From assembly GCA_945888455.1 (NCBI GenBank), contig CAMCZV010000001.1, forward strand, positions 42,582 to 106,581: a DNA stretch of 64,000 nucleotides, given 5' to 3'. Of this stretch, positions 1-64,000 are shown piece by piece. The position numbers were made by a program, and so were the translations under genes. How positions within the stretch are numbered: position 1 is the first letter of the stretch; each line of letters begins with the position of its first letter. The stretch comes from Candidatus Finniella inopinata. GTDB lineage: Bacteria; Pseudomonadota; Alphaproteobacteria; Holosporales; Holosporaceae. The notes beneath the pieces were generated by a model that was not told the origin of the DNA, searched no databases, and saw only the letters and a list, made by a program, of their open reading frames with translations.

Positions 1-2
1 CC

Positions 3-290
3 CTATTGTTCCGCATCCATGATCAATTATACAAACGATACTGCACCATCATCCAAAATGGTGGTTTTCTGGGTTCAAACCTATGTAATGCCATTAATCG
101 CCGTTTGCGCGAATGTGGTCAAGAAGTTTTGTGCACCACAGCATCGGGATCTGTACAGGGGCTTTGCCAAGGCATTTCTGAAGCAGGCCGCCTAATCATT
201 GGCTGTGAAAATGGATCAAAGGAACACGATGTGTTAACGCTTTGCATTTTACAAAGAACAGAGTATAGTGGAACTGTAAAGCCGTTGTAG
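3..290 (+). CDS. birA: Biotin--protein ligase C-terminal part (partial, cut by window start)
   Basis: The frame is open from base 3 and ends with TAG at 288-290, so only about 95 C-terminal residues are visible. They fit the end of biotin--[acetyl-CoA carboxylase] ligases: a GF segment, a helix, then GQEVLCTTASGSVQGLCQGI followed by a G-R-L-I-I strand, resembling the small beta-barrel C-terminal domain of the BirA family. The catalytic biotin-binding core would lie outside the window, so the assignment rests on the tail alone. The stop codon sits inside the 5' end of the downstream tRNA-Thr, a ten-base overlap on the same strand. Another protein with a similar barrel is possible. Confidence 0.55.
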   Translation, partial: LLFRIHDQLYKRYCTIIQNGGFLGSNLCNAINRRLRECGQEVLCTTASGSVQGLCQGISEAGRLIIGCENGSKEHDVLTLCILQRTEYSGTVKPL

Positions 291-352
291 CTCAGTGGTA
301 GAGCGTACCCTTGGTAAGGGTGAGGTCGAGAGTCCGATTCTCTCCAGCGGCA
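281..352 (+). tRNA. tRNA-Thr (anticodon GGT)
   Basis: A full cloverleaf is visible: acceptor GCCGTTG pairs with CAGCGGC, the D arm is GCTC/GAGC, the anticodon loop is TTGGTAA giving GGT (reads ACC), and the T arm is GAGAG/CTCTC. Base 352 (A) is the discriminator. CCA is not encoded; the next bases are CATTTTTT, whose T run could help termination. The first ten bases overlap the end of the upstream birA-like frame. Confidence 0.94.
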
Positions 353-509
353 CATTTTTTCAGCATGCATCCTGTTGTTCACAGCAAAAATCATTGCGCA
401 GTGTCATCTATAATACCCCTATTCCACACACCGCTTTTCAAAGAAGTAGATTTTTCGCACATGCTCGATTATGATCAAACCATGATATACCGTTGAATAT
501 TTTGCCCTT

Positions 510-1445
510 ATGAACAGACCCAAACCATCCGAACATTCCAAACATGGTGATTTCAAGGCTTTTCCAGAAACAGATCGACAAAAAATCCTTCGGGAATGGC
601 GTCAATTTGCCCTGTTTTGTCTGATTGCATTAATCGTTCGCTGTCTGCTGATTACCCCTTGTCGTGTACCATCGGGATCCATGTTGCCCACATTGCAAGT
701 GGGTGATTTTCCCATTTTATGGAAAACAACGTATGGCTGGTCCAGATACAGCTTTTTAGGTGGGGGATACATCAACTATTTTTCCGGAAAAATTGGTGGA
801 AAAAACATGCCCAAACGTGGCGATGTGGTGGTGTTTACCTGTCCATATGATACAACTCAGGATTTCATCAAACGTGTGGTGGGATTACCTGGTGATCGCG
901 TGCAAATGATCAAAGGCATATTTCATCTTAATGGCAAGCCCTTACAGTTAAAGCTTAAAGAATCTGATGTAACCCAATATGATGGCAAGCACACGGTCAG
1001 AGGCGACATTTACAGCGCCACATTGCCGACCGAAGGAGGCACCGTCCAGTACGATATTTTTAAACAACACGAATTTGGCCAGCCCGATTTAGACAACGGT
1101 CCAGAATACCAAATTCCGCCTGACCACTTTTTTGTCATTGGGGATAATCCAGATGGTTCCGGGGACAGTCGAGAAATGTGGCGTCTTGGGTTTATCCACA
1201 AAGATTATTTGTTGGGTCGTCCATTGTTTACCTATCTTTCCATCAATCACGAAGACATCTATTGGTCAAAACCGTGGACATGGCTCTTGTTGCCATTCAA
1301 GATTCGTCTGAGTCGTTGTGGTTACCAACGCATTCAACCTGTATTCACCCCTGCCCCCACAGAATCTGAAAATCCCGCCCCTGCCCCTGATGCATCCGAT
1401 CAATCGAATCACGCGTTAAAACAGCCCTCTGAACCCAAAACCTGA
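510..1445 (+). CDS. lepB: Signal peptidase I
   Basis: Membrane serine protease that removes signal peptides from exported pre-proteins at the periplasmic face of the inner membrane. The 311-residue protein has one membrane segment at about residues 32-50, followed by the catalytic serine box PSGSMLPTL (Ser57) and the lysine box FIKRVVGLPGD (Lys121), which form the Ser/Lys dyad. The conserved box near residue 211 reads GDNPDGSGDSR; the family usually has Arg where this has Pro. The C-terminus carries a Pro/Ala-rich tail of about 40 residues that is unusual for the family. Its stop overlaps the start of rnc (ATGCG after TGA), so the two are translationally linked as in many alphaproteobacteria, where era often follows; era is absent here. 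Confidence 0.95.
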   Translation: MNRPKPSEHSKHGDFKAFPETDRQKILREWRQFALFCLIALIVRCLLITPCRVPSGSMLPTLQVGDFPILWKTTYGWSRYSFLGGGYINYFSGKIGGKNMPKRGDVVVFTCPYDTTQDFIKRVVGLPGDRVQMIKGIFHLNGKPLQLKLKESDVTQYDGKHTVRGDIYSATLPTEGGTVQYDIFKQHEFGQPDLDNGPEYQIPPDHFFVIGDNPDGSGDSREMWRLGFIHKDYLLGRPLFTYLSINHEDIYWSKPWTWLLLPFKIRLSRCGYQRIQPVFTPAPTESENPAPAPDASDQSNHALKQPSEPKT

Positions 1446-2161
1446 TGCGAACTCGAATATCCAAACGCGTTTCCGATGGCGCAGCGTTCCAGGCCAGACG
1501 ATCCATTGACTCATTGGAACAGGTTTTGTCTTATACCTTTCAAGATCAGACATTATTGGAAAAAGCATTAACCCACCCCAGTGCTGGTGGGTTACGATTT
1601 CAACGCTTGGAATTTTTAGGCGATCGTGTTTTAGGCCTCGTCATTGCCCACTGGTTGTATGAATTATTTCCCGATGATTTCGAGGGGAATTTAACCAAAC
1701 GCCTGGCCAACATGGTGAATCGAACGGCATTAAACAGAGTGGCCCAATCGTTAAACTTATCCTTTTATATCCTGTCGGATACGGAAATGATGTACCACAG
1801 CCGCGTGATGGCCGATTGTTGCGAGGCATTATTGGGGGCGATTTATTTGGATGCAGGGTTGCAAGCAGCCCAAACCCTGATTCGCAGAATATGGACCCCG
1901 CTGTTGGATGACCATGCCACGTCGCCCGCAACCGACGCCAAATCGGCATTACAAGAATATCTGCAAGGCCTGAAACATCCCCTGCCCCATTATCATTTAA
2001 TGTCTCAATCTGGGCCCAGCCACAGTCCCGTTTTTCACATCCGCCTGGACATCAACAAAACCCAGTCCTTTACGGGCACAGGGCAATCCAAACGTGAAGC
2101 AGAGCAACTGGCCGCATCAGCAGCATTGGATTTTTACGGCGCATCCGACACGTCTGTATAA
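1445..2161 (+). CDS. rnc: Ribonuclease III
   Basis: Double-strand-specific endoribonuclease for rRNA and mRNA processing. The 238 residues comprise the RNase III domain, with signature LEFLGDRVLGL (metal ligand Asp60) and second metal-binding box ADCCEALLGA (Asp124 and Glu127), followed by a C-terminal double-stranded RNA-binding domain from about residue 160 (segment SALQEYLQG onward). All catalytic acids are present. It starts at the stop codon of lepB and should be co-transcribed with it. The GTPase gene era, which commonly completes this operon in alphaproteobacteria, is replaced by an unrelated lipoprotein gene. Confidence 0.95.
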   Translation: MRTRISKRVSDGAAFQARRSIDSLEQVLSYTFQDQTLLEKALTHPSAGGLRFQRLEFLGDRVLGLVIAHWLYELFPDDFEGNLTKRLANMVNRTALNRVAQSLNLSFYILSDTEMMYHSRVMADCCEALLGAIYLDAGLQAAQTLIRRIWTPLLDDHATSPATDAKSALQEYLQGLKHPLPHYHLMSQSGPSHSPVFHIRLDINKTQSFTGTGQSKREAEQLAASAALDFYGASDTSV

Positions 2162-2190
2162 GATGGGCTAATCCGTACAGGGAAGAATAT

Positions 2191-3192
2191 ATGCTTACTG
2201 GCTCGTGTAACCCAGGCAGATGCATGCATGCCATAATGCATCTGATATTGATGCTTGCCGCATCCGGTTGCGCACAACGCCCAGGCTCCCTTGTGCTCCC
2301 CGCCAAAACTCAAAAAACAGGTCCATCAGGATTGCCCAAGACAGGCGCACAACAGGCTCTCTACCCCCAGCTGCAGGTGTACTCTGATGAATTAGAATCG
2401 GATTTTCTGGAACAAAATGGGTTAAATTCACCCTATGGAGCGTTATTTTCTGCGTCAGGCCATCCATTGCTGTATATCGCCGCCAATCATACAAGCGATC
2501 CAAAATCTGAAACCTATGGGTGGATTAATCGGGCGTTTGCCCAATATCAACCAGACTTTGTCATCATCGAAGGCATGGCGGGCGCAGAATCACCCAAAAC
2601 ATTGATGGCGTATATCCAAAATCTGTCCCCATCAGCATGCCCTGAAAATCTTTATGCCGCGCGCTGTGCCATCAAAAATCAGGTGCCGTTTATGGGCGCG
2701 GAACCAACCGAAGATGCCGTTTTGAATGCACTTTTGGCCACAAAATACACCAAAAAAGACCTTGATTTCCTGTATGTTGTTCAACAAGTTGGATATTATT
2801 ATCGATGTTGCAGCCGATTCAAATCGCTGAATGATCTGCCCACCGTGTTTGCTTTGTGCGTACAAGATCTGAAAAAACCAGGACTACGCTTGACCGGTTT
2901 TAAACAGTGGTATGAACAAGGATTGGGCACGACACTGTCCTATCACACCCTAATGGATCCCAATCATTGCGCACCCCTTAGACATGGAACGCCGTTACAG
3001 CAATTGGCCAGTACAGTCAGTGTAATCCGCGATCAACATATCCTTTCTGTCATCCTGAAGGCCATGAAAACACACAAAAAAGTTCTGGTTGTTTATGGTC
3101 ACAGTCATTTTGTCACCAAAAAAGATGTTTTATGTGTTCATTTTGGTAAACCACGCTATGTCACGCTACAAACAGATTCTGTATCATCCTGA
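2191..3192 (+). CDS. Putative lipoprotein, TraB/ChaN (Tiki-superfamily)-like
   Basis: The 333-residue product begins with a hydrophobic stretch ending in LAASGC, a slightly atypical lipobox, so it is probably a lipoprotein. The start at 2191 has AGGGAAG six bases upstream. The body has spaced motifs ANHTS (about residue 92), VIIEGMAG (about 125) and VVYGHSHF near the C-terminus. This pattern of a histidine-bearing strand, a glutamate-bearing strand and a late GH/H motif recalls the Tiki/TraB/ChaN superfamily and, more distantly, erythromycin-esterase-like proteins. The similarity is by motif only and the substrate is unknown. It follows rnc by 29 bases in the same direction and may be part of that transcript. 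Confidence 0.42.
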   Translation: MLTGSCNPGRCMHAIMHLILMLAASGCAQRPGSLVLPAKTQKTGPSGLPKTGAQQALYPQLQVYSDELESDFLEQNGLNSPYGALFSASGHPLLYIAANHTSDPKSETYGWINRAFAQYQPDFVIIEGMAGAESPKTLMAYIQNLSPSACPENLYAARCAIKNQVPFMGAEPTEDAVLNALLATKYTKKDLDFLYVVQQVGYYYRCCSRFKSLNDLPTVFALCVQDLKKPGLRLTGFKQWYEQGLGTTLSYHTLMDPNHCAPLRHGTPLQQLASTVSVIRDQHILSVILKAMKTHKKVLVVYGHSHFVTKKDVLCVHFGKPRYVTLQTDSVSS

Positions 3193-3218
3193 TAAGGCAC
3201 CCCAACAATGCACACCCC

Positions 3219-3815
3219 ATGAGCACGATTATTCTATTGAATGGATGTGGTTCTAGCGGAAAAACGTCTATCGCAAAGGCCATTCAGCATGTCAGCCCAG
3301 ACCTTTGGCTGACATTCGGTATTGATACATTCATTGATATGATTCCAGCGGACAGACAAGATGCTTGTTTTACAATGATTCCTGGGGCAAACGAACGCGG
3401 CCCCACCATGCATGTGGCATCGGGTCCAGAGGGTGGAAAGCTGTTTAGAGGTATGCCACAATTTGCGGAAATGCTGGCATCACACGGAAACAATGTGATC
3501 ATTGACGAGGTATTGTTGGACCAAAAAGCCTTAAAAGGCTATGCCCAGCATTTGCGGTCTTATACCGTGTATTACATCGGCATTTTTTGCGATCTGGCTG
3601 TGATGCAAGAGCGCGAGAGGTTAAGAGGTGATCGCTGTATTGGGTTATCCAACGATCAAATGGATCGTGTCCATCGCGGGGTTTTGGGTGCTTATGACTT
3701 TACGGTGGATACAACGGTCGTTTGTCCTGTTACAGCGGCCCGTTGGATACTCCAATTCGTGAATGCCAATCCTGCACCACAATCCTTAAGGTCTCTTGGG
3801 GTTTTGATGGTTTGA
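3219..3815 (+). CDS. Chloramphenicol phosphotransferase-like P-loop kinase
   Basis: A 198-residue P-loop kinase. The Walker A loop GCGSSGKTS is at residues 9-17, and FGIDTFIDMIP follows at about 33-43, where Asp36 aligns with the catalytic aspartate of chloramphenicol 3-O-phosphotransferase and related zeta-toxin-like kinases. A lid-type basic segment, RERLRGDR, occurs near residue 130. Members of this family phosphorylate small molecules; only a few are proven resistance enzymes, so the substrate here is open. It sits 26 bases after the lipoprotein gene and ahead of a NUDIX hydrolase, suggesting a small accessory transcript. The start ATG is followed at once by the first beta strand, as is usual for the family. 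Confidence 0.68.
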   Translation: MSTIILLNGCGSSGKTSIAKAIQHVSPDLWLTFGIDTFIDMIPADRQDACFTMIPGANERGPTMHVASGPEGGKLFRGMPQFAEMLASHGNNVIIDEVLLDQKALKGYAQHLRSYTVYYIGIFCDLAVMQERERLRGDRCIGLSNDQMDRVHRGVLGAYDFTVDTTVVCPVTAARWILQFVNANPAPQSLRSLGVLMV

Positions 3816-3869
3816 TTAAAGGGGCGCCCACGCAACATCGCAACGGAACACATAAACAAGGAAAAAACC

Positions 3870-4376
3870 ATGAATAAGAAGGGCATTCATGTGCTCAGCA
3901 GAGGCGTCATCGTGGATCAAGGGCATATTCTGCTCGCCTATGATCCAAGGCCTCATCCCTTTCATTATTATGAATTAAATCGTCATTTTTATGACCTTCC
4001 TGGTGGGCATATCGAATTTCAAGAATCTGCGGAAAATGCCCTGATTCGCGAGATCAAAGAAGAGACAGGATTGGACGCAGAAATCGAACAATTCTTGGGA
4101 ATCATCGAGCATGCGTGGTCTTTTCCAGGCGATGAGATCTGTTGTCATACCCATGAAATAAATATGATTTTCAAAATCTGTATGACAAGTCTGTCTTTTG
4201 GGGATATGATCCCTCAAAAAGAGGAACACGTTGCATTTCAATGGATGCCCCTTGCCCGTCTGCAGGCCATGGATCTGCGCCCCTTGCCCCTGCTTTCTGC
4301 CTTGCCCCACTGGTTAGCAGGCACGGATCACCGTGTGTTTTACAGCACCATAAAACATGAACTCAAACCCGATTAA
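3870..4376 (+). CDS. NUDIX hydrolase
   Basis: The 168-residue protein carries a complete NUDIX box: Gly46, five residues, Glu52, seven residues, then REIKEETGL at 60-68, giving all metal-binding glutamates. Enzymes of this family hydrolyse nucleoside diphosphates linked to other groups; the substrate cannot be read from the sequence. Inserts around residues 25-40 (DPRPHPFHYYELNRHF) and near 100 are compatible with an ADP-ribose or nucleotide-sugar class but are not diagnostic. GGAAAAAACC precedes the ATG. The gene converges with fabF, and the two stop codons share the palindrome TTAA at 4373-4376. Confidence 0.85.
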   Translation: MNKKGIHVLSRGVIVDQGHILLAYDPRPHPFHYYELNRHFYDLPGGHIEFQESAENALIREIKEETGLDAEIEQFLGIIEHAWSFPGDEICCHTHEINMIFKICMTSLSFGDMIPQKEEHVAFQWMPLARLQAMDLRPLPLLSALPHWLAGTDHRVFYSTIKHELKPD

Positions 4377-5689
4377 TCCAAAAAACTGGAAAAGACCAAA
4401 CTGGCGTTTGTGCCACCAAATCCAAAGGAATTGGATACGGCATATTTTAAACCTTTGACCGATTCTGCCTCTGGCCCCACCAAATGCAAAAATGTGGATT
4501 CTGGATTGTGTAAATTTAAAGTGGGAGGCAAAATCTGATCCTGCAGGGCCTTTAGCGTAAAAATAGCCTCTACAGCGCCTGCGGCACCCAACAAATGACC
4601 AATGGCTGATTTTGTCGATGAAATTTTTGTTCCACTGGGGAAAATGCGCTCCATGGCACGCAATTCTGCCAAATCTCCTGGTGGCGTTGATGTGGCATGG
4701 GCATTAATGTATCCAATATCTTCTGGACGACATCCTGCATCGTTTAATGCCATGGTGATGGCTGAAAATGCACCATCGCCACCCTCTGGGGGTGAAGCCA
4801 TATGAAAGGCATCGGCCGACAAGCCATAGCCCAAAATTTCGCCATAAATTTTAGCATTTCTTGAGAGCGCATGCTCCAGTGTTTCTAAAATCAGTACACC
4901 TGCGCCCTCACCAATGACAAAACCATCACGATCCTTGTCCCAAGGGCGAGAGGCTTGCTCTGGGCAATCGTTTCGTTTTCTGGATAAAGCCTGCATGGCA
5001 TCAAAACCACCAACGGCCAGAGGACAAATGGCAGCTTCACACCCCCCTGTTACCATCACGTCTGCTTTACCACAGCGCAAGGCGTTGATGGATTCGCCTA
5101 TGGCATGAGATCCAGAAGAACACGCCGTTACCACAGAAATATTGGGCCCACGGATGCCATGGGCAATGGATACATGTCCGGCGGATAAATTAATCAAAGC
5201 CGATGGTACGAAAAACGGACTGATGCGAGAACCGGCCGTAAACCGATCCGCTTCTGCCTCGATTTCAGGCAATCCACCGATTCCAGAACCTAAAATTACA
5301 CCGGTACGCACGCTTTTTTCTATACTTTCACTTGGATCCCAACCGGCATCTTCCAGCGCTTCTCCTGCGGCCACCAGGGCCCATCGAATAAAGCGGCCCA
5401 TTTTGCGTATATTCTTTTGCAAATAGTCTGATGGCTGATAAGACCCTTCGGGTATTTCACCCGCAATCTGAGACTTAAACTGTTCTCTCTTATCATACAG
5501 GGCAATGGGACGAATGCCGCTTTGTCCAGCAATAATCCGATCCCAAACCGTGTTAACGCCACATCCCAAAGGTGTCACCAAACCCATACCCGTGACCACA
5601 ATACGGCGACGTGCGGGGAGAAACGGGCTTTCAAGCATCCCAGGATGCAAAGACCAAGAATCTTGAGGAATATGAGCGTGATTTGTCAT
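4373..5689 (-). CDS. fabF: 3-oxoacyl-[acyl-carrier-protein] synthase II
   Basis: Condensing enzyme that extends acyl-ACP by two carbons with malonyl-ACP in type II fatty-acid synthesis. The 438 residues form a complete thiolase fold with the Cys-His-His triad: Cys190 in VVTACSSGSHAIG, His331 in INAHATSTPPGD and His365 in SAIGHLLGAAG. About 25 extra N-terminal residues precede the usual RRIVVTGMGLVTPLG start of the family; an internal start cannot be excluded. The gene lies directly after acpP, whose stop overlaps the fabF start, the usual acpP-fabF order. It converges with the NUDIX gene. Confidence 0.95.
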   Translation of the reverse strand: MTNHAHIPQDSWSLHPGMLESPFLPARRRIVVTGMGLVTPLGCGVNTVWDRIIAGQSGIRPIALYDKREQFKSQIAGEIPEGSYQPSDYLQKNIRKMGRFIRWALVAAGEALEDAGWDPSESIEKSVRTGVILGSGIGGLPEIEAEADRFTAGSRISPFFVPSALINLSAGHVSIAHGIRGPNISVVTACSSGSHAIGESINALRCGKADVMVTGGCEAAICPLAVGGFDAMQALSRKRNDCPEQASRPWDKDRDGFVIGEGAGVLILETLEHALSRNAKIYGEILGYGLSADAFHMASPPEGGDGAFSAITMALNDAGCRPEDIGYINAHATSTPPGDLAELRAMERIFPSGTKISSTKSAIGHLLGAAGAVEAIFTLKALQDQILPPTLNLHNPESTFLHLVGPEAESVKGLKYAVSNSFGFGGTNASLVFSSFLD

Positions 5690-5964
5690 TATACAGCTGT
5701 GTTTGAATGAGCCAATGTGCGATCAACGTGCGCCTGTAAATGATTGACGGCATCCCCAACGGTACGAATTTTTTCAGCTTCTGAATCTGGGATTTCGCAC
5801 TTAAATTCTTCTTCCAATGCCATGATAAGTTCTACGATATCCAGACTGTCTGCCTCTAAATCTTCTGCAAACCGGGCCTCATCAACCACTTTTTCCTCCG
5901 AAACACGCAAATTTTCCATTACGATTTTTTTGACGCGCTCGGACGTACTTTGAACAGAACTCAT
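5689..5964 (-). CDS. acpP: Acyl carrier protein
   Basis: Small acidic four-helix carrier of growing acyl chains, 91 residues. The phosphopantetheine attachment serine is Ser40 in the motif [11 protein letters not shown]. The C-terminus is about ten residues longer than a typical ACP (tail ending HSNTAV). It is immediately upstream of fabF with overlapping stop and start, and is transcribed divergently from the DevC-like gene across a 175-base AT-rich gap that must hold promoters for both; I could not pick out a clear -35/-10 pair. Confidence 0.95.
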
Positions 5965-6139
5965 TTTTATGATTCATTATGTTTAGATGTCCCTACTATT
6001 TATCACATTTTAAAAAGTTTGGCTAGCGCCCTTTTCAGATGGACAAAGCATTCGTTTGCCCTTACACTGAAAGCATAGGTTTTTTTAGGGAAAAAAGCCT
6101 TAAAAAAGGTTTCTCACCCCAAGCGCAATCTCATATCCT

Positions 6140-7300
6140 ATGTCTTTTTACTTTGCATGCCGATTGGCTTATCGCCAATTGTTTTACGAGCGTTCAAAAA
6201 CGCTAACGGCCTTGTTCGGCGTCATGTTTGCTTGCGTACTGGTTTTTATGCAGTTGGGATTTAGAGACTCTCTATTCCGCAGTGCTGCCAATTTGCCCCG
6301 ATGCCTTCAAGGCGATTTATTCGTGATGCACAATCAAACCAATGCCATATTGCAAGGACACCCCTTTGAAAAAACCTATTTGGCTCGATTGTATGGACAT
6401 CCAAACGTGGCCACGTTTTCCCCCGTCTTATTATCCTCTGGAAAATGGAAAAACCCCCTGACCAATGAGATTGCAACCATTCTGATTGTTGGCATTAATC
6501 CAAAGGATTCAGTCATTGCTGGACTGGAACAATCCCCATCCGTTGGACTGTTAAACATGAGGAATACCTTGATTTTTGATGCATTATCCAAACCTGAATT
6601 TGGTCCTGTTTCTGATCTACTGGAGAAAAATGGCCCATTGGACATAGAAATTAACCAGGTTCATGCCAGAGCCATCGGCACCTTTAAAATGGGAGCATCC
6701 TTTGCCGCAACGGGTAACAGCATCGTCAGCCATTCAACCTTTTACAATCTATTTCCCGGCACATCTAAAACCATTGCGCACATCGGGGTATTAACGGTGA
6801 AAAAGGGGGCTGATATTGCCCAAACACAAAAAGAATTAACCCAGCTGCTTTCCCCCATGATTCGGATTTTACAGTATGATCAATTGATCGAGCACGAGGA
6901 AAATTATTGGAGAAAACGCACATCCATTGGCTTTACCTTTGGTATGGGGGTCGCCATTGGATTGATTGTCGGCATGGTCATTGTGTACCAAATTCTCTTC
7001 ACCGATGTCAAAAATCGCATTGCCGAATACGCGACCTTGCGTGCCATGGGCTATTCACAACGGTACCTGGGTTATGTGGTGATTTCATCAGCCCTCTGGT
7101 TGGCCATTTTGGGTTTTATACCTGGGGTTTTGGCCGCCAAAGGATTGTATTGTTTAACGGTATCGGTGACAAAATTACCCATGCTGTTACCCTTGCACAC
7201 CATTATTTCGGTCTGGTGTCTGATTTTTACCATGTGTGCTGTGGCGGGATTGTTGGCCGTACGACAATTAAAAAGCACAGATCCAGCCGGACTATTTTAA
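6140..7300 (+). CDS. DevC-type ABC exporter permease
   Basis: A 386-residue inner-membrane protein with the MacB/FtsX-like layout: an N-terminal membrane segment at about residues 21-41, a large periplasmic domain (about 45-265), then three membrane segments toward the C-terminus, the first being FTFGMGVAIGLIVGMVIVYQ. The segment RIAEYATLRAMGYS between membrane segments is the cytosolic coupling region typical of this superfamily. The sequence best fits the DevC branch, which in cyanobacteria works with a DevA ATPase and a DevB fusion protein. Neither partner is adjacent, so it must borrow partners encoded elsewhere. A small lipoprotein gene follows by four bases. The exported substrate is unknown. 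Confidence 0.82.
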   Translation: MSFYFACRLAYRQLFYERSKTLTALFGVMFACVLVFMQLGFRDSLFRSAANLPRCLQGDLFVMHNQTNAILQGHPFEKTYLARLYGHPNVATFSPVLLSSGKWKNPLTNEIATILIVGINPKDSVIAGLEQSPSVGLLNMRNTLIFDALSKPEFGPVSDLLEKNGPLDIEINQVHARAIGTFKMGASFAATGNSIVSHSTFYNLFPGTSKTIAHIGVLTVKKGADIAQTQKELTQLLSPMIRILQYDQLIEHEENYWRKRTSIGFTFGMGVAIGLIVGMVIVYQILFTDVKNRIAEYATLRAMGYSQRYLGYVVISSALWLAILGFIPGVLAAKGLYCLTVSVTKLPMLLPLHTIISVWCLIFTMCAVAGLLAVRQLKSTDPAGLF

Positions 7301-7304
7301 TCCA

Positions 7305-7586
7305 ATGAACCAGGCCAACTCTGTGCAAAATCTTGTTTCAAGGGGCCTGATGATGCTGATGACCCTAGGCCTGTCTGCCTGTCAACTGGGCAGTCAATGG
7401 CGGGGAAAACATCATCTTGTTAAAAACAAATATATCCCTCTGCGGACCAGCCCTTATGCCTGCTCCAAGTGTCAAAAAAGTTTAGAAAAAACCTTGATTT
7501 CCGAATATGAACACACCAGGGCTGGACTCTCGGCTGAAAAACAAGAACTGGGGGATTTTGGTCCCCAGGATGATTTCTTGCATTAA
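7305..7586 (+). CDS. Small putative lipoprotein with a CxxC motif
   Basis: Unrecognised 93-residue protein. Residues 12-26 are hydrophobic and end in the lipobox LSAC, so the mature protein should be a lipid-anchored peptide of about 68 residues. It contains one CxxC pair (ACSKCQK) and is otherwise hydrophilic. The gene starts four bases after the DevC-like permease and probably belongs to the same transcript, which suggests a role with that exporter, but this is inference from position. It converges with the aminotransferase gene; the stop codons share the TTAA palindrome at 7583-7586. Confidence 0.5.
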   Translation: MNQANSVQNLVSRGLMMLMTLGLSACQLGSQWRGKHHLVKNKYIPLRTSPYACSKCQKSLEKTLISEYEHTRAGLSAEKQELGDFGPQDDFLH

Positions 7587-8782
7587 GAAGATGGCGTTTG
7601 TGTGGCCCAGTTTTGTAAACGCTCTGTGGCTTTATGCAAACGATCTTCACTGGTGGCATAAGAAAAACGCATATATCCCGGCAAACCAAATTCTGTTCCT
7701 GGCACACCACTGACATGAGCGTGTTTTAACATTGCTTGGCCCAAGTCTAAATCCGATTGTACCCCTTTTTGTTTCATCATATCCAAAACATTGGCATACA
7801 CATAAAATGCCCCAGCAGGGGATTGTACCGGCATGATGTCTTGTAAACCTTGGACCAAAATATCCCGTCTTTTTTCAAAAATCTCTTTTCGCTGTTGTAA
7901 AAAACTTTGGGATTGTGGATTGTTCAGGGCTTCTATGGCTGCCCACTGGGCGATACAGCTTGCCCCAGACGTACTGTGAGACTGCAAGCGGGTCATACCT
8001 GAAATAATGGCTGCAGGACCAACCCCATACCCCACACGCCATCCCGTCATGGAAAAGGATTTGGATAATCCATTGACCACCAACGTCCGATCTTTTAGGG
8101 TGGGTTCTATTTCCAACAGGGTCGTAAAATGATACGGATCATAGACCAAATGTTCGTAAATATCATCACAAATAATGAATAGGTCTGGATGTTCCAGTAA
8201 CACATCGGCCAAATCACGCCATTCCGTTGGTGTATACACCGCACCTGTGGGATTACTGGGAGAATTCAAGAAAATTCCCCTGGTTTTGGGACCAATGTTG
8301 GCACGCAATCGTTCAGCCGACAGCTTAAATCCATCGTGCTCTGGACATCCCACAATCACAGGGGTTGCGCCAGACATTTCCACCATGGTGGGGTACGATA
8401 CCCAATAGGGGGCCGGCACGATGACCTCATTGCCCGACTGGAACAAAACCATGCAGGAATTAAACAATACTTGCTTTGCTCCATTTCCAACAATGACCTG
8501 GCTGGGCTGGTATCCCAATAGATGATTTTCTCGGACCAATTTATCCACCACCGCCTGCCTTAATTCAGGCAACCCCGCAATGGGCGTATACTCATGTTCT
8601 CCGCGGATAATGGCATCCATGGCGGCTGTACGCACCCATTCTGGAACGGGTAAATCGGGTTCGCCAACACTGAGATTAATGACCTCTATACCTTGTTTGG
8701 CCAAGTGATTGGCTTGTTCCGACATTGCAAGCGTGGGAGAAGACGGAATACATTTTACAAAATGATTTAAAAAGTCATTCAT
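7583..8782 (-). CDS. aspC: Class I pyridoxal-phosphate aminotransferase (aspartate aminotransferase)
   Basis: A 399-residue fold-type I aminotransferase, probably interconverting aspartate/2-oxoglutarate and oxaloacetate/glutamate. The PLP lysine is Lys241 in NGLSKSFSMTGWRVGY, the cofactor-binding Asp is in ICDDIYEHLVYD (about 205), and the SNPTG loop is at about 176-180. The C-terminal substrate arginine occurs in GYMRFSYATS. This is the type common in alphaproteobacteria, where some members also accept prephenate or aromatic substrates. It is transcribed alone and diverges from dusB across 156 bases. Confidence 0.92.
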   Translation of the reverse strand: MNDFLNHFVKCIPSSPTLAMSEQANHLAKQGIEVINLSVGEPDLPVPEWVRTAAMDAIIRGEHEYTPIAGLPELRQAVVDKLVRENHLLGYQPSQVIVGNGAKQVLFNSCMVLFQSGNEVIVPAPYWVSYPTMVEMSGATPVIVGCPEHDGFKLSAERLRANIGPKTRGIFLNSPSNPTGAVYTPTEWRDLADVLLEHPDLFIICDDIYEHLVYDPYHFTTLLEIEPTLKDRTLVVNGLSKSFSMTGWRVGYGVGPAAIISGMTRLQSHSTSGASCIAQWAAIEALNNPQSQSFLQQRKEIFEKRRDILVQGLQDIMPVQSPAGAFYVYANVLDMMKQKGVQSDLDLGQAMLKHAHVSGVPGTEFGLPGYMRFSYATSEDRLHKATERLQNWATQTPSS

Positions 8783-8938
8783 GGATCGTATCTTTTTTCA
8801 TTTATGAATCAACAGAATATCAAAATAATGCAATGATCGTTAGCCATTAGCTGCGATATTTTCTGATTATCCTTTCTTGCCAAAGAAGGAAATAGCCTTT
8901 TTAATAGAGGTATATGGAATTTTAATCTGATCTGTTTT

Positions 8939-9979
8939 ATGCGGCCCCCATTGCCTGGTGTTTTGGCATCCCTCCCCCAGCCCATTATCATGTTGGCCCC
9001 CATGGCAGGCGTTACGGATTGGGTTTTTCGTCAACTGGTGCAACGGTACAGCGCCCCCAGCATGGTCGTATCTGAAATGATTGCCAGCCAATCCATGGTC
9101 AGACAGATCAAAAAAACCATGTTGCGTCATTGCCAAGAAGGTGAAAACATTGCCGTTCAATTGGCTGGAAATGACCCCGAAATTATGGCCGAAGCCGCCC
9201 GTCTCAGCGTGGACAAGGGCGCTTGTTTGATTGACATTAATATGGGCTGCCCTGTAAAGAAAATCGCCATTAACAGTTATGCGGGTTCCGCCTTGATGAA
9301 AGATTTACCCTTGGCCGCCAAAATTTTCAGGGCCATTGTCAAGGCTGTGCCCGTTCCGGTTACTGTAAAAATACGTAAAGGCTGGGATGATCAGCACCAA
9401 AATGCCCTAGACATGGTGCATATTGCCCAACAAGAAGGCTTGGCCTATGTCACCGTGCATGGACGCACGCGCACCCAATTGTTTTCTGGCAGGGCCGACT
9501 GGGATTTTATCGATGCATTACAAGATGCCGTGGATTTTCCCATTATTGCCAATGGAGATATTGTCACACCAGAAGATGCGGCCAGAGTCATTGCACGCAC
9601 ATCGGGGGTTATGATTGGGCGAGGCAGTTACGGAAAACCCTGGTTATTGGGACAAATTCGACATTTTCTAGACACAGGGCAACACAAAGCCGCTCCCTCT
9701 TTGTCGGAACAAAAGACCATCACATCCGATCATTTTCAAAATCTTTTGACCTATTACGGCACCCAACAAGGTCTGCTCATTGCGCGCAAACATTTATCGT
9801 GGTACAGCAAGGGGCTGCCCGGCGCATCAGATTTTCGCATGCAGGTTTTTCAGGAATCCGAGCCCACAGCCATCCTGGATCACATCAATCGATTGTATGA
9901 TGGGGCCATAGAATCCTATCTTGTTGATTCTGATGCCAAGGAAATTTTGCAGGATACAGCTCTGGCGGCCTGTTCATGA
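8939..9979 (+). CDS. dusB: tRNA-dihydrouridine synthase (DusB/NifR3 type)
   Basis: FMN enzyme that reduces uridines in tRNA to dihydrouridine. The 346 residues form the Dus TIM barrel, with FMN-binding LAPMAGVTDWVFR near residue 19, the signature DINMGCPVKK carrying catalytic Cys104, and the phosphate-binding NGDI and GVMIGRGSYG segments. The C-terminal helical tRNA-binding region is present but ends early, near AILDHINRLYDG. The gene overlaps ntrY by ATGA at 9976-9979. In many alphaproteobacteria this gene (nifR3) begins an operon with ntrB, ntrC, ntrY and ntrX. Confidence 0.94.
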   Translation: MRPPLPGVLASLPQPIIMLAPMAGVTDWVFRQLVQRYSAPSMVVSEMIASQSMVRQIKKTMLRHCQEGENIAVQLAGNDPEIMAEAARLSVDKGACLIDINMGCPVKKIAINSYAGSALMKDLPLAAKIFRAIVKAVPVPVTVKIRKGWDDQHQNALDMVHIAQQEGLAYVTVHGRTRTQLFSGRADWDFIDALQDAVDFPIIANGDIVTPEDAARVIARTSGVMIGRGSYGKPWLLGQIRHFLDTGQHKAAPSLSEQKTITSDHFQNLLTYYGTQQGLLIARKHLSWYSKGLPGASDFRMQVFQESEPTAILDHINRLYDGAIESYLVDSDAKEILQDTALAACS

Positions 9980-12087
9980 TGCTGGATGGGGTTTTAAATA
10001 TCCGCAGCCTGAATTTGGCAGTATTATTGATATGCAGCATGGGATTAATGATGTGGATCGTCAAAAAATTGCGCCAATTATGGCCGGCACGAACCACAGC
10101 GGACAGAAAATCCAGTTTTCAAATCAAAATGGCCAGAGCTTTTGCTCTGTTTGTGATTATTCCCTGTTTTGTTTTGGCATCCTTTTCTATCTTCTTTTTG
10201 CATATTGGAATGCACACATGGTTTAACCGACTGGTTCAAACGGCCATCAGCGGTTCGGATGCCATTTCCCAACATTATTTGCAAGAACAAAAACGATTGA
10301 TCGAATTTCAGAGTCGTACCCTGATCGATGATTTACACCAGGTTTCCCCCCATCAATTTCTGTACCCAAACCCGTTGATCTATGGATCCGGCCAGAGCAG
10401 CCCGCTGGTCACCACAAAATGGTTAACCATTTTGAATCGACACGAGGCATTGCAGGGCATTCATTCTATGATTTTTTCGTGCCCTCTGATGAGCCTATCC
10501 AATAAAACCTCTGTGATGACCATACTGCCCAAAGCGCTGTCCACCAATGGCCATTGGCTGACCACATTACGTCTGACCAACAGTGACATTCGAAATGCCA
10601 AAGGATACGGGGGCTATATTCGCTGTACCCAAGACTTCAAACATCTTTTAGAAATTGCTCCGCTCGGTGCCCATACAAACACCTTTGTGGTCATCTCTCG
10701 CCCCACAGATCCTATGATCCTAGAGCGCGTTTCGGAAACCCATACGGCCGCACACACGTATCAAGATTACCTTGAAAACAAAAAGTCATGGATTTCCACG
10801 GTCATCCTTATTTTTATCATTTTTACCATCATCTTGATTCTGGTCGCCATGATTGGGGGGTTGTCTTTTGCCCAACAAACCATTGGACCCATCAGTGCAT
10901 TGATCCAAGCCTCAGAGCAAGTCAGACAAGGTCAAGCCCCATTAATACAAACCAAAAACTTGCCAGCCACCACGGAATTGAGCTATTTGATTCAAGTATT
11001 TAACACCATGTCCTCCGAGGTCAGTTCCAAGACCAAAGCCCTAAATACAGCGAACATCCATTTGCACAATCGCAATTTATTCATCGAGAGCGTGCTAGAG
11101 GGTATTTCTTCTGGGGTTATGAGCTTGGATCATTCTGGTACCATTTTATTTGCAAACTCTCATGCCGAGACGTTGTTTACCCAAGCAAGCCCCTTACAAG
11201 GGAAAAACTTGATGACTCTGGCCCCTGAATTTTATCCCTTGTTTCAACAGGCATTACGCAACACCACCATTATTCACAGCGATCCAGTGGCTCTGGTTCG
11301 GGAAAACCACATGCGCACCTTTCGTTTGCATATTCAATGTCTGATGCTGACGGAGACCGTTGTGGTGACCATGGACGATATCAGCACGCTGATTTCTGCA
11401 CAAAAGAAAAGCGCCTGGTCGGATGTGGCCTGTCGTATCGCCCATGAGGTTAAAAACCCCCTAACGCCCATTACCTTGTCGGCTGAGCGCTTGCGTCGTC
11501 GATACATCAAGGAAATTCAGACAGAACCAGAAATTTTCGAAGACTGTATCGAGACCATCATTCGACAAGTCAATCATATTGGCAATCTGATTTCAGAATT
11601 TTCTGATTTTGCACGCTTGCCTGCTCCTCAATTGGTGGATACGGATTTGAACATTGTTTTGATTCAAATGATTGTTTTATTACAACAGGCCTATTCCAAT
11701 ATTAATTTTGAATACAACCCGCAGAGCATTCAGGTGTACTGTGATGCCCAACAAATAGAACAAGTATTGAACAACGTGTTTAAAAATGCCATTGAATCCA
11801 TAGAGGAAACCAAACGTCACGATGGCCGCATCACCGTTATAACGGAAAATAATCCCGATTGGTTTATTTTATCCATTCATGATAATGGCGTTGGTTTGTC
11901 ATCGGACAAAGCATTGGTCTTGTGCGAGCCCTATCAAACCACCAAAGAACAAGGCATGGGGTTAGGTCTGGCCATTGTGCAAAAAATCATTGACGATCAT
12001 GGGGGGCTGTTCGCCATTCAGCCGAACACCAACGGCGTTGGAGCCTGTGTCACCATTTCCTTATTAAAACAAGCAACCCTTTGCTGA
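9976..12087 (+). CDS. ntrY: Two-component sensor histidine kinase NtrY
   Basis: Membrane sensor kinase of the NtrY/NtrX nitrogen- or redox-responsive system, 703 residues. Membrane segments at about 10-30 and 55-78 precede a periplasmic domain; another at about 273-296 leads into a HAMP segment and a PAS domain (about 366-460). The phosphorylation box IAHEVKNPLTPI places the phospho-acceptor at His490. The ATPase domain has the N box NNVFKNAIESIE, the DNGVGL box and GMGLGLAIVQKIIDDHGG. It is translationally coupled to dusB. The response regulator ntrX, and ntrB/ntrC, which normally stand beside it, are not in this window, so its partner must be elsewhere or lost. Confidence 0.9.
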   Translation: MMLDGVLNIRSLNLAVLLICSMGLMMWIVKKLRQLWPARTTADRKSSFQIKMARAFALFVIIPCFVLASFSIFFLHIGMHTWFNRLVQTAISGSDAISQHYLQEQKRLIEFQSRTLIDDLHQVSPHQFLYPNPLIYGSGQSSPLVTTKWLTILNRHEALQGIHSMIFSCPLMSLSNKTSVMTILPKALSTNGHWLTTLRLTNSDIRNAKGYGGYIRCTQDFKHLLEIAPLGAHTNTFVVISRPTDPMILERVSETHTAAHTYQDYLENKKSWISTVILIFIIFTIILILVAMIGGLSFAQQTIGPISALIQASEQVRQGQAPLIQTKNLPATTELSYLIQVFNTMSSEVSSKTKALNTANIHLHNRNLFIESVLEGISSGVMSLDHSGTILFANSHAETLFTQASPLQGKNLMTLAPEFYPLFQQALRNTTIIHSDPVALVRENHMRTFRLHIQCLMLTETVVVTMDDISTLISAQKKSAWSDVACRIAHEVKNPLTPITLSAERLRRRYIKEIQTEPEIFEDCIETIIRQVNHIGNLISEFSDFARLPAPQLVDTDLNIVLIQMIVLLQQAYSNINFEYNPQSIQVYCDAQQIEQVLNNVFKNAIESIEETKRHDGRITVITENNPDWFILSIHDNGVGLSSDKALVLCEPYQTTKEQGMGLGLAIVQKIIDDHGGLFAIQPNTNGVGACVTISLLKQATLC

Positions 12088-12239
12088 AACCGCAAGGATG
12101 GGCAGTCAGATCATTCAGTCAAGAAATCGCTTTTATCAAATGAATAAAACATTGGTGAGTCAGACCTTCTCCCCACCCCCTTCATGGTTTTTAAAGCATT
12201 TAAACCTATTCTAGCATAGAAAATTTTACGCAAAAAACA

Positions 12240-12641
12240 ATGAGTACACAAAAAATATTTGCCTGTCACAAAATGATTCGCAGCAAGGATGCCGCCTTTA
12301 TGCATCAACATCAGATTATGGCTGAAACACATCCGATATCGCCCGATCAAAAAGAGATTTGGATCAAGAAAAAACTGATAGGAGAAGCCCAAGAGGTGTC
12401 CTCTGCCAAAACCCATGCCAAATCATTGTCAGAGCTGATTGATGTGCAAGAATCTATTTTTGCTCTTTTGGATTTGTGGGAAATATCCCACGATGGTTTT
12501 ACTAAAATGTGTCAGGAAAAGCGTAATCTTCGCGGCTGTTATACGAATGGTGTCTTTTTAACCAGCGTCACTGTGAATACGGACAATCCCCATTACGCCC
12601 ATTACAAAGATCATCCAGAAAAGTTCACTCCCGTTTCATAA
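12240..12641 (+). CDS. MazG/PRA-PH-like predicted nucleotide pyrophosphohydrolase
   Basis: A 133-residue mostly helical protein. The segment KKLIGEAQEVSSAKTHAKSL followed by ELIDVQESIFALLDLW matches the E-x2-E...E-x2-D pattern of the all-alpha NTP pyrophosphohydrolase fold (MazG, phosphoribosyl-ATP pyrophosphatase-like). The N-terminus is the short KxxRSKDAAFMHQ stretch seen in small house-cleaning members. A likely job is hydrolysis of non-canonical or damaged nucleotides; this is inferred from the fold. No histidine-biosynthesis genes are nearby, so a role as HisE is unlikely. It stands alone after ntrY. Confidence 0.58.
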   Translation: MSTQKIFACHKMIRSKDAAFMHQHQIMAETHPISPDQKEIWIKKKLIGEAQEVSSAKTHAKSLSELIDVQESIFALLDLWEISHDGFTKMCQEKRNLRGCYTNGVFLTSVTVNTDNPHYAHYKDHPEKFTPVS

Positions 12642-13011
12642 GGTTCAGTTTGTACAGGGTGCGCCCGCCCCTTCATAAAGCATAGGCCTCAGGTGCCCAG
12701 ATCACATACCCTTGGGTCTTGTGGGTGTGGGCGTCTCTGTGGGTAACATCGACGGGGGGCGCACCTTGGGGGGATACAATCCTATCTTTTTGTTGCCTCG
12801 TGGCGACCTCTTGTGGGTAACATCTTTGTACAATCAAATGGAAAAAAAGACCTGACTCTCTAGGTATAAGTGGATTTTTACCTGCTCCATTGATCATGGC
12901 GCCTCTATAGGGGGGGCTTCTGGGGATCTGCTATACAAAAAAAGAGGAAAGCAGATCTTCATCCACTTTCCCCCACCATCAATCAGACTGGTTTTTTAAC
13001 CCTTTACGGCT
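12642..13011 (+). other. Intergenic region with short direct repeats and a stem-loop
   Basis: I find no convincing gene in these 370 bases. The segment TGTGGGTAACATC occurs twice (near 12737 and 12814) and a close relative, GGTGGGTAACATC, appears at about 39370 inside a secreted-protein gene. A perfect eight-base inverted repeat, GATCTGCT (12925-12932) and AGCAGATC (12950-12957), could form a stem with a purine-rich loop just downstream of the secreted protein gene that ends at 13012 on the minus strand. It has no clear T run, so its role as a terminator is uncertain. Confidence 0.4.
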
Positions 13012-14544
13012 TTATTTTGCTGCAATTTCTTTTATTGCGGCATCAATAATTTCCATGAGGTCCCTTACTTTTTTGCCCGACAAACCTTCTAATTGTTCTT
13101 GAATATTTGAAAGGTATGTAGTGATAAAATTCTTATCATCATCGTTTTTAGCTGTTTCAGTCAAAGAATTGCTGTCTATAGACTTTGATACCGCTTCTCT
13201 GATATCTCTATCAGCTTTTGTGTCTCCAAGACCAAACATAGACATCATGGCATATGTGGTATCCTCGTTAATTTCAACGCCATAATCCACAGCATTTTGC
13301 ACTATACTCATTTTTCTTTCCACAGAATCGGTAAGTTTTTCCAACTCTTTTTTACCTATTCTTGTATCTTTTAATGCTTCTTTGACGTTTGCGCCTTTTT
13401 TATCCAATAAAAAAAGACTATAACTTTCGATCAGAACTTGCACTGCATCAGAGTCAAGTTTCTCAATGGCAGTATCTTTTGCCTTTGGATTCATCAGAAC
13501 GCTATACGCGTTTAGAACGAGCTTCTCTTTCACTCCATTTTTCTTGGCAGTCGCCCTTACTTTCTTCTGAAAATCTCTTCTGTCTTTCCCTAGAAGTTTT
13601 GTGACAAAAATATTTTTTCTCAGATACGCAGCATCCTCTGCTGTCAAAACCTTCTTTGCAGTATGCTCTGGTATACTCATGAGTGAATCATCTTTATGTT
13701 CCACATCATTTTCTTTTTTATTAATATTTTGAACTAAAGAATTTTCATACATTTTCACTGTTTCTTCTAGCAAGTGTATCAACCCAAAAACAACTTCACA
13801 ACCATCGTCATGTGCAGTATACCCTGCATTTTGTACATCACTTAAAACCTTGCGGATATCGTGCAAGCCATAATGATTGATTAATCGTTTCTTTAAATCA
13901 TCAAGATCAATGGATTCTTGAATGTACCGAGGATCGAAACCAATCGTTTCCAACATCTGATAAAGAAATAGAGTCGGTATGTATGTAAGGGACCCGTTGC
14001 CCATTTTGTTAGCCCAAAGATCATGATGGTTTTTATCTTTAATCACGTCACCAAACAACTTTATTTTAGGTTGAATCCTTTGTGGCTGTACGGTCGGAAT
14101 AATTCCTTGTGGCGGAAAATCTTGTGGCTGTACGGTCGGAAAATCTTGTGGCTGTACGGTCGGAAAATCTTGTGGCTGCACGATCTGAGATACGTTTGTG
14201 TGGGTGGCTGGGGTATTACCTTCCGTTGTTTTCGTGTGTTTTATTGCTTCCTGTATAGAAGAAAACATTCCATTATCAAGAAAACCATCCCTATTCGTTA
14301 TGTATTTAAGTAAATCGTAATATTCATTATCTGTGAGTTTTAACTCACGTACACGTTTTGCCCCTAACTTTACTGCTTCTTGCTGGGATATAGATTTGTT
14401 TGTATCTGGATCGACGTAAAAAGCCCACTTTTTCCAAGGCCAATTATTTTTTAGCTTTTCGGCATGATCCTCAACCTTTGCACTGACCATCGTCACACAG
14501 GTAAAAAAGCCAAATAAGATTCTGGCCCATATTTTTGTTTTCAT
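13012..14544 (-). CDS. Unrecognised secreted protein with QPQDFPTV repeats
   Basis: Not recognised. I chose the start at 14544 because AAGG lies eight bases upstream and the protein then begins MKTKIWARILFGFFTCVTMV, a standard Sec signal peptide with cleavage likely after VSA. The mature protein of about 485 residues is hydrophilic and mainly helical, rich in Lys, Asp and Asn. A proline/glutamine-rich linker at about residues 125-155 has three copies of an eight-residue unit, QPQDFPTV. The C-terminal half (about 290-510) looks like a helical domain. The DNA is visibly more AT-rich than the adjacent cysS. Export plus rapid repeat change suggests a surface or host-interacting protein; this is inference. 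Confidence 0.62.
   Translation of the reverse strand: MKTKIWARILFGFFTCVTMVSAKVEDHAEKLKNNWPWKKWAFYVDPDTNKSISQQEAVKLGAKRVRELKLTDNEYYDLLKYITNRDGFLDNGMFSSIQEAIKHTKTTEGNTPATHTNVSQIVQPQDFPTVQPQDFPTVQPQDFPPQGIIPTVQPQRIQPKIKLFGDVIKDKNHHDLWANKMGNGSLTYIPTLFLYQMLETIGFDPRYIQESIDLDDLKKRLINHYGLHDIRKVLSDVQNAGYTAHDDGCEVVFGLIHLLEETVKMYENSLVQNINKKENDVEHKDDSLMSIPEHTAKKVLTAEDAAYLRKNIFVTKLLGKDRRDFQKKVRATAKKNGVKEKLVLNAYSVLMNPKAKDTAIEKLDSDAVQVLIESYSLFLLDKKGANVKEALKDTRIGKKELEKLTDSVERKMSIVQNAVDYGVEINEDTTYAMMSMFGLGDTKADRDIREAVSKSIDSNSLTETAKNDDDKNFITTYLSNIQEQLEGLSGKKVRDLMEIIDAAIKEIAAK
14081..14188 (-). repeat. 24-bp in-frame tandem repeat
   Basis: Unit TGTGGCTGTACGGTCGGA plus a six-base spacer recurs with a 24-base period from about 14123, 14147 and 14171, with a diverged copy at 14081. 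It encodes the QPQDFPTV linker of the secreted protein on the minus strand. The period is a multiple of three, so gain or loss of a unit keeps the frame. Confidence 0.85.
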
Positions 14545-14655
14545 ATTTTTAACCTTATACATAAAATGTTTAACATGACTATATTACACGAGTCATATCA
14601 AATTGTAAAACGACCATCAATCAAATTAAAGATATGGCGCACGGCCATATCCATT

Positions 14656-16047
14656 TCATACCATGCGCCAGGATGTGTGTACGCCCGTGTCTTCCAGAAT
14701 GATGCCTTTTTCAAACAATTGGGCGCGTATGATATCGGCCCCCGCATAATCTTTGGATGCTCTGGCCTGTTGACGTTGCACAATAAGGGCTTCGATATCC
14801 TCTTTGGACAAAGGCAAATCTTTGGGTTGAAACCAGGCCGCAATATGGGCATCAATCAGACCAAAAAACAGAGCACTGTTGTACAAACGTTGGGCCAAAT
14901 CTTGATCACATGGATTTTTGTGCAACAATCGCGCCATTTGCTGTAACCGATTCAGGGCAAAGGGTGTATTTAGATCATCGCATAGAGCGGAAAAAAACCG
15001 ACTGTCCAAGGCCTCTTTGCTGATCCCCGCCCCATACTCAGCGGCATAATCCACACCTGTGGCATGGCCCGAACGATCCAGTGCCCGATAAATGCTGTCC
15101 ACAGATGTGCGTGCTTGATCCAAAACCTGTTGGGTCCAATCCAGAGCATGACGGTAATGACTGGTTAACAAGGCCCAACGCAAAACTTGGGCGGGTTGAA
15201 CCTTTAAGGCATCGTGCAGTGTAATAAAATTGCCCAACGATTTCGACATTTTTTGACCATCGACCACCAACATCCCTGTGTGCATCCAAAATTGGGCACA
15301 ATCCAGTTCATCAGAACATGCACACGTCTGAGCCCGCTCGTTTTCATGATGGGGAAACATTAAATCTCGCCCTCCCCCATGAATATCCATCATGTCTCCC
15401 AAATAATGGGTGCTCATGGCAGAACATTCGATGTGCCAACCAGGTCGCCCCCTGCCCCAGGGACTGGCCCAACCGGGCTCATCATCGGCAGACGGTTTCC
15501 ACAAAACAAAATCCAGAGGATCCTTCTTGTAATCGGCCGATTCGACTCTGGCGCCAATTTTCATTTGATCCAAAGGCATTTTAGACAATTGTCCATAATG
15601 GGGAGATTCTGATACATCAAATAATACGTGATCCTGGCTGACATAAGCCATTTGCTTGCCAAGCATTTCCCCAATCATATCAATCATGGATAAAATCCAA
15701 TCCGTGGCTTTGGGTTCATGGGTTGGTGGCAATAATCCCAAATCCGCAACATCTTGATGAAACCAAGCGATGGTTTTTTCTGTCCATTGTCCAATGGTGA
15801 CCCCATTCTGTTTTGCCGCTGCATTAATTTTATCATCTACATCCGTAATATTTCGCACATAATTCACGGATGGATACATCAAACCTAAAACGCGATACAG
15901 CATATCAAAAGCCAACATACAACGGGCATTGCCCAGGTGAATGCGATCGTAAACGGTGGGGCCGCACACATACATGCCTATATGATCGGGCACAAGGGGC
16001 AAAAATTCTGTTTTATGCCCAGAAAGGCTGTTGTATAAAAAGAGCAT
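14656..16047 (-). CDS. cysS: Cysteinyl-tRNA synthetase
   Basis: Class I synthetase that charges tRNA-Cys. From the start chosen at 16047 the protein is 463 residues and begins [15 protein letters not shown], matching the family start; a longer upstream frame adds a Cys/Tyr-rich stretch unlike the family. The HIGH motif reads HLGN in [11 protein letters not shown], the zinc site starts with the Cys of YVCGPTVYD, and the KMSKS loop is intact in [12 protein letters not shown]. The C-terminal part contains the usual DALR-like helical region. Its substrate tRNA-Cys is encoded at 32,992. It diverges from dnaB. Confidence 0.95.
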
Positions 16048-16181
16048 CAAACAAAACCGGTAAGAGCAAAACCATATGCTGGCATGGTAACAAAAAATCA
16101 TTCCCATGGGAAATCATCGTGGCTGGCGCCATGGTTTTATGCTATATTAATGATGTACCCCCATCATCAGAGAATTGACCT

Positions 16182-17600
16182 GTGTCTGTGCCCTATAGCC
16201 AAGAAGTAGAGCAAGCCCTGTTGGGTATTTTATTGCGAAACAATCAGGCTACAGAGCAATTACCAGAATTATTTGCGGGCCATTTTTTCTATGAACCCCT
16301 GCACCAGCGCATTTATACGGCCATTGTCACTTTGGTTCAACGGGGCAATGTGGCCAATCCTCTGACGCTGGCCCAATACTTTAAAAAATCTGAATCCACA
16401 GGCCAAGAGGCGGCCTATTTAACGGAATTGGCAGGATTATTGTTGCCATCACGCAATACCCGCGATTATGCCCAACATATTTTTGATATGTATTTGCGCC
16501 GACAATTAATTGAACTGGGCCAAGTGCTGGTGGAAGATGTGCAAAAAATTACCCTTGATGGCCCCACCCCCACAGAACACATCGAGTCCCTAGAGCACAA
16601 ATTGTTTTCCTTGACCCAATGGGGGACCGATCGCGGACCGATGCCTTTTGGTCATGCGCTGGATCAAGCCATTTCCATGGCGGAAACGGCGTATAAGAGA
16701 GACAGCCGCATTGTCGGGGTATCCACGGGGTTTACAGATATGGATAAGTTGTTGGGCGGACTGCACCCTTCGGATCTGATTATTATTGCAGGACGCCCAT
16801 CCATGGGTAAAACGGCATTGGCCACCAATATGGCCTTCAGTGCGGCTGCAGCCCAATTAAAATCGCCAGACGGTGACGGGGCGGCGGTGGCCTTTTTTTC
16901 ACTGGAAATGTCTGCAAATCAATTGGCTATGCGATTGTTGGGACAAGAAACGGGCATTTCATCCGATCGCATTCGCCGTGGCGCCATCGAACAAAGTCAT
17001 TTTCCAGCCTTTGTAGAAGTATCCCGAAAATTACATGGATTGCCCTTGTTTATTGACGATACGCCCGCCCTGACCATTGCAGGATTGCTGACCCGATGTC
17101 GGCGATTAAAGCGTAAAGAAAACATTGGCCTGGTATTGATCGATTATTTGCAATTGTTGTCATCCGGACGATCGGGTGGAGAAAATCGAGTGCAAGAATT
17201 GTCAGAAATTACCCGCGGGTTAAAGGCATTGGCCAAGGAATTACAGGTTCCCGTGATTGCACTGTCCCAATTGTCACGTGCTGTGGAACAACGCGACGAC
17301 AAGCGCCCTCAATTATCAGATTTACGCGAATCCGGCACCATTGAACAAGACGCCGATGTGGTCATGTTTGTGTACAGAGAAGAATATTACGAATCGCGTA
17401 AAAAACCCACCGAAGGGTCGGAAAAAATGGCCGCTTGGCAAAAAACCATGTCCGATATTTATAATGTGGCGGAAATCATCATCGCCAAACAGCGTCACGG
17501 CCCCATTGCCACGGTTCCATTGCATTTCGACGCCCAACGCACCAAGTTTTCTAATCTGGCCAAGGATTCCAATTATGCCTCGCGCATTCCACAAGAATGA
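16182..17600 (+). CDS. dnaB: Replicative DNA helicase
   Basis: Hexameric 5'-3' helicase of the replication fork, 472 residues, starting with GTG. The N-terminal domain (about 1-100) begins PYSQEVEQALLGILL, and the RecA-like C-terminal domain has Walker A GRPSMGKTA near residue 206, the H1a glutamate in FFSLEMSANQLAMRLL, Walker B VLIDYLQLL and the arginine-finger region near RGLKALAKELQVPVIALSQL. No intein or insertion is present. It is followed closely by waaA in the same direction. Confidence 0.96.
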   Translation: MSVPYSQEVEQALLGILLRNNQATEQLPELFAGHFFYEPLHQRIYTAIVTLVQRGNVANPLTLAQYFKKSESTGQEAAYLTELAGLLLPSRNTRDYAQHIFDMYLRRQLIELGQVLVEDVQKITLDGPTPTEHIESLEHKLFSLTQWGTDRGPMPFGHALDQAISMAETAYKRDSRIVGVSTGFTDMDKLLGGLHPSDLIIIAGRPSMGKTALATNMAFSAAAAQLKSPDGDGAAVAFFSLEMSANQLAMRLLGQETGISSDRIRRGAIEQSHFPAFVEVSRKLHGLPLFIDDTPALTIAGLLTRCRRLKRKENIGLVLIDYLQLLSSGRSGGENRVQELSEITRGLKALAKELQVPVIALSQLSRAVEQRDDKRPQLSDLRESGTIEQDADVVMFVYREEYYESRKKPTEGSEKMAAWQKTMSDIYNVAEIIIAKQRHGPIATVPLHFDAQRTKFSNLAKDSNYASRIPQE

Positions 17601-17637
17601 TTCTGGGATCCCCTTCCCCAGGCACGTTCGTTTTATT

Positions 17638-18894
17638 ATGGCCATATATTGTGGAGCTTGGTGGTTAATCACCCCCATTTTAATATTGATTTTCAGGATT
17701 TTAGGCAAAAAAGACCCTGCATGGTTGGAATTTATAGGTCAGCACACCATGGCCCGTCCTGCTGGAACAGTCATCTGGATTCATGGGGCCAGTTTGGGTG
17801 AGTTACGCTCTGCTTTGCCCTTGATGCGGCATTTAAAGGCATACAATCCTGATGTTCATTTATTGATCACAGGGTGCAACAGCCCCGCCATACGCACCAT
17901 AAGTCCCCATGTCCCAAAAGGATCCTTTGTTTTCTTATGGCCATTGGATTCACCTTTGTTTGTAAAGCGATTTCTAGACCACTGGAAACCCAATGCCGTC
18001 TGTTTTTTGGAATGCGAATTGTGGCCATGCTTACTGGAAAATTTGAACAAAAACCAGATTCCATTTTTTAACATCAACTTTTTTACCGATGCCAAATCAC
18101 TGGGTCATTACAGCATGTTGGGATCATTTTTCCCCAGCTTGCTGTCAAGATCGTCTGGCATTTGGATGTCGTGTGCAGACAAGGTATACCGATCTGGGGT
18201 ACAAAATGGATGGATAAGACCCCAATTAATGCCCTCGTTAAAATATGGGTTTACACCCTTTTCAAAACAACAATGCTCTGTTTTACCCGATGTATCCCAA
18301 AGACTATTTTGGCTGGTTTCCTGTACGACAACGGCAGAAGAATCCCTGATTTTAAACACGCACAAACAATTGCAAAAAAGCCATCCCGATTTATTATTAA
18401 TCTGGGCATTGCGCAATCCTGCCAGCCCTGCCTTTCTGCGCCTGTTGCATCACAGCGGCCAACGGTACTCATTCCGATCAAAACATCCAGAAATAAACAA
18501 AACCTGCACCCTATACCTTGTGGACACGCTGGGAGAATTGGATTTATTTTACAGCCAAGCGCCCTTTGTGATTATGGGAAATTCCTTTACCAAAAAGGGT
18601 GCGGGACATAATATTTTGGAACCCATTGCCCAAGGATGCCTGCCCATCGTTGGTCCATTTATGCCGGTCAGCCAACATTTGGTGGATGATTTTTTACCCG
18701 TTGGTGCCATTGTTCAAATACCTGCTGTTGATTTGGCTTCTGTGGTGAATCGTTTTCTGAACGATCCAAACAGTGCACGCCTGATGGCACACAATGGCAT
18801 GGCAAAATTGGCAGAAAAAAAAGGGGAATCACAGGATTTTCTAGATCAATTAATGCCTGAAATTTGTCCACCATGGCCTGGCCGCATCCCCTAA
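17638..18894 (+). CDS. waaA: 3-deoxy-D-manno-octulosonic acid (Kdo) transferase
   Basis: Inner-membrane glycosyltransferase (GT30) that adds Kdo to lipid A precursor. From the ATG at 17638 the protein is 418 residues, a normal length, and begins with a membrane anchor MAIYCGAWWLITPILILIF. The GT-B fold N-domain includes IWIHGASLGELRSALPL, with the catalytic Glu in GASLGE, and the C-domain has GHNILEPIAQGCLPIVGP, the typical sugar-nucleotide-binding segment. A longer open frame upstream overlaps dnaB and looks like a shadow. Together with lptA/lptB at 27-29 kb, it implies the cell makes and exports at least a Kdo-bearing lipopolysaccharide core. Confidence 0.9.
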   Translation: MAIYCGAWWLITPILILIFRILGKKDPAWLEFIGQHTMARPAGTVIWIHGASLGELRSALPLMRHLKAYNPDVHLLITGCNSPAIRTISPHVPKGSFVFLWPLDSPLFVKRFLDHWKPNAVCFLECELWPCLLENLNKNQIPFFNINFFTDAKSLGHYSMLGSFFPSLLSRSSGIWMSCADKVYRSGVQNGWIRPQLMPSLKYGFTPFSKQQCSVLPDVSQRLFWLVSCTTTAEESLILNTHKQLQKSHPDLLLIWALRNPASPAFLRLLHHSGQRYSFRSKHPEINKTCTLYLVDTLGELDLFYSQAPFVIMGNSFTKKGAGHNILEPIAQGCLPIVGPFMPVSQHLVDDFLPVGAIVQIPAVDLASVVNRFLNDPNSARLMAHNGMAKLAEKKGESQDFLDQLMPEICPPWPGRIP

Positions 18895-18978
18895 AAATCC
18901 CAGAGACCATCGGATAGAGACTGGCAAAAAATGAAATATTCCTTATACTGGGAAAGATTCTTCTAGCCCATAGCATTG

Positions 18979-19611
18979 ATGTTCCTTAGCGATGATTTGC
19001 AACAATTAATCCAAACGTTTTGCAAATTGCCAGGCATTGGCCCCCGCTCCGCCCGGCGTGTGGTGCTGCATTTATTAAAAAACAAACATCCTATCGTGAC
19101 TCAGTTAAAGGAAACCTTGCAAAAAGTGGCCGATCATCATCACGAATGTACGGTCTGTGGTTATATTGATGCGCGTAATCCATGCTTTTTTTGCACCTCT
19201 GCGCAACGCGATCCATCTGTTTTATGCATTGTGGCGGATACAGGCGATGTCTGGGCCTTTGAAAAGGCGTGTTTCTTTAAAGGGCAATACCATGTTTTAG
19301 GCGGCATGATCTCTGCATTTCACGGAAAGCGTCCAGAAGATTTAAACCTGGCATCGCTGAAAAACCGCCTGTCAAATGTGGTTAAAGAAGTCATTTTAGC
19401 CATGGATGGTACGCTGGAAGGACAAACCACATTAAATTACATCACGTCCAGCATCCATCAATGGGCGCCGCATATCCGAATTTCTGGTCTGGCCAAGGGC
19501 ATGCCTGTCGGTGGTGAATTTGACTATATGGATCAAGGCACGCTGATCAGTGCGTTTACGGGTCGGCAAAACGTCCCTCATTTGGCCGATAGCATTCAAC
19601 AGTGGCGATAA
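18979..19611 (+). CDS. recR: Recombination mediator protein RecR
   Basis: Works with RecF/RecO to load RecA on gapped DNA. The 210 residues have an N-terminal helix-hairpin-helix (LPGIGPRSARRVVLHLL), a four-cysteine zinc finger (CTVCGYIDARNPCFFC, about residues 57-72) and a Toprim domain (CIVADTGDVWAFE onward, with GQTTLNYI near 155). I prefer the ATG at 18979 over an in-frame TTG three bases upstream. In many bacteria recR follows dnaX and ybaB; neither is adjacent here. The sequence appears complete. Confidence 0.95.
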   Translation: MFLSDDLQQLIQTFCKLPGIGPRSARRVVLHLLKNKHPIVTQLKETLQKVADHHHECTVCGYIDARNPCFFCTSAQRDPSVLCIVADTGDVWAFEKACFFKGQYHVLGGMISAFHGKRPEDLNLASLKNRLSNVVKEVILAMDGTLEGQTTLNYITSSIHQWAPHIRISGLAKGMPVGGEFDYMDQGTLISAFTGRQNVPHLADSIQQWR

Positions 19612-19650
19612 TGTGCATGCTTTTTTCTCTTTTCTGTTAAGGTTTTATCT

Positions 19651-20940
19651 ATGCTCAGCACATCACGCTCCTTAGGTTTATTTTCCGTCATCGCCATGGT
19701 GGTCAGTTTGCAACTGGGTTTTGGCATGTTTCTTTTGCCCAGCCTGTTGGCGCCCTATGGGTTTTTAGGCATTTCCAGTTGGCTCATTTCTGGCGTGGGT
19801 GCCATGGTGTTGTGTCATGTTTTTTCTGCCCTATCCCAAGCACACCCCATGGTGGGTGGACCTCACATGTATATTGGGGCTGCTTTTGGTAAGCGCTGGG
19901 CATTTTATGTGGGTTGGACCTATTGGGTTTTGGGCTGGTTGGCCTCTGCCCCATTGGTGATGATGGCGCTGCATTCTTTGGAAAATCTGTTGCATCCTTG
20001 GGTTGTGTTTGGATTGATATCCAGGATTGGGTTTCAAATGATTTTATTGTGGGCCTTGATGATGCTGAACATTCGGGGCAGTCAATTGTCTGGCCTAGGG
20101 GAACGTCTATTCGGCGTATTAAAAATATTACCATTGATCATTTTACCCCTGATCAGCATCCCGTTTTGGAGTACCGACCTGTTGACTGCCCCCATAACGG
20201 ATACGCCGTTGGTGGCTGTAAATGGCGCCAGTTTATTGACATTTTGGGGCTTTGTGGGCCTAGAAGCTGGAACAACCATTGCCGATTCGGTCAAAGACCC
20301 GAAAAAAATTATTCCCAAAGCTCTGTTTTGGGGAACGGTGTTGGTGCTGGCGGTGTATATTATGAATACCACCAGTATTTTGGCCGTTGTCCCCAGAGAC
20401 GTGTTAATGAAAACACCCAACAGTTATGGGGCATTGCTGGATCGGTGTTGTGGATCTGGATGGGGAAAACTGATTGACCTGACCATGTTCATCGTATGCA
20501 TTGGATCGTTAAATTCATGGATTCTGGCTGGTGGATCGGTCATCGCCAGTGGAGCAAAAAACCATATTTTTCCATCTTTTTTCGGTCAAATGAACCGATA
20601 CAACAGCCCCGCCATCGGCATTAAATTGACCACTTTATGCCTGTTGTCCTGTGTGATGGTGATGCATAATCAAACGCTGTACAATAAAATTGAACGGATC
20701 ATTAGCCTGTCGACAGCCTTGTACATGGCCATTTATCTGTTGTCTGTGGCGGCATTGGTGCACTTGATCCGTACCAATCGCGTTCCCAACACGCTTTTAC
20801 TGATGGGGTCTATTGGACTAAGCGGATTATTTTGCCTGTGGATTGTGACCTCTTTGGATTGGACTTGCCTGGTTTTTTCCCTTTGTATTCCCCTTATAGG
20901 ATATGGTTTCGCCCGTTTTTTCCGCTGGCCAGTGCGATGA
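19651..20940 (+). CDS. APC-superfamily amino-acid/polyamine permease (copy 1)
   Basis: A 429-residue membrane transporter with about 12 hydrophobic segments. The first segment contains LQLGFGMFLLPSLLAPYG, which matches the glycine-rich substrate-binding break of the APC family, and the block GGPHMYIGAAFGKRWAFYVG is the conserved loop after segment 2. The relatedness pattern is closest to AdiC/PotE-type exchangers. GFVGLEAGTT near residue 205 corresponds to the conserved segment 6 motif. A close paralogue follows 160 bases downstream in the same direction, so the two form a tandem duplication. Substrate is unknown; for a host-dependent cell, import of host amino acids by exchange is plausible. 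Confidence 0.85.
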   Translation: MLSTSRSLGLFSVIAMVVSLQLGFGMFLLPSLLAPYGFLGISSWLISGVGAMVLCHVFSALSQAHPMVGGPHMYIGAAFGKRWAFYVGWTYWVLGWLASAPLVMMALHSLENLLHPWVVFGLISRIGFQMILLWALMMLNIRGSQLSGLGERLFGVLKILPLIILPLISIPFWSTDLLTAPITDTPLVAVNGASLLTFWGFVGLEAGTTIADSVKDPKKIIPKALFWGTVLVLAVYIMNTTSILAVVPRDVLMKTPNSYGALLDRCCGSGWGKLIDLTMFIVCIGSLNSWILAGGSVIASGAKNHIFPSFFGQMNRYNSPAIGIKLTTLCLLSCVMVMHNQTLYNKIERIISLSTALYMAIYLLSVAALVHLIRTNRVPNTLLLMGSIGLSGLFCLWIVTSLDWTCLVFSLCIPLIGYGFARFFRWPVR

Positions 20941-21099
20941 TTGGCTGGGGATCATTGGTGGTGATGGCCCATCGGCTGTCATGAAAAAATAGACATTTCA
21001 AGATCAAGACTGTATTCTGTTTGCAGCATGAATCCTTTAAACACCGTCACCTGAACGCCATTTGTTTTCAATGATTGTTTTAAAAAAAGGAACACGATA

Positions 21100-22398
21100 A
21101 TGTCTGCTACACAACGTCGCGAAATGGGCTTTTGGGCTGTTTTTGCCTTGGTGGTGAATTTACAGCTTGGTTCAGCCATGTTTTTATTGCCGCGATCCCT
21201 TTCTGCCTATGGTCTTTGGGGGGCACTCAGCTGGATCATCAGTGGCTTTGGTGCGCTCTCTTTAAGCCATATTTTTTCCGCTCTATCCCATCATCACCCT
21301 ATGGAGGGAGGGCCACATGTGTATATTGATCAAGCTTTTGGCAAACGTTGGGGTTTTTACGCCGGATGGACCTATTGGGTGGTGGCTTGGATCAGTTCGA
21401 TACCCCTGATTTTATTGGGAACCAAAGCCCTAGAGAGCATCATGGGCGATTTTGGATTATATGGCCGATTGATGTTTCAAGTGGGCCTGTTGTGGGCCCT
21501 GATGAGTCTGAATATTCGGGGTGCAAAATTATTCAGTTTAGGCGAAATCATTTTTTCCATTTTAAAGATATCCCCATTGGTGATCATCCCTTTTCTGGGA
21601 TTGCGTCATTTTAACATGGAAACCTTGACCCAACCCGTTGAGATGTCTGCTTTTTCTGCCCTTGGTGCGGCCAGTCTAATGACCTTTTGGGGGTTTGTGG
21701 GGCTAGAAGCCGGAACAACAGTGAGCGATTGTGTCAAAAATCCAAAAAAAACCATTCCTAGAGCCTTGTTTTGGGGCACCTTGTTGGTGGCGATATTATA
21801 TTTGATGAACACCATCAGTATTTTTGGCATTGTGCCTAGATCCATTTTATGCGCCAGTGAGAATGCTTATGCGGCATTGTTTCATCACACTTGGGGCAAT
21901 GGGTGGGACAAAGCAATCCAAGTTTTGGTGTGCACCATGTGTTTTGGATCCTTGAACTCTTGGATATTATCTTCTGGTCAGGTGGCATTAACGGCAGCAA
22001 ATTCAGGATTATTTCCACCCTTTTTCAATCAAATCAACGGAAAAAACAGTCCTGTTATGGGTGTTAAAATCACAACGCTGTGTTTGGCCCTGTCGTGTGC
22101 CTCTGTTTCGCTGTTGGCCTGTTACAGCCAATCATTTTCTCAGCAAATCGACACCTTCGTGAATCTATCCTTGAGTGGTTTAATTTTACTCTATGTGGTG
22201 GTCCTGTGGGCATTATTGACTTTTATTCGAAAAAATCTGATATCCTGGTCGCCCTTACTGATCATATCCGTGATGACCAGCGCGGTTTTTTGCCTCTGGA
22301 CCATTACATCCACCCATTGGTCCATGCTGTTGGGTGCGATACTCATCCCCATCAGCGGATATATTGTGGCACGTTTATTTCGATGGTCCGTGTTTTAA
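21100..22398 (+). CDS. APC-superfamily amino-acid/polyamine permease (copy 2)
   Basis: A 432-residue paralogue of the upstream permease, alignable along its whole length. The first membrane segment has LQLGSAMFLLPRSLSAYG, so the glycine-rich break differs from copy 1 (GSAMF against GFGMF), a position that lines the substrate pocket in AdiC-type structures. Shared blocks include the GGPHVYIDQAFGKRWGFYAG loop and GFVGLEAGTTVSDCVK. Divergence is concentrated in the last third (after about residue 320). The separate gap of 160 bases suggests it may have its own promoter. The different pocket residues suggest different substrates, which is inference. Confidence 0.85.
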   Translation: MSATQRREMGFWAVFALVVNLQLGSAMFLLPRSLSAYGLWGALSWIISGFGALSLSHIFSALSHHHPMEGGPHVYIDQAFGKRWGFYAGWTYWVVAWISSIPLILLGTKALESIMGDFGLYGRLMFQVGLLWALMSLNIRGAKLFSLGEIIFSILKISPLVIIPFLGLRHFNMETLTQPVEMSAFSALGAASLMTFWGFVGLEAGTTVSDCVKNPKKTIPRALFWGTLLVAILYLMNTISIFGIVPRSILCASENAYAALFHHTWGNGWDKAIQVLVCTMCFGSLNSWILSSGQVALTAANSGLFPPFFNQINGKNSPVMGVKITTLCLALSCASVSLLACYSQSFSQQIDTFVNLSLSGLILLYVVVLWALLTFIRKNLISWSPLLIISVMTSAVFCLWTITSTHWSMLLGAILIPISGYIVARLFRWSVF

Positions 22399-22447
22399 TG
22401 GTCCATGGCATGCCATGGCCGTCTGGTTTTTTGCCACGCTCTGGCCC

Positions 22448-23689
22448 CTAAATCACCATAATGCGTGGTGTGGCTTGGTTGGAAAAAAACAGACTGTACA
22501 GGGCCCAAACCAGAGCATCCATACGGTCAGACAGGGGGCCAGAAGTGGCCAGCATTTGTTCTTCCAGCTGGTGAAAAACCCCACAATGGACGACGCGTTT
22601 TTGCTCGTACAATGCGGCAATGGGTTCCGCCCGAGCCCGCTTGCTGCGTGTGGCATATACCGACTGATACGGCACATTGGGAAACAAAGAGTGCAGTAAA
22701 TGTTGCACCATATCCCCGCCGTTATTGATTTCAGCAATAATGCGATCGGCACGATGATGTTCATAGGCCGATACAGCTGTTTTAATCCACTGTGTTGCGG
22801 AAAAGTGACCACTGCAATCATCCAAAACATACCCCATGCCCTGATCATCCATTCCAGCCACGACGATACCGGTTTCTGCCCGATCGTGCTGTTCGCTGAC
22901 GGCTGGATCAATGGCCACCACAATTCGGGCCAATGATTTGGGCTTGGTTTGATGAATAACCATGTCTCTTTTCCACAATCCTTTTTCCTGATTTTCAATG
23001 ACCAAGCCCTGCAACTCTTGTGCCGCAAAGGCCGTTCCTGTATAACGATCCTTCAACATTTCTAAATAGGTTGTGGGCAAATTTGATGCATTATCCCAGG
23101 TGGTGCCGCGAGTAATAACCACATCATTGCGTTCCAGCAATTGCTTGATCAATGGGGTGGGACGCGGTGTGGTGGTGATGATTACCCTAGGATTAGACCC
23201 CAAGCGCAACGCCATCATTAATTGATCCCACGCCTGTTGGTCGTATTCAAATTTCGCCAATTCATCGATCCAGGCGGCATCAAATTGCGGTCCCCTTAAA
23301 CGTTGAGGCGAGTGCGCACTGTACCCCACAGCCATGGCACCACAGGGCCAGATTAATTGCCTTTTGGACGGTTCATACACCACCTTTTCTTCAGGTGCAG
23401 ATACGGCCAACAGACCGCTATTTCCCTCGATCATCACTTTGCGGACTTCGTCCATATGATTTCCCAACAAGCAAATGCGTCGACACGATTTTTCCTGTAC
23501 CCATTTTCGAATGGTTTCTGCCCCTGTTCTTGTTTTTCCAAATCCTCTGCCTGCCAAAATCAACCAAATGCGCCATGGTCCCTTTGGAACCTTTTGGCCA
23601 TCTCGGGCATGGGCATCCCAATCAAATTCGTGGTTTTTAGCCGATGTGTATCGTTTTAATCGACTGGATAAAACTTTGTAATAATTCAT
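22448..23689 (-). CDS. Phage/gene-transfer-agent type terminase large subunit, orphan
   Basis: DNA-packaging motor protein, 413 residues. The ATPase domain has Walker A LAGRGFGKTRTG (Lys52) and Walker B with catalytic acid in FDAAWIDELAKF. The nuclease domain keeps its acidic residues: Asp in VVAIDPAVS, Glu in IIAEINNGGD and Asp in LSDRMDALVWAL. The family resemblance is to the large terminase of alphaproteobacterial gene transfer agents and related DNA-packaging proteins. All motifs appear intact. No portal, capsid, protease or tail gene is adjacent; it lies between an amino-acid permease and prfA. It is therefore a scattered GTA gene or a relic kept under selection. Confidence 0.88.
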   Translation of the reverse strand: MNYYKVLSSRLKRYTSAKNHEFDWDAHARDGQKVPKGPWRIWLILAGRGFGKTRTGAETIRKWVQEKSCRRICLLGNHMDEVRKVMIEGNSGLLAVSAPEEKVVYEPSKRQLIWPCGAMAVGYSAHSPQRLRGPQFDAAWIDELAKFEYDQQAWDQLMMALRLGSNPRVIITTTPRPTPLIKQLLERNDVVITRGTTWDNASNLPTTYLEMLKDRYTGTAFAAQELQGLVIENQEKGLWKRDMVIHQTKPKSLARIVVAIDPAVSEQHDRAETGIVVAGMDDQGMGYVLDDCSGHFSATQWIKTAVSAYEHHRADRIIAEINNGGDMVQHLLHSLFPNVPYQSVYATRSKRARAEPIAALYEQKRVVHCGVFHQLEEQMLATSGPLSDRMDALVWALYSLFFSNQATPRIMVI

Positions 23690-23850
23690 TTTAAAAAACC
23701 AACGCTATTTATTATCAGTTTATAACGAACGATTAAAGCAAATCAAATAAATGCAACACTCTTGTTTTTTTTCGCTTTTTTATACTGACACTGTTGCTAG
23801 ATGATGGTTGTTGAACGTATCATAAAAAAATACGTTTTTAAGGTCTAACT

Positions 23851-24942
23851 GTGTTTCGCAAAAAATTACCTCTGATTTTACAACGGTATTACGATTTGGA
23901 AGCCCAAGCATCATTACCCGATGCCCCCAGTCGACCTGATTTTGCAGACATATTACGAGAACACACCCAATTAACGCCCTTTGTTCAGGAAATAGAAGCC
24001 TTGCAAGTATTGGATACAGAACTGTCCAATCTGCGAAACTTGTTAAATGATCCAGAGTTTAAGGCCATGGCACAAGAAGAAATCCCACCACTGACCCAAC
24101 GCATCAGCGATCAAGAGTGGACCATACGGTGTCTGTTGCTGCCCAAAGATCAAGATGATGACCGCAATGCCATGATGGAAATTCGTGCGGGCACTGGGGG
24201 CGAAGAGGCGGCTCTGTTTGTGGGAACATTGTTACGCATGTATCGACGCTATACGGAACACAAGGGGTGGACGTGCGAGATTTTATCGACGAGCGAGAGC
24301 GACCAAGGGGGTATCCGCGAGGTGGCTCTATCCATTTCTGGTCGCGATGTTTTTGCCCATTTGAAATTCGAAGCGGGCGTTCATCGGGTTCAGCGCGTTC
24401 CAGAAACAGAAGCCAGCGGTCGATTACACACCTCCACTGCCACGGTGGCTGTGTTACCAGAAGTCGAAGACATCGATATTCAGATCGCGGAAAAAGATCT
24501 GCGCATTGATGTGTTTCGATCCAGTGGTCCAGGCGGACAATCGGTGAATACCACCGACAGTGCCGTACGCATTACCCATATTCCCACCGGCTTGGTTGTG
24601 CAACAGCAAGATGAAAAATCCCAACATAAAAATAAGGCCAAAGCCTTGAAAATATTGCGTTCTCGTTTGTACGACAAAATACGCAGCGAACAAGACCAAG
24701 AACGGGCGGATTCTCGACACGGTCAAGTGGGAAGAGGAGAACGATCAGAACGCATTCGGACCTATAATTTTCCCCAAGGGCGTCTGACCGATCACCGCAT
24801 TAAATTAACGCTGTACAAATTGGCCCATATCGTCGAGGGTGGCTCGGGGCTGGAAGATGTCATCCAAGCCCTATTGGCCGATGATCGTGCGCAACAATTG
24901 GCCCAAGAAGATATTCTGATTCCATCGTCTGAACAGCGCTGA
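23851..24942 (+). CDS. prfA: Peptide chain release factor 1
   Basis: Terminates translation at UAA and UAG. The 363-residue protein starts with GTG at 23851. Domain 2 carries the stop-codon recognition segment with PETEASGRLHTSTATVAVLP (the P-x-T tripeptide region), and domain 3 has the peptidyl-tRNA hydrolysis loop GGQ in SSGPGGQSVNTTDS. The usual partner gene prmC, which methylates this glutamine and is often next to prfA, does not follow. Divergent from the terminase gene across 161 AT-rich bases. Downstream is a stem-loop near 24951. Confidence 0.96.
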   Translation: MFRKKLPLILQRYYDLEAQASLPDAPSRPDFADILREHTQLTPFVQEIEALQVLDTELSNLRNLLNDPEFKAMAQEEIPPLTQRISDQEWTIRCLLLPKDQDDDRNAMMEIRAGTGGEEAALFVGTLLRMYRRYTEHKGWTCEILSTSESDQGGIREVALSISGRDVFAHLKFEAGVHRVQRVPETEASGRLHTSTATVAVLPEVEDIDIQIAEKDLRIDVFRSSGPGGQSVNTTDSAVRITHIPTGLVVQQQDEKSQHKNKAKALKILRSRLYDKIRSEQDQERADSRHGQVGRGERSERIRTYNFPQGRLTDHRIKLTLYKLAHIVEGGSGLEDVIQALLADDRAQQLAQEDILIPSSEQR

Positions 24943-24950
24943 TCCACTGG

Positions 24951-24987
24951 GCAGGGGTTCCCCATGGGAACATCATTTAACCCCTGC
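24951..24987 (+). terminator. Stem-loop downstream of prfA
   Basis: CAGGGGTT pairs with AACCCCTG, and an inner TTCCCATGGGAA-like palindrome can extend the structure. It lies just after the prfA stop. There is no clean T run, so a transcript-end or stability role is a guess. A second G/C-rich inverted repeat (CCCCCCCA / TGGGGGGGG) follows at about 25025-25070. Confidence 0.4.
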
Positions 24988-25112
24988 TGGATCAGATTCA
25001 TCCCAGCCACCTGTCCGATTCAATCCCCCCCAACACCTGTATGAACGAGGATCGAAATGGGGGGGGCTGGATTAATCCCCCGATAAATCAGGGCATAGTG
25101 AACTTACTAGGT

Positions 25113-26357
25113 CTATCTTTTTTGTCTTTTTTTTAATTCTTTCGCGTTCAATGATTCTGATCGGATGCGTTTACGTTCACCAAAAGTTGCCGTAAGCTCC
25201 TGGTCTTCAGCGTATTTGTCATGAATACCCTCATGTTTATCAAGTTCACCAAAATTTGCCGTAAGCTCCTGGTCTTCAGCGTATTTGTCATGAATACCCT
25301 CATTTATTAATTTAGAAATCAGATCATTGGTTTTGTCATCAGGCTTCAGGTTCGTTTTTTCCAAATTGGTAAACGAAGAAAAATTGAAAAATTCATTTTC
25401 AAATACGGATTGGTAAATCGCTTTCAATACTGTTGCAAAATTTTTACACAGGTCTCTATCGAGATTGTTAAAAGCGCCATATATCCATTGCATCATTGGT
25501 GTATTGGAATAAAAGATATTGCATTTGAGGATCCCTGTATCAGGACATGCCATCCCATTTAACATCCGTAAAACGTCCTTTACACGGTTAATTTTAGCCT
25601 CGCTTTTATAATCCCATATTTCAGACAAACAAACCAAAAACTTATCGAATTTTTTAGTGATCGGAAGGCTTGATTGCAAATCCTTATGTTTTTTAGCTTT
25701 AAAATCCTTTATTACTTCTTGCATGCTCTGAACAAACGCACGAATACGGTAAGAAAAATCCTTCGACAGCTGTTGATCTGAAAATTGAGTAATTTCGTTT
25801 TTTATGGCTTCACAATCTGTTAAAACGGCATCAATATTAACCAAACCAAATCGTGTATCCGGATTATTTTTTTTGATATTTTCAAGGGTTTGACAAAACA
25901 TATAAAAATTGTTAAAAAACACACCCTTGTATTTGTATTTACTGTTAAAGTTTTTTACATTGACATTACTCTTAAGCAATTTTACAAAACGATCCGTGCA
26001 TTCTTTAATATCAATCAAAAGTTCACCCTCTTTTTCTTCATTCTTATAAAATCTAAAACCAGAAAAAAAGCAATCTTTTAAATTTTCTTCTAAAGCCTCT
26101 AGATTTGTTTTATCACTCATTAATGCGTCTTTTGCATTTCCCAAAGAAGAACACATATAGCGATATAATTCGGTATATTGGGGATGTTTTTTCTCAAACG
26201 GAGAGGCCTGATATTCTTTTTCATCGTTAAAATATACAACTTGATACCACTCCTCACTATCATAACCTCTGCTTGAGTCAGACATAGCCACGACTGGCAA
26301 TGCAAGCATAACCATCAAACCGCACGCCATCTTTTGAGATAATTTAAAAAACTCCAT
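25113..26357 (-). CDS. Unrecognised secreted helical protein with a duplicated C-terminal unit
   Basis: Not recognised. The 414-residue product begins with a Sec signal peptide (MEFFKLSQKMACGLMVMLAL, cleavage likely after VVAM or nearby). The mature part is hydrophilic, predicted helical, rich in Lys, Asp and Asn, and has scattered cysteines. Near the C-terminus a 23-residue unit containing HDKYAEDQELTA is present twice, nearly identical, followed by a very basic tail (KRIRSESLNAKELKKRQKR). Codon use is AT-richer than in the adjacent mraY. It resembles in style, not in alignable sequence, the other secreted proteins at 13.0, 39.1 and 42.0 kb. A secreted effector or surface factor is possible but unproven. 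Confidence 0.6.
   Translation of the reverse strand: MEFFKLSQKMACGLMVMLALPVVAMSDSSRGYDSEEWYQVVYFNDEKEYQASPFEKKHPQYTELYRYMCSSLGNAKDALMSDKTNLEALEENLKDCFFSGFRFYKNEEKEGELLIDIKECTDRFVKLLKSNVNVKNFNSKYKYKGVFFNNFYMFCQTLENIKKNNPDTRFGLVNIDAVLTDCEAIKNEITQFSDQQLSKDFSYRIRAFVQSMQEVIKDFKAKKHKDLQSSLPITKKFDKFLVCLSEIWDYKSEAKINRVKDVLRMLNGMACPDTGILKCNIFYSNTPMMQWIYGAFNNLDRDLCKNFATVLKAIYQSVFENEFFNFSSFTNLEKTNLKPDDKTNDLISKLINEGIHDKYAEDQELTANFGELDKHEGIHDKYAEDQELTATFGERKRIRSESLNAKELKKRQKR
25175..25303 (-). repeat. 69-bp in-frame direct repeat (two copies)
   Basis: About 60 bases beginning GTTCACCAAAA are repeated with a 69-base offset (copies from 25175 and 25244), differing at only a few positions. The near identity points to a recent duplication. 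The period is 23 codons and keeps the frame of the secreted protein. Confidence 0.88.
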
Positions 26358-26514
26358 TTTGGTAAAATCTAAAATGTTCTATAATAAAGGTATAAAATTT
26401 TTTTATAAAAAACAATCTATCAGATTCAAATTCCTTCTTTATGCGTGGATGGTGTCCTTGCATAGGGATTTCAGAACAGCGTACAATTTTTATGGTATTT
26501 TTCTGCTTTTTTCC

Positions 26515-27591
26515 ATGCTGTATTATCTAAGCGCCCTGTTCGCCAATTACACCTTTTTTAATCTATTTCGATACATCACGTTGCGCTGTGTGGGGGCCCT
26601 GTTTACATCCTTTTTCTTGGTGTGGTTCATCGCGCCCTATTTTATTCAGTGGATCAAAGCCAAAGGCGTACAGCCATTGCGCGAAGATGGCCCGCCCTCC
26701 CATCTTGTAACCAAAAAAGGAACCCCCACCATGGGCGGATCCTTGATCGTGTTGGCCTATATCAGTACCCTAGCTTTGTGGGTGGATTGGAACAATGCCT
26801 ATGTTTGGATTGCCACATGGGTGTTTATGGGATGTGGTGCATTGGGGGCCTGCGATGATCTATTAAAAGTAACCAGAGCCAATCCAAAAGGGTTATCTGA
26901 AAGCCGAAAATTGGTTGGTCAACTGTGCGTTGCATCCAGCGCCATGGCCATGTTCATGATTCTGACTGGTTGCGAATACAGCCTGTATTTTCCATTTTTT
27001 AAAAAGGCTGTTTTAACCATTGGCCCTGTTTTATTCGCCCTGTGGGGAACAGGCATCATCATTGGCGCATCCAATGCCGTCAATTTAACCGATGGCCTGG
27101 ATGGTCTTGCCATTGGCCCAGTGATGATGGCGTGCTGTGTATTCGCCATCATGGCCTATCTGGCAGGTCACCACGAATTTGCCCATTATTTACACACCCC
27201 TTTTATACCATCGGCTGGGGAATTATGCGTATTATGTGCCAGTTTAATCGGCGGAGGATTGGGTTTTTTGTGGTACAATTGTCCACCAGCCATGATTATG
27301 ATGGGCGACATGGGGTCATTGGCTTTGGGAGGGTTTTTAGGCATTCTGGCCCTGATGATCAAACAAGAGTTTTTACTCGCCATTGTGGGCGGCATTTTTG
27401 TGATTGAAACATTGTCCGTCATTATCCAAGTTTTGGTATTTAAACGAACGGGAAAGCGCGTGTTTTTAATGGCCCCCATCCACCATCATTTTGAAAAAAA
27501 GGGCTGGTCAGAATCCACAGTTGTCTTTCGATTTTGGATCATTTCCATTTTATTAGGGATTTTTGCCCTGTCGTGCCTGAAAATTCGATGA
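26515..27591 (+). CDS. mraY: Phospho-N-acetylmuramoyl-pentapeptide-transferase
   Basis: Integral membrane enzyme forming lipid I in peptidoglycan synthesis. I chose ATG 26515 because the protein then starts MLYYLSALFANYTFFNLFRY, matching the family, and has 358 residues; an open frame extends 52 codons further upstream without family resemblance. Signature motifs are intact: REDGPPSHLVTKKGTPTMGG, the DD box in GACDDLLK, NAVNLTDGLDGLA, and the HHH-type loop APIHHHFEKKGWSE. Normally mraY lies between murF and murD in the dcw cluster; here it stands with lptA/lptB genes, and its stop overlaps the next start (ATGA). Confidence 0.94.
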   Translation: MLYYLSALFANYTFFNLFRYITLRCVGALFTSFFLVWFIAPYFIQWIKAKGVQPLREDGPPSHLVTKKGTPTMGGSLIVLAYISTLALWVDWNNAYVWIATWVFMGCGALGACDDLLKVTRANPKGLSESRKLVGQLCVASSAMAMFMILTGCEYSLYFPFFKKAVLTIGPVLFALWGTGIIIGASNAVNLTDGLDGLAIGPVMMACCVFAIMAYLAGHHEFAHYLHTPFIPSAGELCVLCASLIGGGLGFLWYNCPPAMIMMGDMGSLALGGFLGILALMIKQEFLLAIVGGIFVIETLSVIIQVLVFKRTGKRVFLMAPIHHHFEKKGWSESTVVFRFWIISILLGIFALSCLKIR

Positions 27592-28709
27592 TGGTGCCAC
27601 GTTTTTCATCTATTCATTGGATTCGGCGTGCATTCTGGTGCCACAGCATTCCAAAGCTTATAGGCTCTGTGCTGGGATTATGGTGCATATTTGGTGGTAT
27701 AAATGGGGCATACACGGCCCCACCTGATGGACCAGATCAGCTGACCCTAGAGGCACAAAACGGCGTGATCTGCCATGAACCAGGAAACCTGTGGATTGCC
27801 ACAGGTCGGGTGATCCTTAGAAAAGGAGCGCTGGTGATCCAGGCCGATCGTATCGATTTGGAATTTGAACCAAAGCAACCGGACCCTTCACCATTAGGTC
27901 ACAAAAAAGATGTAAAAAATATGGAAAAATCGGGAATTCCTTTGCTCCAACCCATCTTATCTGGGCCAGTGCGCTGTGTAACGGCCACAGGAAATGTCCG
28001 CATTCATCATCCTTCTTTATCCCTATACGCCCCATGGGTACGGTATGATTTCAAAGCAGAACGTATGGATGCATTGGGGCCGGGCATTGTATTAAGCCAA
28101 AACAATCCTCAAGAAAGCAAACCCAGACGCCCTTGGGTGTTAAACTGTTCAAAATCACTGTCGTACACCCAATCCACAGGCATGATGCATGCAGACGGAA
28201 AAGTCAGGCTGGTCAGTCAAGACAAAGGACTGGAATCGGATCGGTTATGTGCCTTGTTTGGGCCCGAAAAATCACATTCGCCCAATATGTCGCCGGACAA
28301 AACACGCCTTTCCAAGGGATTGCATCCTTTTCAGGATTCCATGGATAGGGAAAACAGGCCATTGCAACTGATTTGGGCACGCAGTGATGTCAGGGTGCGT
28401 TTTTGGGACAAAGAAAAACAGATCGTCGCTGTTGCCCAATCTGCCCTGTGGAATGCCATTCATGAAAAGGGAGAAATGCGGGGAAATGTCCATATTCGCC
28501 ACAAAGATCAATACGTTCGTGCCAACAAGGCAACCCTGGACTTTTCATCCCATACCATAGGCATTATGGGGGAAAACTCTGGCACAATGGGGCAAAACTG
28601 GCTCTACAGCGGGGGTCAAAATGGGAATGACAACACGGGGCAAAAAATCTGCAACCCATCACGGGTTTATGCCCTAATTCCCACATCATTTTCTGGCAAA
28701 AAGGGATAA
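27588..28709 (+). CDS. LptA/OstA-like lipopolysaccharide transport protein, enlarged
   Basis: A 373-residue exported protein starting at ATG 27588, coupled to mraY by ATGA and directly upstream of lptB. After an N-terminal hydrophobic segment (IGSVLGLWCIFGGINGAYTA) come beta-rich OstA-type segments: GVICHEPGNLWIATGRVILR, then a second set near LNCSKSLSYTQSTGMMHADG and a third near RANKATLDFSSHTIGIMG. These fit the LptA/LptC jellyroll that carries LPS across the periplasm. Typical LptA has about 180-200 residues, so this protein is nearly double and may have extra jellyroll repeats or a long insert. The lptB neighbour strongly supports the role. Confidence 0.66.
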   Translation: MMVPRFSSIHWIRRAFWCHSIPKLIGSVLGLWCIFGGINGAYTAPPDGPDQLTLEAQNGVICHEPGNLWIATGRVILRKGALVIQADRIDLEFEPKQPDPSPLGHKKDVKNMEKSGIPLLQPILSGPVRCVTATGNVRIHHPSLSLYAPWVRYDFKAERMDALGPGIVLSQNNPQESKPRRPWVLNCSKSLSYTQSTGMMHADGKVRLVSQDKGLESDRLCALFGPEKSHSPNMSPDKTRLSKGLHPFQDSMDRENRPLQLIWARSDVRVRFWDKEKQIVAVAQSALWNAIHEKGEMRGNVHIRHKDQYVRANKATLDFSSHTIGIMGENSGTMGQNWLYSGGQNGNDNTGQKICNPSRVYALIPTSFSGKKG

Positions 28710-28711
28710 TT

Positions 28712-29452
28712 ATGCCATTAATCAGTCGTCAGATCTGCAAATCCTTTGGCCTGAAACAGGTGGTTCACGGTGTGGATTTTTATATTAAAAAGGGACAAGT
28801 TGTTGGGCTGTTTGGTGCCAATGGTGCTGGAAAGACCACATCCTTTTTAATGATGGCCGGCATTTTAAAACCCGATTCAGGTCAGATTATTTTGGGCGAT
28901 TATGATGTGACGCAATGGCCCATGTATCGCAGGGCACGATTGGGTTTGCGCTATTTGCCTCAAGAACCCTCTATTTTTAGGGGCATGAGCGTTTTTGAAA
29001 ATTTAATGGCCGTGGCAGAAGTATTGGTGGATAGACCGGTACGAAAACGGGTTGTGGAACGTTTATTGGAAGAATTCCGGCTGACCGCCATTGCCCATTC
29101 TGGGGCGAGTGTCTTGTCTGGGGGTGAACGCCGACGGGTTGAAATTGCGAGATCGTTGATTGGAAATCCTTCGTTTTTACTGTTGGATGAACCATTGGCT
29201 GGCATTGATCCCAGATCCATTGGGGAATTGGCCCAATTGATTCGACATTTGGCCCAACAGAACTTGGGCATTTTGGTGACCGATCACAATGTCAAGGATA
29301 TGTTGCCCATTGTGGATATGGCCTATGTCATGCACGAGGGGCGGGTTTTATTTTACGGAACACCCAACGATGTGGCCAATAATATGGATGTGCGCGCCCT
29401 GTACTTGGGCCAACAATTCCAAATGCCGACCCAGCCGTTGCCTGATTCATGA
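28712..29452 (+). CDS. lptB: LPS export ABC transporter ATP-binding protein
   Basis: Cytoplasmic ATPase that powers LPS extraction from the inner membrane with LptFG and LptC. The 246 residues have Walker A GANGAGKTTS, a Q-loop in YLPQEPSIFRGM, the signature LSGGERRRVEIARSL, Walker B FLLLDEPLAGIDP and the switch histidine in VTDHNVKDML. The sequence matches LptB rather than amino-acid transporter ATPases by the conserved YLPQE and VTDHNV segments. It follows the LptA-like gene by two bases; in alphaproteobacteria rpoN often comes next, but here a hairpin and tRNA-Met follow. Confidence 0.95.
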   Translation: MPLISRQICKSFGLKQVVHGVDFYIKKGQVVGLFGANGAGKTTSFLMMAGILKPDSGQIILGDYDVTQWPMYRRARLGLRYLPQEPSIFRGMSVFENLMAVAEVLVDRPVRKRVVERLLEEFRLTAIAHSGASVLSGGERRRVEIARSLIGNPSFLLLDEPLAGIDPRSIGELAQLIRHLAQQNLGILVTDHNVKDMLPIVDMAYVMHEGRVLFYGTPNDVANNMDVRALYLGQQFQMPTQPLPDS

Positions 29453-29462
29453 TGGGTTGACC

Positions 29463-29484
29463 CACCCCCCTTGAATTGGGGGTG
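29463..29484 (+). terminator. Strong GC hairpin between lptB and tRNA-Met
   Basis: CACCCCC (29463-29469) and GGGGGTG (29478-29484) form a perfect seven-base stem with a short AT loop. It starts 11 bases after the lptB stop. No T run follows, so it may be an RNA-stability or processing element rather than a classical terminator. Confidence 0.5.
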
Positions 29485-29510
29485 CGGTATGAGGCATAAT
29501 AATGGGGCAA

Positions 29511-29584
29511 GGCGGAGTAGCTCAGTTGGTTAGAGCAGCGGAATCATAATCCGCGTGTCGGGGGTTCAAGTCCCTCCTCCGCTA
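29511..29584 (+). tRNA. tRNA-Met (anticodon CAT), elongator type
   Basis: Complete cloverleaf: acceptor GGCGGAG pairs with CTCCGCT (one G-T at the end), D arm GCTC/GAGC, anticodon stem GCGGA/TCCGC with loop ATCATAA, T arm GGGGG/CTCCC-like. The sequence matches alphaproteobacterial elongator tRNA-Met; tRNA-Ile with a modified CAT anticodon is the alternative. The first pair is not mismatched C-A, so it is not the initiator. CCA is not encoded. Confidence 0.92.
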
Positions 29585-31415
<1,831 letters not shown>

Positions 31416-31417
31416 CC

Positions 31418-31714
31418 ATGTTACAATGTCGTATATGGGGAGATGGTGCGCCTATTTTTACAGGGCCAGCCCATGGAGTGCTGGTGCCTGCAGAGTCTGG
31501 AAAAATGGGGATTTTACCCGGGCATATGTCCCTAACAGGTACGGTGTTGCCTGGCATTGTCCATATTTTTTATGGAGAAAAAGCCGTATCCATTGAAATT
31601 GCCAGTGGCATTTTGTTAATCGAGGGGGACCAAGTTACCCTGATTACATCTTATGCCTCTATTCGAGAAATTGTTGACGAATGCATGGCCGATTGGATTC
31701 CCATACGATCCTAG
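31418..31714 (+). CDS. atpC: ATP synthase F1 subunit epsilon, short form
   Basis: The 98 residues match the N-terminal beta-sandwich of epsilon: GVLVPAESGKMGILPGHMSL is the signature that contacts the rotor, followed by the strands FYGEKAVSIEIASGILLIEG. Normal bacterial epsilon has about 130-140 residues with a C-terminal pair of helices that can inhibit ATP hydrolysis; here only about a dozen residues remain after the sandwich. Coupling through the rotor would remain possible, while inhibition by the helical domain would not. The stop overlaps the mutY stop on the other strand through the palindrome CTAG at 31711-31714. Confidence 0.9.
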   Translation: MLQCRIWGDGAPIFTGPAHGVLVPAESGKMGILPGHMSLTGTVLPGIVHIFYGEKAVSIEIASGILLIEGDQVTLITSYASIREIVDECMADWIPIRS

Positions 31715-33048
31715 ACCCACTCTGTATGCCTAGGCGCCATTGCGATGGTGCCACTGGATACAGAAGAACGGGCTTGATTCAGAACATTTTGCATCAATCG
31801 GGACAGTGGATATTCGTGCACACGATTCAAAGGGATCCAGCGTCCCAAAATATGGTCATGATCTTGAGATGGGGTGGGCTGGGGAACCCCCACGGGGGGC
31901 GTTTCTTTGGGCTGTGAAGTATGGGGCAATTCTTTAGGCGGTGCATCAGAATGCATGGTCTTGAATGGATGGGGCAACAGAATACCGGAATCATTCAGGG
32001 GGTTCTTGTATTCATCCGACAACAGCATGCTGGTATCACTGGGATTTGTGTATTCATCATCGAGTGAACCATTCTTTTTTCCACGAGCGCCCCAATCCAC
32101 CCAAACCTTTAAATGCAGAGTGATATGGGTAAATAAATGCACCAACGTTCCAGAAAAATCATATCCCGTTGGGTCAGGTGGGGGCTGTAATTCCCAAGAT
32201 GACCCAGGAAAACGCCACAATCCACCCAGTACCCCCCCTTCTGGCGTTGCGTGCATAAACACATGCTCTTTTTGATCATCAAAAACAACATAAACATGAC
32301 CGAACTGCTTTTTCTTTTGACTTTTAACGATTTTTGTGGGCCATTTTGTGGGTGTTCCTGTGGAAAATGCATGGCACTGATCCACCAATGGACATTGCGT
32401 ACAGGCCGGATTTTTGGTTTTACAGACGCTTGCCCCCAAATCCATCAAGGCTTGGGTATAATCTCCCCAACGGGTATCGGCCAACTGCTCGTCCGCTTTT
32501 TTCCAAACGTGTGAAACCCAATCCGGTCCATCCATGCCAAAATATCGACTGAATACCCGACGGATATTGCCATCCACCGCCACCGCCCGTTGATTTTGAG
32601 CAATGGCCGTAATGGCCGCAGCCGTATAGGGGCCAATACCAGGTAATGCTAACCACCCGTCATAAGATAGAGGTATGCCCTGATGGGCCATGATTTTTGC
32701 GGCCCTGTGTAAATGATGGGCGCGGCGATAATATCCCAATCCTTGCCACAACACCAAAACCTGGTCTATAGAAGCCTGAGCCAGATCATTCAGGGTGGGA
32801 AATGTTTGGATAAATCGATGAAAATACGGCACAACGGTGGATGCCCCCGTTTGCTGCAACATCATTTCACTGATCCAAGTGCGATAAGGTGATGGCGCCG
32901 TTTCATGATCGTTTGGTGAAATGCGCCAAGGAAAAGTGCGCTGGTTTTGATCATACCAACGCAACACATGTTCAGCGAATGCTTTTTTAAGAGGCCGAGA
33001 CCGGAATTGAACCGATTTCAAAGGATTTGCAGTCCTCTGCATAACCAT
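31711..33048 (-). CDS. mutY: A/G-specific adenine glycosylase
   Basis: Removes adenine mispaired with 8-oxoguanine. The HhH-GPD domain has the catalytic Glu in WISEMMLQQTGAST, LPGIGPYTAAAITAIA and the catalytic Asp in AVDGNIRRVFSR. The iron-sulphur loop is CKTKNPACTQCPLVDQC. A C-terminal MutT-like domain follows (VYVVFDDQKEHVFMHATPEGG) and contains a roughly 80-residue Pro/Asp-rich insertion with a near-duplicated unit (DEYTNPSDTSMLL and DEYKNPLNDSGILL). Start choice is unusual: ATG 33048 and ATG 33042 both lie inside the tRNA-Cys gene on the same strand, and a TGA at 33064-33066 closes the frame upstream. The only other candidate, a GTG at 32967, would remove the first helix. Confidence 0.9.
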   Translation of the reverse strand: MVMQRTANPLKSVQFRSRPLKKAFAEHVLRWYDQNQRTFPWRISPNDHETAPSPYRTWISEMMLQQTGASTVVPYFHRFIQTFPTLNDLAQASIDQVLVLWQGLGYYRRAHHLHRAAKIMAHQGIPLSYDGWLALPGIGPYTAAAITAIAQNQRAVAVDGNIRRVFSRYFGMDGPDWVSHVWKKADEQLADTRWGDYTQALMDLGASVCKTKNPACTQCPLVDQCHAFSTGTPTKWPTKIVKSQKKKQFGHVYVVFDDQKEHVFMHATPEGGVLGGLWRFPGSSWELQPPPDPTGYDFSGTLVHLFTHITLHLKVWVDWGARGKKNGSLDDEYTNPSDTSMLLSDEYKNPLNDSGILLPHPFKTMHSDAPPKELPHTSQPKETPPVGVPQPTPSQDHDHILGRWIPLNRVHEYPLSRLMQNVLNQARSSVSSGTIAMAPRHTEWV

Positions 33049-33062
33049 TCTGCCACTCGGCC
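32992..33062 (-). tRNA. tRNA-Cys (anticodon GCA)
   Basis: Read on the minus strand: acceptor GGCCGAG pairs with CTCGGCC, anticodon stem AGGA/TCCT with loop CTGCAAA giving GCA, T arm CGG/CCG region with TTCAATT loop. The discriminator is T (32992), the expected identity base of tRNA-Cys. CCA is not encoded. The gene overlaps the apparent 5' end of mutY on the same strand by most of its length. Confidence 0.93.
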
Positions 33063-33135
33063 ATCATTTTTTAATCTTATGTCATATCTGGTTCAGATGC
33101 AAGGGCTTATGAAACTCCCCCACCCCATTTCAGTC

Positions 33136-33240
33136 TATGGTTTTAATTCCCCTAGACAGCACACTATTGTCCTTTTGGGTCAAGCCGCCGGTATGGTTTC
33201 AATTCCGCTAGACAACACACTGCCGTCCTGTTGGGTCAAG
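33136..33240 (-). repeat. 56-bp-offset duplication of an amidase gene tail
   Basis: A 49-base segment starting TATGGTTT and ending TTGGGTCAAG occurs at 33136-33184 and again at 33192-33240 with several substitutions. On the minus strand, copy 33192-33240 encodes the last residues of the amidase (LTQQDGSVLSSGIETI), while the other copy would encode LTQKDNSVLSRGIKTI but lies past the stop and in another frame because the 56-base offset is not a multiple of three. Confidence 0.85.
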
Positions 33241-34172
33241 ATATACGGCGCCCATGGATGATGCAGCAACGAGTGTACCAATGGCCCAAAATCATATCCT
33301 TTTTTATACGCTGGACATTCTGGAAAAAAGTGCAATGCATATGCCCTTATAATCTTTAAGGTATCCGTATCCATCTTCCCCGTAACAGGACATGGTCGAT
33401 ATCCCATGATGTGAAAACAGGTTTGAATCCATGAAATCATGTCCTTCTGATTGTTTCGATCTTTTGGAAGGGGCGGGAAATCTTTTGCCAATGGCACCAG
33501 CCCTAACCCATAGCGTGCCAATGCGTCATAGGGAAAATATGGCCCAGGATCTTTTTTGTGCACATCACCAGGACGATCCCAGGCAATATCGCTGTGGGCC
33601 ACGATGGCTGAACCCACCAATTTATGCTTTTTCACCAAACCTTGTAACAAAGGGATCAGAACCTGCATCTGCCCCACAGAATATCGAAATAAATCATGGG
33701 TACCGGTTTTATAGTTTGGGGAGTTGGCGCACTCTATTCCAATGGTTGCAGAGTTCAACTTACCATCCACATCGCATGTCCAATCCTTCCATCGCCCCAG
33801 ACCAGCCTGTTTAACCCCTGTGTGGTCATCGGCCAATTGGAGCACAGGAATGCGATCCCGTCTGCCCTTGAAACGCAATACAACGTGACAAGCTTTTAAG
33901 GCGACAGGAGATAATTTTTCTGATTCGGGCAAGGATTCCTGCTGCGCCACTAAGGCTTTGGCCTCTTTTTTCAATTCACTCAATGTGGTATTTGGAATGA
34001 TATAATGGCACCCCACAGAACGATTTTGCAAAACTGAAATGGTTATAAATACGGATGACTCTGTTGGTGCATGCAAAATGATGCCCTGTATGGGTGATTG
34101 TCGACCGTTAGGATAGTGTTCTTTTAAATCTGGAAATTGACATTTTAATGGTATCGTAATCTTGTACGGCAT
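33180..34172 (-). CDS. N-acetylmuramoyl-L-alanine amidase (AmpD/amidase_2 type)
   Basis: A 330-residue cell-wall amidase related to AmpD/AmiD. The first zinc histidine is in GIILHAPTES, the catalytic Glu in IGIECANSPNY, and the third ligand region in IVAHSDIAWDRPGDVHKKDPGPYFPY, matching the H-S-D-I-A...R...K-x-D-P-G-P signature. Between residues 55 and 120 is a family-typical insertion. The C-terminus (about 250-310) looks like a peptidoglycan-binding helical domain, with MGYRPCPVTGKMDTDTLKII. No clear signal peptide is seen, so a cytoplasmic recycling role like AmpD is possible. The gene's 3' end carries a partial duplication that moved the stop codon. Confidence 0.82.
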   Translation of the reverse strand: MPYKITIPLKCQFPDLKEHYPNGRQSPIQGIILHAPTESSVFITISVLQNRSVGCHYIIPNTTLSELKKEAKALVAQQESLPESEKLSPVALKACHVVLRFKGRRDRIPVLQLADDHTGVKQAGLGRWKDWTCDVDGKLNSATIGIECANSPNYKTGTHDLFRYSVGQMQVLIPLLQGLVKKHKLVGSAIVAHSDIAWDRPGDVHKKDPGPYFPYDALARYGLGLVPLAKDFPPLPKDRNNQKDMISWIQTCFHIMGYRPCPVTGKMDTDTLKIIRAYALHFFPECPAYKKGYDFGPLVHSLLHHPWAPYILTQQDGSVLSSGIETIPAA

Positions 34173-34389
34173 GCTGTGATTTGATCTTATCCTGATGTAA
34201 TTTGGGTATCCCCTCTATTTTATATAAAGAGAAAACGGCTAATCCAAAAACGGACACCATTAGTGCCATGGGCAATATTTTAATATTTTAATGCTGTAAA
34301 AATTATACATATATCATTTTTGAACATCCTTGTACACCCTAGTGATTTTTTAAAAATCAGAGTATTATAAATAAAAAATCCCCTTTTTC

Positions 34390-34947
34390 ATGCTCTATCC
34401 GGTTTTTTTAGGCTTTTTGCTGATCATAATCGCTGGATGTCAAGGGTTAAAGCGGCCGGCTGGATTGAAAGATTCAACCATGAATCCTCGAATTGGCAGC
34501 ACCCGATGGGACCACAAATTTAATACAGTCGGTAAATTATTTGGTGATGTTGCTTTGGTATCTTCTGGTAAAAAAGAACAACCTCTGGGAATCATTTACA
34601 AAGCAATCTGGAAAGCATCCCTGCAAGTTTTACGGGGTTTTTCCTTTGAAAATGTAAATTTTACGGCTGGAACCATTATAACGCCCTGGTTTACCTTGCC
34701 TAAAAAGGCTGGAGAACGATTTCAGGTTTGCTGCAAAGTAATGGAAAATGACGATTGGGTTAAATCCATTACCGTAACCGTCAACCATCAAATCTGTATT
34801 TCTGGGCAATGGAAAGACCAATGTCCTCGTAAAAATTTGGCGTTTTATATCAAGGATGCCATCTTAACCACCGCACGACAAAACCATGTCCAATTCTTGG
34901 CCCAATTGCCCCCTGTACCCCCAAAAAATCTATTGATTCGACCCTGA
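34390..34947 (+). CDS. DUF3576-type lipoprotein
   Basis: A 185-residue lipoprotein: residues 3-16 are hydrophobic and end in the clean lipobox IAGC. The mature part has the block AIWKASLQVLRGFSFENVNF followed by TAGTIITPWFTLP, GERFQVCCKV and a C-terminal helix DAILTTARQNHVQFL. This order (xLWxAxLxTLSF...GGxIITDWY...ERFxV...AIlxxAR) is what I know of the alphaproteobacterial DUF3576 lipoproteins, which have no proven function. It is transcribed alone, divergent from the amidase. AT-rich upstream sequence from 34250 to 34385 probably holds its promoter. Confidence 0.6.
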   Translation: MLYPVFLGFLLIIIAGCQGLKRPAGLKDSTMNPRIGSTRWDHKFNTVGKLFGDVALVSSGKKEQPLGIIYKAIWKASLQVLRGFSFENVNFTAGTIITPWFTLPKKAGERFQVCCKVMENDDWVKSITVTVNHQICISGQWKDQCPRKNLAFYIKDAILTTARQNHVQFLAQLPPVPPKNLLIRP

Positions 34948-35016
34948 AATAGGCGCTGCACCTCTGTTGATATAATCACTGGTGGGCGAGCCTGATTTGT
35001 TTGAATCACCCTATTG

Positions 35017-35163
35017 TCATGCATTTTTCACGGGCGGATCATTTTGGTGCAAAGTTTTGATCGTGTGATGGGGCCATTGAGCACGTTGAACAGAATCAAA
35101 AGCAGACCACATCAGTATCATCAGTCCACAAAAGAAAAGGGCGCCTATCCAGCGGGTGTCACC
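35017..35163 (-). other. Open frame continuing in phase past the pseudopilin stop (48 codons)
   Basis: Immediately after the pseudopilin TAG, the same frame stays open for 48 codons to a TGA at 35017-35019. The translation starts with a hydrophobic stretch, RWIGALFFCGLMILMWSAF, followed by a short hydrophilic tail. It could be a small membrane protein starting at an internal ATG, the product of stop-codon readthrough, or chance. No ribosome-binding site is evident. Confidence 0.25.
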
Positions 35164-35712
35164 CTAATCCACAGGGATTTTTAAACAAAACATCCCGCCC
35201 ACCTGATCCGATTTTGAATCGATACCGTTGCCATCCTCTGTGACAATTTCCACACCATCGCCCAATCTATCCTTTAAAAGGCTGGCCTCATGGTACGTCA
35301 TAAAGGCTTTTTTACCTTTTTTACTCAAAAAAAGGTAACTTAAGCCCTCTTTCTGATCGATACATAAGTACCCACCATTGCTAAGCGCTGGGGAATATTG
35401 TTCTCCTTCGGTTTGATTGATGGATGAATGCTCCTGTGGCACGTTTTTTTTGACTTCTTTGCCCAATATTTCTGCCCATGTACACTTGGTCGAAAGGTCG
35501 GTTGAGGACAACCCCTTGTTTTTCATAAAATCAGACAAGGCTGTGGCATACTGAGAAATTTCGCCCACGGTGGCAATCACCTTGGCATCTGAAATGATTT
35601 TGCGTCCTTTGGAAACAACGCCTGATAAAAACACGCCAATGACGATCAAAACGATGGCCATTTCTATTAAACCAAGTCCTGATTCGTTTTTCCAAAACTT
35701 ACGAAAAAACAT
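35164..35712 (-). CDS. Orphan type IV pilin / type II secretion pseudopilin-like protein
   Basis: From ATG 35712 the 182-residue protein starts MFFRKFWKNESGLGLIEMAI and carries a prepilin-type leader: cleavage would fall after Gly in NESG|LGLIEM, with the conserved Glu at position +5 and a hydrophobic helix IVLIVIGVFLSGVV after it. The rest is hydrophilic with a paired cysteine pattern near the C-terminus (YLCIDQ and MFCLKI), typical of pseudopilin globular domains. No prepilin peptidase, secretin or assembly ATPase is next to it. The family member may be used by a secretion or uptake system encoded elsewhere, or be a relic. Confidence 0.75.
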   Translation of the reverse strand: MFFRKFWKNESGLGLIEMAIVLIVIGVFLSGVVSKGRKIISDAKVIATVGEISQYATALSDFMKNKGLSSTDLSTKCTWAEILGKEVKKNVPQEHSSINQTEGEQYSPALSNGGYLCIDQKEGLSYLFLSKKGKKAFMTYHEASLLKDRLGDGVEIVTEDGNGIDSKSDQVGGMFCLKIPVD

Positions 35713-36230
35713 TGTAATCCTAGTGGTATACCCAGATTTTAAGGATAAAAAACAATGTTTTTTTGGTCTAAAACGCACCGAAATTTAAATATTACAATAG
35801 CTAAAAAATTATAATGGTAAATACAGAGTTTGTCAACGGGAAAACCTGGTGCCTGCACAGTATTGTTCAGAAAGGATTCAGTGTCAAATATTGACCCGCA
35901 GACGGTGTCGTGATCATTGAAGAGCATAGGCATGAGGATGGGGTGAGGAACTCAGAGCCATGAATACAGTTTGGCCCCTTATTTATACGCCAGGTTGATC
36001 CCTATGGGCTGATCGAACAAAGGGGACAGAATCCGAACACAGAGAAACCGGTCCAATCTAAAAAGAAGCGTCATAAAGAGCGCCACCCCTGACCCAGCAC
36101 AATCAAAAAAGCCCCAATCCTAGAATAATTTTCTAGGAAAGAGGCTTTTTAATCAGAGAAAACCACCATCAATGGTTCAAACCATGACCCACGATGATTT
36201 ATTTCTCCCTATTTGCATACCGATTTTGGA
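35713..36230 (+). other. Gap between pseudopilin and outer-membrane protein genes
   Basis: About 520 bases with no convincing gene. Short frames on either strand lack ribosome-binding sites and family features. The region 35760-35830 is AT-rich and may contain the pseudopilin promoter. The central part (35840-36060) has a base composition similar to coding DNA and might be an eroded gene. A strong bidirectional terminator is at 36105-36150. Confidence 0.4.
36105..36150 (-). terminator. Bidirectional rho-independent terminator
   Basis: AAAAAAGCC (36105-36113) pairs with GGCTTTTT (36143-36150), and an inner perfect TCCTAGAA/TTCTAGGA pair (36118-36125 and 36131-36138) extends the stem. The A and T flanks let it work in both directions. 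It lies 80 bases after the stop of the minus-strand outer-membrane protein gene. Confidence 0.85.
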
Positions 36231-37265
36231 TTAGTTCGCACCAAAAGAGTATGTCAAGTTCATCATCACACCGATGGTGTTATTCTGGAACTTGATTTTA
36301 CCGCTGTCTGTAACTTGAGTTTCATTATCTGCATAGACGAAAGGAGAAACGTCGAGATCCTCTAGATTGAATGTAATCGGTGTATACATATCATAGAATA
36401 ACGTTAATCCAGCAGACAAATTATCAGAGATGTAATAGTTTGTAGCAAAACCAACGGTAAACCCTGTAGCAGTCCGTGTTTTTGTTTTAGAGTATACATA
36501 GTTTTTAATGGTCAAATCGACATTGTTATTCGTCTCTCCTGTCATGTCAACATATCCAGGTTCTGAAACATAACCACCAGTAACGTCCTGCAGATCGGTT
36601 TGCAGATAGGACAATTTAAATGGATTAAACTTCATACCCAAGAGCAAGCCAGCATTACCCCAACTGAATTCCTTGGCCAACAAGACGTTGAATCCAAATA
36701 CTGCACCACTTGTTAATTTCAACTTACCAGCATCCTGGAAGTTGCTGCTAACGCTACCAATCAATTGTGTTTCTACACTTTCAGTATCACCCGGTGTTTT
36801 TTCCACAATCTGTGATTGGAAATTGACGTTTTCTGCCTGCAAACTAGAACTCATGGAGGTGCCATTCATCATAATGAACGCAGTTCCCGTGACAGAGTAC
36901 TTGTTGCAATCAAAGAATGTCTTGTAACCAAGGTTGAAACTGGCCAAAATAGACGACATGCTCTGCCAAGGCGATAGATTTGAATAATCCAATGCTCCTC
37001 CGCTGACGTCAATTGGACCCAGACTGTCAAAAACGCCTCCCTGTACGGCTTGACTTGGATCAATGATTTCTTGTAGTTGGTCTGATATGGCGCCAGGTGT
37101 GTTCAAACCACCATCAAACTCATACACGGTGTTGGTTGGGGTTGTCATCCCGTAACCAAAACCAACGCCTACCTGGAATCCCTGCTGTCCGCAGTTCATG
37201 GCCATATCGTCTGCGTATATTACTCCGGCGCATAATGCTAATGCTAATAAAAATACTTTTTTCAT
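36231..37265 (-). CDS. Outer-membrane beta-barrel protein (unassigned family)
   Basis: The 344-residue product has a clear Sec signal peptide (MKKVFLLALALCAGVIYA, cleavage after YAD or nearby) and then alternating hydrophobic/hydrophilic strands rich in Gly, Tyr, Phe, Asn and Thr. Early strands read GFQVGVGFGYGMTTPTN, late ones NLSAGLTLFYDMYTPITFNL, and the C-terminal strand ends VMMNLTYSFGAN, close to the aromatic-ending strand recognised by the BAM complex. It resembles opacity/OmpW-like porin-type barrels in general style; I cannot name the family. A terminator follows, implying its own strong transcription unit, as expected for a major surface protein. Confidence 0.72.
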   Translation of the reverse strand: MKKVFLLALALCAGVIYADDMAMNCGQQGFQVGVGFGYGMTTPTNTVYEFDGGLNTPGAISDQLQEIIDPSQAVQGGVFDSLGPIDVSGGALDYSNLSPWQSMSSILASFNLGYKTFFDCNKYSVTGTAFIMMNGTSMSSSLQAENVNFQSQIVEKTPGDTESVETQLIGSVSSNFQDAGKLKLTSGAVFGFNVLLAKEFSWGNAGLLLGMKFNPFKLSYLQTDLQDVTGGYVSEPGYVDMTGETNNNVDLTIKNYVYSKTKTRTATGFTVGFATNYYISDNLSAGLTLFYDMYTPITFNLEDLDVSPFVYADNETQVTDSGKIKFQNNTIGVMMNLTYSFGAN

Positions 37266-37671
37266 ATCTAATCTTTTCTATAGTGATTGACTCTCAAAAA
37301 CTACCGCATCTCGCAAAAGGGAACAACCAGATCTGAGCTATTTTTTTAAAATCCCCCCGCCTGTTGCATTTGTGCACCACAATCGGTTCTGTTCCCATAA
37401 AAACAGTCCCCTGAACAGCGCATAGCAGAGCATACCCCAGACCGGCTATGCCTCTGTTTTTCAAGGGTTTTAACCATTGTGGAATGAAATTCTTAAAAAA
37501 GAATGAAAATCTGACAGCTTTAAAAATTATTGGATTGTTGAAATATTGACCTGTCAAAAATCCTGATCAACGGCAATCTGCTGGGATTCCATCGCAAAGC
37601 GCCATCGGATGGGCACCCAAAAAAAATTTGCTATTGGCGTACAGAAAAACATACCCCCTGTACGCCCCCCG
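37266..37671 (-). other. Gap between glyA and outer-membrane protein genes
   Basis: About 400 bases without a convincing gene. The left end near 37266-37340 should hold the promoter of the outer-membrane protein gene. The right end holds the glyA terminator. The middle (37360-37500) has G/C-rich stretches and imperfect inverted repeats that might belong to a structured leader, but I see nothing definite. Confidence 0.35.
37621..37666 (-). terminator. Rho-independent terminator of glyA
   Basis: On the minus strand GGCGTACAG (37658-37666) pairs perfectly with CTGTACGCC (37636-37644), and a T-rich tract follows about nine bases later (the A run at 37615-37626 on the plus strand). It starts six bases after the glyA stop. 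Confidence 0.75.
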
Positions 37672-38940
37672 TCAATTCAAGGGATATTTTTGACACAACT
37701 GTTCCACCTGATTCACCAAAACATCCACTGGACCATCCAGATTGCTTAGACGTTGATGGATGCATTGCGCAATGATTGCCATATCGGGAACCATAAAACC
37801 CCGCGTGGTAATGGCCGGTGTCCCCAAACGCAATCCTGATGTTTGGACATAAGAACACCGATCGTTGGGCACCCCATTTTTATTGGTCGTAATACCCACA
37901 GCTTCCAGAGCATGTTGGGCTGCATGCCCCGATAAATCCAATCCTGAAAAATCCATGACCAGCAAATGATTGTCCGTTCCACCCGATACCAAATTATACC
38001 CATGCTGGGTTAATGCTTGCGCCAGAGCAGCCGCATTGTCACAAACCGAACCAATATATTGGGAAAAAGCGGGGGTGCTGGCTTCTTGGAAACAAATGCC
38101 CTTGGCCGCAATCACATGCATCAAAGGCCCCCCTTGCAGACCTGGAAACACGGCCCCATTGATCTTTTTGGCCAATTCCTCCTCGTTGGTCAACACAATG
38201 CCGCCTCTGGGGCCACGCAATGTTTTGTGCGTTGTACTGGTAAGCACATGGGCATGGGGAAAAGGATGGGGATGATGCCCCGTTACAATTAATCCGGAAA
38301 TATGCGCCACATCAGCCAAAAGAAATGCCCCCACCTCGTCCGCAATGTCACGAAATTCTTTGAAATTTAAAATACGGGGATAGGACGATGCCCCCACAAT
38401 CATTAACTTTGGTCGATGCTTTTTCGCCAAATCGCGCACCTGATCCATATCCACGCGATGAGTGACAGGGTTTACCCCATATGACACAATGTTAAACCAT
38501 TTTCCCGTCAAACTGACCTTCGCACCATGGGTTAAATGCCCACCGCTATCCATACTCATACCCAAAATCGTATCGCGGGGTTCCAACAGGGCCAAAAACA
38601 CAGCCTGATTGGCCTGAGACCCAGAGTGCGGTTGCACATTGGCAAAAGCACACCCAAACAAGGATTTTGCCCGATCAATGGCCATTTGCTCTATTTGATC
38701 CACATACTGACACCCACCATAATACCGTTTTCCGGGATACCCCTCGGCATATTTGTTGGTCAAGATGCTGCCGCATGCCGTCAAAATATCGCGAGATACA
38801 AAATTTTCAGAGGCAATCAGTTCAATATGATCCTGTTGACGCTTGCTTTCCGCCGCGATAAAACCAGCCATCTCTGTGTCAATCATGGCATGATGCATCG
38901 CAGCATTATGTTCTTGCGATGTGCTTTTTACCTGTATCAT
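37672..38940 (-). CDS. glyA: Serine hydroxymethyltransferase
   Basis: PLP enzyme that converts serine and tetrahydrofolate to glycine and methylene-tetrahydrofolate. From ATG 38940 it is 422 residues, the normal length; the longer open frame upstream encodes an unrelated Cys/Phe-rich stretch. Family segments are intact: [20 protein letters not shown], the [16 protein letters not shown] block, and the PLP lysine in [14 protein letters not shown]. The C-terminal block [20 protein letters not shown] is also conserved, with small changes (NGVPND where NxIPFD is usual). It has a terminator and stands as a single-gene unit, divergent from the secreted protein gene at 39.1 kb. Confidence 0.95.
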
Positions 38941-39143
38941 AGAATGAATTCCCATATGCGGCCTATTTCCAAAGTATTTCACAACAAACACAAAACCGCA
39001 AACATTTGGGGCTGCATGGGGGCAAGGTGGGCAGCATTGCTCCCATTTTACTAAGGACTGTTCATGTCTTTTTGTAAAAATATATTGACTTGTGTTTTGA
39101 AAGCGTTTATTCCATGTAATGGAAACATTGAAAAAAAAAACTA

Positions 39144-40190
39144 ATGAAATCAAAAAATTTGACATTTTTACTGCTCGTTGGCCTAATCGCCCCGAGTGCT
39201 GTGATGTCCGCAGAGTCTTCAAAGACTGTTACGCCAGGTCACGAAATCGGGAAGAAGAGAACATTACAGGAAAAGATTCAGACATTACAGGAAAAGATTC
39301 AGACATTAAAGGAAAAGATTCAGAGCATTACAGAATGCGAGGAGAACAACACCAATTATCAGCCACAGGGGGTGGGTAACATCTCTTCCAAAAATTTAGT
39401 TTGCAGCTTAAACATTCTTTTACAACTCAGTGATCATATTGCTGATGGAAACCCTTCCAAATCTCAAAAATCAGGAACGGTTATTGAAAAATTTTTTAAG
39501 ACTTATGCAACATTTGCCCCAGACTCTTGGTGCGACGATCTTATCCAGCTTCGGAACGCACCTTTAATCGAGAATTATTTAAAATTACAGGACATCCAAA
39601 ATGCTGTAAATAAAATCTCTAAAGGCATAGGTTCAACTATAATTCAATCCTCTGAGAATACAGATTTTAATATTTTGATAGATGATATGAAGTCATCAAT
39701 TAATGTTTTAACAAATGAGATTATCCCATGCAAAAAACTTGTACAAAAATACAGCCAACTTCAGGAGTTTCATCCGAATCTCTATAAATACAGCCAACCT
39801 CAGAAGTTTGATCCGAAGTATGATAGAGATGACAAAACATTTGATCAGGATACATACGAAATGTCAAAAAAATTAAGGGGATATCTAAATCAGCTCGAAT
39901 ATGATAAAAACTGTGGAGATAGATTAGAAACAACGGAAATAAAAGAAACAGAAGAGTGTAATGAATTAATAAAAAAAGAACATGGATTCAAGGTTTTGTT
40001 AAAATCAATATCTATATACCTTGAAAAAATCGATAAGATAACTACCCAACGCGAAAACATTATTAATTACTTTGTTTATTTACGCAATGCTAATCCCAAA
40101 GAATTAGCTTTTATGCAAAAAAACCTCCTTGACAGTATTGAGATCATTCTTGATTACATAGAAAATTCCAGAACAAAAGATGGCAAGTAG
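39144..40190 (+). CDS. Unrecognised secreted coiled-coil protein with TLQEKIQ repeats
   Basis: Not recognised. Signal peptide [20 protein letters not shown] with cleavage after MSA, then three tandem copies of the heptad [14 protein letters not shown], which should form a coiled coil at residues 40-62. The rest of the 348 residues is helical and Lys/Asn/Glu-rich, with scattered cysteines. A second internal repeat, [25 protein letters not shown], lies near residues 203-228. The DNA is clearly AT-richer than the neighbouring glyA and fmt genes. Its architecture resembles the secreted proteins at 13.0 and 25.1 kb. A host-interaction role is a guess. Confidence 0.6.
39261..39323 (+). repeat. 21-bp in-frame tandem repeat (three copies)
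   Basis: Unit ACATTACAGGAAAAGATTCA plus G begins at 39261, 39282 and 39303, the third copy with one A change. It encodes the TLQEKIQ heptads. The same gene has a second repeat with a 39-base period at about 39751-39828. Confidence 0.92.
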
Positions 40191-40428
40191 GATCAAAAAG
40201 CAGAGGATAAAAAGAAAGAAAGACATGGTGGAAAGGATTCAGATAAATAGATAAAACGTCGTAACTGAAACTTTTTCAAAAAAAATGATTGGGTCACTTC
40301 ACGAGTGATCCTAAAGGCGCTTCCCCATGCTCATCCATGGGGATCTGCAATAAAAAATCGCCAATGCGCCCCATCTTGGGGTCTGGCTATTTCACCAACA
40401 CAAGCCTTTTCCCTAAAACCAACACCCA

Positions 40429-41376
40429 TTACGGGAACAAATCATCCCGATGGCCGCGCAAAAAGGCAGCTGCATCCATGGTTTTTCCATTTGTTGAGCG
40501 GATTTGTTTGGGAATCAACAGGGTATTTTGACCGCATACAATGGCCCAAGATTTTCCCCACGGCACAATTGTTCCTGTGGGCACAGACGCATCCAGCGCC
40601 GTTCGCCCAAGATCAGAGGTTCCATCACCCCCATCAGCCTGCAGAAATCCAATGGTTTGCCCTCCGATTGTCCCGAATGTTCCTGGCCATGGCTGTAATG
40701 CGTCTATTTTCCTTAATATATTCCAGGCCGAATCCGACCAATCCAAATGCCCCATCTCTTTGGTTATTTTGGGGGCATAGGTGGCCCCGTCTGGCGATTG
40801 AGGCACAGGTTTCAAATGACCGGATAAATACTGAGGTAAAACCTGACACAACACCGCTGCCCCCTGCTGGGACAAAATCTGCGTTAATGCAGAAAGGGTG
40901 GTGCGCGGGGCTATGGGCATGCGTGTTTGGTGTAAAACAGGCCCCGTATCCATTCCGGCATCCATCACCATAATGGCCACCCCTGTTTCATCATCGCCAG
41001 CCAACAAGGGTTGTACCAACGGCGAAGCTCCCCGCCAACGGGGTAAAATCGATGGGTGCACATTGACACAACCCAAGGCCGGAATATCCAGAACCCGCTG
41101 GGGCAACAACAACCCATAGGATGCCACCACCGCCACATCTGGATTCAGGGATTTTAAATCATTGACGGCATCGTCATTGCGAAACGTACTGGGGGTTAAT
41201 ACAGGGATGCCCAAAGAATCGGCATAATCATGCACGCACGTTCGATGAATCGTATGCCCGCGCCCCTTTGGTTTTGGCTGTGCCGTAAATACGCCAATGA
41301 CGGAAAATTTCCCGATCAGCGCTTGTAAAATGCTCAATGCAAAGGGACATGATCCCATAAATACCACTCGAGCCAT
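40429..41376 (-). CDS. fmt: Methionyl-tRNA formyltransferase
   Basis: Formylates initiator Met-tRNA. From ATG 41376 the protein is 315 residues and begins MARVVFMGSCPFALSILQAL, as in the family. Catalytic residues are visible: Asn and His in GCVNVHPSILPRWRGASP and Asp in DAGMDTGPVL. The C-terminal OB-fold tRNA-binding domain is present (IVPWGKSWAIVCGQNTLLIP). A loop usually containing positively charged residues near KPKGRGHTIHRT is kept. It lies 10 bases after def in the normal def-fmt order. Confidence 0.95.
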   Translation of the reverse strand: MARVVFMGSCPFALSILQALIGKFSVIGVFTAQPKPKGRGHTIHRTCVHDYADSLGIPVLTPSTFRNDDAVNDLKSLNPDVAVVASYGLLLPQRVLDIPALGCVNVHPSILPRWRGASPLVQPLLAGDDETGVAIMVMDAGMDTGPVLHQTRMPIAPRTTLSALTQILSQQGAAVLCQVLPQYLSGHLKPVPQSPDGATYAPKITKEMGHLDWSDSAWNILRKIDALQPWPGTFGTIGGQTIGFLQADGGDGTSDLGRTALDASVPTGTIVPWGKSWAIVCGQNTLLIPKQIRSTNGKTMDAAAFLRGHRDDLFP

Positions 41377-41386
41377 GGGCACCCCA

Positions 41387-41881
41387 TCACCCATTTTTTG
41401 CAACTTTTTGCAACTTTTTTCGAACCAAACTGCGTTCAAAAGACGACAAATGATCAATGAATAAAATGCCATGCAAATGATCAATTTCATGTTGAATGCA
41501 CGTGGCCGCCAATCCAGAAAAGGTGCGTTCGTGTTTTTCCCCTGTTTCGTCACAATACCCCACCCGCACATCAGAACATCGCCGTACGCGCGCTTGATAT
41601 TCTGGTACCGACAGACAACCTTCCTTGGTGACTGAAATGTCCTCTGATTGCTCTATGATGGTGGGATTAACCAGTTTAATGGGACCATCACCCACATCCA
41701 TCACCACCAACCGTTGTCGCAAATTAACCTGAGGCGCAGCCAAACCCACCCCATCATGGGCATACATGGTTTCCAACATATCTTCCAAATGTTGCGCGAT
41801 CTGATGGTCGAATTGCTCTACGTCCACCGTGGGTAGGCGCAATCTGGGATCGGGTTCTTGCAATATGGTCAGTTTTGCCAT
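41387..41881 (-). CDS. def: Peptide deformylase
   Basis: Metal enzyme that removes the N-formyl group from new proteins. From ATG 41881 it has 164 residues and begins MAKLTILQEPDPRLR. The three motifs are intact: GVGLAAPQV, EGCLSVPEYQ and QHEIDHLHGILF, giving the Cys-His-His metal site and the catalytic Glu. An in-frame start 11 codons upstream is less family-like. It forms an operon with fmt. Divergent from the repeat-protein gene at 42.0 kb. Confidence 0.96.
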   Translation of the reverse strand: MAKLTILQEPDPRLRLPTVDVEQFDHQIAQHLEDMLETMYAHDGVGLAAPQVNLRQRLVVMDVGDGPIKLVNPTIIEQSEDISVTKEGCLSVPEYQARVRRCSDVRVGYCDETGEKHERTFSGLAATCIQHEIDHLHGILFIDHLSSFERSLVRKKLQKVAKNG

Positions 41882-42026
41882 GACATGGTTTGTTTTCTGA
41901 TCTATTCTAATCATTCTATCACAGCGAAAATCAAAATCAATAAATATTGCTCTATTCCTGGCTTTTTAACATAAAATTATGATTAGTATTTTAAAATGAG
42001 CGAATAACAATTTAAATTCAATTCAA

Positions 42027-42794
42027 ATGCGAAAAATATTTCAATATTCCATTCTTTTTTACTTTGCGCTCGCCACACAGTGTCAATACGCAGATTCAGG
42101 CGCCACCATAGCCATAGAGTCCTCCCCCATCATGGGCGCAAATCCTGCCACTTGGTCCCCCACCAATGCGCTGGATACTGGAGAAATCACCGCAGACCCA
42201 ATGATGTATACAACCAAAATCGATCCTGTAATAGATATAGCACCCACCGCAGAGCCAATGTTGTATGCAACCAAAATCGATCCTGTAATGGAGAAAATAG
42301 ATATAGCACCCACCGCAGAGCCAATGTTGTATGCAACCAAAATCGATCCTGTAATGGAGAAAATGGATATGGCACCCACCGCAGAGCCAATGTTGTATGC
42401 AACCAAAATCGATCCTGTAATGGAGAAAATGGATATGGCACCCACCGCATTCGATTCAGCCACCACTGATGTCACAGCCCTGCCTGTATCCATGGCAATG
42501 ATGATGCGCAGTGCACCCATTAAAACGGCAACAGCGGCGCCAACAGCGGCAGCAAAAAAAGCAACAAGCTCTATAAAAAAACCATCCACTGGATCAAAAA
42601 TGGTAACGAGTACACCAACAGGATCTATTCTGGGCGCAAAACCTGCCACTTTGTCCCCCAATACGCTGAATACTGCGGCAAAGACAGTGGCAAAGACAGT
42701 GGCAAAGACAGTGGCAAAGACAGCACCAAAAATGGCAACGAGCACACCAAAACCCAAGGCCATGCCTATGCTTTCTGTGATGAGAAAAAGGTAG
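42027..42794 (+). CDS. Unrecognised exported protein with 22-residue repeats
   Basis: Not recognised. The N-terminus MRKIFQYSILFYFALATQCQ looks like a Sec signal peptide. The mature part is low-complexity: a 22-residue unit with core APTAEPMLYATKIDPVMEK is present three times plus one shorter degenerate copy, followed by an Ala/Thr/Lys-rich region with AAPTAAAKKA and three TVAK units. It has no cysteine-rich or catalytic motif and is probably intrinsically disordered. The repeats are almost identical, so the array is recent. The 66-base unit also keeps other frames open, including a long antisense frame, which I take as by-products. Surface or secreted location is inferred. Confidence 0.55.
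   Translation: MRKIFQYSILFYFALATQCQYADSGATIAIESSPIMGANPATWSPTNALDTGEITADPMMYTTKIDPVIDIAPTAEPMLYATKIDPVMEKIDIAPTAEPMLYATKIDPVMEKMDMAPTAEPMLYATKIDPVMEKMDMAPTAFDSATTDVTALPVSMAMMMRSAPIKTATAAPTAAAKKATSSIKKPSTGSKMVTSTPTGSILGAKPATLSPNTLNTAAKTVAKTVAKTVAKTAPKMATSTPKPKAMPMLSVMRKR
42187..42450 (+). repeat. 66-bp in-frame tandem repeat
   Basis: Near-identical copies start at 42241, 42307 and 42373 (each beginning CACCCACCGCAGAGCCAATG), preceded by a degenerate shorter copy from about 42190 and followed by a truncated start at 42439. The unit length is 22 codons. Confidence 0.95.
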
Positions 42795-42868
42795 TAGGCT
42801 TTTACCACAAATAATTTAAATTAAAAAAACACACAAAAAAGGATTAAAGATGAACAATTATATTAACA

Positions 42869-43003
42869 ATGCTGGTTTTTACTTTTGCAACCCAAATTTC
42901 TGCTGGCAGCAGCTGTGGAAGCAATCAGAATGATGACCAAAATTCAACACTGTTGGGCGCCAATGGCCGTGGAACGTGGAAGCAAGCTGCTTCAGGCCAA
43001 TAA
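42869..43003 (+). CDS. Small putative secreted peptide (44 aa)
   Basis: Not recognised. ATG at 42869 opens a 44-codon frame starting MLVFTFATQISAGSSCGSNQ, which resembles a short signal peptide followed by an Asn/Gln/Ser-rich tail containing one cysteine. An in-frame TGA directly upstream limits the start. It lies after the 22-residue-repeat gene and before pntA on the other strand. It resembles in style the Asn-rich peptide at 49,485. Low confidence because of size. Confidence 0.3.
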   Translation: MLVFTFATQISAGSSCGSNQNDDQNSTLLGANGRGTWKQAASGQ

Positions 43004-43055
43004 GGTAAAAACCCGGGTCAGACCAGAAAGCCCGCATAACAATACAACAGGGTGG

Positions 43056-44213
43056 TCAAGCCAGCGATAATTTCAACGGCTTGACCCAATCCAAATCATC
43101 ATTGATGCCGCCAATATGATCATCCCAAGCATATTGAATAAAGGCGAACAGATTGTTGGCGTACATGGCGCTGGCATCAACAGCCATATGACTCATGCCA
43201 TAGGATGTACCGACAATCGTGACGCCATACAGTTGGATTTCTTCACCACGACGGCTGATGGCGCAATTGCCAGAACTGCCCAACGGTGCCCCCAAGCGAT
43301 CGGTGGCCAAATCCATGATTACGGATCCAGTGGGCATGCTTTGCACCATAGAATGGGTGATTAAAATGGGGGGTTCTTGACCTGGAACCATGGCTGTGGC
43401 GATCACCAAATCTGTTTTCGGCAATAATGTTCCAATAAGGGCCTGTTGGGCCAACAACGTATCTGTCCCCACCCTTTGGCCGTATCCGCCCTGATCTTCG
43501 CCTGGGGATGATTCTGACCGACCTTGCATACGTTCGCCCGTCTTATCCCGCATTTTTTCCCGCACGGTTTCCTCTGAACAATGATAAAATTTTGCCCCTA
43601 AACTTTCCACCGCACCTCTGGCCGATTCGCGTACATCAAAGGCCGAAACCACCGCACCCAACCGTTGCGCCGTAGCAATGGCTTGTAACCCCGCCACACC
43701 AGCACCCAAAACCAAAACGTGGGCTGGATTTAAACGGCCCGACGGCGTCATCATCATGGGCATTACACGGGGCAATCGGCCTGTACCATGCAAAACGGCC
43801 CAATATCCATACAAGCTACTCTGGGACGTTAATACATCCATCACTTGGGCCCCAGACGTTCTGGGCAAGCGTTCTAAACTATAAGCTGGAAGGGAATGGA
43901 CATGCTCAGGGGCGCGATCACTGCCCAACAGACCAATCACCGCGCAGGTTTTTGGTAAAAAGGAATACTGTTGCGGCGTCAATGGACCAAAACACAGGGC
44001 GCACGATGCGCCATCGGCCACGACGCGTTCATCCTCATGAATGTGAACACCACCATAATCTGTATCCAAAAATCCACTGTCTGATCCTGCACCAGATTGC
44101 AACGCAATGGTCCACCCCAAATCCATAAGTTTTTTAGCCACGGTTGGTGTCATAGGCACCCGTTTTTCTTGACGAGAGCTGGCTCGAAAAATGGCAATTT
44201 TTTTAGTATGCAT
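43056..44213 (-). CDS. pntA: NAD(P) transhydrogenase alpha subunit, soluble NAD-binding part (PntAA type)
   Basis: The 385-residue soluble domain I of proton-translocating transhydrogenase, as in three-subunit enzymes. Family segments: RQEKRVPMTPTVAKKLMDLG, the RDQ-loop region RTSGAQVMDVLTSQSSLYGY, and the Rossmann motif VLGAGVAGLQAIATAQRLGA with acidic end VSAFDVRES. Near 225-250 is the loop SPGEDQGGYGQ. There is no C-terminal membrane part, so a separate PntAB (alpha-2) would be needed; none is seen next to it. The partner beta subunit is encoded on the opposite strand at 45.9 kb. The family also includes alanine dehydrogenase, but the SPGEDQGGY-type loop and length favour PntA. Confidence 0.85.
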   Translation of the reverse strand: MHTKKIAIFRASSRQEKRVPMTPTVAKKLMDLGWTIALQSGAGSDSGFLDTDYGGVHIHEDERVVADGASCALCFGPLTPQQYSFLPKTCAVIGLLGSDRAPEHVHSLPAYSLERLPRTSGAQVMDVLTSQSSLYGYWAVLHGTGRLPRVMPMMMTPSGRLNPAHVLVLGAGVAGLQAIATAQRLGAVVSAFDVRESARGAVESLGAKFYHCSEETVREKMRDKTGERMQGRSESSPGEDQGGYGQRVGTDTLLAQQALIGTLLPKTDLVIATAMVPGQEPPILITHSMVQSMPTGSVIMDLATDRLGAPLGSSGNCAISRRGEEIQLYGVTIVGTSYGMSHMAVDASAMYANNLFAFIQYAWDDHIGGINDDLDWVKPLKLSLA

Positions 44214-44467
44214 GAGTCATTCCTCTGACAAGATAGTGCTGGCTGATTTTATAAATTACGGATGGTTGTGAATTTAAATACCCAATTTAATCCACAGACT
44301 GATGTCAATCATAGACGAAAAATCCGATTCAATGCAATCGTAAGCTGGGGATTTTTGATTGAAACACGGGATTGTGATGCTTGGAATATAGGATTTTTTA
44401 TCCATTGCATTGCTTTTTATCACTCTGTTCCTTTAGAATGCAAGAGATCTTTGACTAAATATTACAC

Positions 44468-45916
44468 ATGGCATCCTTGACCCCTCTTTTTATATCTGGC
44501 CAAGACGTTCTCCCATTGATCGAAGGTGGAAAAGGCATTTCTATTTCCAATGGATTAACCGCGGGTTCTTGGGCTGCCACCGGGGGGGTCGGCACCTTTT
44601 CAGGCGTTAATGCCGATTATACGGATGAAAACGGGAATGTGGTCCCTATATTATATACCGAACGCACAAGGGCCAAGCGCCATCAAGAGCTGATAGACCA
44701 TGCCATTGCGGGGGGCATTGCGCAAGCCAAAATTGCCCATGATCTTTCTGGGGGAAAGGGACGCATTCACATCAACGTGTTGTGGGAAATGGGGGCCGTT
44801 GAAACCATACTGGAAGGCATTTTAAAAGAGGTTCACCCCTTGATTCACGGCATTACCTGTGGGGCAGGAATGCCCTATCGCTTGGCCCATATTGCGGAAC
44901 ATTTCAAAGTATTTTATGTGCCCATTGTATCTTCGGCCAGAGCATTTAGCGCCCTGTGGAAGCGGTCATATAAAAATAGTGTCCAATGCTTGTCTGGCGT
45001 GGTGTACGAAGATCCTTGGCGTGCGGGTGGACATAATGGTCTAAGCAATGCAGAAGATCCATTGGTTCCCCAAGATCCCTATCCCCGTGTACTGGCGTTA
45101 AGAGAAACCATGCGCGAATTTGGCCTGTACCGTACGCCCATCATTATGGCCGGCGGTGTATGGTCATTAAAAGATTGGTCCAACTGGATTGATAATGAAG
45201 AATTGGGGCCCATTGCCTTTCAATTTGGAACACGCCCCTTGCTGACCAAAGAAAGCCCCATTTCCAATGCATGGAAGGCCAAGTTGTTAACATTGCAACA
45301 GGGCGATGTGTTTTTGAATCGATTCAGTCCAACAGGGTTTTATTCATCGGCCATTAAAAATGCTTTTTTAGAAAATTTACAAGAACGTTCTGATCGACAA
45401 ATTCCCTATACAGAAACCAGTTCAGCCGATTCGTGCGTATTATTGGCATTGGGCGAACGGGGTCGCAGCGTTTATGTTCGTGCCGACGATTTTGCAAAGG
45501 CCCAGACTTGGATGGGCAAAGGATTCCATTACGGTATGAAAACGCCTGCGAACACCTTGATTTTTGTGACGCTGGATGAAGCCAATCAAATTCGCCAAGA
45601 TCAAATTGACTGTATGGGCTGTCTCAGCGCCTGTGCCTTCAGCAACTGGAGCCAATCCCAAGGCAACACAGGACAAAAACCGGACCCCCGTTCTTTTTGC
45701 ATTCAAAAGACTCTGCAAGCCGTTTCCCACGGTTCTTCTATTGATCATAATTTATTATTTGCGGGTCACAATGCCTATCGTTTTGCCCAAGATCCTTTTT
45801 ATGCCCAGGGATTCATCCCAACGGTGGCAGAACTGGTGGATCAAATTTTGGCCGAACACGACCCCGTTCAGAATGTGCCAGCCTATAATCCCACAACCAT
45901 AGGAGCCCCCTTGTGA
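44468..45916 (+). CDS. Nitronate monooxygenase / FabK-like FMN flavoprotein
   Basis: A 482-residue TIM-barrel flavoprotein of the nitronate monooxygenase family (which also includes FabK enoyl-ACP reductases). Visible segments: N-terminal GGVGTFSGVNADYTDE, the central AGGHNGLSNAEDPLVPQ with the catalytic-region His, PIIMAGGVWSLKDW and GPIAFQFGTRPLLTKESPIS. A C-terminal region of about 80 residues has CMGCLSACAFSNW, a cysteine cluster not typical of the core enzyme. It is followed by pntB with a one-base overlap (TGATG), so it takes the operon place that pntAB would have. Its physiological substrate is not known. Confidence 0.75.
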   Translation: MASLTPLFISGQDVLPLIEGGKGISISNGLTAGSWAATGGVGTFSGVNADYTDENGNVVPILYTERTRAKRHQELIDHAIAGGIAQAKIAHDLSGGKGRIHINVLWEMGAVETILEGILKEVHPLIHGITCGAGMPYRLAHIAEHFKVFYVPIVSSARAFSALWKRSYKNSVQCLSGVVYEDPWRAGGHNGLSNAEDPLVPQDPYPRVLALRETMREFGLYRTPIIMAGGVWSLKDWSNWIDNEELGPIAFQFGTRPLLTKESPISNAWKAKLLTLQQGDVFLNRFSPTGFYSSAIKNAFLENLQERSDRQIPYTETSSADSCVLLALGERGRSVYVRADDFAKAQTWMGKGFHYGMKTPANTLIFVTLDEANQIRQDQIDCMGCLSACAFSNWSQSQGNTGQKPDPRSFCIQKTLQAVSHGSSIDHNLLFAGHNAYRFAQDPFYAQGFIPTVAELVDQILAEHDPVQNVPAYNPTTIGAPL

Positions 45917-47382
45917 TGATGAAATATCCAAATGTTCCCGGTATTCTTTCCATGGTTTTAGGATCTAAAATCGCCCAAACTTTGGGCTTGTGCGCGACCA
46001 TTGTGGGACTGCACTGGATATGGCCAGATATGGTGCGTGTGATCAGCACGGCATTATCCATGGCGTTTTGCATCATGGCCTTTGCCAGCTTGGTATCGTT
46101 AAAAGAATCCCAAAAAACCATTTTTTACAGCACACTCAGCTTTTCTTGTGCCGCCTGCAGCATTGTAGATACGCTGATTCTGGCCCAATGGGAATGGGTT
46201 ATGGCCATTCTGCTGGGTGGTGGATTGGGTTGGGGCATTACCCGCAGCGTTTCCATGATTCATTTGCCACAATTGATGGCCTTTTTTCATGCTTTGGTGG
46301 GCATGGCCACGGCACTGCTTGGGTTGGTTTTGGTGGCATTACATGGGTTGTTCAGCACCAATATTCCTATGCAAACCCGATGGGAGCTGGCCATCGGTGG
46401 CATTATGGCGGCCATTACGTTAACAGGATCTTTGATTGCGGGTGCAAAATTACATGGCTGGTTAAAGCAGGATTTTTCGTCCCTGATGCCTCGTCATTCC
46501 TTACTTTTTGTCACCATTGCTAGCCTATTGGTGGGCTTTATGATGGTGGTTTGGCCGAATATGTGGTCTATGTTTGCCCTGTTATTGATCAGCGGATTAT
46601 GGGGAGCAGCCATAGTCTTGCCCATTGGGGGTGCGGATATGCCTGTGGTTATTTCTTTACTGAATGCGTGTTCTGGTTGGGCGACATTGGGTATTGGATT
46701 TTCCTTGGAACACCCTTTATTTATTGTAGTGGGCAGTATTGTGGGCTTTTCCGGCGCGGTACTCAGCTGGATTATGTGCAAAGGCATGAATCGATCCCTG
46801 AAGGATGTTGTTTTTCCAACCCCATTGTCTGCAAACATTTCGGCCCCCCTTGCCCATACAGGTCATGTGCAAACTTTGTCGCCAGAAGATGCGGCTTTTG
46901 TACTTTCTTCGGCTTCTCGTGTGGTCATCATCCCTGGATACGGTATGGCCGCAGCTCATGCCCAACATGTTTTACAGGAATTGAACGAAAAACTGTCCGA
47001 AAACGGTACTGTCGTCCATTACGCCATCCACCCCGTAGCAGGCCGCATGCCTGGACATATGAATGTGTTGTTGGCCGAGGCCAAAGTGCCCTATGAATCC
47101 ATGTTGGAATTGGATGAGAGCAACATGGAATTGTCACAAAGTGATGTTGTGCTCATCATCGGGGCTAATGATATTGTCAACACCTTGTCCAAAGATCCCA
47201 GCAGCTCTATTTACGGCATGCCCATTTTTAATTTGGAAAAAGTCAAAACGGTTTTATTTATCAAACGCTCTATGGCCGCAGGGTATGCCGGACTGGATAA
47301 TCCATTGTTTTACGAGCCCAACACGTTTATGGTTTTTGGGGATGGGAAAAAAGTATGTACGGATATCCTAAAACACATGTAA
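45916..47382 (+). CDS. pntB: NAD(P) transhydrogenase beta subunit
   Basis: The 488-residue beta subunit, with about ten membrane segments followed by the soluble NADP-binding domain III. Domain III is intact: VIIPGYGMAAAHAQHVLQEL, the VHYAIHPVAGRMPGHMNVLL block and DVVLIIGANDIVNTLSKDPSSSIYGMPIF. The membrane part has MIHLPQLMAFFHALVGMATA in place of the usual MPQLVA-FH/N-G segment. The N-terminus carries about 45 extra residues, including one hydrophobic segment (TLGLCATIVGLHWIW), before the normal start; this may be a remnant or functional stand-in of PntAB. I prefer ATG 45916 over the GTG three bases before it. Confidence 0.92.
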   Translation: MMKYPNVPGILSMVLGSKIAQTLGLCATIVGLHWIWPDMVRVISTALSMAFCIMAFASLVSLKESQKTIFYSTLSFSCAACSIVDTLILAQWEWVMAILLGGGLGWGITRSVSMIHLPQLMAFFHALVGMATALLGLVLVALHGLFSTNIPMQTRWELAIGGIMAAITLTGSLIAGAKLHGWLKQDFSSLMPRHSLLFVTIASLLVGFMMVVWPNMWSMFALLLISGLWGAAIVLPIGGADMPVVISLLNACSGWATLGIGFSLEHPLFIVVGSIVGFSGAVLSWIMCKGMNRSLKDVVFPTPLSANISAPLAHTGHVQTLSPEDAAFVLSSASRVVIIPGYGMAAAHAQHVLQELNEKLSENGTVVHYAIHPVAGRMPGHMNVLLAEAKVPYESMLELDESNMELSQSDVVLIIGANDIVNTLSKDPSSSIYGMPIFNLEKVKTVLFIKRSMAAGYAGLDNPLFYEPNTFMVFGDGKKVCTDILKHM

Positions 47383-47389
47383 GCAGGCG

Positions 47390-49390
47390 ATGAACGGCTC
47401 TGTTTGGACGTTTTTACAGACCAAAGTCCAATGGATTCCGGGCATTGGCCCCTTGTTGGGACGCCGCCTCAGCGATGCGGGAATGCCCACATTTTTTGAC
47501 CTGTTGTCCTGCTTGCCAAAACAGTATACGTCTTATCAAAAAAACGTCTTGTCCCAAGGCCCCGTATACATCGAATTAACGCTGGGGGTTAAAAGCCTAC
47601 GTAACCCCTGGATCATTCCCTGCACCATGGGGGATGGAACAGCCGTATCTTTGGTCTTTTTTCAAAATCCGAAACCGTTTTGGGCCCCCAGATCCCGCAT
47701 GTGGATCAAGGGCAATGTCACCCATTCGGCTAGTGGATCAGCACAAATCGTGCATCCAGATCGTGCAGATCCTTGGCCAGAATTGGATAAACAGAGCATG
47801 ATTGTGTCAGAATATGCTTTGCCAAAAGGCATTAAAAATGCTCGTTTTTCCAAATGGATTCTCTATATTTTGAACCATTGGCCCGATAAGTCCTGGTCCC
47901 CAATCCCCATGCCCCAAGACAATGCACGACAGGTGGAGCATTTCTTGTCGTGGCATGCCTGCTTTATGAATGCTCATTTTCCTGGCGATTGCGGCATGAC
48001 CCAAGACCATACCGTATGGCGCAGCACATTGGCCAGATCCGAATGGATTGCAAAGCATGTGGCCAGCACACAGTGGCATCAAGCAGAACGCTTGCAGGGA
48101 CCAGCGCCCATGTGCATCCCCTCAAACACCACGATTCAAGATGCTTTTTTAGGCGAATTTGGCCATGATTTAACCCAAACCCAACAGATGGCTTGGGAAA
48201 CCATTGGTCAAGAGCTGTGCAGTGAAAAGCCCATGCTGCGCCTATTAAATGGCGATGTGGGCAGTGGAAAAACCTTGGTGGCTTTTTTGGCCATGATCCA
48301 AGTGGCGGTGTCGGGAAAACAAGCTTGCTTGATGGCGCCAACAGAGACCCTGATTCGACAACATTTTGCATCCTTACAATGCTGGTTAAAGCCTATTCCC
48401 GTACAGTTAATTTTGGGAAAACGGGTTCGCATTGGCCCGCCTGATGCCCCCATTATTTTGGGTACTCATGCGCTGTTGTACGATTCTGTTCAGTTCGAAA
48501 ATTTAGCATTGGTGGTCATTGACGAGCAACAACGTTTTGGTGTGCAACAGCGATTAACCCTTTCCCAAAAAGGCCACAATCCCCATGTGCTTTTTCTAAG
48601 CGCAACCCCCATTCCACGTACGTTTCAACGCCTGATTTGCGGGGATATGGATGTCAGTGTGATTGATAAACGTTCAAGTGCCATACCGTTAACCAGTTAT
48701 GTGGTTTCTGCCGAAAAAATAGAGGACTTGCGCCCCTGGATTCAAAAATGTCTGGATCGAAAAGAGTGTGTTTACTGGGTCTGTCCCTCAATCGATGATG
48801 AGGTTTTAGGTGTGCAGCATCGTTACACGTATTTGCAGAATGTTTTCCCTGGTCAAGTAGGCATCTTACATGGCCGATTGTCGGCACAGGAAAAACAGGC
48901 CGCCATCCATGCATTTTCCACAGGCATACACCCCCTTTTGGTCACCACAACGGTGATCGAGGTCGGCGTGCATGTATCCCAGGCATCCACCATGATTATC
49001 GAAGAAAGCACACGTTTTGGTCTATCCCAATTGCACCAATTACGCGGTCGTGTGGGCAGGGACGCAACACCTGGGCATTGCTTTTTCCTGTACTCTGCCC
49101 CATTAAGCAACAGCGCCCGACAACGATTGCAATTCATGCGCACATGCCAAGATGGATTTAAAATTGCAGAACAAGATTGGGTGTGGAGAGGCAGCGGCAC
49201 CATTTTAGGCACGGAACAAAGTGGCCATGGTGTGATGCGTTTTTCCAAAAAGGAAGACCCGTGGTTAGACCACCTGGCCCTATCCACCATGGATGATGCA
49301 CACCATCTCTTGAACCATCATTCCCATGCCGTTACCCCCCTATTGGAATTATTTGGGTACAGCCCATCAGACGTATTGGTGGCAGGTTAA
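47390..49390 (+). CDS. recG: ATP-dependent DNA helicase RecG
   Basis: Branch-migrating helicase that processes stalled forks and Holliday junctions, 666 residues. The N-terminal wedge domain begins about residue 15 (VQWIPGIGPLLGRRLSDAG). Helicase motifs follow: Walker A LNGDVGSGKTLVAF (motif I), MAPTETLIRQH (Ia), DEQQRFGVQQR (II; DEQH is more usual), LFLSATPIPRT (III), and C-terminal ATTVIEVGVHV-type (VTTTVIEVGVHVSQAS) with QLRGRVGRD (VI). The length is at the lower end for RecG, with a shortened wedge. It begins eight bases after pntB and is likely in the same transcript. Confidence 0.95.
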   Translation: MNGSVWTFLQTKVQWIPGIGPLLGRRLSDAGMPTFFDLLSCLPKQYTSYQKNVLSQGPVYIELTLGVKSLRNPWIIPCTMGDGTAVSLVFFQNPKPFWAPRSRMWIKGNVTHSASGSAQIVHPDRADPWPELDKQSMIVSEYALPKGIKNARFSKWILYILNHWPDKSWSPIPMPQDNARQVEHFLSWHACFMNAHFPGDCGMTQDHTVWRSTLARSEWIAKHVASTQWHQAERLQGPAPMCIPSNTTIQDAFLGEFGHDLTQTQQMAWETIGQELCSEKPMLRLLNGDVGSGKTLVAFLAMIQVAVSGKQACLMAPTETLIRQHFASLQCWLKPIPVQLILGKRVRIGPPDAPIILGTHALLYDSVQFENLALVVIDEQQRFGVQQRLTLSQKGHNPHVLFLSATPIPRTFQRLICGDMDVSVIDKRSSAIPLTSYVVSAEKIEDLRPWIQKCLDRKECVYWVCPSIDDEVLGVQHRYTYLQNVFPGQVGILHGRLSAQEKQAAIHAFSTGIHPLLVTTTVIEVGVHVSQASTMIIEESTRFGLSQLHQLRGRVGRDATPGHCFFLYSAPLSNSARQRLQFMRTCQDGFKIAEQDWVWRGSGTILGTEQSGHGVMRFSKKEDPWLDHLALSTMDDAHHLLNHHSHAVTPLLELFGYSPSDVLVAG

Positions 49391-49484
49391 AGGGCCCATC
49401 CTGTGACGCACCAGAAACCATGCCAGAAACCCCGCCGAGCCATAACCCGTGGGAATGACCATGAAACCTATCCTAGGGGGGGCC

Positions 49485-49748
49485 TCAACGGCTGCTAAAG
49501 GCACTCGTGTTGCCATAATCAGAGGATGGCGACGATTGATCGTGGGGATTAAAGCTGGCATTATTGGATGGCCCCTGGCATTTTGCAGCAGCAGATAAAA
49601 AATCGCCATAATTTTGAGCCCTATTGACCGCATTTTGTCGACAATTTCCTTCACAGCCATTGTTGTTCCCAGCACCCACCAGACCCATTATCCCCACAGA
49701 CAGGGCACACACCACCAGAATTTTGCATTTATCCATTTTCAGATCCAT
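49485..49748 (-). CDS. Small secreted Asn/Cys-containing peptide (87 aa)
   Basis: Not recognised. I chose ATG 49748 because AGAAAAGG lies eight bases upstream. The protein starts MDLKMDKCKILVVCALSVGI, a signal peptide ending near VGA, and the mature part of about 60 residues contains three cysteines (GCEGNCRQN and AKCQG), many Asn/Ser, and no membrane segment. Larger in-frame starts exist upstream. It stands alone after recG on the other strand. The arrangement resembles other short secreted proteins in this window; a toxin-like or structural role cannot be told. Confidence 0.45.
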   Translation of the reverse strand: MDLKMDKCKILVVCALSVGIMGLVGAGNNNGCEGNCRQNAVNRAQNYGDFLSAAAKCQGPSNNASFNPHDQSSPSSDYGNTSAFSSR

Positions 49749-49968
49749 AACATATACCTTTTCTGAAACCATAGCCCTACAAGCTTTAAAAAAACCCAAA
49801 AATCAGGGCTCTTTTTTCATCAAAAAATGATTTACCATTTTTCAATTTTTACAAAAAATCATTTAAAATAAAAGTAAAACGTTTCGCAAATAGGTCTATT
49901 TTTAACCTTTAGTTAATCAATTGTCTGTATTGTGGTAATAATTAAACTTTTAAACAAATGGTTCATGA

Positions 49969-50355
49969 ATGCATTATCCCATATCTGAAAAAGATTCCAG
50001 CGTGACGCCCATTTTAAAAAATGCCCGATATTTTATCATCAATCGTGCCAGAAAAATGATTCAACGTTGGCAAAACGATTGGGAAAAATGCAGAAAGCAA
50101 TGGATCAAACGATGCAAACATTCCAATCACACCCCAGAAAACACCAACGACCACTTGCTTTGGGATGAATTTCGCTTGCTACAGCAAGAACAAAAGGTAT
50201 TGGATGCTCTGGATGATACCTTGAATGGCGTATCCTTACATCATGTGCAGCAGAACCATAATCCTGCTTTGGATTATTCGTGGACACAGCACCATGATTC
50301 TGATGCCACAGAAACATGGTTTTCTCGGTCTGGTTGCACCATGCGGTATCGTTAA
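49969..50355 (+). CDS. Unrecognised small basic protein (128 aa)
   Basis: Not recognised. The 128-residue frame starts at ATG 49969 and encodes a basic, Trp-rich helical N-terminal half (RARKMIQRWQNDWEKCRKQW) and a more acidic second half (DEFRLLQQEQKVLDALDD). There is no signal peptide or membrane segment. A possible helical RNA- or DNA-binding protein, but this is only from composition. The upstream 220 bases are very AT-rich and could hold its promoter. It converges with tolA. Confidence 0.4.
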   Translation: MHYPISEKDSSVTPILKNARYFIINRARKMIQRWQNDWEKCRKQWIKRCKHSNHTPENTNDHLLWDEFRLLQQEQKVLDALDDTLNGVSLHHVQQNHNPALDYSWTQHHDSDATETWFSRSGCTMRYR

Positions 50356-50487
50356 TCTGGGGATTCCTGTGTTGGCATCCCGTGCTTTGGCAATGCCATT
50401 GCATCAGACTCTTTAGAATCTTCTCTGGCAGGGACTGTTCTATGTTGCCTGGCCCCTGGGGCCGTACACCCCTTATGCCCAGACCCT

Positions 50488-51441
50488 TTATTTTGGGGAA
50501 AAAGTAATCACGATGTCACGCCATTGGGCGTACGTTTCTTTTCGCAGCGGCAAGGATTCTGTACGAAATTGATTAACGGCACGCAATACGCTGTCACAAC
50601 CAATGGGATAAACGGGATGATCTTTGCTGCTGGAATCATGCAGGATTTCGGCATGATTGACTGTGCCATCGCGATTCATGGTGATGTGGACTTGAATGAC
50701 TAACTTTCCACCTTCGCTTGCACGCAACGGAATAATCCACGCATCTTCAAAAAATCGCTGGATGCGATCCATTTCACTCATGCTCATTTGCGCCCCAATG
50801 GCGGGTGCACCATATTCCGAATCGGAATTAGGATCCGTAATGGGGGTCTCTGCGCTTGAACCGCGAACCAAATCCTTGTCCCGATTTACGTTAATAGATT
50901 CAGAAATCTTTGGCTTTTTTTTTACAGATTCCCTGTGCTTTTTTAACAATTCGGCTATGGGGTCCACATCTTTGATTTTTTCCTTTTTCGGATGTGATTT
51001 TGACTTTTTCTGATCTTTTTTCTTGGAATCTTTCTTTGTCTTGGGCTGTGCAACCTCTTTTTTAGGCTGTTTTTTCGGTATAGGCGCCACTACAGGTGCA
51101 GGTTCTGGAATAGGATCCGGTGTGGGCTCTGGTGCAGGTTCTGGAATAGGATCCGGTGTGGGCTCTGGTGCAGGTTCTAGAATAGGATCCGGTGTGGGCG
51201 CAGGTAACACATTTTGTACAACCTCTTTTTCTGGCTCTGGTTCCGAAACCTCTGATTTTGGTCGAGAAATGGGCGCACAAGAAATCTCACTGACGGCTGT
51301 TACTTCTAAGGGGATAGAACACGCACTGATGTCAGATAAAACAGGGGGTGTTTTTGGAGAAAACAAAATGTTTTGTAAAAAAACCACTGAAATGATCCCA
51401 GCATGCAGGAACAAAGAGATTAAAAATGCCCATATTCTCAC
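50488..51441 (-). CDS. tolA: TolA/TonB-like energy-transducing protein
   Basis: Periplasm-spanning part of the Tol system, 317 residues. An N-terminal membrane anchor (WAFLISLFLHAGIISVVFLQ) is followed by a long Pro/Glu/Lys-rich stalk with three 12-residue units PDPIPEPAPEPT, then KKQPKKEVAQPKTKKDSKKK, and a C-terminal globular domain (IQVHITMNRDGTVNHAEILH) as in TolA/TonB C-terminal domains. It follows tolR with an ATGA overlap, which supports TolA over TonB. The pairing domain ends AQWRDIVITFSPK. The usual downstream tolB and pal genes are not adjacent. Confidence 0.85.
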   Translation of the reverse strand: MRIWAFLISLFLHAGIISVVFLQNILFSPKTPPVLSDISACSIPLEVTAVSEISCAPISRPKSEVSEPEPEKEVVQNVLPAPTPDPILEPAPEPTPDPIPEPAPEPTPDPIPEPAPVVAPIPKKQPKKEVAQPKTKKDSKKKDQKKSKSHPKKEKIKDVDPIAELLKKHRESVKKKPKISESINVNRDKDLVRGSSAETPITDPNSDSEYGAPAIGAQMSMSEMDRIQRFFEDAWIIPLRASEGGKLVIQVHITMNRDGTVNHAEILHDSSSKDHPVYPIGCDSVLRAVNQFRTESLPLRKETYAQWRDIVITFSPK

Positions 51442-51866
51442 TTTTTCTCACCTTCGATTGATTGTTCCACCACCAAATGAATTTGAGAAAACCCCGCGGC
51501 TTTTAATAAATTCATGACTTTGATGACCGCGTTATAGGGAATGGACCGCGACCCACGCAAATAAATCTTGGACGCAGAACCACTGGGTAAGGATGTCAAA
51601 TGGGTCAACAATTGAGATTGCTCTATGGCGGTATCCTTTAAAAACAGTTTTTCCTGCTCATCAATGGTCACAATAATGGGATCATCAACCTCTGCACTGG
51701 TTCCTGATCCGCCCTGAGGCAAATTGACGGGTACACTGACCTGCATCATGGGGGCAGAAACCATAAAAATAATCAATAAAACCAACATCACATCTACAAA
51801 AGGCGTCACATTAATTTCATGACGCAACGGTGTGTGTGGTCGAGAAGAGCGACGACGTTTCATCAA
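51438..51866 (-). CDS. tolR: Tol-Pal system protein TolR (ExbD family)
   Basis: A 142-residue single-span inner-membrane protein of the ExbD/TolR family. The conserved segment HEINVTPFVDVMLVLLIIFM near residue 18 carries the functional membrane Asp (in PFVDVMLVL). The periplasmic domain reads SIPYNAVIKVMNLLKAAGF near the end. A basic N-terminus (MMKRRRSSRPHTPLR) is cytoplasmic. The order tolQ-tolR-tolA is kept. Works with TolQ as the proton channel that energises TolA. Confidence 0.93.
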   Translation of the reverse strand: MMKRRRSSRPHTPLRHEINVTPFVDVMLVLLIIFMVSAPMMQVSVPVNLPQGGSGTSAEVDDPIIVTIDEQEKLFLKDTAIEQSQLLTHLTSLPSGSASKIYLRGSRSIPYNAVIKVMNLLKAAGFSQIHLVVEQSIEGEKK

Positions 51867-52538
51867 TTATAACCTCATGCACCAGGCCAAAAGTTCTTGA
51901 GAAAAAATCTCCATTCTCATGGCATAACTGTTGATAGAACTGGTTAATTTACTGTACCCCACAGAGGCCGGGATGGCCACCAGCAATCCAATGGCTGTGG
52001 CAAACAATGCCTCGGCAATACCGGGTGCCACCACCGCCAAAGACGTATTCTTGCTTGTGGCAATGGCTTGAAAACTGTTCATAATTCCCCAAACGGTACC
52101 AAACAAACCCACAAACGCCGCCATAGACCCCACAGAGGCCAACACACTCATCTGTGTGCTCATGCGTTCACGTTCTTGATCCATATGCATGGCCAGTAAT
52201 TGCTCCAATCGTTGCAGTCCCAGTTGTCGTTGATCCAGACCTGAAAATCGCTTCATCTGGCGCCATTCTTGGGCGGCAATGCTGACCATATATTGGGTGG
52301 AACCACCGTGGTTAAAACGGCCATCGATTTTATCCATGCTGGCATCTGAAAAGGTACTACTGGTTTCATCGGCTTCTCTGTTGTATTGACGCAACATATG
52401 CCATTTAGAAAAAATGATTGCCCAAGACATGGCAGAGGCCAAAAACAAGATGATAATCACCGCTTTAACGATCCAATCAGCCTGCAGAAACAACCCGATA
52501 AAAGACAATCCTTGTGCTGATACTGTATGCATTTCCAC
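51867..52538 (-). CDS. tolQ: Tol-Pal system protein TolQ (ExbB family)
   Basis: Three-span inner-membrane proton-channel subunit, 223 residues. First span about residues 20-40 (WIVKAVIIILFLASAMSWAI). The signature block LASVGSMAAFVGLFGTVWGI and the third span with APGIAEALFATAIGLLVAIP are both conserved, including the Thr/Ala-rich pore helix. It is one base from tolR and starts this three-gene operon on the minus strand. Upstream is tRNA-Arg; a promoter is expected in 52540-52710. Confidence 0.94.
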   Translation of the reverse strand: MEMHTVSAQGLSFIGLFLQADWIVKAVIIILFLASAMSWAIIFSKWHMLRQYNREADETSSTFSDASMDKIDGRFNHGGSTQYMVSIAAQEWRQMKRFSGLDQRQLGLQRLEQLLAMHMDQERERMSTQMSVLASVGSMAAFVGLFGTVWGIMNSFQAIATSKNTSLAVVAPGIAEALFATAIGLLVAIPASVGYSKLTSSINSYAMRMEIFSQELLAWCMRL

Positions 52539-52714
52539 GACGGCTTCCTCCTGTAACCTTGTGTCTGTGAATCAGACATCCCAAAGGTCTTTTGTGTATT
52601 CCATCACCTGGGAAATGGTTTGTAAAGAGGGGGAGCCTAGAATTCTTTACTCTTGAGCGTGCTTTTCCAAAATCATGGAGGTAAATTTTGGATACATGAA
52701 ATAATTTTGATTTT

Positions 52715-52791
52715 TGGCACGCCTTGCAGGATTCGAACCTGCGACAACCGGCTTAGAAGGCCGATGCTCTATCCAGCTGAGCTAAAGGCGC
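52715..52791 (-). tRNA. tRNA-Arg (anticodon TCT)
   Basis: Minus-strand cloverleaf: acceptor GCGCCTT pairs with AAGGCGT, D arm GCTC/GAGC, anticodon loop CTTCTAA giving TCT (reads AGA), T arm GCAGG/CCTGC with TTCGAAT loop. The discriminator is G, followed by an encoded CCA (52715-52717), the only one among the four tRNAs here. Confidence 0.95.
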
Positions 52792-52879
52792 ACAACATAG
52801 CCTTATCATGACGGATTTTTCTGGCCATGACAAGACTGGGGCTTTGGTTTGACGGGACAGGTATTGGGAAATATTCTGC

Positions 52880-53272
52880 TTACAGAGGGGGTGCACAAAT
52901 CACTGTGCATTGCCGTTGACAATAATCCCCTGCAAAAACACTACACCGATAAGGATATTTGCACGACGTAACATTTTTTATGATGATTTGCATTTTTGTC
53001 AGAGGAACGGCAATCAATTGACCGCTTGTTTGCATGGCTGCTATTCCCGTAGGGCCTGAGGCAAGTGCCGACGGTGCTGCAGACGTTGGTGCAGCAGTTG
53101 TTGGTGTAACTGTTTGTGGGTTGGTGCTTTGTTGTTGATCGCTATTGCCAATTTGTGCAACTTTTAGGGCAAAGGCTGCTCCAGCGGCTTTTCCAGCTTT
53201 CCCCCCTTGTACACACGCTATCATACAGACAGTGATGGCCATGGCCAAACCGATTCGAAAAAATTGATTCAC
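52880..53272 (-). CDS. Small secreted protein with a cysteine-rich C-terminus
   Basis: Not recognised. I chose GTG 53272 (GAGAG six bases upstream) over a TTG at 53290; the protein then starts MNQFFRIGLAMAITVCMIAC, ending a hydrophobic signal of lipobox-like type (MIAC). It has a Thr/Ala/Pro linker (TPTTAAPTSAAPSALA) and a C-terminal block of about 30 residues with five cysteines spaced C-x5-C-x7-C-x3-C-x3-C. The block is the size of small disulphide-knot domains. Neighbours are tRNA-Arg and ftsI, which give no functional hint. Possibly exported and disulphide-bonded. Confidence 0.5.
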   Translation of the reverse strand: MNQFFRIGLAMAITVCMIACVQGGKAGKAAGAAFALKVAQIGNSDQQQSTNPQTVTPTTAAPTSAAPSALASGPTGIAAMQTSGQLIAVPLTKMQIIIKNVTSCKYPYRCSVFAGDYCQRQCTVICAPPL

Positions 53273-53359
53273 ATTACGCTCTCTATTCAATCATTTTTCT
53301 GATTATACGAGGACAGCTATGAAAGATGATTAAACAAAAATTCTATTGAAAATATGCTT

Positions 53360-55018
53360 TTATCTTTTTCCTTTTTTCGAATGAACCTCATGGTCACAGG
53401 ATTCTGGTGTCATCACACCCAATAACGGGGCCAATTCCTGCACCAATCGAGAAATAACGGGTGCCGCCATCCACCCAGCTGTGGCATAACCATAGGTTTT
53501 TGCGCTGGCTTTGGCCCGATCAATAGACACCACAATGCCGTACCGAGGACAATCCAGAGGAAAAACGGCCACGGCCGAGGTCAGGTTCTGCTTTTCTACA
53601 TATCGACCGCCCACACGAACATTGGCCGTTCCTGTTTTTGCCCCCACCACACAATTGATGGCTGCGGCTTTTTTGGCTTGACCATTTTCCACCGCTTGCC
53701 CCATTAAATACAAAACGTCTTTGACCGTAGACGGTTTTAAAATACGTACCCCTGGGGATTTTGGGGATGCCAAAAAGGTAACGGGTTTGGCTATACCCGT
53801 GGCCAATGGAATCAAACTGGCTGCCACATGCAACGGCGTAACGGCAAATCCGTATCCATATCCAGCCGTCATGACGCGCCCTATAGGCCAATTTCCCCTG
53901 GGAAACAGGGGACGAGAACACAGACCTAACTCTGTTTTTATGCGACGAGAAAACCCCATTTTTTCAAAAAATTGTTTTTGTGCTGCCCCACCAATAGTGG
54001 CTGCCATTTTGGCGTGCGCAATATTCGATGAATAAACAAAGGCTTCTTCTACGGTTAATGGGCGGTTTTGTCCACGAAAATCTTTGACTATATGGCGGCC
54101 AATACGAAGGGGTTTAGACGCATCAAATACCGATCGTAACGTCCCCTTTTTAGTTTCCAACAGCACAGCCGTATTCGCAATTTTCATAATGGATCCAAAC
54201 TCATACACGCCTGTCATATTTCGATTAAAATAGCTGGGATCTGTAGGGCAAATGGGCTGGGAAGGGGAAAAATCAGGCAAAGACACCATGGCCAATATTT
54301 CTCCCGTTTGCAAGTCCACAATAATGCCATTGCCACCAACGGCGCTGTGTTCTGCAATTTGATGAGATAACACATCATATAAAATATTTTGCACCCGTAA
54401 ATCAAAGGATGTTCGCACACGTGCATTCGATTGCATCAAGCGCTGGTTTAAACTCTTTTCCAGGCCCGATAACCCCTGTTGATCCAAATCTGTTGTCCCT
54501 AATACATGGCAAAAAATGCGATCCATGGGGTAAATGCGCTTGGAATCGCTCAGCACATCCAACCCGTAAATGCCCAATGCCTTGACCGCCATCTTTTTAT
54601 TGGGCGCCACATGCCTAGAAATCCACACAAAGGATTTTTTAGAATACATATCACGAATCAGACGCGCCTTATCAATGCTCGGAAAAATACCCATCAATGC
54701 GGCGATGGCTTCTTCTTTATCCATCACTTTATTAGGGTGAGCATAAATGGAAAACGTATACAGACTGCTGGCTAAAAAGTACCCATTACGGTCCACCAAT
54801 GCCGCACGCACGATCTGTTTTACGCCTGGATCTGTTGGGTCCATTGGGGTTAAGCACACAATGCACAAACGCACCATAATCAAAAACAACAAAAAGAAAA
54901 AAAATGCCCCCACGATCAGGACTCGTGATTTCGGTAACCCCACAAAACCATGTTCAAAATCAATGATATCTGCGGTTTCACATTCTTCCTGATGCGGCGT
55001 CAATCCTGAATCCTTCAT
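53360..55018 (-). CDS. ftsI: Penicillin-binding protein 3, septal transpeptidase
   Basis: Septal peptidoglycan D,D-transpeptidase, 552 residues. An N-terminal membrane segment (about residues 33-55) precedes a pedestal domain. The catalytic motifs are SIMK (Ser276, Lys279 in YEFGSIMKIAN), SSN (331-332 region in VYSSNIAHAK) and KTG (461-463 in VVGAKTGTANV). The length is near the family mean and all active-site residues are present. It follows ftsL by one base, completing the order rsmH-ftsL-ftsI. The usual next genes murE, murF and mraY do not follow; mraY is at 26.5 kb. Confidence 0.95.
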   Translation of the reverse strand: MKDSGLTPHQEECETADIIDFEHGFVGLPKSRVLIVGAFFFFLLFLIMVRLCIVCLTPMDPTDPGVKQIVRAALVDRNGYFLASSLYTFSIYAHPNKVMDKEEAIAALMGIFPSIDKARLIRDMYSKKSFVWISRHVAPNKKMAVKALGIYGLDVLSDSKRIYPMDRIFCHVLGTTDLDQQGLSGLEKSLNQRLMQSNARVRTSFDLRVQNILYDVLSHQIAEHSAVGGNGIIVDLQTGEILAMVSLPDFSPSQPICPTDPSYFNRNMTGVYEFGSIMKIANTAVLLETKKGTLRSVFDASKPLRIGRHIVKDFRGQNRPLTVEEAFVYSSNIAHAKMAATIGGAAQKQFFEKMGFSRRIKTELGLCSRPLFPRGNWPIGRVMTAGYGYGFAVTPLHVAASLIPLATGIAKPVTFLASPKSPGVRILKPSTVKDVLYLMGQAVENGQAKKAAAINCVVGAKTGTANVRVGGRYVEKQNLTSAVAVFPLDCPRYGIVVSIDRAKASAKTYGYATAGWMAAPVISRLVQELAPLLGVMTPESCDHEVHSKKGKR

Positions 55019-55019
55019 C

Positions 55020-55289
55020 TTATTGGCTTGGGTATTGGGGTGATACCAGTTGACTCCTTTTCAAGGTGGACATGGGGGTGCTTTCCCCCACCACTGCCAC
55101 CATGCGCGCCGGTTGAATCAAATGGGCCAATTCATTGCGTAACGTATTCATTTCTCGTTGTACAGAGGAAATATTGCTGGTTAACTGCACCACACGACGC
55201 TCTATACCAATCACTTCGTGCTTGACGCGAAACAAAAACGCGGCCGTCATCATGGTCATTAAAATGGTAAAAAATAGAATCACTCTCAT
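55020..55289 (-). CDS. ftsL: Cell division protein FtsL-like
   Basis: An 89-residue protein from ATG 55289 (its start overlaps the rsmH stop, ATGA). It has one N-terminal membrane segment (VILFFTILMTMMTAAFLF) and a coiled-coil segment (RVVQLTSNISSVQREMNTLR), the FtsL layout. Sequence conservation of FtsL is low, so position between rsmH and ftsI is the main support. Would form the FtsQLB complex at the septum. A longer frame upstream overlaps rsmH and is less likely. Confidence 0.82.
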   Translation of the reverse strand: MRVILFFTILMTMMTAAFLFRVKHEVIGIERRVVQLTSNISSVQREMNTLRNELAHLIQPARMVAVVGESTPMSTLKRSQLVSPQYPSQ

Positions 55290-56146
55290 GATGCGCGTAC
55301 TCCGTATCTCAAACAGGCCGATCGAGATCGGGGATTGGCACACACTTCTTCACGTTGCGCCCGGATGGGTTTTTTTGTTTTTTCAGAAAAGGCATCGGAT
55401 GTTTTGAAAAAATTTTTCACAATACGATCTTCTAGAGAATGAAACGACATGACGATCATGCACCCACCTGGTTGTAACAGGGGCAAAACTCTGGGCAAAA
55501 CCACCTCTATTTCATCAATTTCTTGATTAACGGCAATGCGCAATGCTTGAAATGTTTTGGTCGCTGGATGTTGTTTTCCTCTGCGCGGCAAAACACTTTG
55601 TATCACGGTGCTCAATTGTTCTGTGGTTTGAAAAGGGGTCTTGGACCTGAATTGAACAATGGCTTTGGCAATGCGACGACTGGCGCGCTCTTCACCATAT
55701 TTGAAAATCAAGTCGGCCAAATCATGTTCTGGCAAATCATTCACCACATCGGCTGCAGATGGCCCAGCTTTTTCCATGCGCATATCCAAAGGACCATCGC
55801 GCATAAAAGAAAAACCACGTTCGGGTGTATCCAATTGTGGGGATGAAACACCAAAATCAAACAATACGCCCGCCACACGTTCTTCTTGGAACAACGCCGG
55901 TAAATCAGAAAAACGAGACTGAATCATCCGTAAACGATCCCCATAAACCGAAACCAGACTGTGACCATAGGCAATGGCGTCAGGATCTCGATCAATGGCG
56001 GTCACACGTGCGCCCGAAATGCCTTGCAACAGAGCTTGGGTATGCCCCCCTCTGCCAAAAGTGGCATCGACTAAGTGCAACGGCCCCGTTTGATTTGAAA
56101 ATAATTGTACGATTTCTTGACACATTACTGGCCAATGCGCAGTCAT
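55286..56146 (-). CDS. rsmH: 16S rRNA (cytosine-1402-N4) methyltransferase
   Basis: SAM-dependent methyltransferase of 16S rRNA, 286 residues. SAM-binding segment LVDATFGRGGHTQALLQG near residue 24, then AIDRDPDAI and LFDFGVSSPQLD. The conserved RGFSFMRDGPLDMRM block is intact. A C-terminal half has NQEIDEIEVVLP and VMSFHSLEDRIVKNFF. Head of the rsmH-ftsL-ftsI operon; an mraZ gene, often just upstream, is missing. The AT-rich gap with DnaA boxes lies directly upstream. Confidence 0.95.
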   Translation of the reverse strand: MTAHWPVMCQEIVQLFSNQTGPLHLVDATFGRGGHTQALLQGISGARVTAIDRDPDAIAYGHSLVSVYGDRLRMIQSRFSDLPALFQEERVAGVLFDFGVSSPQLDTPERGFSFMRDGPLDMRMEKAGPSAADVVNDLPEHDLADLIFKYGEERASRRIAKAIVQFRSKTPFQTTEQLSTVIQSVLPRRGKQHPATKTFQALRIAVNQEIDEIEVVLPRVLPLLQPGGCMIVMSFHSLEDRIVKNFFKTSDAFSEKTKKPIRAQREEVCANPRSRSACLRYGVRAS

Positions 56147-56309
56147 TGCTTACTCTCCCCACAGATTCAAAAAGTTTTCTGCTGTATTTCAGACTTTATG
56201 ACCAAACTTTTCAGACCGCGGAGACTGCGCTAAATAAAATTGCACCTGTGTATTTCTGCATTAATGCACCCAAAAATGATGGTATGCCCAACACACAAAT
56301 TCACGATTA

Positions 56310-56824
56310 AAACACGATACATGTGTTTCGATAGCGTATTCATCACCCATTCCACCCCCAATCCTATCATGATTTTTCTATTTACCGATTATAAAAAAGA
56401 GTAAAAAAACTAAAACCATACAAACCACTGACGACCTCTTGTGAATTGAAACGGGCTCTAAATAAAACGTTTTTGTGCCACGCCTGATGTCACTTTGCAA
56501 GAGACCAACAGAAAAAACTTAATCATCAAAATACAATTAAAAAATTATCATGGACTGAACAGCAAAGTCAAGGGAAAAAGCACTTTTTATCCACACACTT
56601 ATCCACAGGCATAAAACCCAAAAAACCCTTATTTTGCAAGACTTTTATGTAAAAATCGAAACAATGCATGGGTTTTATCCACAGTACTGAAACAGCTCTT
56701 GAATCTGTTCATGATTGATGGTAAAACGGGCCTAAAATTTAGACTCAATTCTATGCATCTGCTCCTCTGAACGCCAAAAAAATAAATAAAATTTTATCTA
56801 TTTTTTTGAATACCGTGGCCCAAC
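56310..56824 (+). other. Candidate chromosomal replication origin (DnaA-box cluster)
   Basis: An AT-rich gap free of convincing genes that holds three perfect DnaA boxes TTATCCACA, all in the same orientation: 56587-56595, 56599-56607 and 56675-56683. The first two are 12 bases apart start to start. Flanking tracts are strongly A/T-rich (56380-56420, 56515-56550, 56775-56815), suitable for unwinding. To the left, genes from 50.5 to 56.1 kb all run leftward. I inferred origin function from these features only; the elements could also be DnaA-regulated promoter sites. dnaA and hemE are not in the window. Confidence 0.5.
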
Positions 56825-58144
56825 CTACTCATCCTGACTGAACGGCCCCTGCCCACCCTCTTTGCTCGCCGATGCATCAACCAACATCTTGCCGTAATCC
56901 AAACATTCTTCATGGCTAGGACGCATTTCACAACGGATCCACCATGCCTTGGTTTGATTCAACACCCGTCCAATGTCTGGGCCAGAAATTCCAAAGGCCA
57001 TCACATCGCGTCCCGACACAGAAAACTCTGGGAAATCTGCACCATCCAACGCGGCCATAATGTCTTTACACACATTCAACCCTGTTACAAAATCTTCTGT
57101 GGCCCTTGTATTCTCAGCAAATCCCGCACCAACAGAATTCATAAGCGTCAATGCGGCCATCCATACCCGCTCTTTGGTGCAATGCACACCATACTGGTAC
57201 ACGCTGCTTAATGTCGCCAACCAAAGATCTTTCCAATTTTGCGATGATTGTTTCAACAAGCCCATGGTTTCTTGATGGGAAAACAGGGGGCTCCACAACA
57301 CATTCAGATGTTTTTTCTGATCGTTCGATAAGGTCAAACGCCGTGGCATCATCCCTGTTAAAAAGGCAAAACGCACCCACAGTGGTGATTGTCCCCACAT
57401 GTTTTCAACCCTTTCCAAACCAGAAATGCCATTCATCTGACCAGAATGCCCCCACAGCAAGAGATCAAATCCATGGTCATACAAACAATGCATCACCAGC
57501 CAAGGATTGCTGGCACCCAACATTTTAATCATTTCCTTGGTGATGCGTTCGCTGGATAGCTGGTTTAGATTGTGTTTCAAGGCCACACATTTTGCCAAAC
57601 TGTCCCCATCAGGGGTATGCCCGTACAGAGCCCAAAACCTAAAAAACCGCACAATACGCAAATAATCCTCGACGATGCGCTGTTCCGGATCCCCAATGAA
57701 TCGAATCAATCGGTTTTCAATGTCTTTCTGTCCGCCCACATAATCGTACAAGCATCCGCAATGATCCACGTACAAGGCATTCATGGTAAAATCTCTGCGC
57801 TGGGCATCGTCCTCCCACCGCGATGTGTACGCCACAACGGCGTGACGACCATCGGTTTCTACATCTCGGCGCAATGTGGTGATCTCATAACTATGCCCAT
57901 CACACAACACCGTTACCGTACCATGATCAATGCCTGTGGGAATGACTTTGTACCCATGGGATTTAAAAAAATGGGTTATTTCTTCGGGGTGATACAGGGT
58001 CGCAAAATCCACATCATCCCAAGGAATACCCAGCAAACTGTTACGCACAATGCCACCAACAAAACGCATGCCTGACGGATCTGGCAAGCAGGCAAACAAT
58101 TTTTGATACTGTTCTTGGTGCGCCCAGGAAAACAAAGTCATCAT
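56825..58144 (-). CDS. cca: CCA tRNA nucleotidyltransferase (class II)
   Basis: Adds the 3' CCA to tRNAs. From ATG 58144 the product has 439 residues. The nucleotidyltransferase head has FVGGIVRNSLLGIPWDDVDFA, with the metal-binding DVD, and the RRD box in DDAQRRDFTMNALYVD that recognises ATP/CTP. The middle has the flexible-loop and neck-type segment GDPEQRIVEDYLRIVRFFRF. The C-terminal helical body is longer than minimal CCA enzymes. The family also contains poly(A) polymerase; the lack of encoded CCA in three of four tRNAs here shows that a CCA-adding enzyme is needed. It diverges from dapF. Confidence 0.9.
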   Translation of the reverse strand: MMTLFSWAHQEQYQKLFACLPDPSGMRFVGGIVRNSLLGIPWDDVDFATLYHPEEITHFFKSHGYKVIPTGIDHGTVTVLCDGHSYEITTLRRDVETDGRHAVVAYTSRWEDDAQRRDFTMNALYVDHCGCLYDYVGGQKDIENRLIRFIGDPEQRIVEDYLRIVRFFRFWALYGHTPDGDSLAKCVALKHNLNQLSSERITKEMIKMLGASNPWLVMHCLYDHGFDLLLWGHSGQMNGISGLERVENMWGQSPLWVRFAFLTGMMPRRLTLSNDQKKHLNVLWSPLFSHQETMGLLKQSSQNWKDLWLATLSSVYQYGVHCTKERVWMAALTLMNSVGAGFAENTRATEDFVTGLNVCKDIMAALDGADFPEFSVSGRDVMAFGISGPDIGRVLNQTKAWWIRCEMRPSHEECLDYGKMLVDASASKEGGQGPFSQDE

Positions 58145-58441
58145 TCTGTCCACCAACAGGCAACACCACAATATCCTTTCGTCCGATCATTTTCAAAGGA
58201 TTTACCACCCCCTCTTTTCGCCCGATATCCGTTAACAACAGGATCAAAAAACACAGAAATCAGAATACTCTTTGGCAGGCACATTTTGTGATCAGAATAT
58301 ATCAAAATGGCAATCAAAGTCTAATTTTGATGACCTCATCGCGTTATGACCATCTGCCATTAAACCTGGCTTTGCCGCACCGCCGCAGAGATGACCGTTA
58401 AAATATATGATATCTTTAGAAAAAGAATGTACTGAATCCCT

Positions 58442-59350
58442 ATGCCAGGCTCTATTAACGTCGTTAAAATGCATTCGTTACGGAATACCATTTTGGTTAT
58501 CCCCCCTCATGAAAAAATGACGTGGTCATCTGAAACCATTAGGGCCATCAGTGATGTTCAAACGGGCATTGGCGCGGATCAGGTCATGGTTTGTCAAAAC
58601 CTGTCAGAAAAGACCCCATCACCCTTGAAAACCAGCATCTGGAATCGCGATGGCTCGATGGCACTGGCATGCGGCAACGGAATGCGCTGTGTGCTGGCAT
58701 ATTTAAGCACAGGCGTTGGGGAAATCGTTACCCTGTATGGGCCGGTTGGCCCGGTTCAAGGATGGAAAATGCCTGATCACACCATCGCCATTGCCCAAGG
58801 ATCTGTGACCATCGGTCTGGATTCATCGAAACAAAAATCTGTGCTTTCACCCGCAACCCCAGCATCTGATTTACCCGAAACGCGATTTTGGATATCATCC
58901 CTGCAGCGCACTGTGGTGGGAATTCCAGCGTATATTGGAAACGCCCATGCCATTGTATTGGGCCCTGTACCACAGGGATTATCTGAGTCCTGGTTGGCCC
59001 ATAACGGCGACTTTCCCGACGGGATCAATGTATCCTTTGTTTGGCCAAAATTGGACCGCACGCCCGCCAATTTTTCAGAACATACACGTACCGATTGGCT
59101 GGGCGATACCTTTTTCGTGAAAACATGGGAACGCGGTGTGGGTCTGACCCAAGGGTGCGGATCGGCGTCTTGTGCCATTGCAGAGGTTCTATTTACCCTG
59201 CAAACCATGATTCAGCCCGATCAAAAACCATCGTACACCTTGATGATGCCAGGAGGTCCCGTACGCCTGTGGCGTGATGGTCTGAATTGGGTGCACTGTG
59301 CAACCGTCGAAATCATTGCCCACTGTGATTGGTACCCTGATCAAGGCTGA
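58442..59350 (+). CDS. dapF: Diaminopimelate epimerase
   Basis: Converts LL- to meso-diaminopimelate for lysine and peptidoglycan synthesis. The 302-residue protein has both active-site cysteines: Cys77 in ACGNGMRC and Cys239 in QGCGSASCA. Substrate-binding segments GIGADQ, GNAHAIV and GINVSFV are recognisable. Some conserved positions differ: the N-terminal box usually HGLGND reads HSLRNT, and GVGET reads GVGLT. The two halves of the fold are complete. It fits a cell that makes its own peptidoglycan (mraY, ftsI here). Its stop overlaps that of gltX by ten bases. Confidence 0.88.
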   Translation: MPGSINVVKMHSLRNTILVIPPHEKMTWSSETIRAISDVQTGIGADQVMVCQNLSEKTPSPLKTSIWNRDGSMALACGNGMRCVLAYLSTGVGEIVTLYGPVGPVQGWKMPDHTIAIAQGSVTIGLDSSKQKSVLSPATPASDLPETRFWISSLQRTVVGIPAYIGNAHAIVLGPVPQGLSESWLAHNGDFPDGINVSFVWPKLDRTPANFSEHTRTDWLGDTFFVKTWERGVGLTQGCGSASCAIAEVLFTLQTMIQPDQKPSYTLMMPGGPVRLWRDGLNWVHCATVEIIAHCDWYPDQG

Positions 59351-60717
59351 CCCAACAGCACGTCATGCATACGTTCCAAGCGACATAGAACAATTTTTGG
59401 TGGCAACAAAGGCAGTAAATCCTCCATTTTTGGCCCCCCGGTACGTGCCGTTAACATCATACGTAATGTGCGTGCCACCACCCCTTTTTTAAGATTCGGA
59501 TCAATCACCATGATGGCATCCACCCAATGGTGCCAAGGGTCTGTTTGCCACAATAATTCTCCTGAATTTTCAATCGATTGCTTGCAAACCACGCCTGTTT
59601 TCAATGCATTAATGGCCGTGGTACAAAAATTCTGGGATACATTTGAACAGTCCATACCATCATGCGCCACCCAGTGTGGATCGGTACAAATCTGTTGCCA
59701 ACGGGCAATATCCCCAGCCAATACAATATTGTTTCGAACAACAGGCCACAGACCAGAATCAATGCTCCCTTGTAAATCTGGGGATAAATCCCCATGCGCC
59801 ATATGGGCCCACAACCGACTTTGAACAATCGCCACATCATCAATGGAAAACTTGCCATTGGACTTGCTGTATTCTGACAAGGAAAAATGCGATGCCATAT
59901 GGGCAAAGTCACCACTGATTTGGTGAGACAACCCCAATTGAGCCACCGCTTGGACAATGGCTAACGGCAACCACCCGTCCTCTTTTAATTCTCGCAGCGT
60001 TTTCGATCCCGATCGTTTAGAGAATTTATCGCCATTCTGATCCAACATCAAGGGAAAATGGGCCCAACAGGGAATATTCGCCCCCAATGCGTGCATCATT
60101 TCAATCTGAATGGCTGTATTGGTCAAATGATCCGCTCCTCGAATAATATGGGTAATACGACGATCCACATCATCCATAACGCTGGCCAGCACATAACTCA
60201 TGGTTCCATCTTGACGCATGACCACAGGATCGCTGAGATGTCGGGTGTCGCACACCATGGGCCCCTGAATCAAATCGTGCCATTGAACCTCTTTCTCACT
60301 AAGGGCAAAGCGCCAATAGGGGTGATCATGCTCTGGAACGGATTTACCCTTTTCCCGATCGTATCGTGGGGGCAAATGGGCAGACAATTGTTGCTCTCGC
60401 CATATGGCCAACTGTTCTGATGTTTCAAAACAGGGATACAATCGCCCCGAATCTTTTAATGTCTGAAAAAGAATGCGATGATTTTCCACGTTGCTAGATT
60501 GGGTGAATTCTTCATCCCACGATAATCCTAGCCAGCGTAAATCCTGTTGAATATCTTGAACATATTCAGGGCGGCACCGGGCATCATCTGTATCGTCAAT
60601 GCGCAAAACAAAGGCTCCCCCATGATGCGCTGCAAACAGAGCATTCAAAACCGCAGTGCGGGCATTACCCAAGTGCAATCGTCCCGTAGGACTGGGTGCA
60701 AAACGAACGCGTACCAT
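59341..60717 (-). CDS. gltX: Glutamyl-tRNA synthetase
   Basis: Class I synthetase for Glu (and perhaps Gln through amidation), 458 residues from ATG 60717. The HIGH motif is HLGN in PSPTGRLHLGNART, and the KMSKS-type loop is KFSKRSG in NGDKFSKRSGSKTLREL. The catalytic-domain block LASVMDDVDRRITHIIRGAD and the C-terminal anticodon-binding region are present. Alphaproteobacteria often carry two gltX paralogues; only one is seen here. The ten-base overlap with dapF is tail to tail. The start lies 537 bases from the next gene. Confidence 0.95.
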   Translation of the reverse strand: MVRVRFAPSPTGRLHLGNARTAVLNALFAAHHGGAFVLRIDDTDDARCRPEYVQDIQQDLRWLGLSWDEEFTQSSNVENHRILFQTLKDSGRLYPCFETSEQLAIWREQQLSAHLPPRYDREKGKSVPEHDHPYWRFALSEKEVQWHDLIQGPMVCDTRHLSDPVVMRQDGTMSYVLASVMDDVDRRITHIIRGADHLTNTAIQIEMMHALGANIPCWAHFPLMLDQNGDKFSKRSGSKTLRELKEDGWLPLAIVQAVAQLGLSHQISGDFAHMASHFSLSEYSKSNGKFSIDDVAIVQSRLWAHMAHGDLSPDLQGSIDSGLWPVVRNNIVLAGDIARWQQICTDPHWVAHDGMDCSNVSQNFCTTAINALKTGVVCKQSIENSGELLWQTDPWHHWVDAIMVIDPNLKKGVVARTLRMMLTARTGGPKMEDLLPLLPPKIVLCRLERMHDVLLGQP

Positions 60718-61253
60718 TATTTTCACGACTCAAAATCATGCCTTTAAGATACGTCTCTTTTTCCAAGCAAGCAATGCAACTCTTTCTGCATTGCCTTTTG
60801 CAACCACCCCAGGCATCGGTTACTGTGATGGGTTTTGTAATAGGATTGCCATCCATTTCGTCATCAGATGCAGCACATTGACAGCTGCGTCTAAACGAAC
60901 GGACCATTTCTGGGGAAAATAGGGCTGAAAATGGGTGCAAAAATGGTGCAAAAATGTCACAGATCAGTCTTTTTAGGGTCATTTTTTAAAAACTTTTAAA
61001 ATGAGCACATGTATTTTTTTTACATAAAATTTTAACAAAAAGTGAATAAAGCAAAATATTAGCCCTAAAAGTCAATCTTTTTAACCCTTATTGAAAAATA
61101 CTTTTTTATGTATAATGCATGTATTTTTTTGACCAACACCCTGAAAAAACCCAGGTAAATCCTTGTAAAATCTGTTTTTTGATATAAAAAATTGACAGAA
61201 TCAAAATACTCATGCTATCTGAACAACACACAAAGAATCATCAGGTAAATTTC
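60718..61253 (+). other. Gap between gltX and the LdtR-like gene
   Basis: About 530 bases without a convincing gene. The left half (60720-60980) has base composition like coding DNA and carries overlapping short frames on both strands; a minus-strand frame from 60982 has a cysteine cluster (GGCKRQCRKSCIACLEK) but no ribosome-binding site and would overlap gltX. The right half (60985-61210) is very AT-rich, with several T and A runs, and probably includes the promoter of the LdtR-like gene. Confidence 0.35.
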
Positions 61254-61787
61254 ATGTCAAAAAATATGTACGTTCAAAGCATAAGCATTCTGGGATCACT
61301 GCACCGATTTTTTATGGACCATATCCAGATTTTCTTGGAAGAATGCCAACAATGCGATTTAAATGCGACCCAAGCCCTGATTGTGTATCACATTGGAAAA
61401 AACATGTTCAAAGTCAATGAAATCGTGAAGTATCATTTTTACGAAGGATCTAATCCATCTTATAACTTAAAGAAAATGCTGTCGGCAAAGTATTTAAAAA
61501 CATCATCCAGTCAACATGATCGGCGTGTTTTGCTGGTGGCCTTATCGGATAAAGGCGAACAATTGCATCAAGCCATGGAGCAATTTTTTCAAAAACAAGA
61601 ACAAAACCTGGAACAAATGGGCTTTTCATCGGAACGTTGGAAAAACTGGATGGATGAAGGGAAACATTTGGTGCAATTGCACAACCAATCTCACAGCGAT
61701 TATGAACCGCCGCTAGAGCATACCACAGGATCTGGTCACAATCGCCCCAAAATGCCTCGCGCTGCCCAAGAAGGGCTATGGGGTTGA
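61254..61787 (+). CDS. MarR-family winged-helix regulator, LdtR-like
   Basis: A DNA-binding regulator of 177 residues from ATG 61254 (AGG eight bases upstream; a longer frame starts at 61212). The winged helix includes NATQALIVYHIGKNMFKVNE, the recognition region YEGSNPSYNLKKMLSAKYLK and the wing HDRRVLLVALSDKGEQL. The N/P-S-Y-N-L-K-K segment and the LIVYHIG start match alphaproteobacterial LdtR-type regulators, some of which control L,D-transpeptidase and stress genes. A C-terminal extension (from about 130) has helical then polar tail. It is one of very few transcription factors in the window. Confidence 0.72.
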   Translation: MSKNMYVQSISILGSLHRFFMDHIQIFLEECQQCDLNATQALIVYHIGKNMFKVNEIVKYHFYEGSNPSYNLKKMLSAKYLKTSSSQHDRRVLLVALSDKGEQLHQAMEQFFQKQEQNLEQMGFSSERWKNWMDEGKHLVQLHNQSHSDYEPPLEHTTGSGHNRPKMPRAAQEGLWG

Positions 61788-61942
61788 GTCTGAGCCACTG
61801 AGGTCGGATGATGTGGTGGTGGGTGCATTGAGTGGGGGTGCGGTTCTCTTGAAACGTCTATGCAACCCCTACAGCATCATAGCCAAAACCCAAAACCCAT
61901 ATTATCCTGTTTGTCATACGATTTCTTATGTACCATGGCCTG

Positions 61943-64000
61943 ATGCCCACATTAACGATCATTGATGGTTCCGGTTTTGTGCACCGGGCCTTTCACGCTC
62001 TGCCCCCTCTGAACACGCCAGACGGTGTGGCCACAGGGGCTGTTATGGGCTTTGCCAATATGATTTTACGCTGGCAAGATCAGCACGCCCCCACCCATGG
62101 GATCATTGTTTTCGACCATGGAAAATCCACATTTCGCCAGAATTTATATCCCGAATACAAGGCCCACAGACCGCCAACACCATTGGGATTATCCGCCCAA
62201 TTCCCCATCATTCAAGAATTTTGCGCCCACATGGATATTTCTTGCATCAGCAAACCGGGTATCGAGGCCGATGATTTAATCGCCAGCATTACGCACCAAG
62301 GATTAATCATGGGGTGGGATATTCATATTGTAACGTCTGACAAAGATTTGCTGCAATTATCCCAACCTGGGGTCAGCATGTACGATCCCATGAAAAATCG
62401 TATTCTCGATGCCGATGCCGTTGCAACCTTGTGGGGGGTGCGACCCGATCAAATCCCTCATGTTCAAGCATTGGCTGGCGATACCGCCGATGGCATTCCA
62501 GGCATTCCTGGGGTGGGCATTAAAACGGCGACCACTTGGATTCAAACGTTTGGGTCTGTTCAAGGATTAATTGACAGTGCACACCAATTAACATCCGCAA
62601 AAAAGAGAGACCTGGTGGCAGAATATGCCGATCAAGCCCGAATGTGTTATGACTTGGCCTTGTTGCAAAATACGTTTTGGGATGACCAATGGAATCTACA
62701 AGACTGGACTTGGGCAAGGCATCCAAAGGCAGAGGCATTAAGGGGTTTTGTAAATACATTTCATCTGAAAACCTTGGGAGATCGATTGGGTAAACGCGGC
62801 ATCATTGATGCTGAATCATCCTCAAAATCAACAGAATTGGCCTCAAAACCCTTTGCCTGGGGCCTTATTCCCGATCATTGCCCCGAGGCCTATACCCCAC
62901 AAACCCAACACTGCATAGAGGATCACATCATTGAAGCAGGACAGGTGGCTCTGGTCTGTACCAATGACGGTGTTGTGGCCTGTTGGGATGAAAACCATTG
63001 TGCCCTAATGGATGAGGATGCATTGATGCGCATTTGGCAAGACGCGCGTTGTATTAAAATTGTTCATGATGCCAAAACATGGTTACACAAACACATTCAG
63101 TACGCCCAATCCATGGGGCCTTTTGATGATCTGATGCTGTTGTCGTACATTCTAAATGGCACAAAGATCAAGCATGATTTGGCCTCTATTTTCAACCTTT
63201 TTGGTTGGGGGGATGACGCCATGCATTGGAATGCGTCACAAAAAGCCAGAGCCATGCTGGTGGTATGGGAAAAAAACCGCATAGCGTTGCGGGAAAAACA
63301 GTTGATGCGTACCTATGAATGGATGGATCGGCCATTAATTCCGGTTGTTGTTGACATGGAACATGCAGGAATCAGTATTGATGCCAGTGGATTAGAGAAA
63401 CTGGAAAAACACTGGGGAAACGAGGCCAAAAACCTGTCTGATCAGATTATAGAGATGGCTGGACAAACGTTTAATCCTGCTTCACCCAAACAATTGGGAA
63501 AAGTATTGTTCGAAGATTTAGGTTGGCCCAATGGAAAAAAAGGTAAATCTGGCGCATACCACACCGACAGCGATGTATTGTCTCGTTTTGCCGCCATGGG
63601 TTATTCGTTGGCTGAATTATTATTGGAATGGCGACAAATCAGTAAATTAATCAACACCTATGCCAAGGGACTGCGCACCCATATTCATCCTGAAACCGGA
63701 CGGATTCACACCACATACAGCACAACGACCACATCGACAGGGCGATTGTCCTCTTTGGAACCCAATGTGCAAAATATTCCCATTCGAACAGAACGGGGTC
63801 GCCTTTTGCGTGCTCAGTTCAAAGCCCCGCCCGGCTATGCATTTTTATGCCTTGATTATTCTCAAATCGAATTGCGTTTGTTGGCGCACATGGGGCCCAT
63901 ACCGTCTTTACAGCGGGCCTTTCAAAATAATCTGGACATTCACACCCAAACGGCGTGCCAATTGTTCCATTGCGATGACAAAGACGTTACACCTGACATG
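61943..64000 (+). CDS. polA: DNA polymerase I (partial, cut by window end)
   Basis: The frame is open for 686 codons to the window end. The N-terminal 5'-3' exonuclease domain (about residues 1-290) has MPTLTIIDGSGFVHRAFHAL, KPGIEADDLIASI and VTSDKDLLQL with its acidic residues. The middle region at about 310-480 is an exonuclease-like domain, but the metal-binding motifs (FDxExx, the later D) of an active 3'-5' proofreader are not recognisable (the first reads ALVCTNDGVVACWDENH). The polymerase part includes GRIHTTYSTTTTSTGRLSSL and motif A LDYSQIELRLLAHM. Start 61943 gives the family start; an in-frame ATG lies at 61928. The C-terminal polymerase motifs B and C lie past the window. Confidence 0.94.
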   Translation, partial: MPTLTIIDGSGFVHRAFHALPPLNTPDGVATGAVMGFANMILRWQDQHAPTHGIIVFDHGKSTFRQNLYPEYKAHRPPTPLGLSAQFPIIQEFCAHMDISCISKPGIEADDLIASITHQGLIMGWDIHIVTSDKDLLQLSQPGVSMYDPMKNRILDADAVATLWGVRPDQIPHVQALAGDTADGIPGIPGVGIKTATTWIQTFGSVQGLIDSAHQLTSAKKRDLVAEYADQARMCYDLALLQNTFWDDQWNLQDWTWARHPKAEALRGFVNTFHLKTLGDRLGKRGIIDAESSSKSTELASKPFAWGLIPDHCPEAYTPQTQHCIEDHIIEAGQVALVCTNDGVVACWDENHCALMDEDALMRIWQDARCIKIVHDAKTWLHKHIQYAQSMGPFDDLMLLSYILNGTKIKHDLASIFNLFGWGDDAMHWNASQKARAMLVVWEKNRIALREKQLMRTYEWMDRPLIPVVVDMEHAGISIDASGLEKLEKHWGNEAKNLSDQIIEMAGQTFNPASPKQLGKVLFEDLGWPNGKKGKSGAYHTDSDVLSRFAAMGYSLAELLLEWRQISKLINTYAKGLRTHIHPETGRIHTTYSTTTTSTGRLSSLEPNVQNIPIRTERGRLLRAQFKAPPGYAFLCLDYSQIELRLLAHMGPIPSLQRAFQNNLDIHTQTACQLFHCDDKDVTPDM

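Follow-up and report, generated by a model that had tools for sequence, protein, structure and literature searches.

In Caulobacter crescentus, DnaA controls ftsZ, whose DnaA-activated promoter carries two boxes (PMC8203912, PMC3193534) and is, like the promoter described here, a division promoter in an alphaproteobacterium. The two systems differ in gene and promoter, and in Caulobacter DnaA acts within a CtrA/GcrA circuit, whereas GcrA was absent from all 10 genomes of the order to which the present DNA belongs; a Caulobacter-type circuit must therefore be at least incomplete in that order. In Bacillus subtilis, DnaA binds the ftsL promoter in vivo (PMC8203912), and rsmH and pbpB, the latter encoding an FtsI-type transpeptidase, belong to the same operon as ftsL (PMC11019786). 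These are in effect the same target genes as the rsmH-ftsL-ftsI series of our locus, a parallel from a distant phylum at the level of the genes; RsmH and PbpB levels in B. subtilis are unchanged by replication arrest (PMC11019786).

The mraZ/dcw promoter of Escherichia coli is described as having MraZ boxes (PMC8475190, citing Eraso 2014). Its place in front of the dcw genes is orthologous, and MraZ repeats surround the promoter as in the relatives of our organism; the arrangement as described includes no DnaA pair, whereas the genus studied here has neither mraZ nor intact MraZ repeats. The DnaA boxes located in E. coli ftsQA are irrelevant to ftsZ transcription, which counts against a function for modules of the kind reported below, and a 2021 review states that a major effect of DnaA-dependent transcription on the timing of cytokinesis has been demonstrated in no species (PMC8203912). 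A study comparing cell-cycle promoters among alphaproteobacteria searched them for DnaA motifs and left mraZ unmentioned (PMC2877005), and no report of a DnaA-box module at a mraZ/dcw promoter was found in the literature searched, which was covered in part and included few subscription journals.

Here, we analysed a 64-kb stretch of bacterial DNA (hereafter the window) in which DnaA boxes precede a truncated dcw cluster. Comparison with related genomes identifies a putative DnaA-responsive promoter module that most likely drives the remaining dcw genes rsmH-ftsL-ftsI.

The cca-rsmH gap and its promoter

The three perfect, co-oriented DnaA boxes of the original prediction, starting at positions 56587, 56599 and 56675, were verified as exact TTATCCACA matches on the forward strand (Table 1). 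The AT-rich, gene-free gap of about 680 bases in which they had been placed was measured at 678 bp, with 35.8% GC compared with ~45% in the surroundings, and the genes to its left (rsmH, ftsL, ftsI, tolQ, tolR and tolA) indeed all point leftward; the interval proposed, starting at 56310, proved too wide, the boxes being confined to 56587-56683. At the other border of the gap, just past cca, positions 56775-56808 form a near-pure A/T inverted repeat (17-bp arms, 94% complementary, loopless), possibly the end of cca transcription.

Table 1. Coordinates of the features of the cca-rsmH gap and of the neighbouring genes in the window
Feature	Position	Strand	Remarks
cca	56825..58171	-	Upstream neighbour, same direction as rsmH; right border of the gap
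DnaA box A	56675..56683	+	TTATCCACA, which becomes TGTGGATAA in the sense of rsmH transcription; distal box, 76 bp upstream of box B
DnaA box B	56599..56607	+	First member of the 12-bp-spaced pair
DnaA box C	56587..56595	+	Second and promoter-proximal member of the pair; without mismatch here, mostly with 1-2 in relatives
-35 element TTGACT	56566..56571	-	Predicted leftward dcw promoter; apparently orthologous to the -35 that relatives have within their MraZ-box core CCCATTGACTCCC
-10 element GATAAT	56544..56549	-	16-bp spacer; promoter scan and alignment with relatives
Leader	56147..56537	-	~390 nt, from promoter to rsmH; occupies the place of mraZ in relatives
rsmH (mraW)	55286..56146	-	16S rRNA m4C1402 methyltransferase; heads the transcription unit; TIGR00006, 292 bits
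ftsL	55020..55343	-	FtsL_COG5462, 48 bits, just below the 50-bit cut-off; position after rsmH
ftsI/PBP2-type transpeptidase	53360..55018	-	FtsI/PBP2 models; 2 bp past ftsL

The -35 element lies 16 bp from box C and 36 bp from box B, both boxes being upstream of it, and the position of the -10 element leads us to expect a transcription start near 56537. The scan for two-hexamer promoters returned 2 matches, with 2.5 expected by chance, so that a match of this kind is no evidence by itself, and the assignment depends on the comparison with relatives given below. At ~390 nt, the leader is long, which is a point against the proposed module. Among congeners, the leader is 70-97% identical, its rsmH-proximal half being the most conserved part apart from the promoter. 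No known structured RNA was found in the gap by Rfam, and three candidate contents of the leader were rejected, namely a structured RNA (unremarkable fold z-score of -1.3), a mraZ remnant (tblastn matches at chance level only) and a short ORF (frame broken by indels between congeners, as judged by eye on the alignment). The dcw cluster itself is truncated (50488-56146): rsmH-ftsL-ftsI are followed by a small ORF, a tRNA-Arg gene and tolQRA, and murE, murF and mraY are not adjacent.

Conservation of the box pair in the order and the class

Of the order's ten genomes, six have mraZ ahead of rsmH; the corresponding family, PF02381, has no match in G000 (the genome of the window), G001, G002 and G004 and is present in the other six. 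In relatives with mraZ, the promoter bears the alphaproteobacterial MraZ core CCCATTGACTCCC, within which lies a TTGACT -35 element. The window bases aligned to this core are CCCTTGACTTTGC, with the -35 element retained and the MraZ repeats eroded; the CCCAT repeats around the -35 and -10 elements are not intact and mraZ is missing as well, so that the site does not classify as a MraZ-regulated promoter. A purely sequence-based model, derived from seven relatives with the window excluded, matched the 64-kb window only at 56543-56607 on the reverse strand, with a modest score of 16 bits (E 5.6e-4, a rough value); under the stricter filters of a class-wide run, G000 missed E 0.001. Because the -35 element is kept in the aligned core and the model matches at this place, the promoter is identified, on sequence grounds, as an orthologue of the mraZ/dcw promoter, and the genus appears to have lost mraZ and the MraZ repeats and kept the DnaA boxes. 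The sister genus, represented by G004, mirrors this outcome: mraZ has been lost and boxes are absent, but its rsmH promoter still shows MraZ-like CCCAT repeats.

Boxes A and B and the -35 element are conserved in both congeners (G001 and G002), box A being invariant in the three congeneric genomes; box C shows one change in G002, where the promoter pair has one mismatch. Four further genomes of the same family (G003, G005, G006 and G007) harbor TGTGGATAA and TGTGGAGAA 12 bp apart upstream of mraZ, 39 bp before the -35 element. A box-like sequence also occurs there at the position of box A: in G003 it is CAATCCACA (two mismatches), again at 76 bp, and in G005-G007 it is ATATCCACA, at 80 bp. When pair positions are measured relative to the -35 element inside the MraZ core, the co-oriented 12-bp pair of the relatives is found 38-45 bp upstream of it. 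Over whole genomes and with at most one mismatch, such pairs exist only at the rsmH promoter and the likely oriC in G000, G001 and G002, and only at the mraZ promoter in G003, G005, G006 and G007; in seven of the order's ten genomes, that of the window included, the promoter pair is the sole near-perfect one besides oriC.

Among 35 mraZ-type promoters chosen via RsmH regardless of boxes, five carry the pair, in every case with a spacing of exactly 12 bp, in one orientation and within the same 45-bp stretch, other spacings being absent. The geometry of boxes and promoter is near-fixed (36-45 bp to the -35 element, one orientation) across at least eight families. The locus combines what is expected of a DnaA-regulated promoter: consensus boxes beside a sigma-70-type promoter, a geometry conserved in orthologues, and a DnaA, encoded in the genome, whose box-binding domain is conserved.

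The distribution of the module was explored in an even sample of 385 genomes of the class. A strict gapped pattern recovered only three of them, and the sequence-based model described above was therefore used instead, leading to 11 full-length matches (46-72 bits) that join the DnaA pair to the MraZ promoter, seven of which lie outside the model-building set, and to more than 100 further matches, nearly all to the MraZ half alone. Inspection showed the pair to be present in the full-length set, with a degenerate second box in some genomes (G149, G327, G157). In G334, both boxes are altered alike to TTATACACA, a possible sign that the DnaA of this organism prefers a different box. The idea of a general alphaproteobacterial feature was discarded, most mraZ promoters having the MraZ core without DnaA boxes. 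As the sister genus G004 and the majority of alphaproteobacterial mraZ promoters lack it, the module is, on this comparison, dispensable and not essential. In a quick version of the RsmH tree, with weak deep support, the bearers are clustered without forming a single clade (9 changes, as against 15 expected for shuffled labels), and at least two changes are forced by well-supported branches; the module may have arisen once, long ago, and then been lost repeatedly, or it may have been gained several times.

Possible action of DnaA at the promoter

The 12-bp step would let two DnaA molecules bind cooperatively at boxes B and C, as neighbours on the same helix face; co-oriented boxes one turn apart are also used inside the genome's own oriC. 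Box A, 76 bp further up, probably assists binding at B and C. Bound DnaA would then control RNA polymerase at the -35/-10 elements, which begin 36 bp past box B. The MraZ repeats of relatives cover this promoter as well, and there DnaA and MraZ may act together; in the genus of the window, DnaA would be the only regulator of the rsmH promoter with a site still visible. The predicted occupancy of this promoter by DnaA suggests a direct link between replication and division in these small-genome bacteria.

As to the sign of the effect, the boxes occupy positions of roughly -50 to -70 relative to the predicted start, much like those of an upstream activator, and the simplest expectation is that DnaA bound there would touch RNA polymerase and stimulate transcription; the box position thus makes activation the somewhat likelier outcome and repression the lesser, though substantial, one. 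Taken as an explanation in its own right, the same module with DnaA as a repressor or roadblock seems rather unlikely to us: DnaA is an activator or a repressor in other species (PMC8203912), but the boxes precede the -35 element instead of covering the promoter, which MraZ sites already overlap in relatives.

Alternatively, the boxes could form a titration or reactivation site of the datA/DARS type, tuning free or ATP-bound DnaA next to a promoter that is merely a neighbour. High-affinity boxes clustered away from oriC would fit such a role, and the 76-bp offset of box A could suit a nucleoprotein complex, but titration gives no reason for a near-fixed distance (36-45 bp) and orientation to one -35 element across at least eight families, and we consider it improbable.

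Other box clusters and the replication origin

The gap had originally been proposed as the chromosomal origin, on the strength of three DnaA boxes in AT-rich intergenic DNA, with a GC-skew minimum anticipated at 56.6 kb. This proposal did not hold, failing the very skew test that had been put forward with it. A far denser cluster, between glmU and fabI, comprises 11 exact boxes in both orientations within 226 bp (C1:191,693-191,918), or 14 in C1:191,693-191,931 when one-mismatch boxes are counted; the variants TTGTCCACA and TTATCCACT occur in it. The cluster is flanked on the fabI side by an AT-rich stretch and occupies the same gene interval in both congeners, G001 and G002. The boxes of the cca-rsmH gap are 92.5 kb away on the same contig, C1. 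On this contig, the one profiled out of eight, the cumulative GC skew declines from the contig start, is lowest at 183,935 and climbs beyond ~195 kb, the lasting change of sign coming just beyond the glmU-fabI cluster. At C1:99,168, where the cca-rsmH boxes lie (56.6 kb of the window), the skew is negative on both sides and the slope steady, without a turn. The gap thus holds neither the densest cluster (3 versus 11 boxes) nor, as far as C1 alone is concerned, the skew minimum, and that replication starts there is exceedingly improbable; the glmU-fabI cluster is likely the chromosome's oriC, and for annotation the origin is to be placed in that gap. The fallback reading offered at the same time, a DnaA-regulated promoter region, is the one that the comparative evidence on pair and promoter conservation strongly favours.

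The two sites share the box sequence and the co-oriented steps of 11-12 bp; they differ in that oriC has 11 exact boxes in both orientations at the skew turn, and the cca-rsmH site three in one orientation. The dnaA gene (C1:19465-20769; TIGR00362, 510 bits) encodes the box-reading signature DHTTV (DHTTVMHA). The gene and the oriC cluster are 171 kb apart, and the ~700 bp upstream of dnaA contain no box at up to one mismatch.

Exact boxes are rare, numbering 26 over the 810,702 bases of the genome; the glmU-fabI cluster accounts for 11 and the cca-rsmH gap for three. Given 12-15 scattered exact boxes, a triple within 97 bp is expected by chance ~1-2e-5 times, and on contig C1 (220 kb) only the cca-rsmH gap and oriC reach at least three boxes, with one mismatch or less, per 150 bp. 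The three-box cluster exceeds chance. That it should nonetheless be a chance cluster or a functionless remnant, as the AT-richness of intergenic DNA and the only slight excess of one-mismatch boxes over the whole window (28 versus 20.8 expected) might allow, is scarcely credible in view of an expectation of ~1e-5 and of a box geometry kept over deep divergence.

On balance, we lean towards a lineage-wide module, a 12-bp DnaA pair fixed upstream of the mraZ/dcw promoter, that would couple the initiator to the transcription of septum genes in many small-genome alphaproteobacteria lacking GcrA and that, in the genus of the window, would have outlived MraZ and left DnaA as sole regulator with a visible site. 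A module of fixed geometry on a division-gene promoter, found across deep alphaproteobacterial divergence and surviving the loss of MraZ, would constitute comparative evidence for a selected link between replication and division, and it pinpoints the exact bases for mutation. The locus may also provide an example of how a reduced genome simplifies a two-regulator promoter to one.
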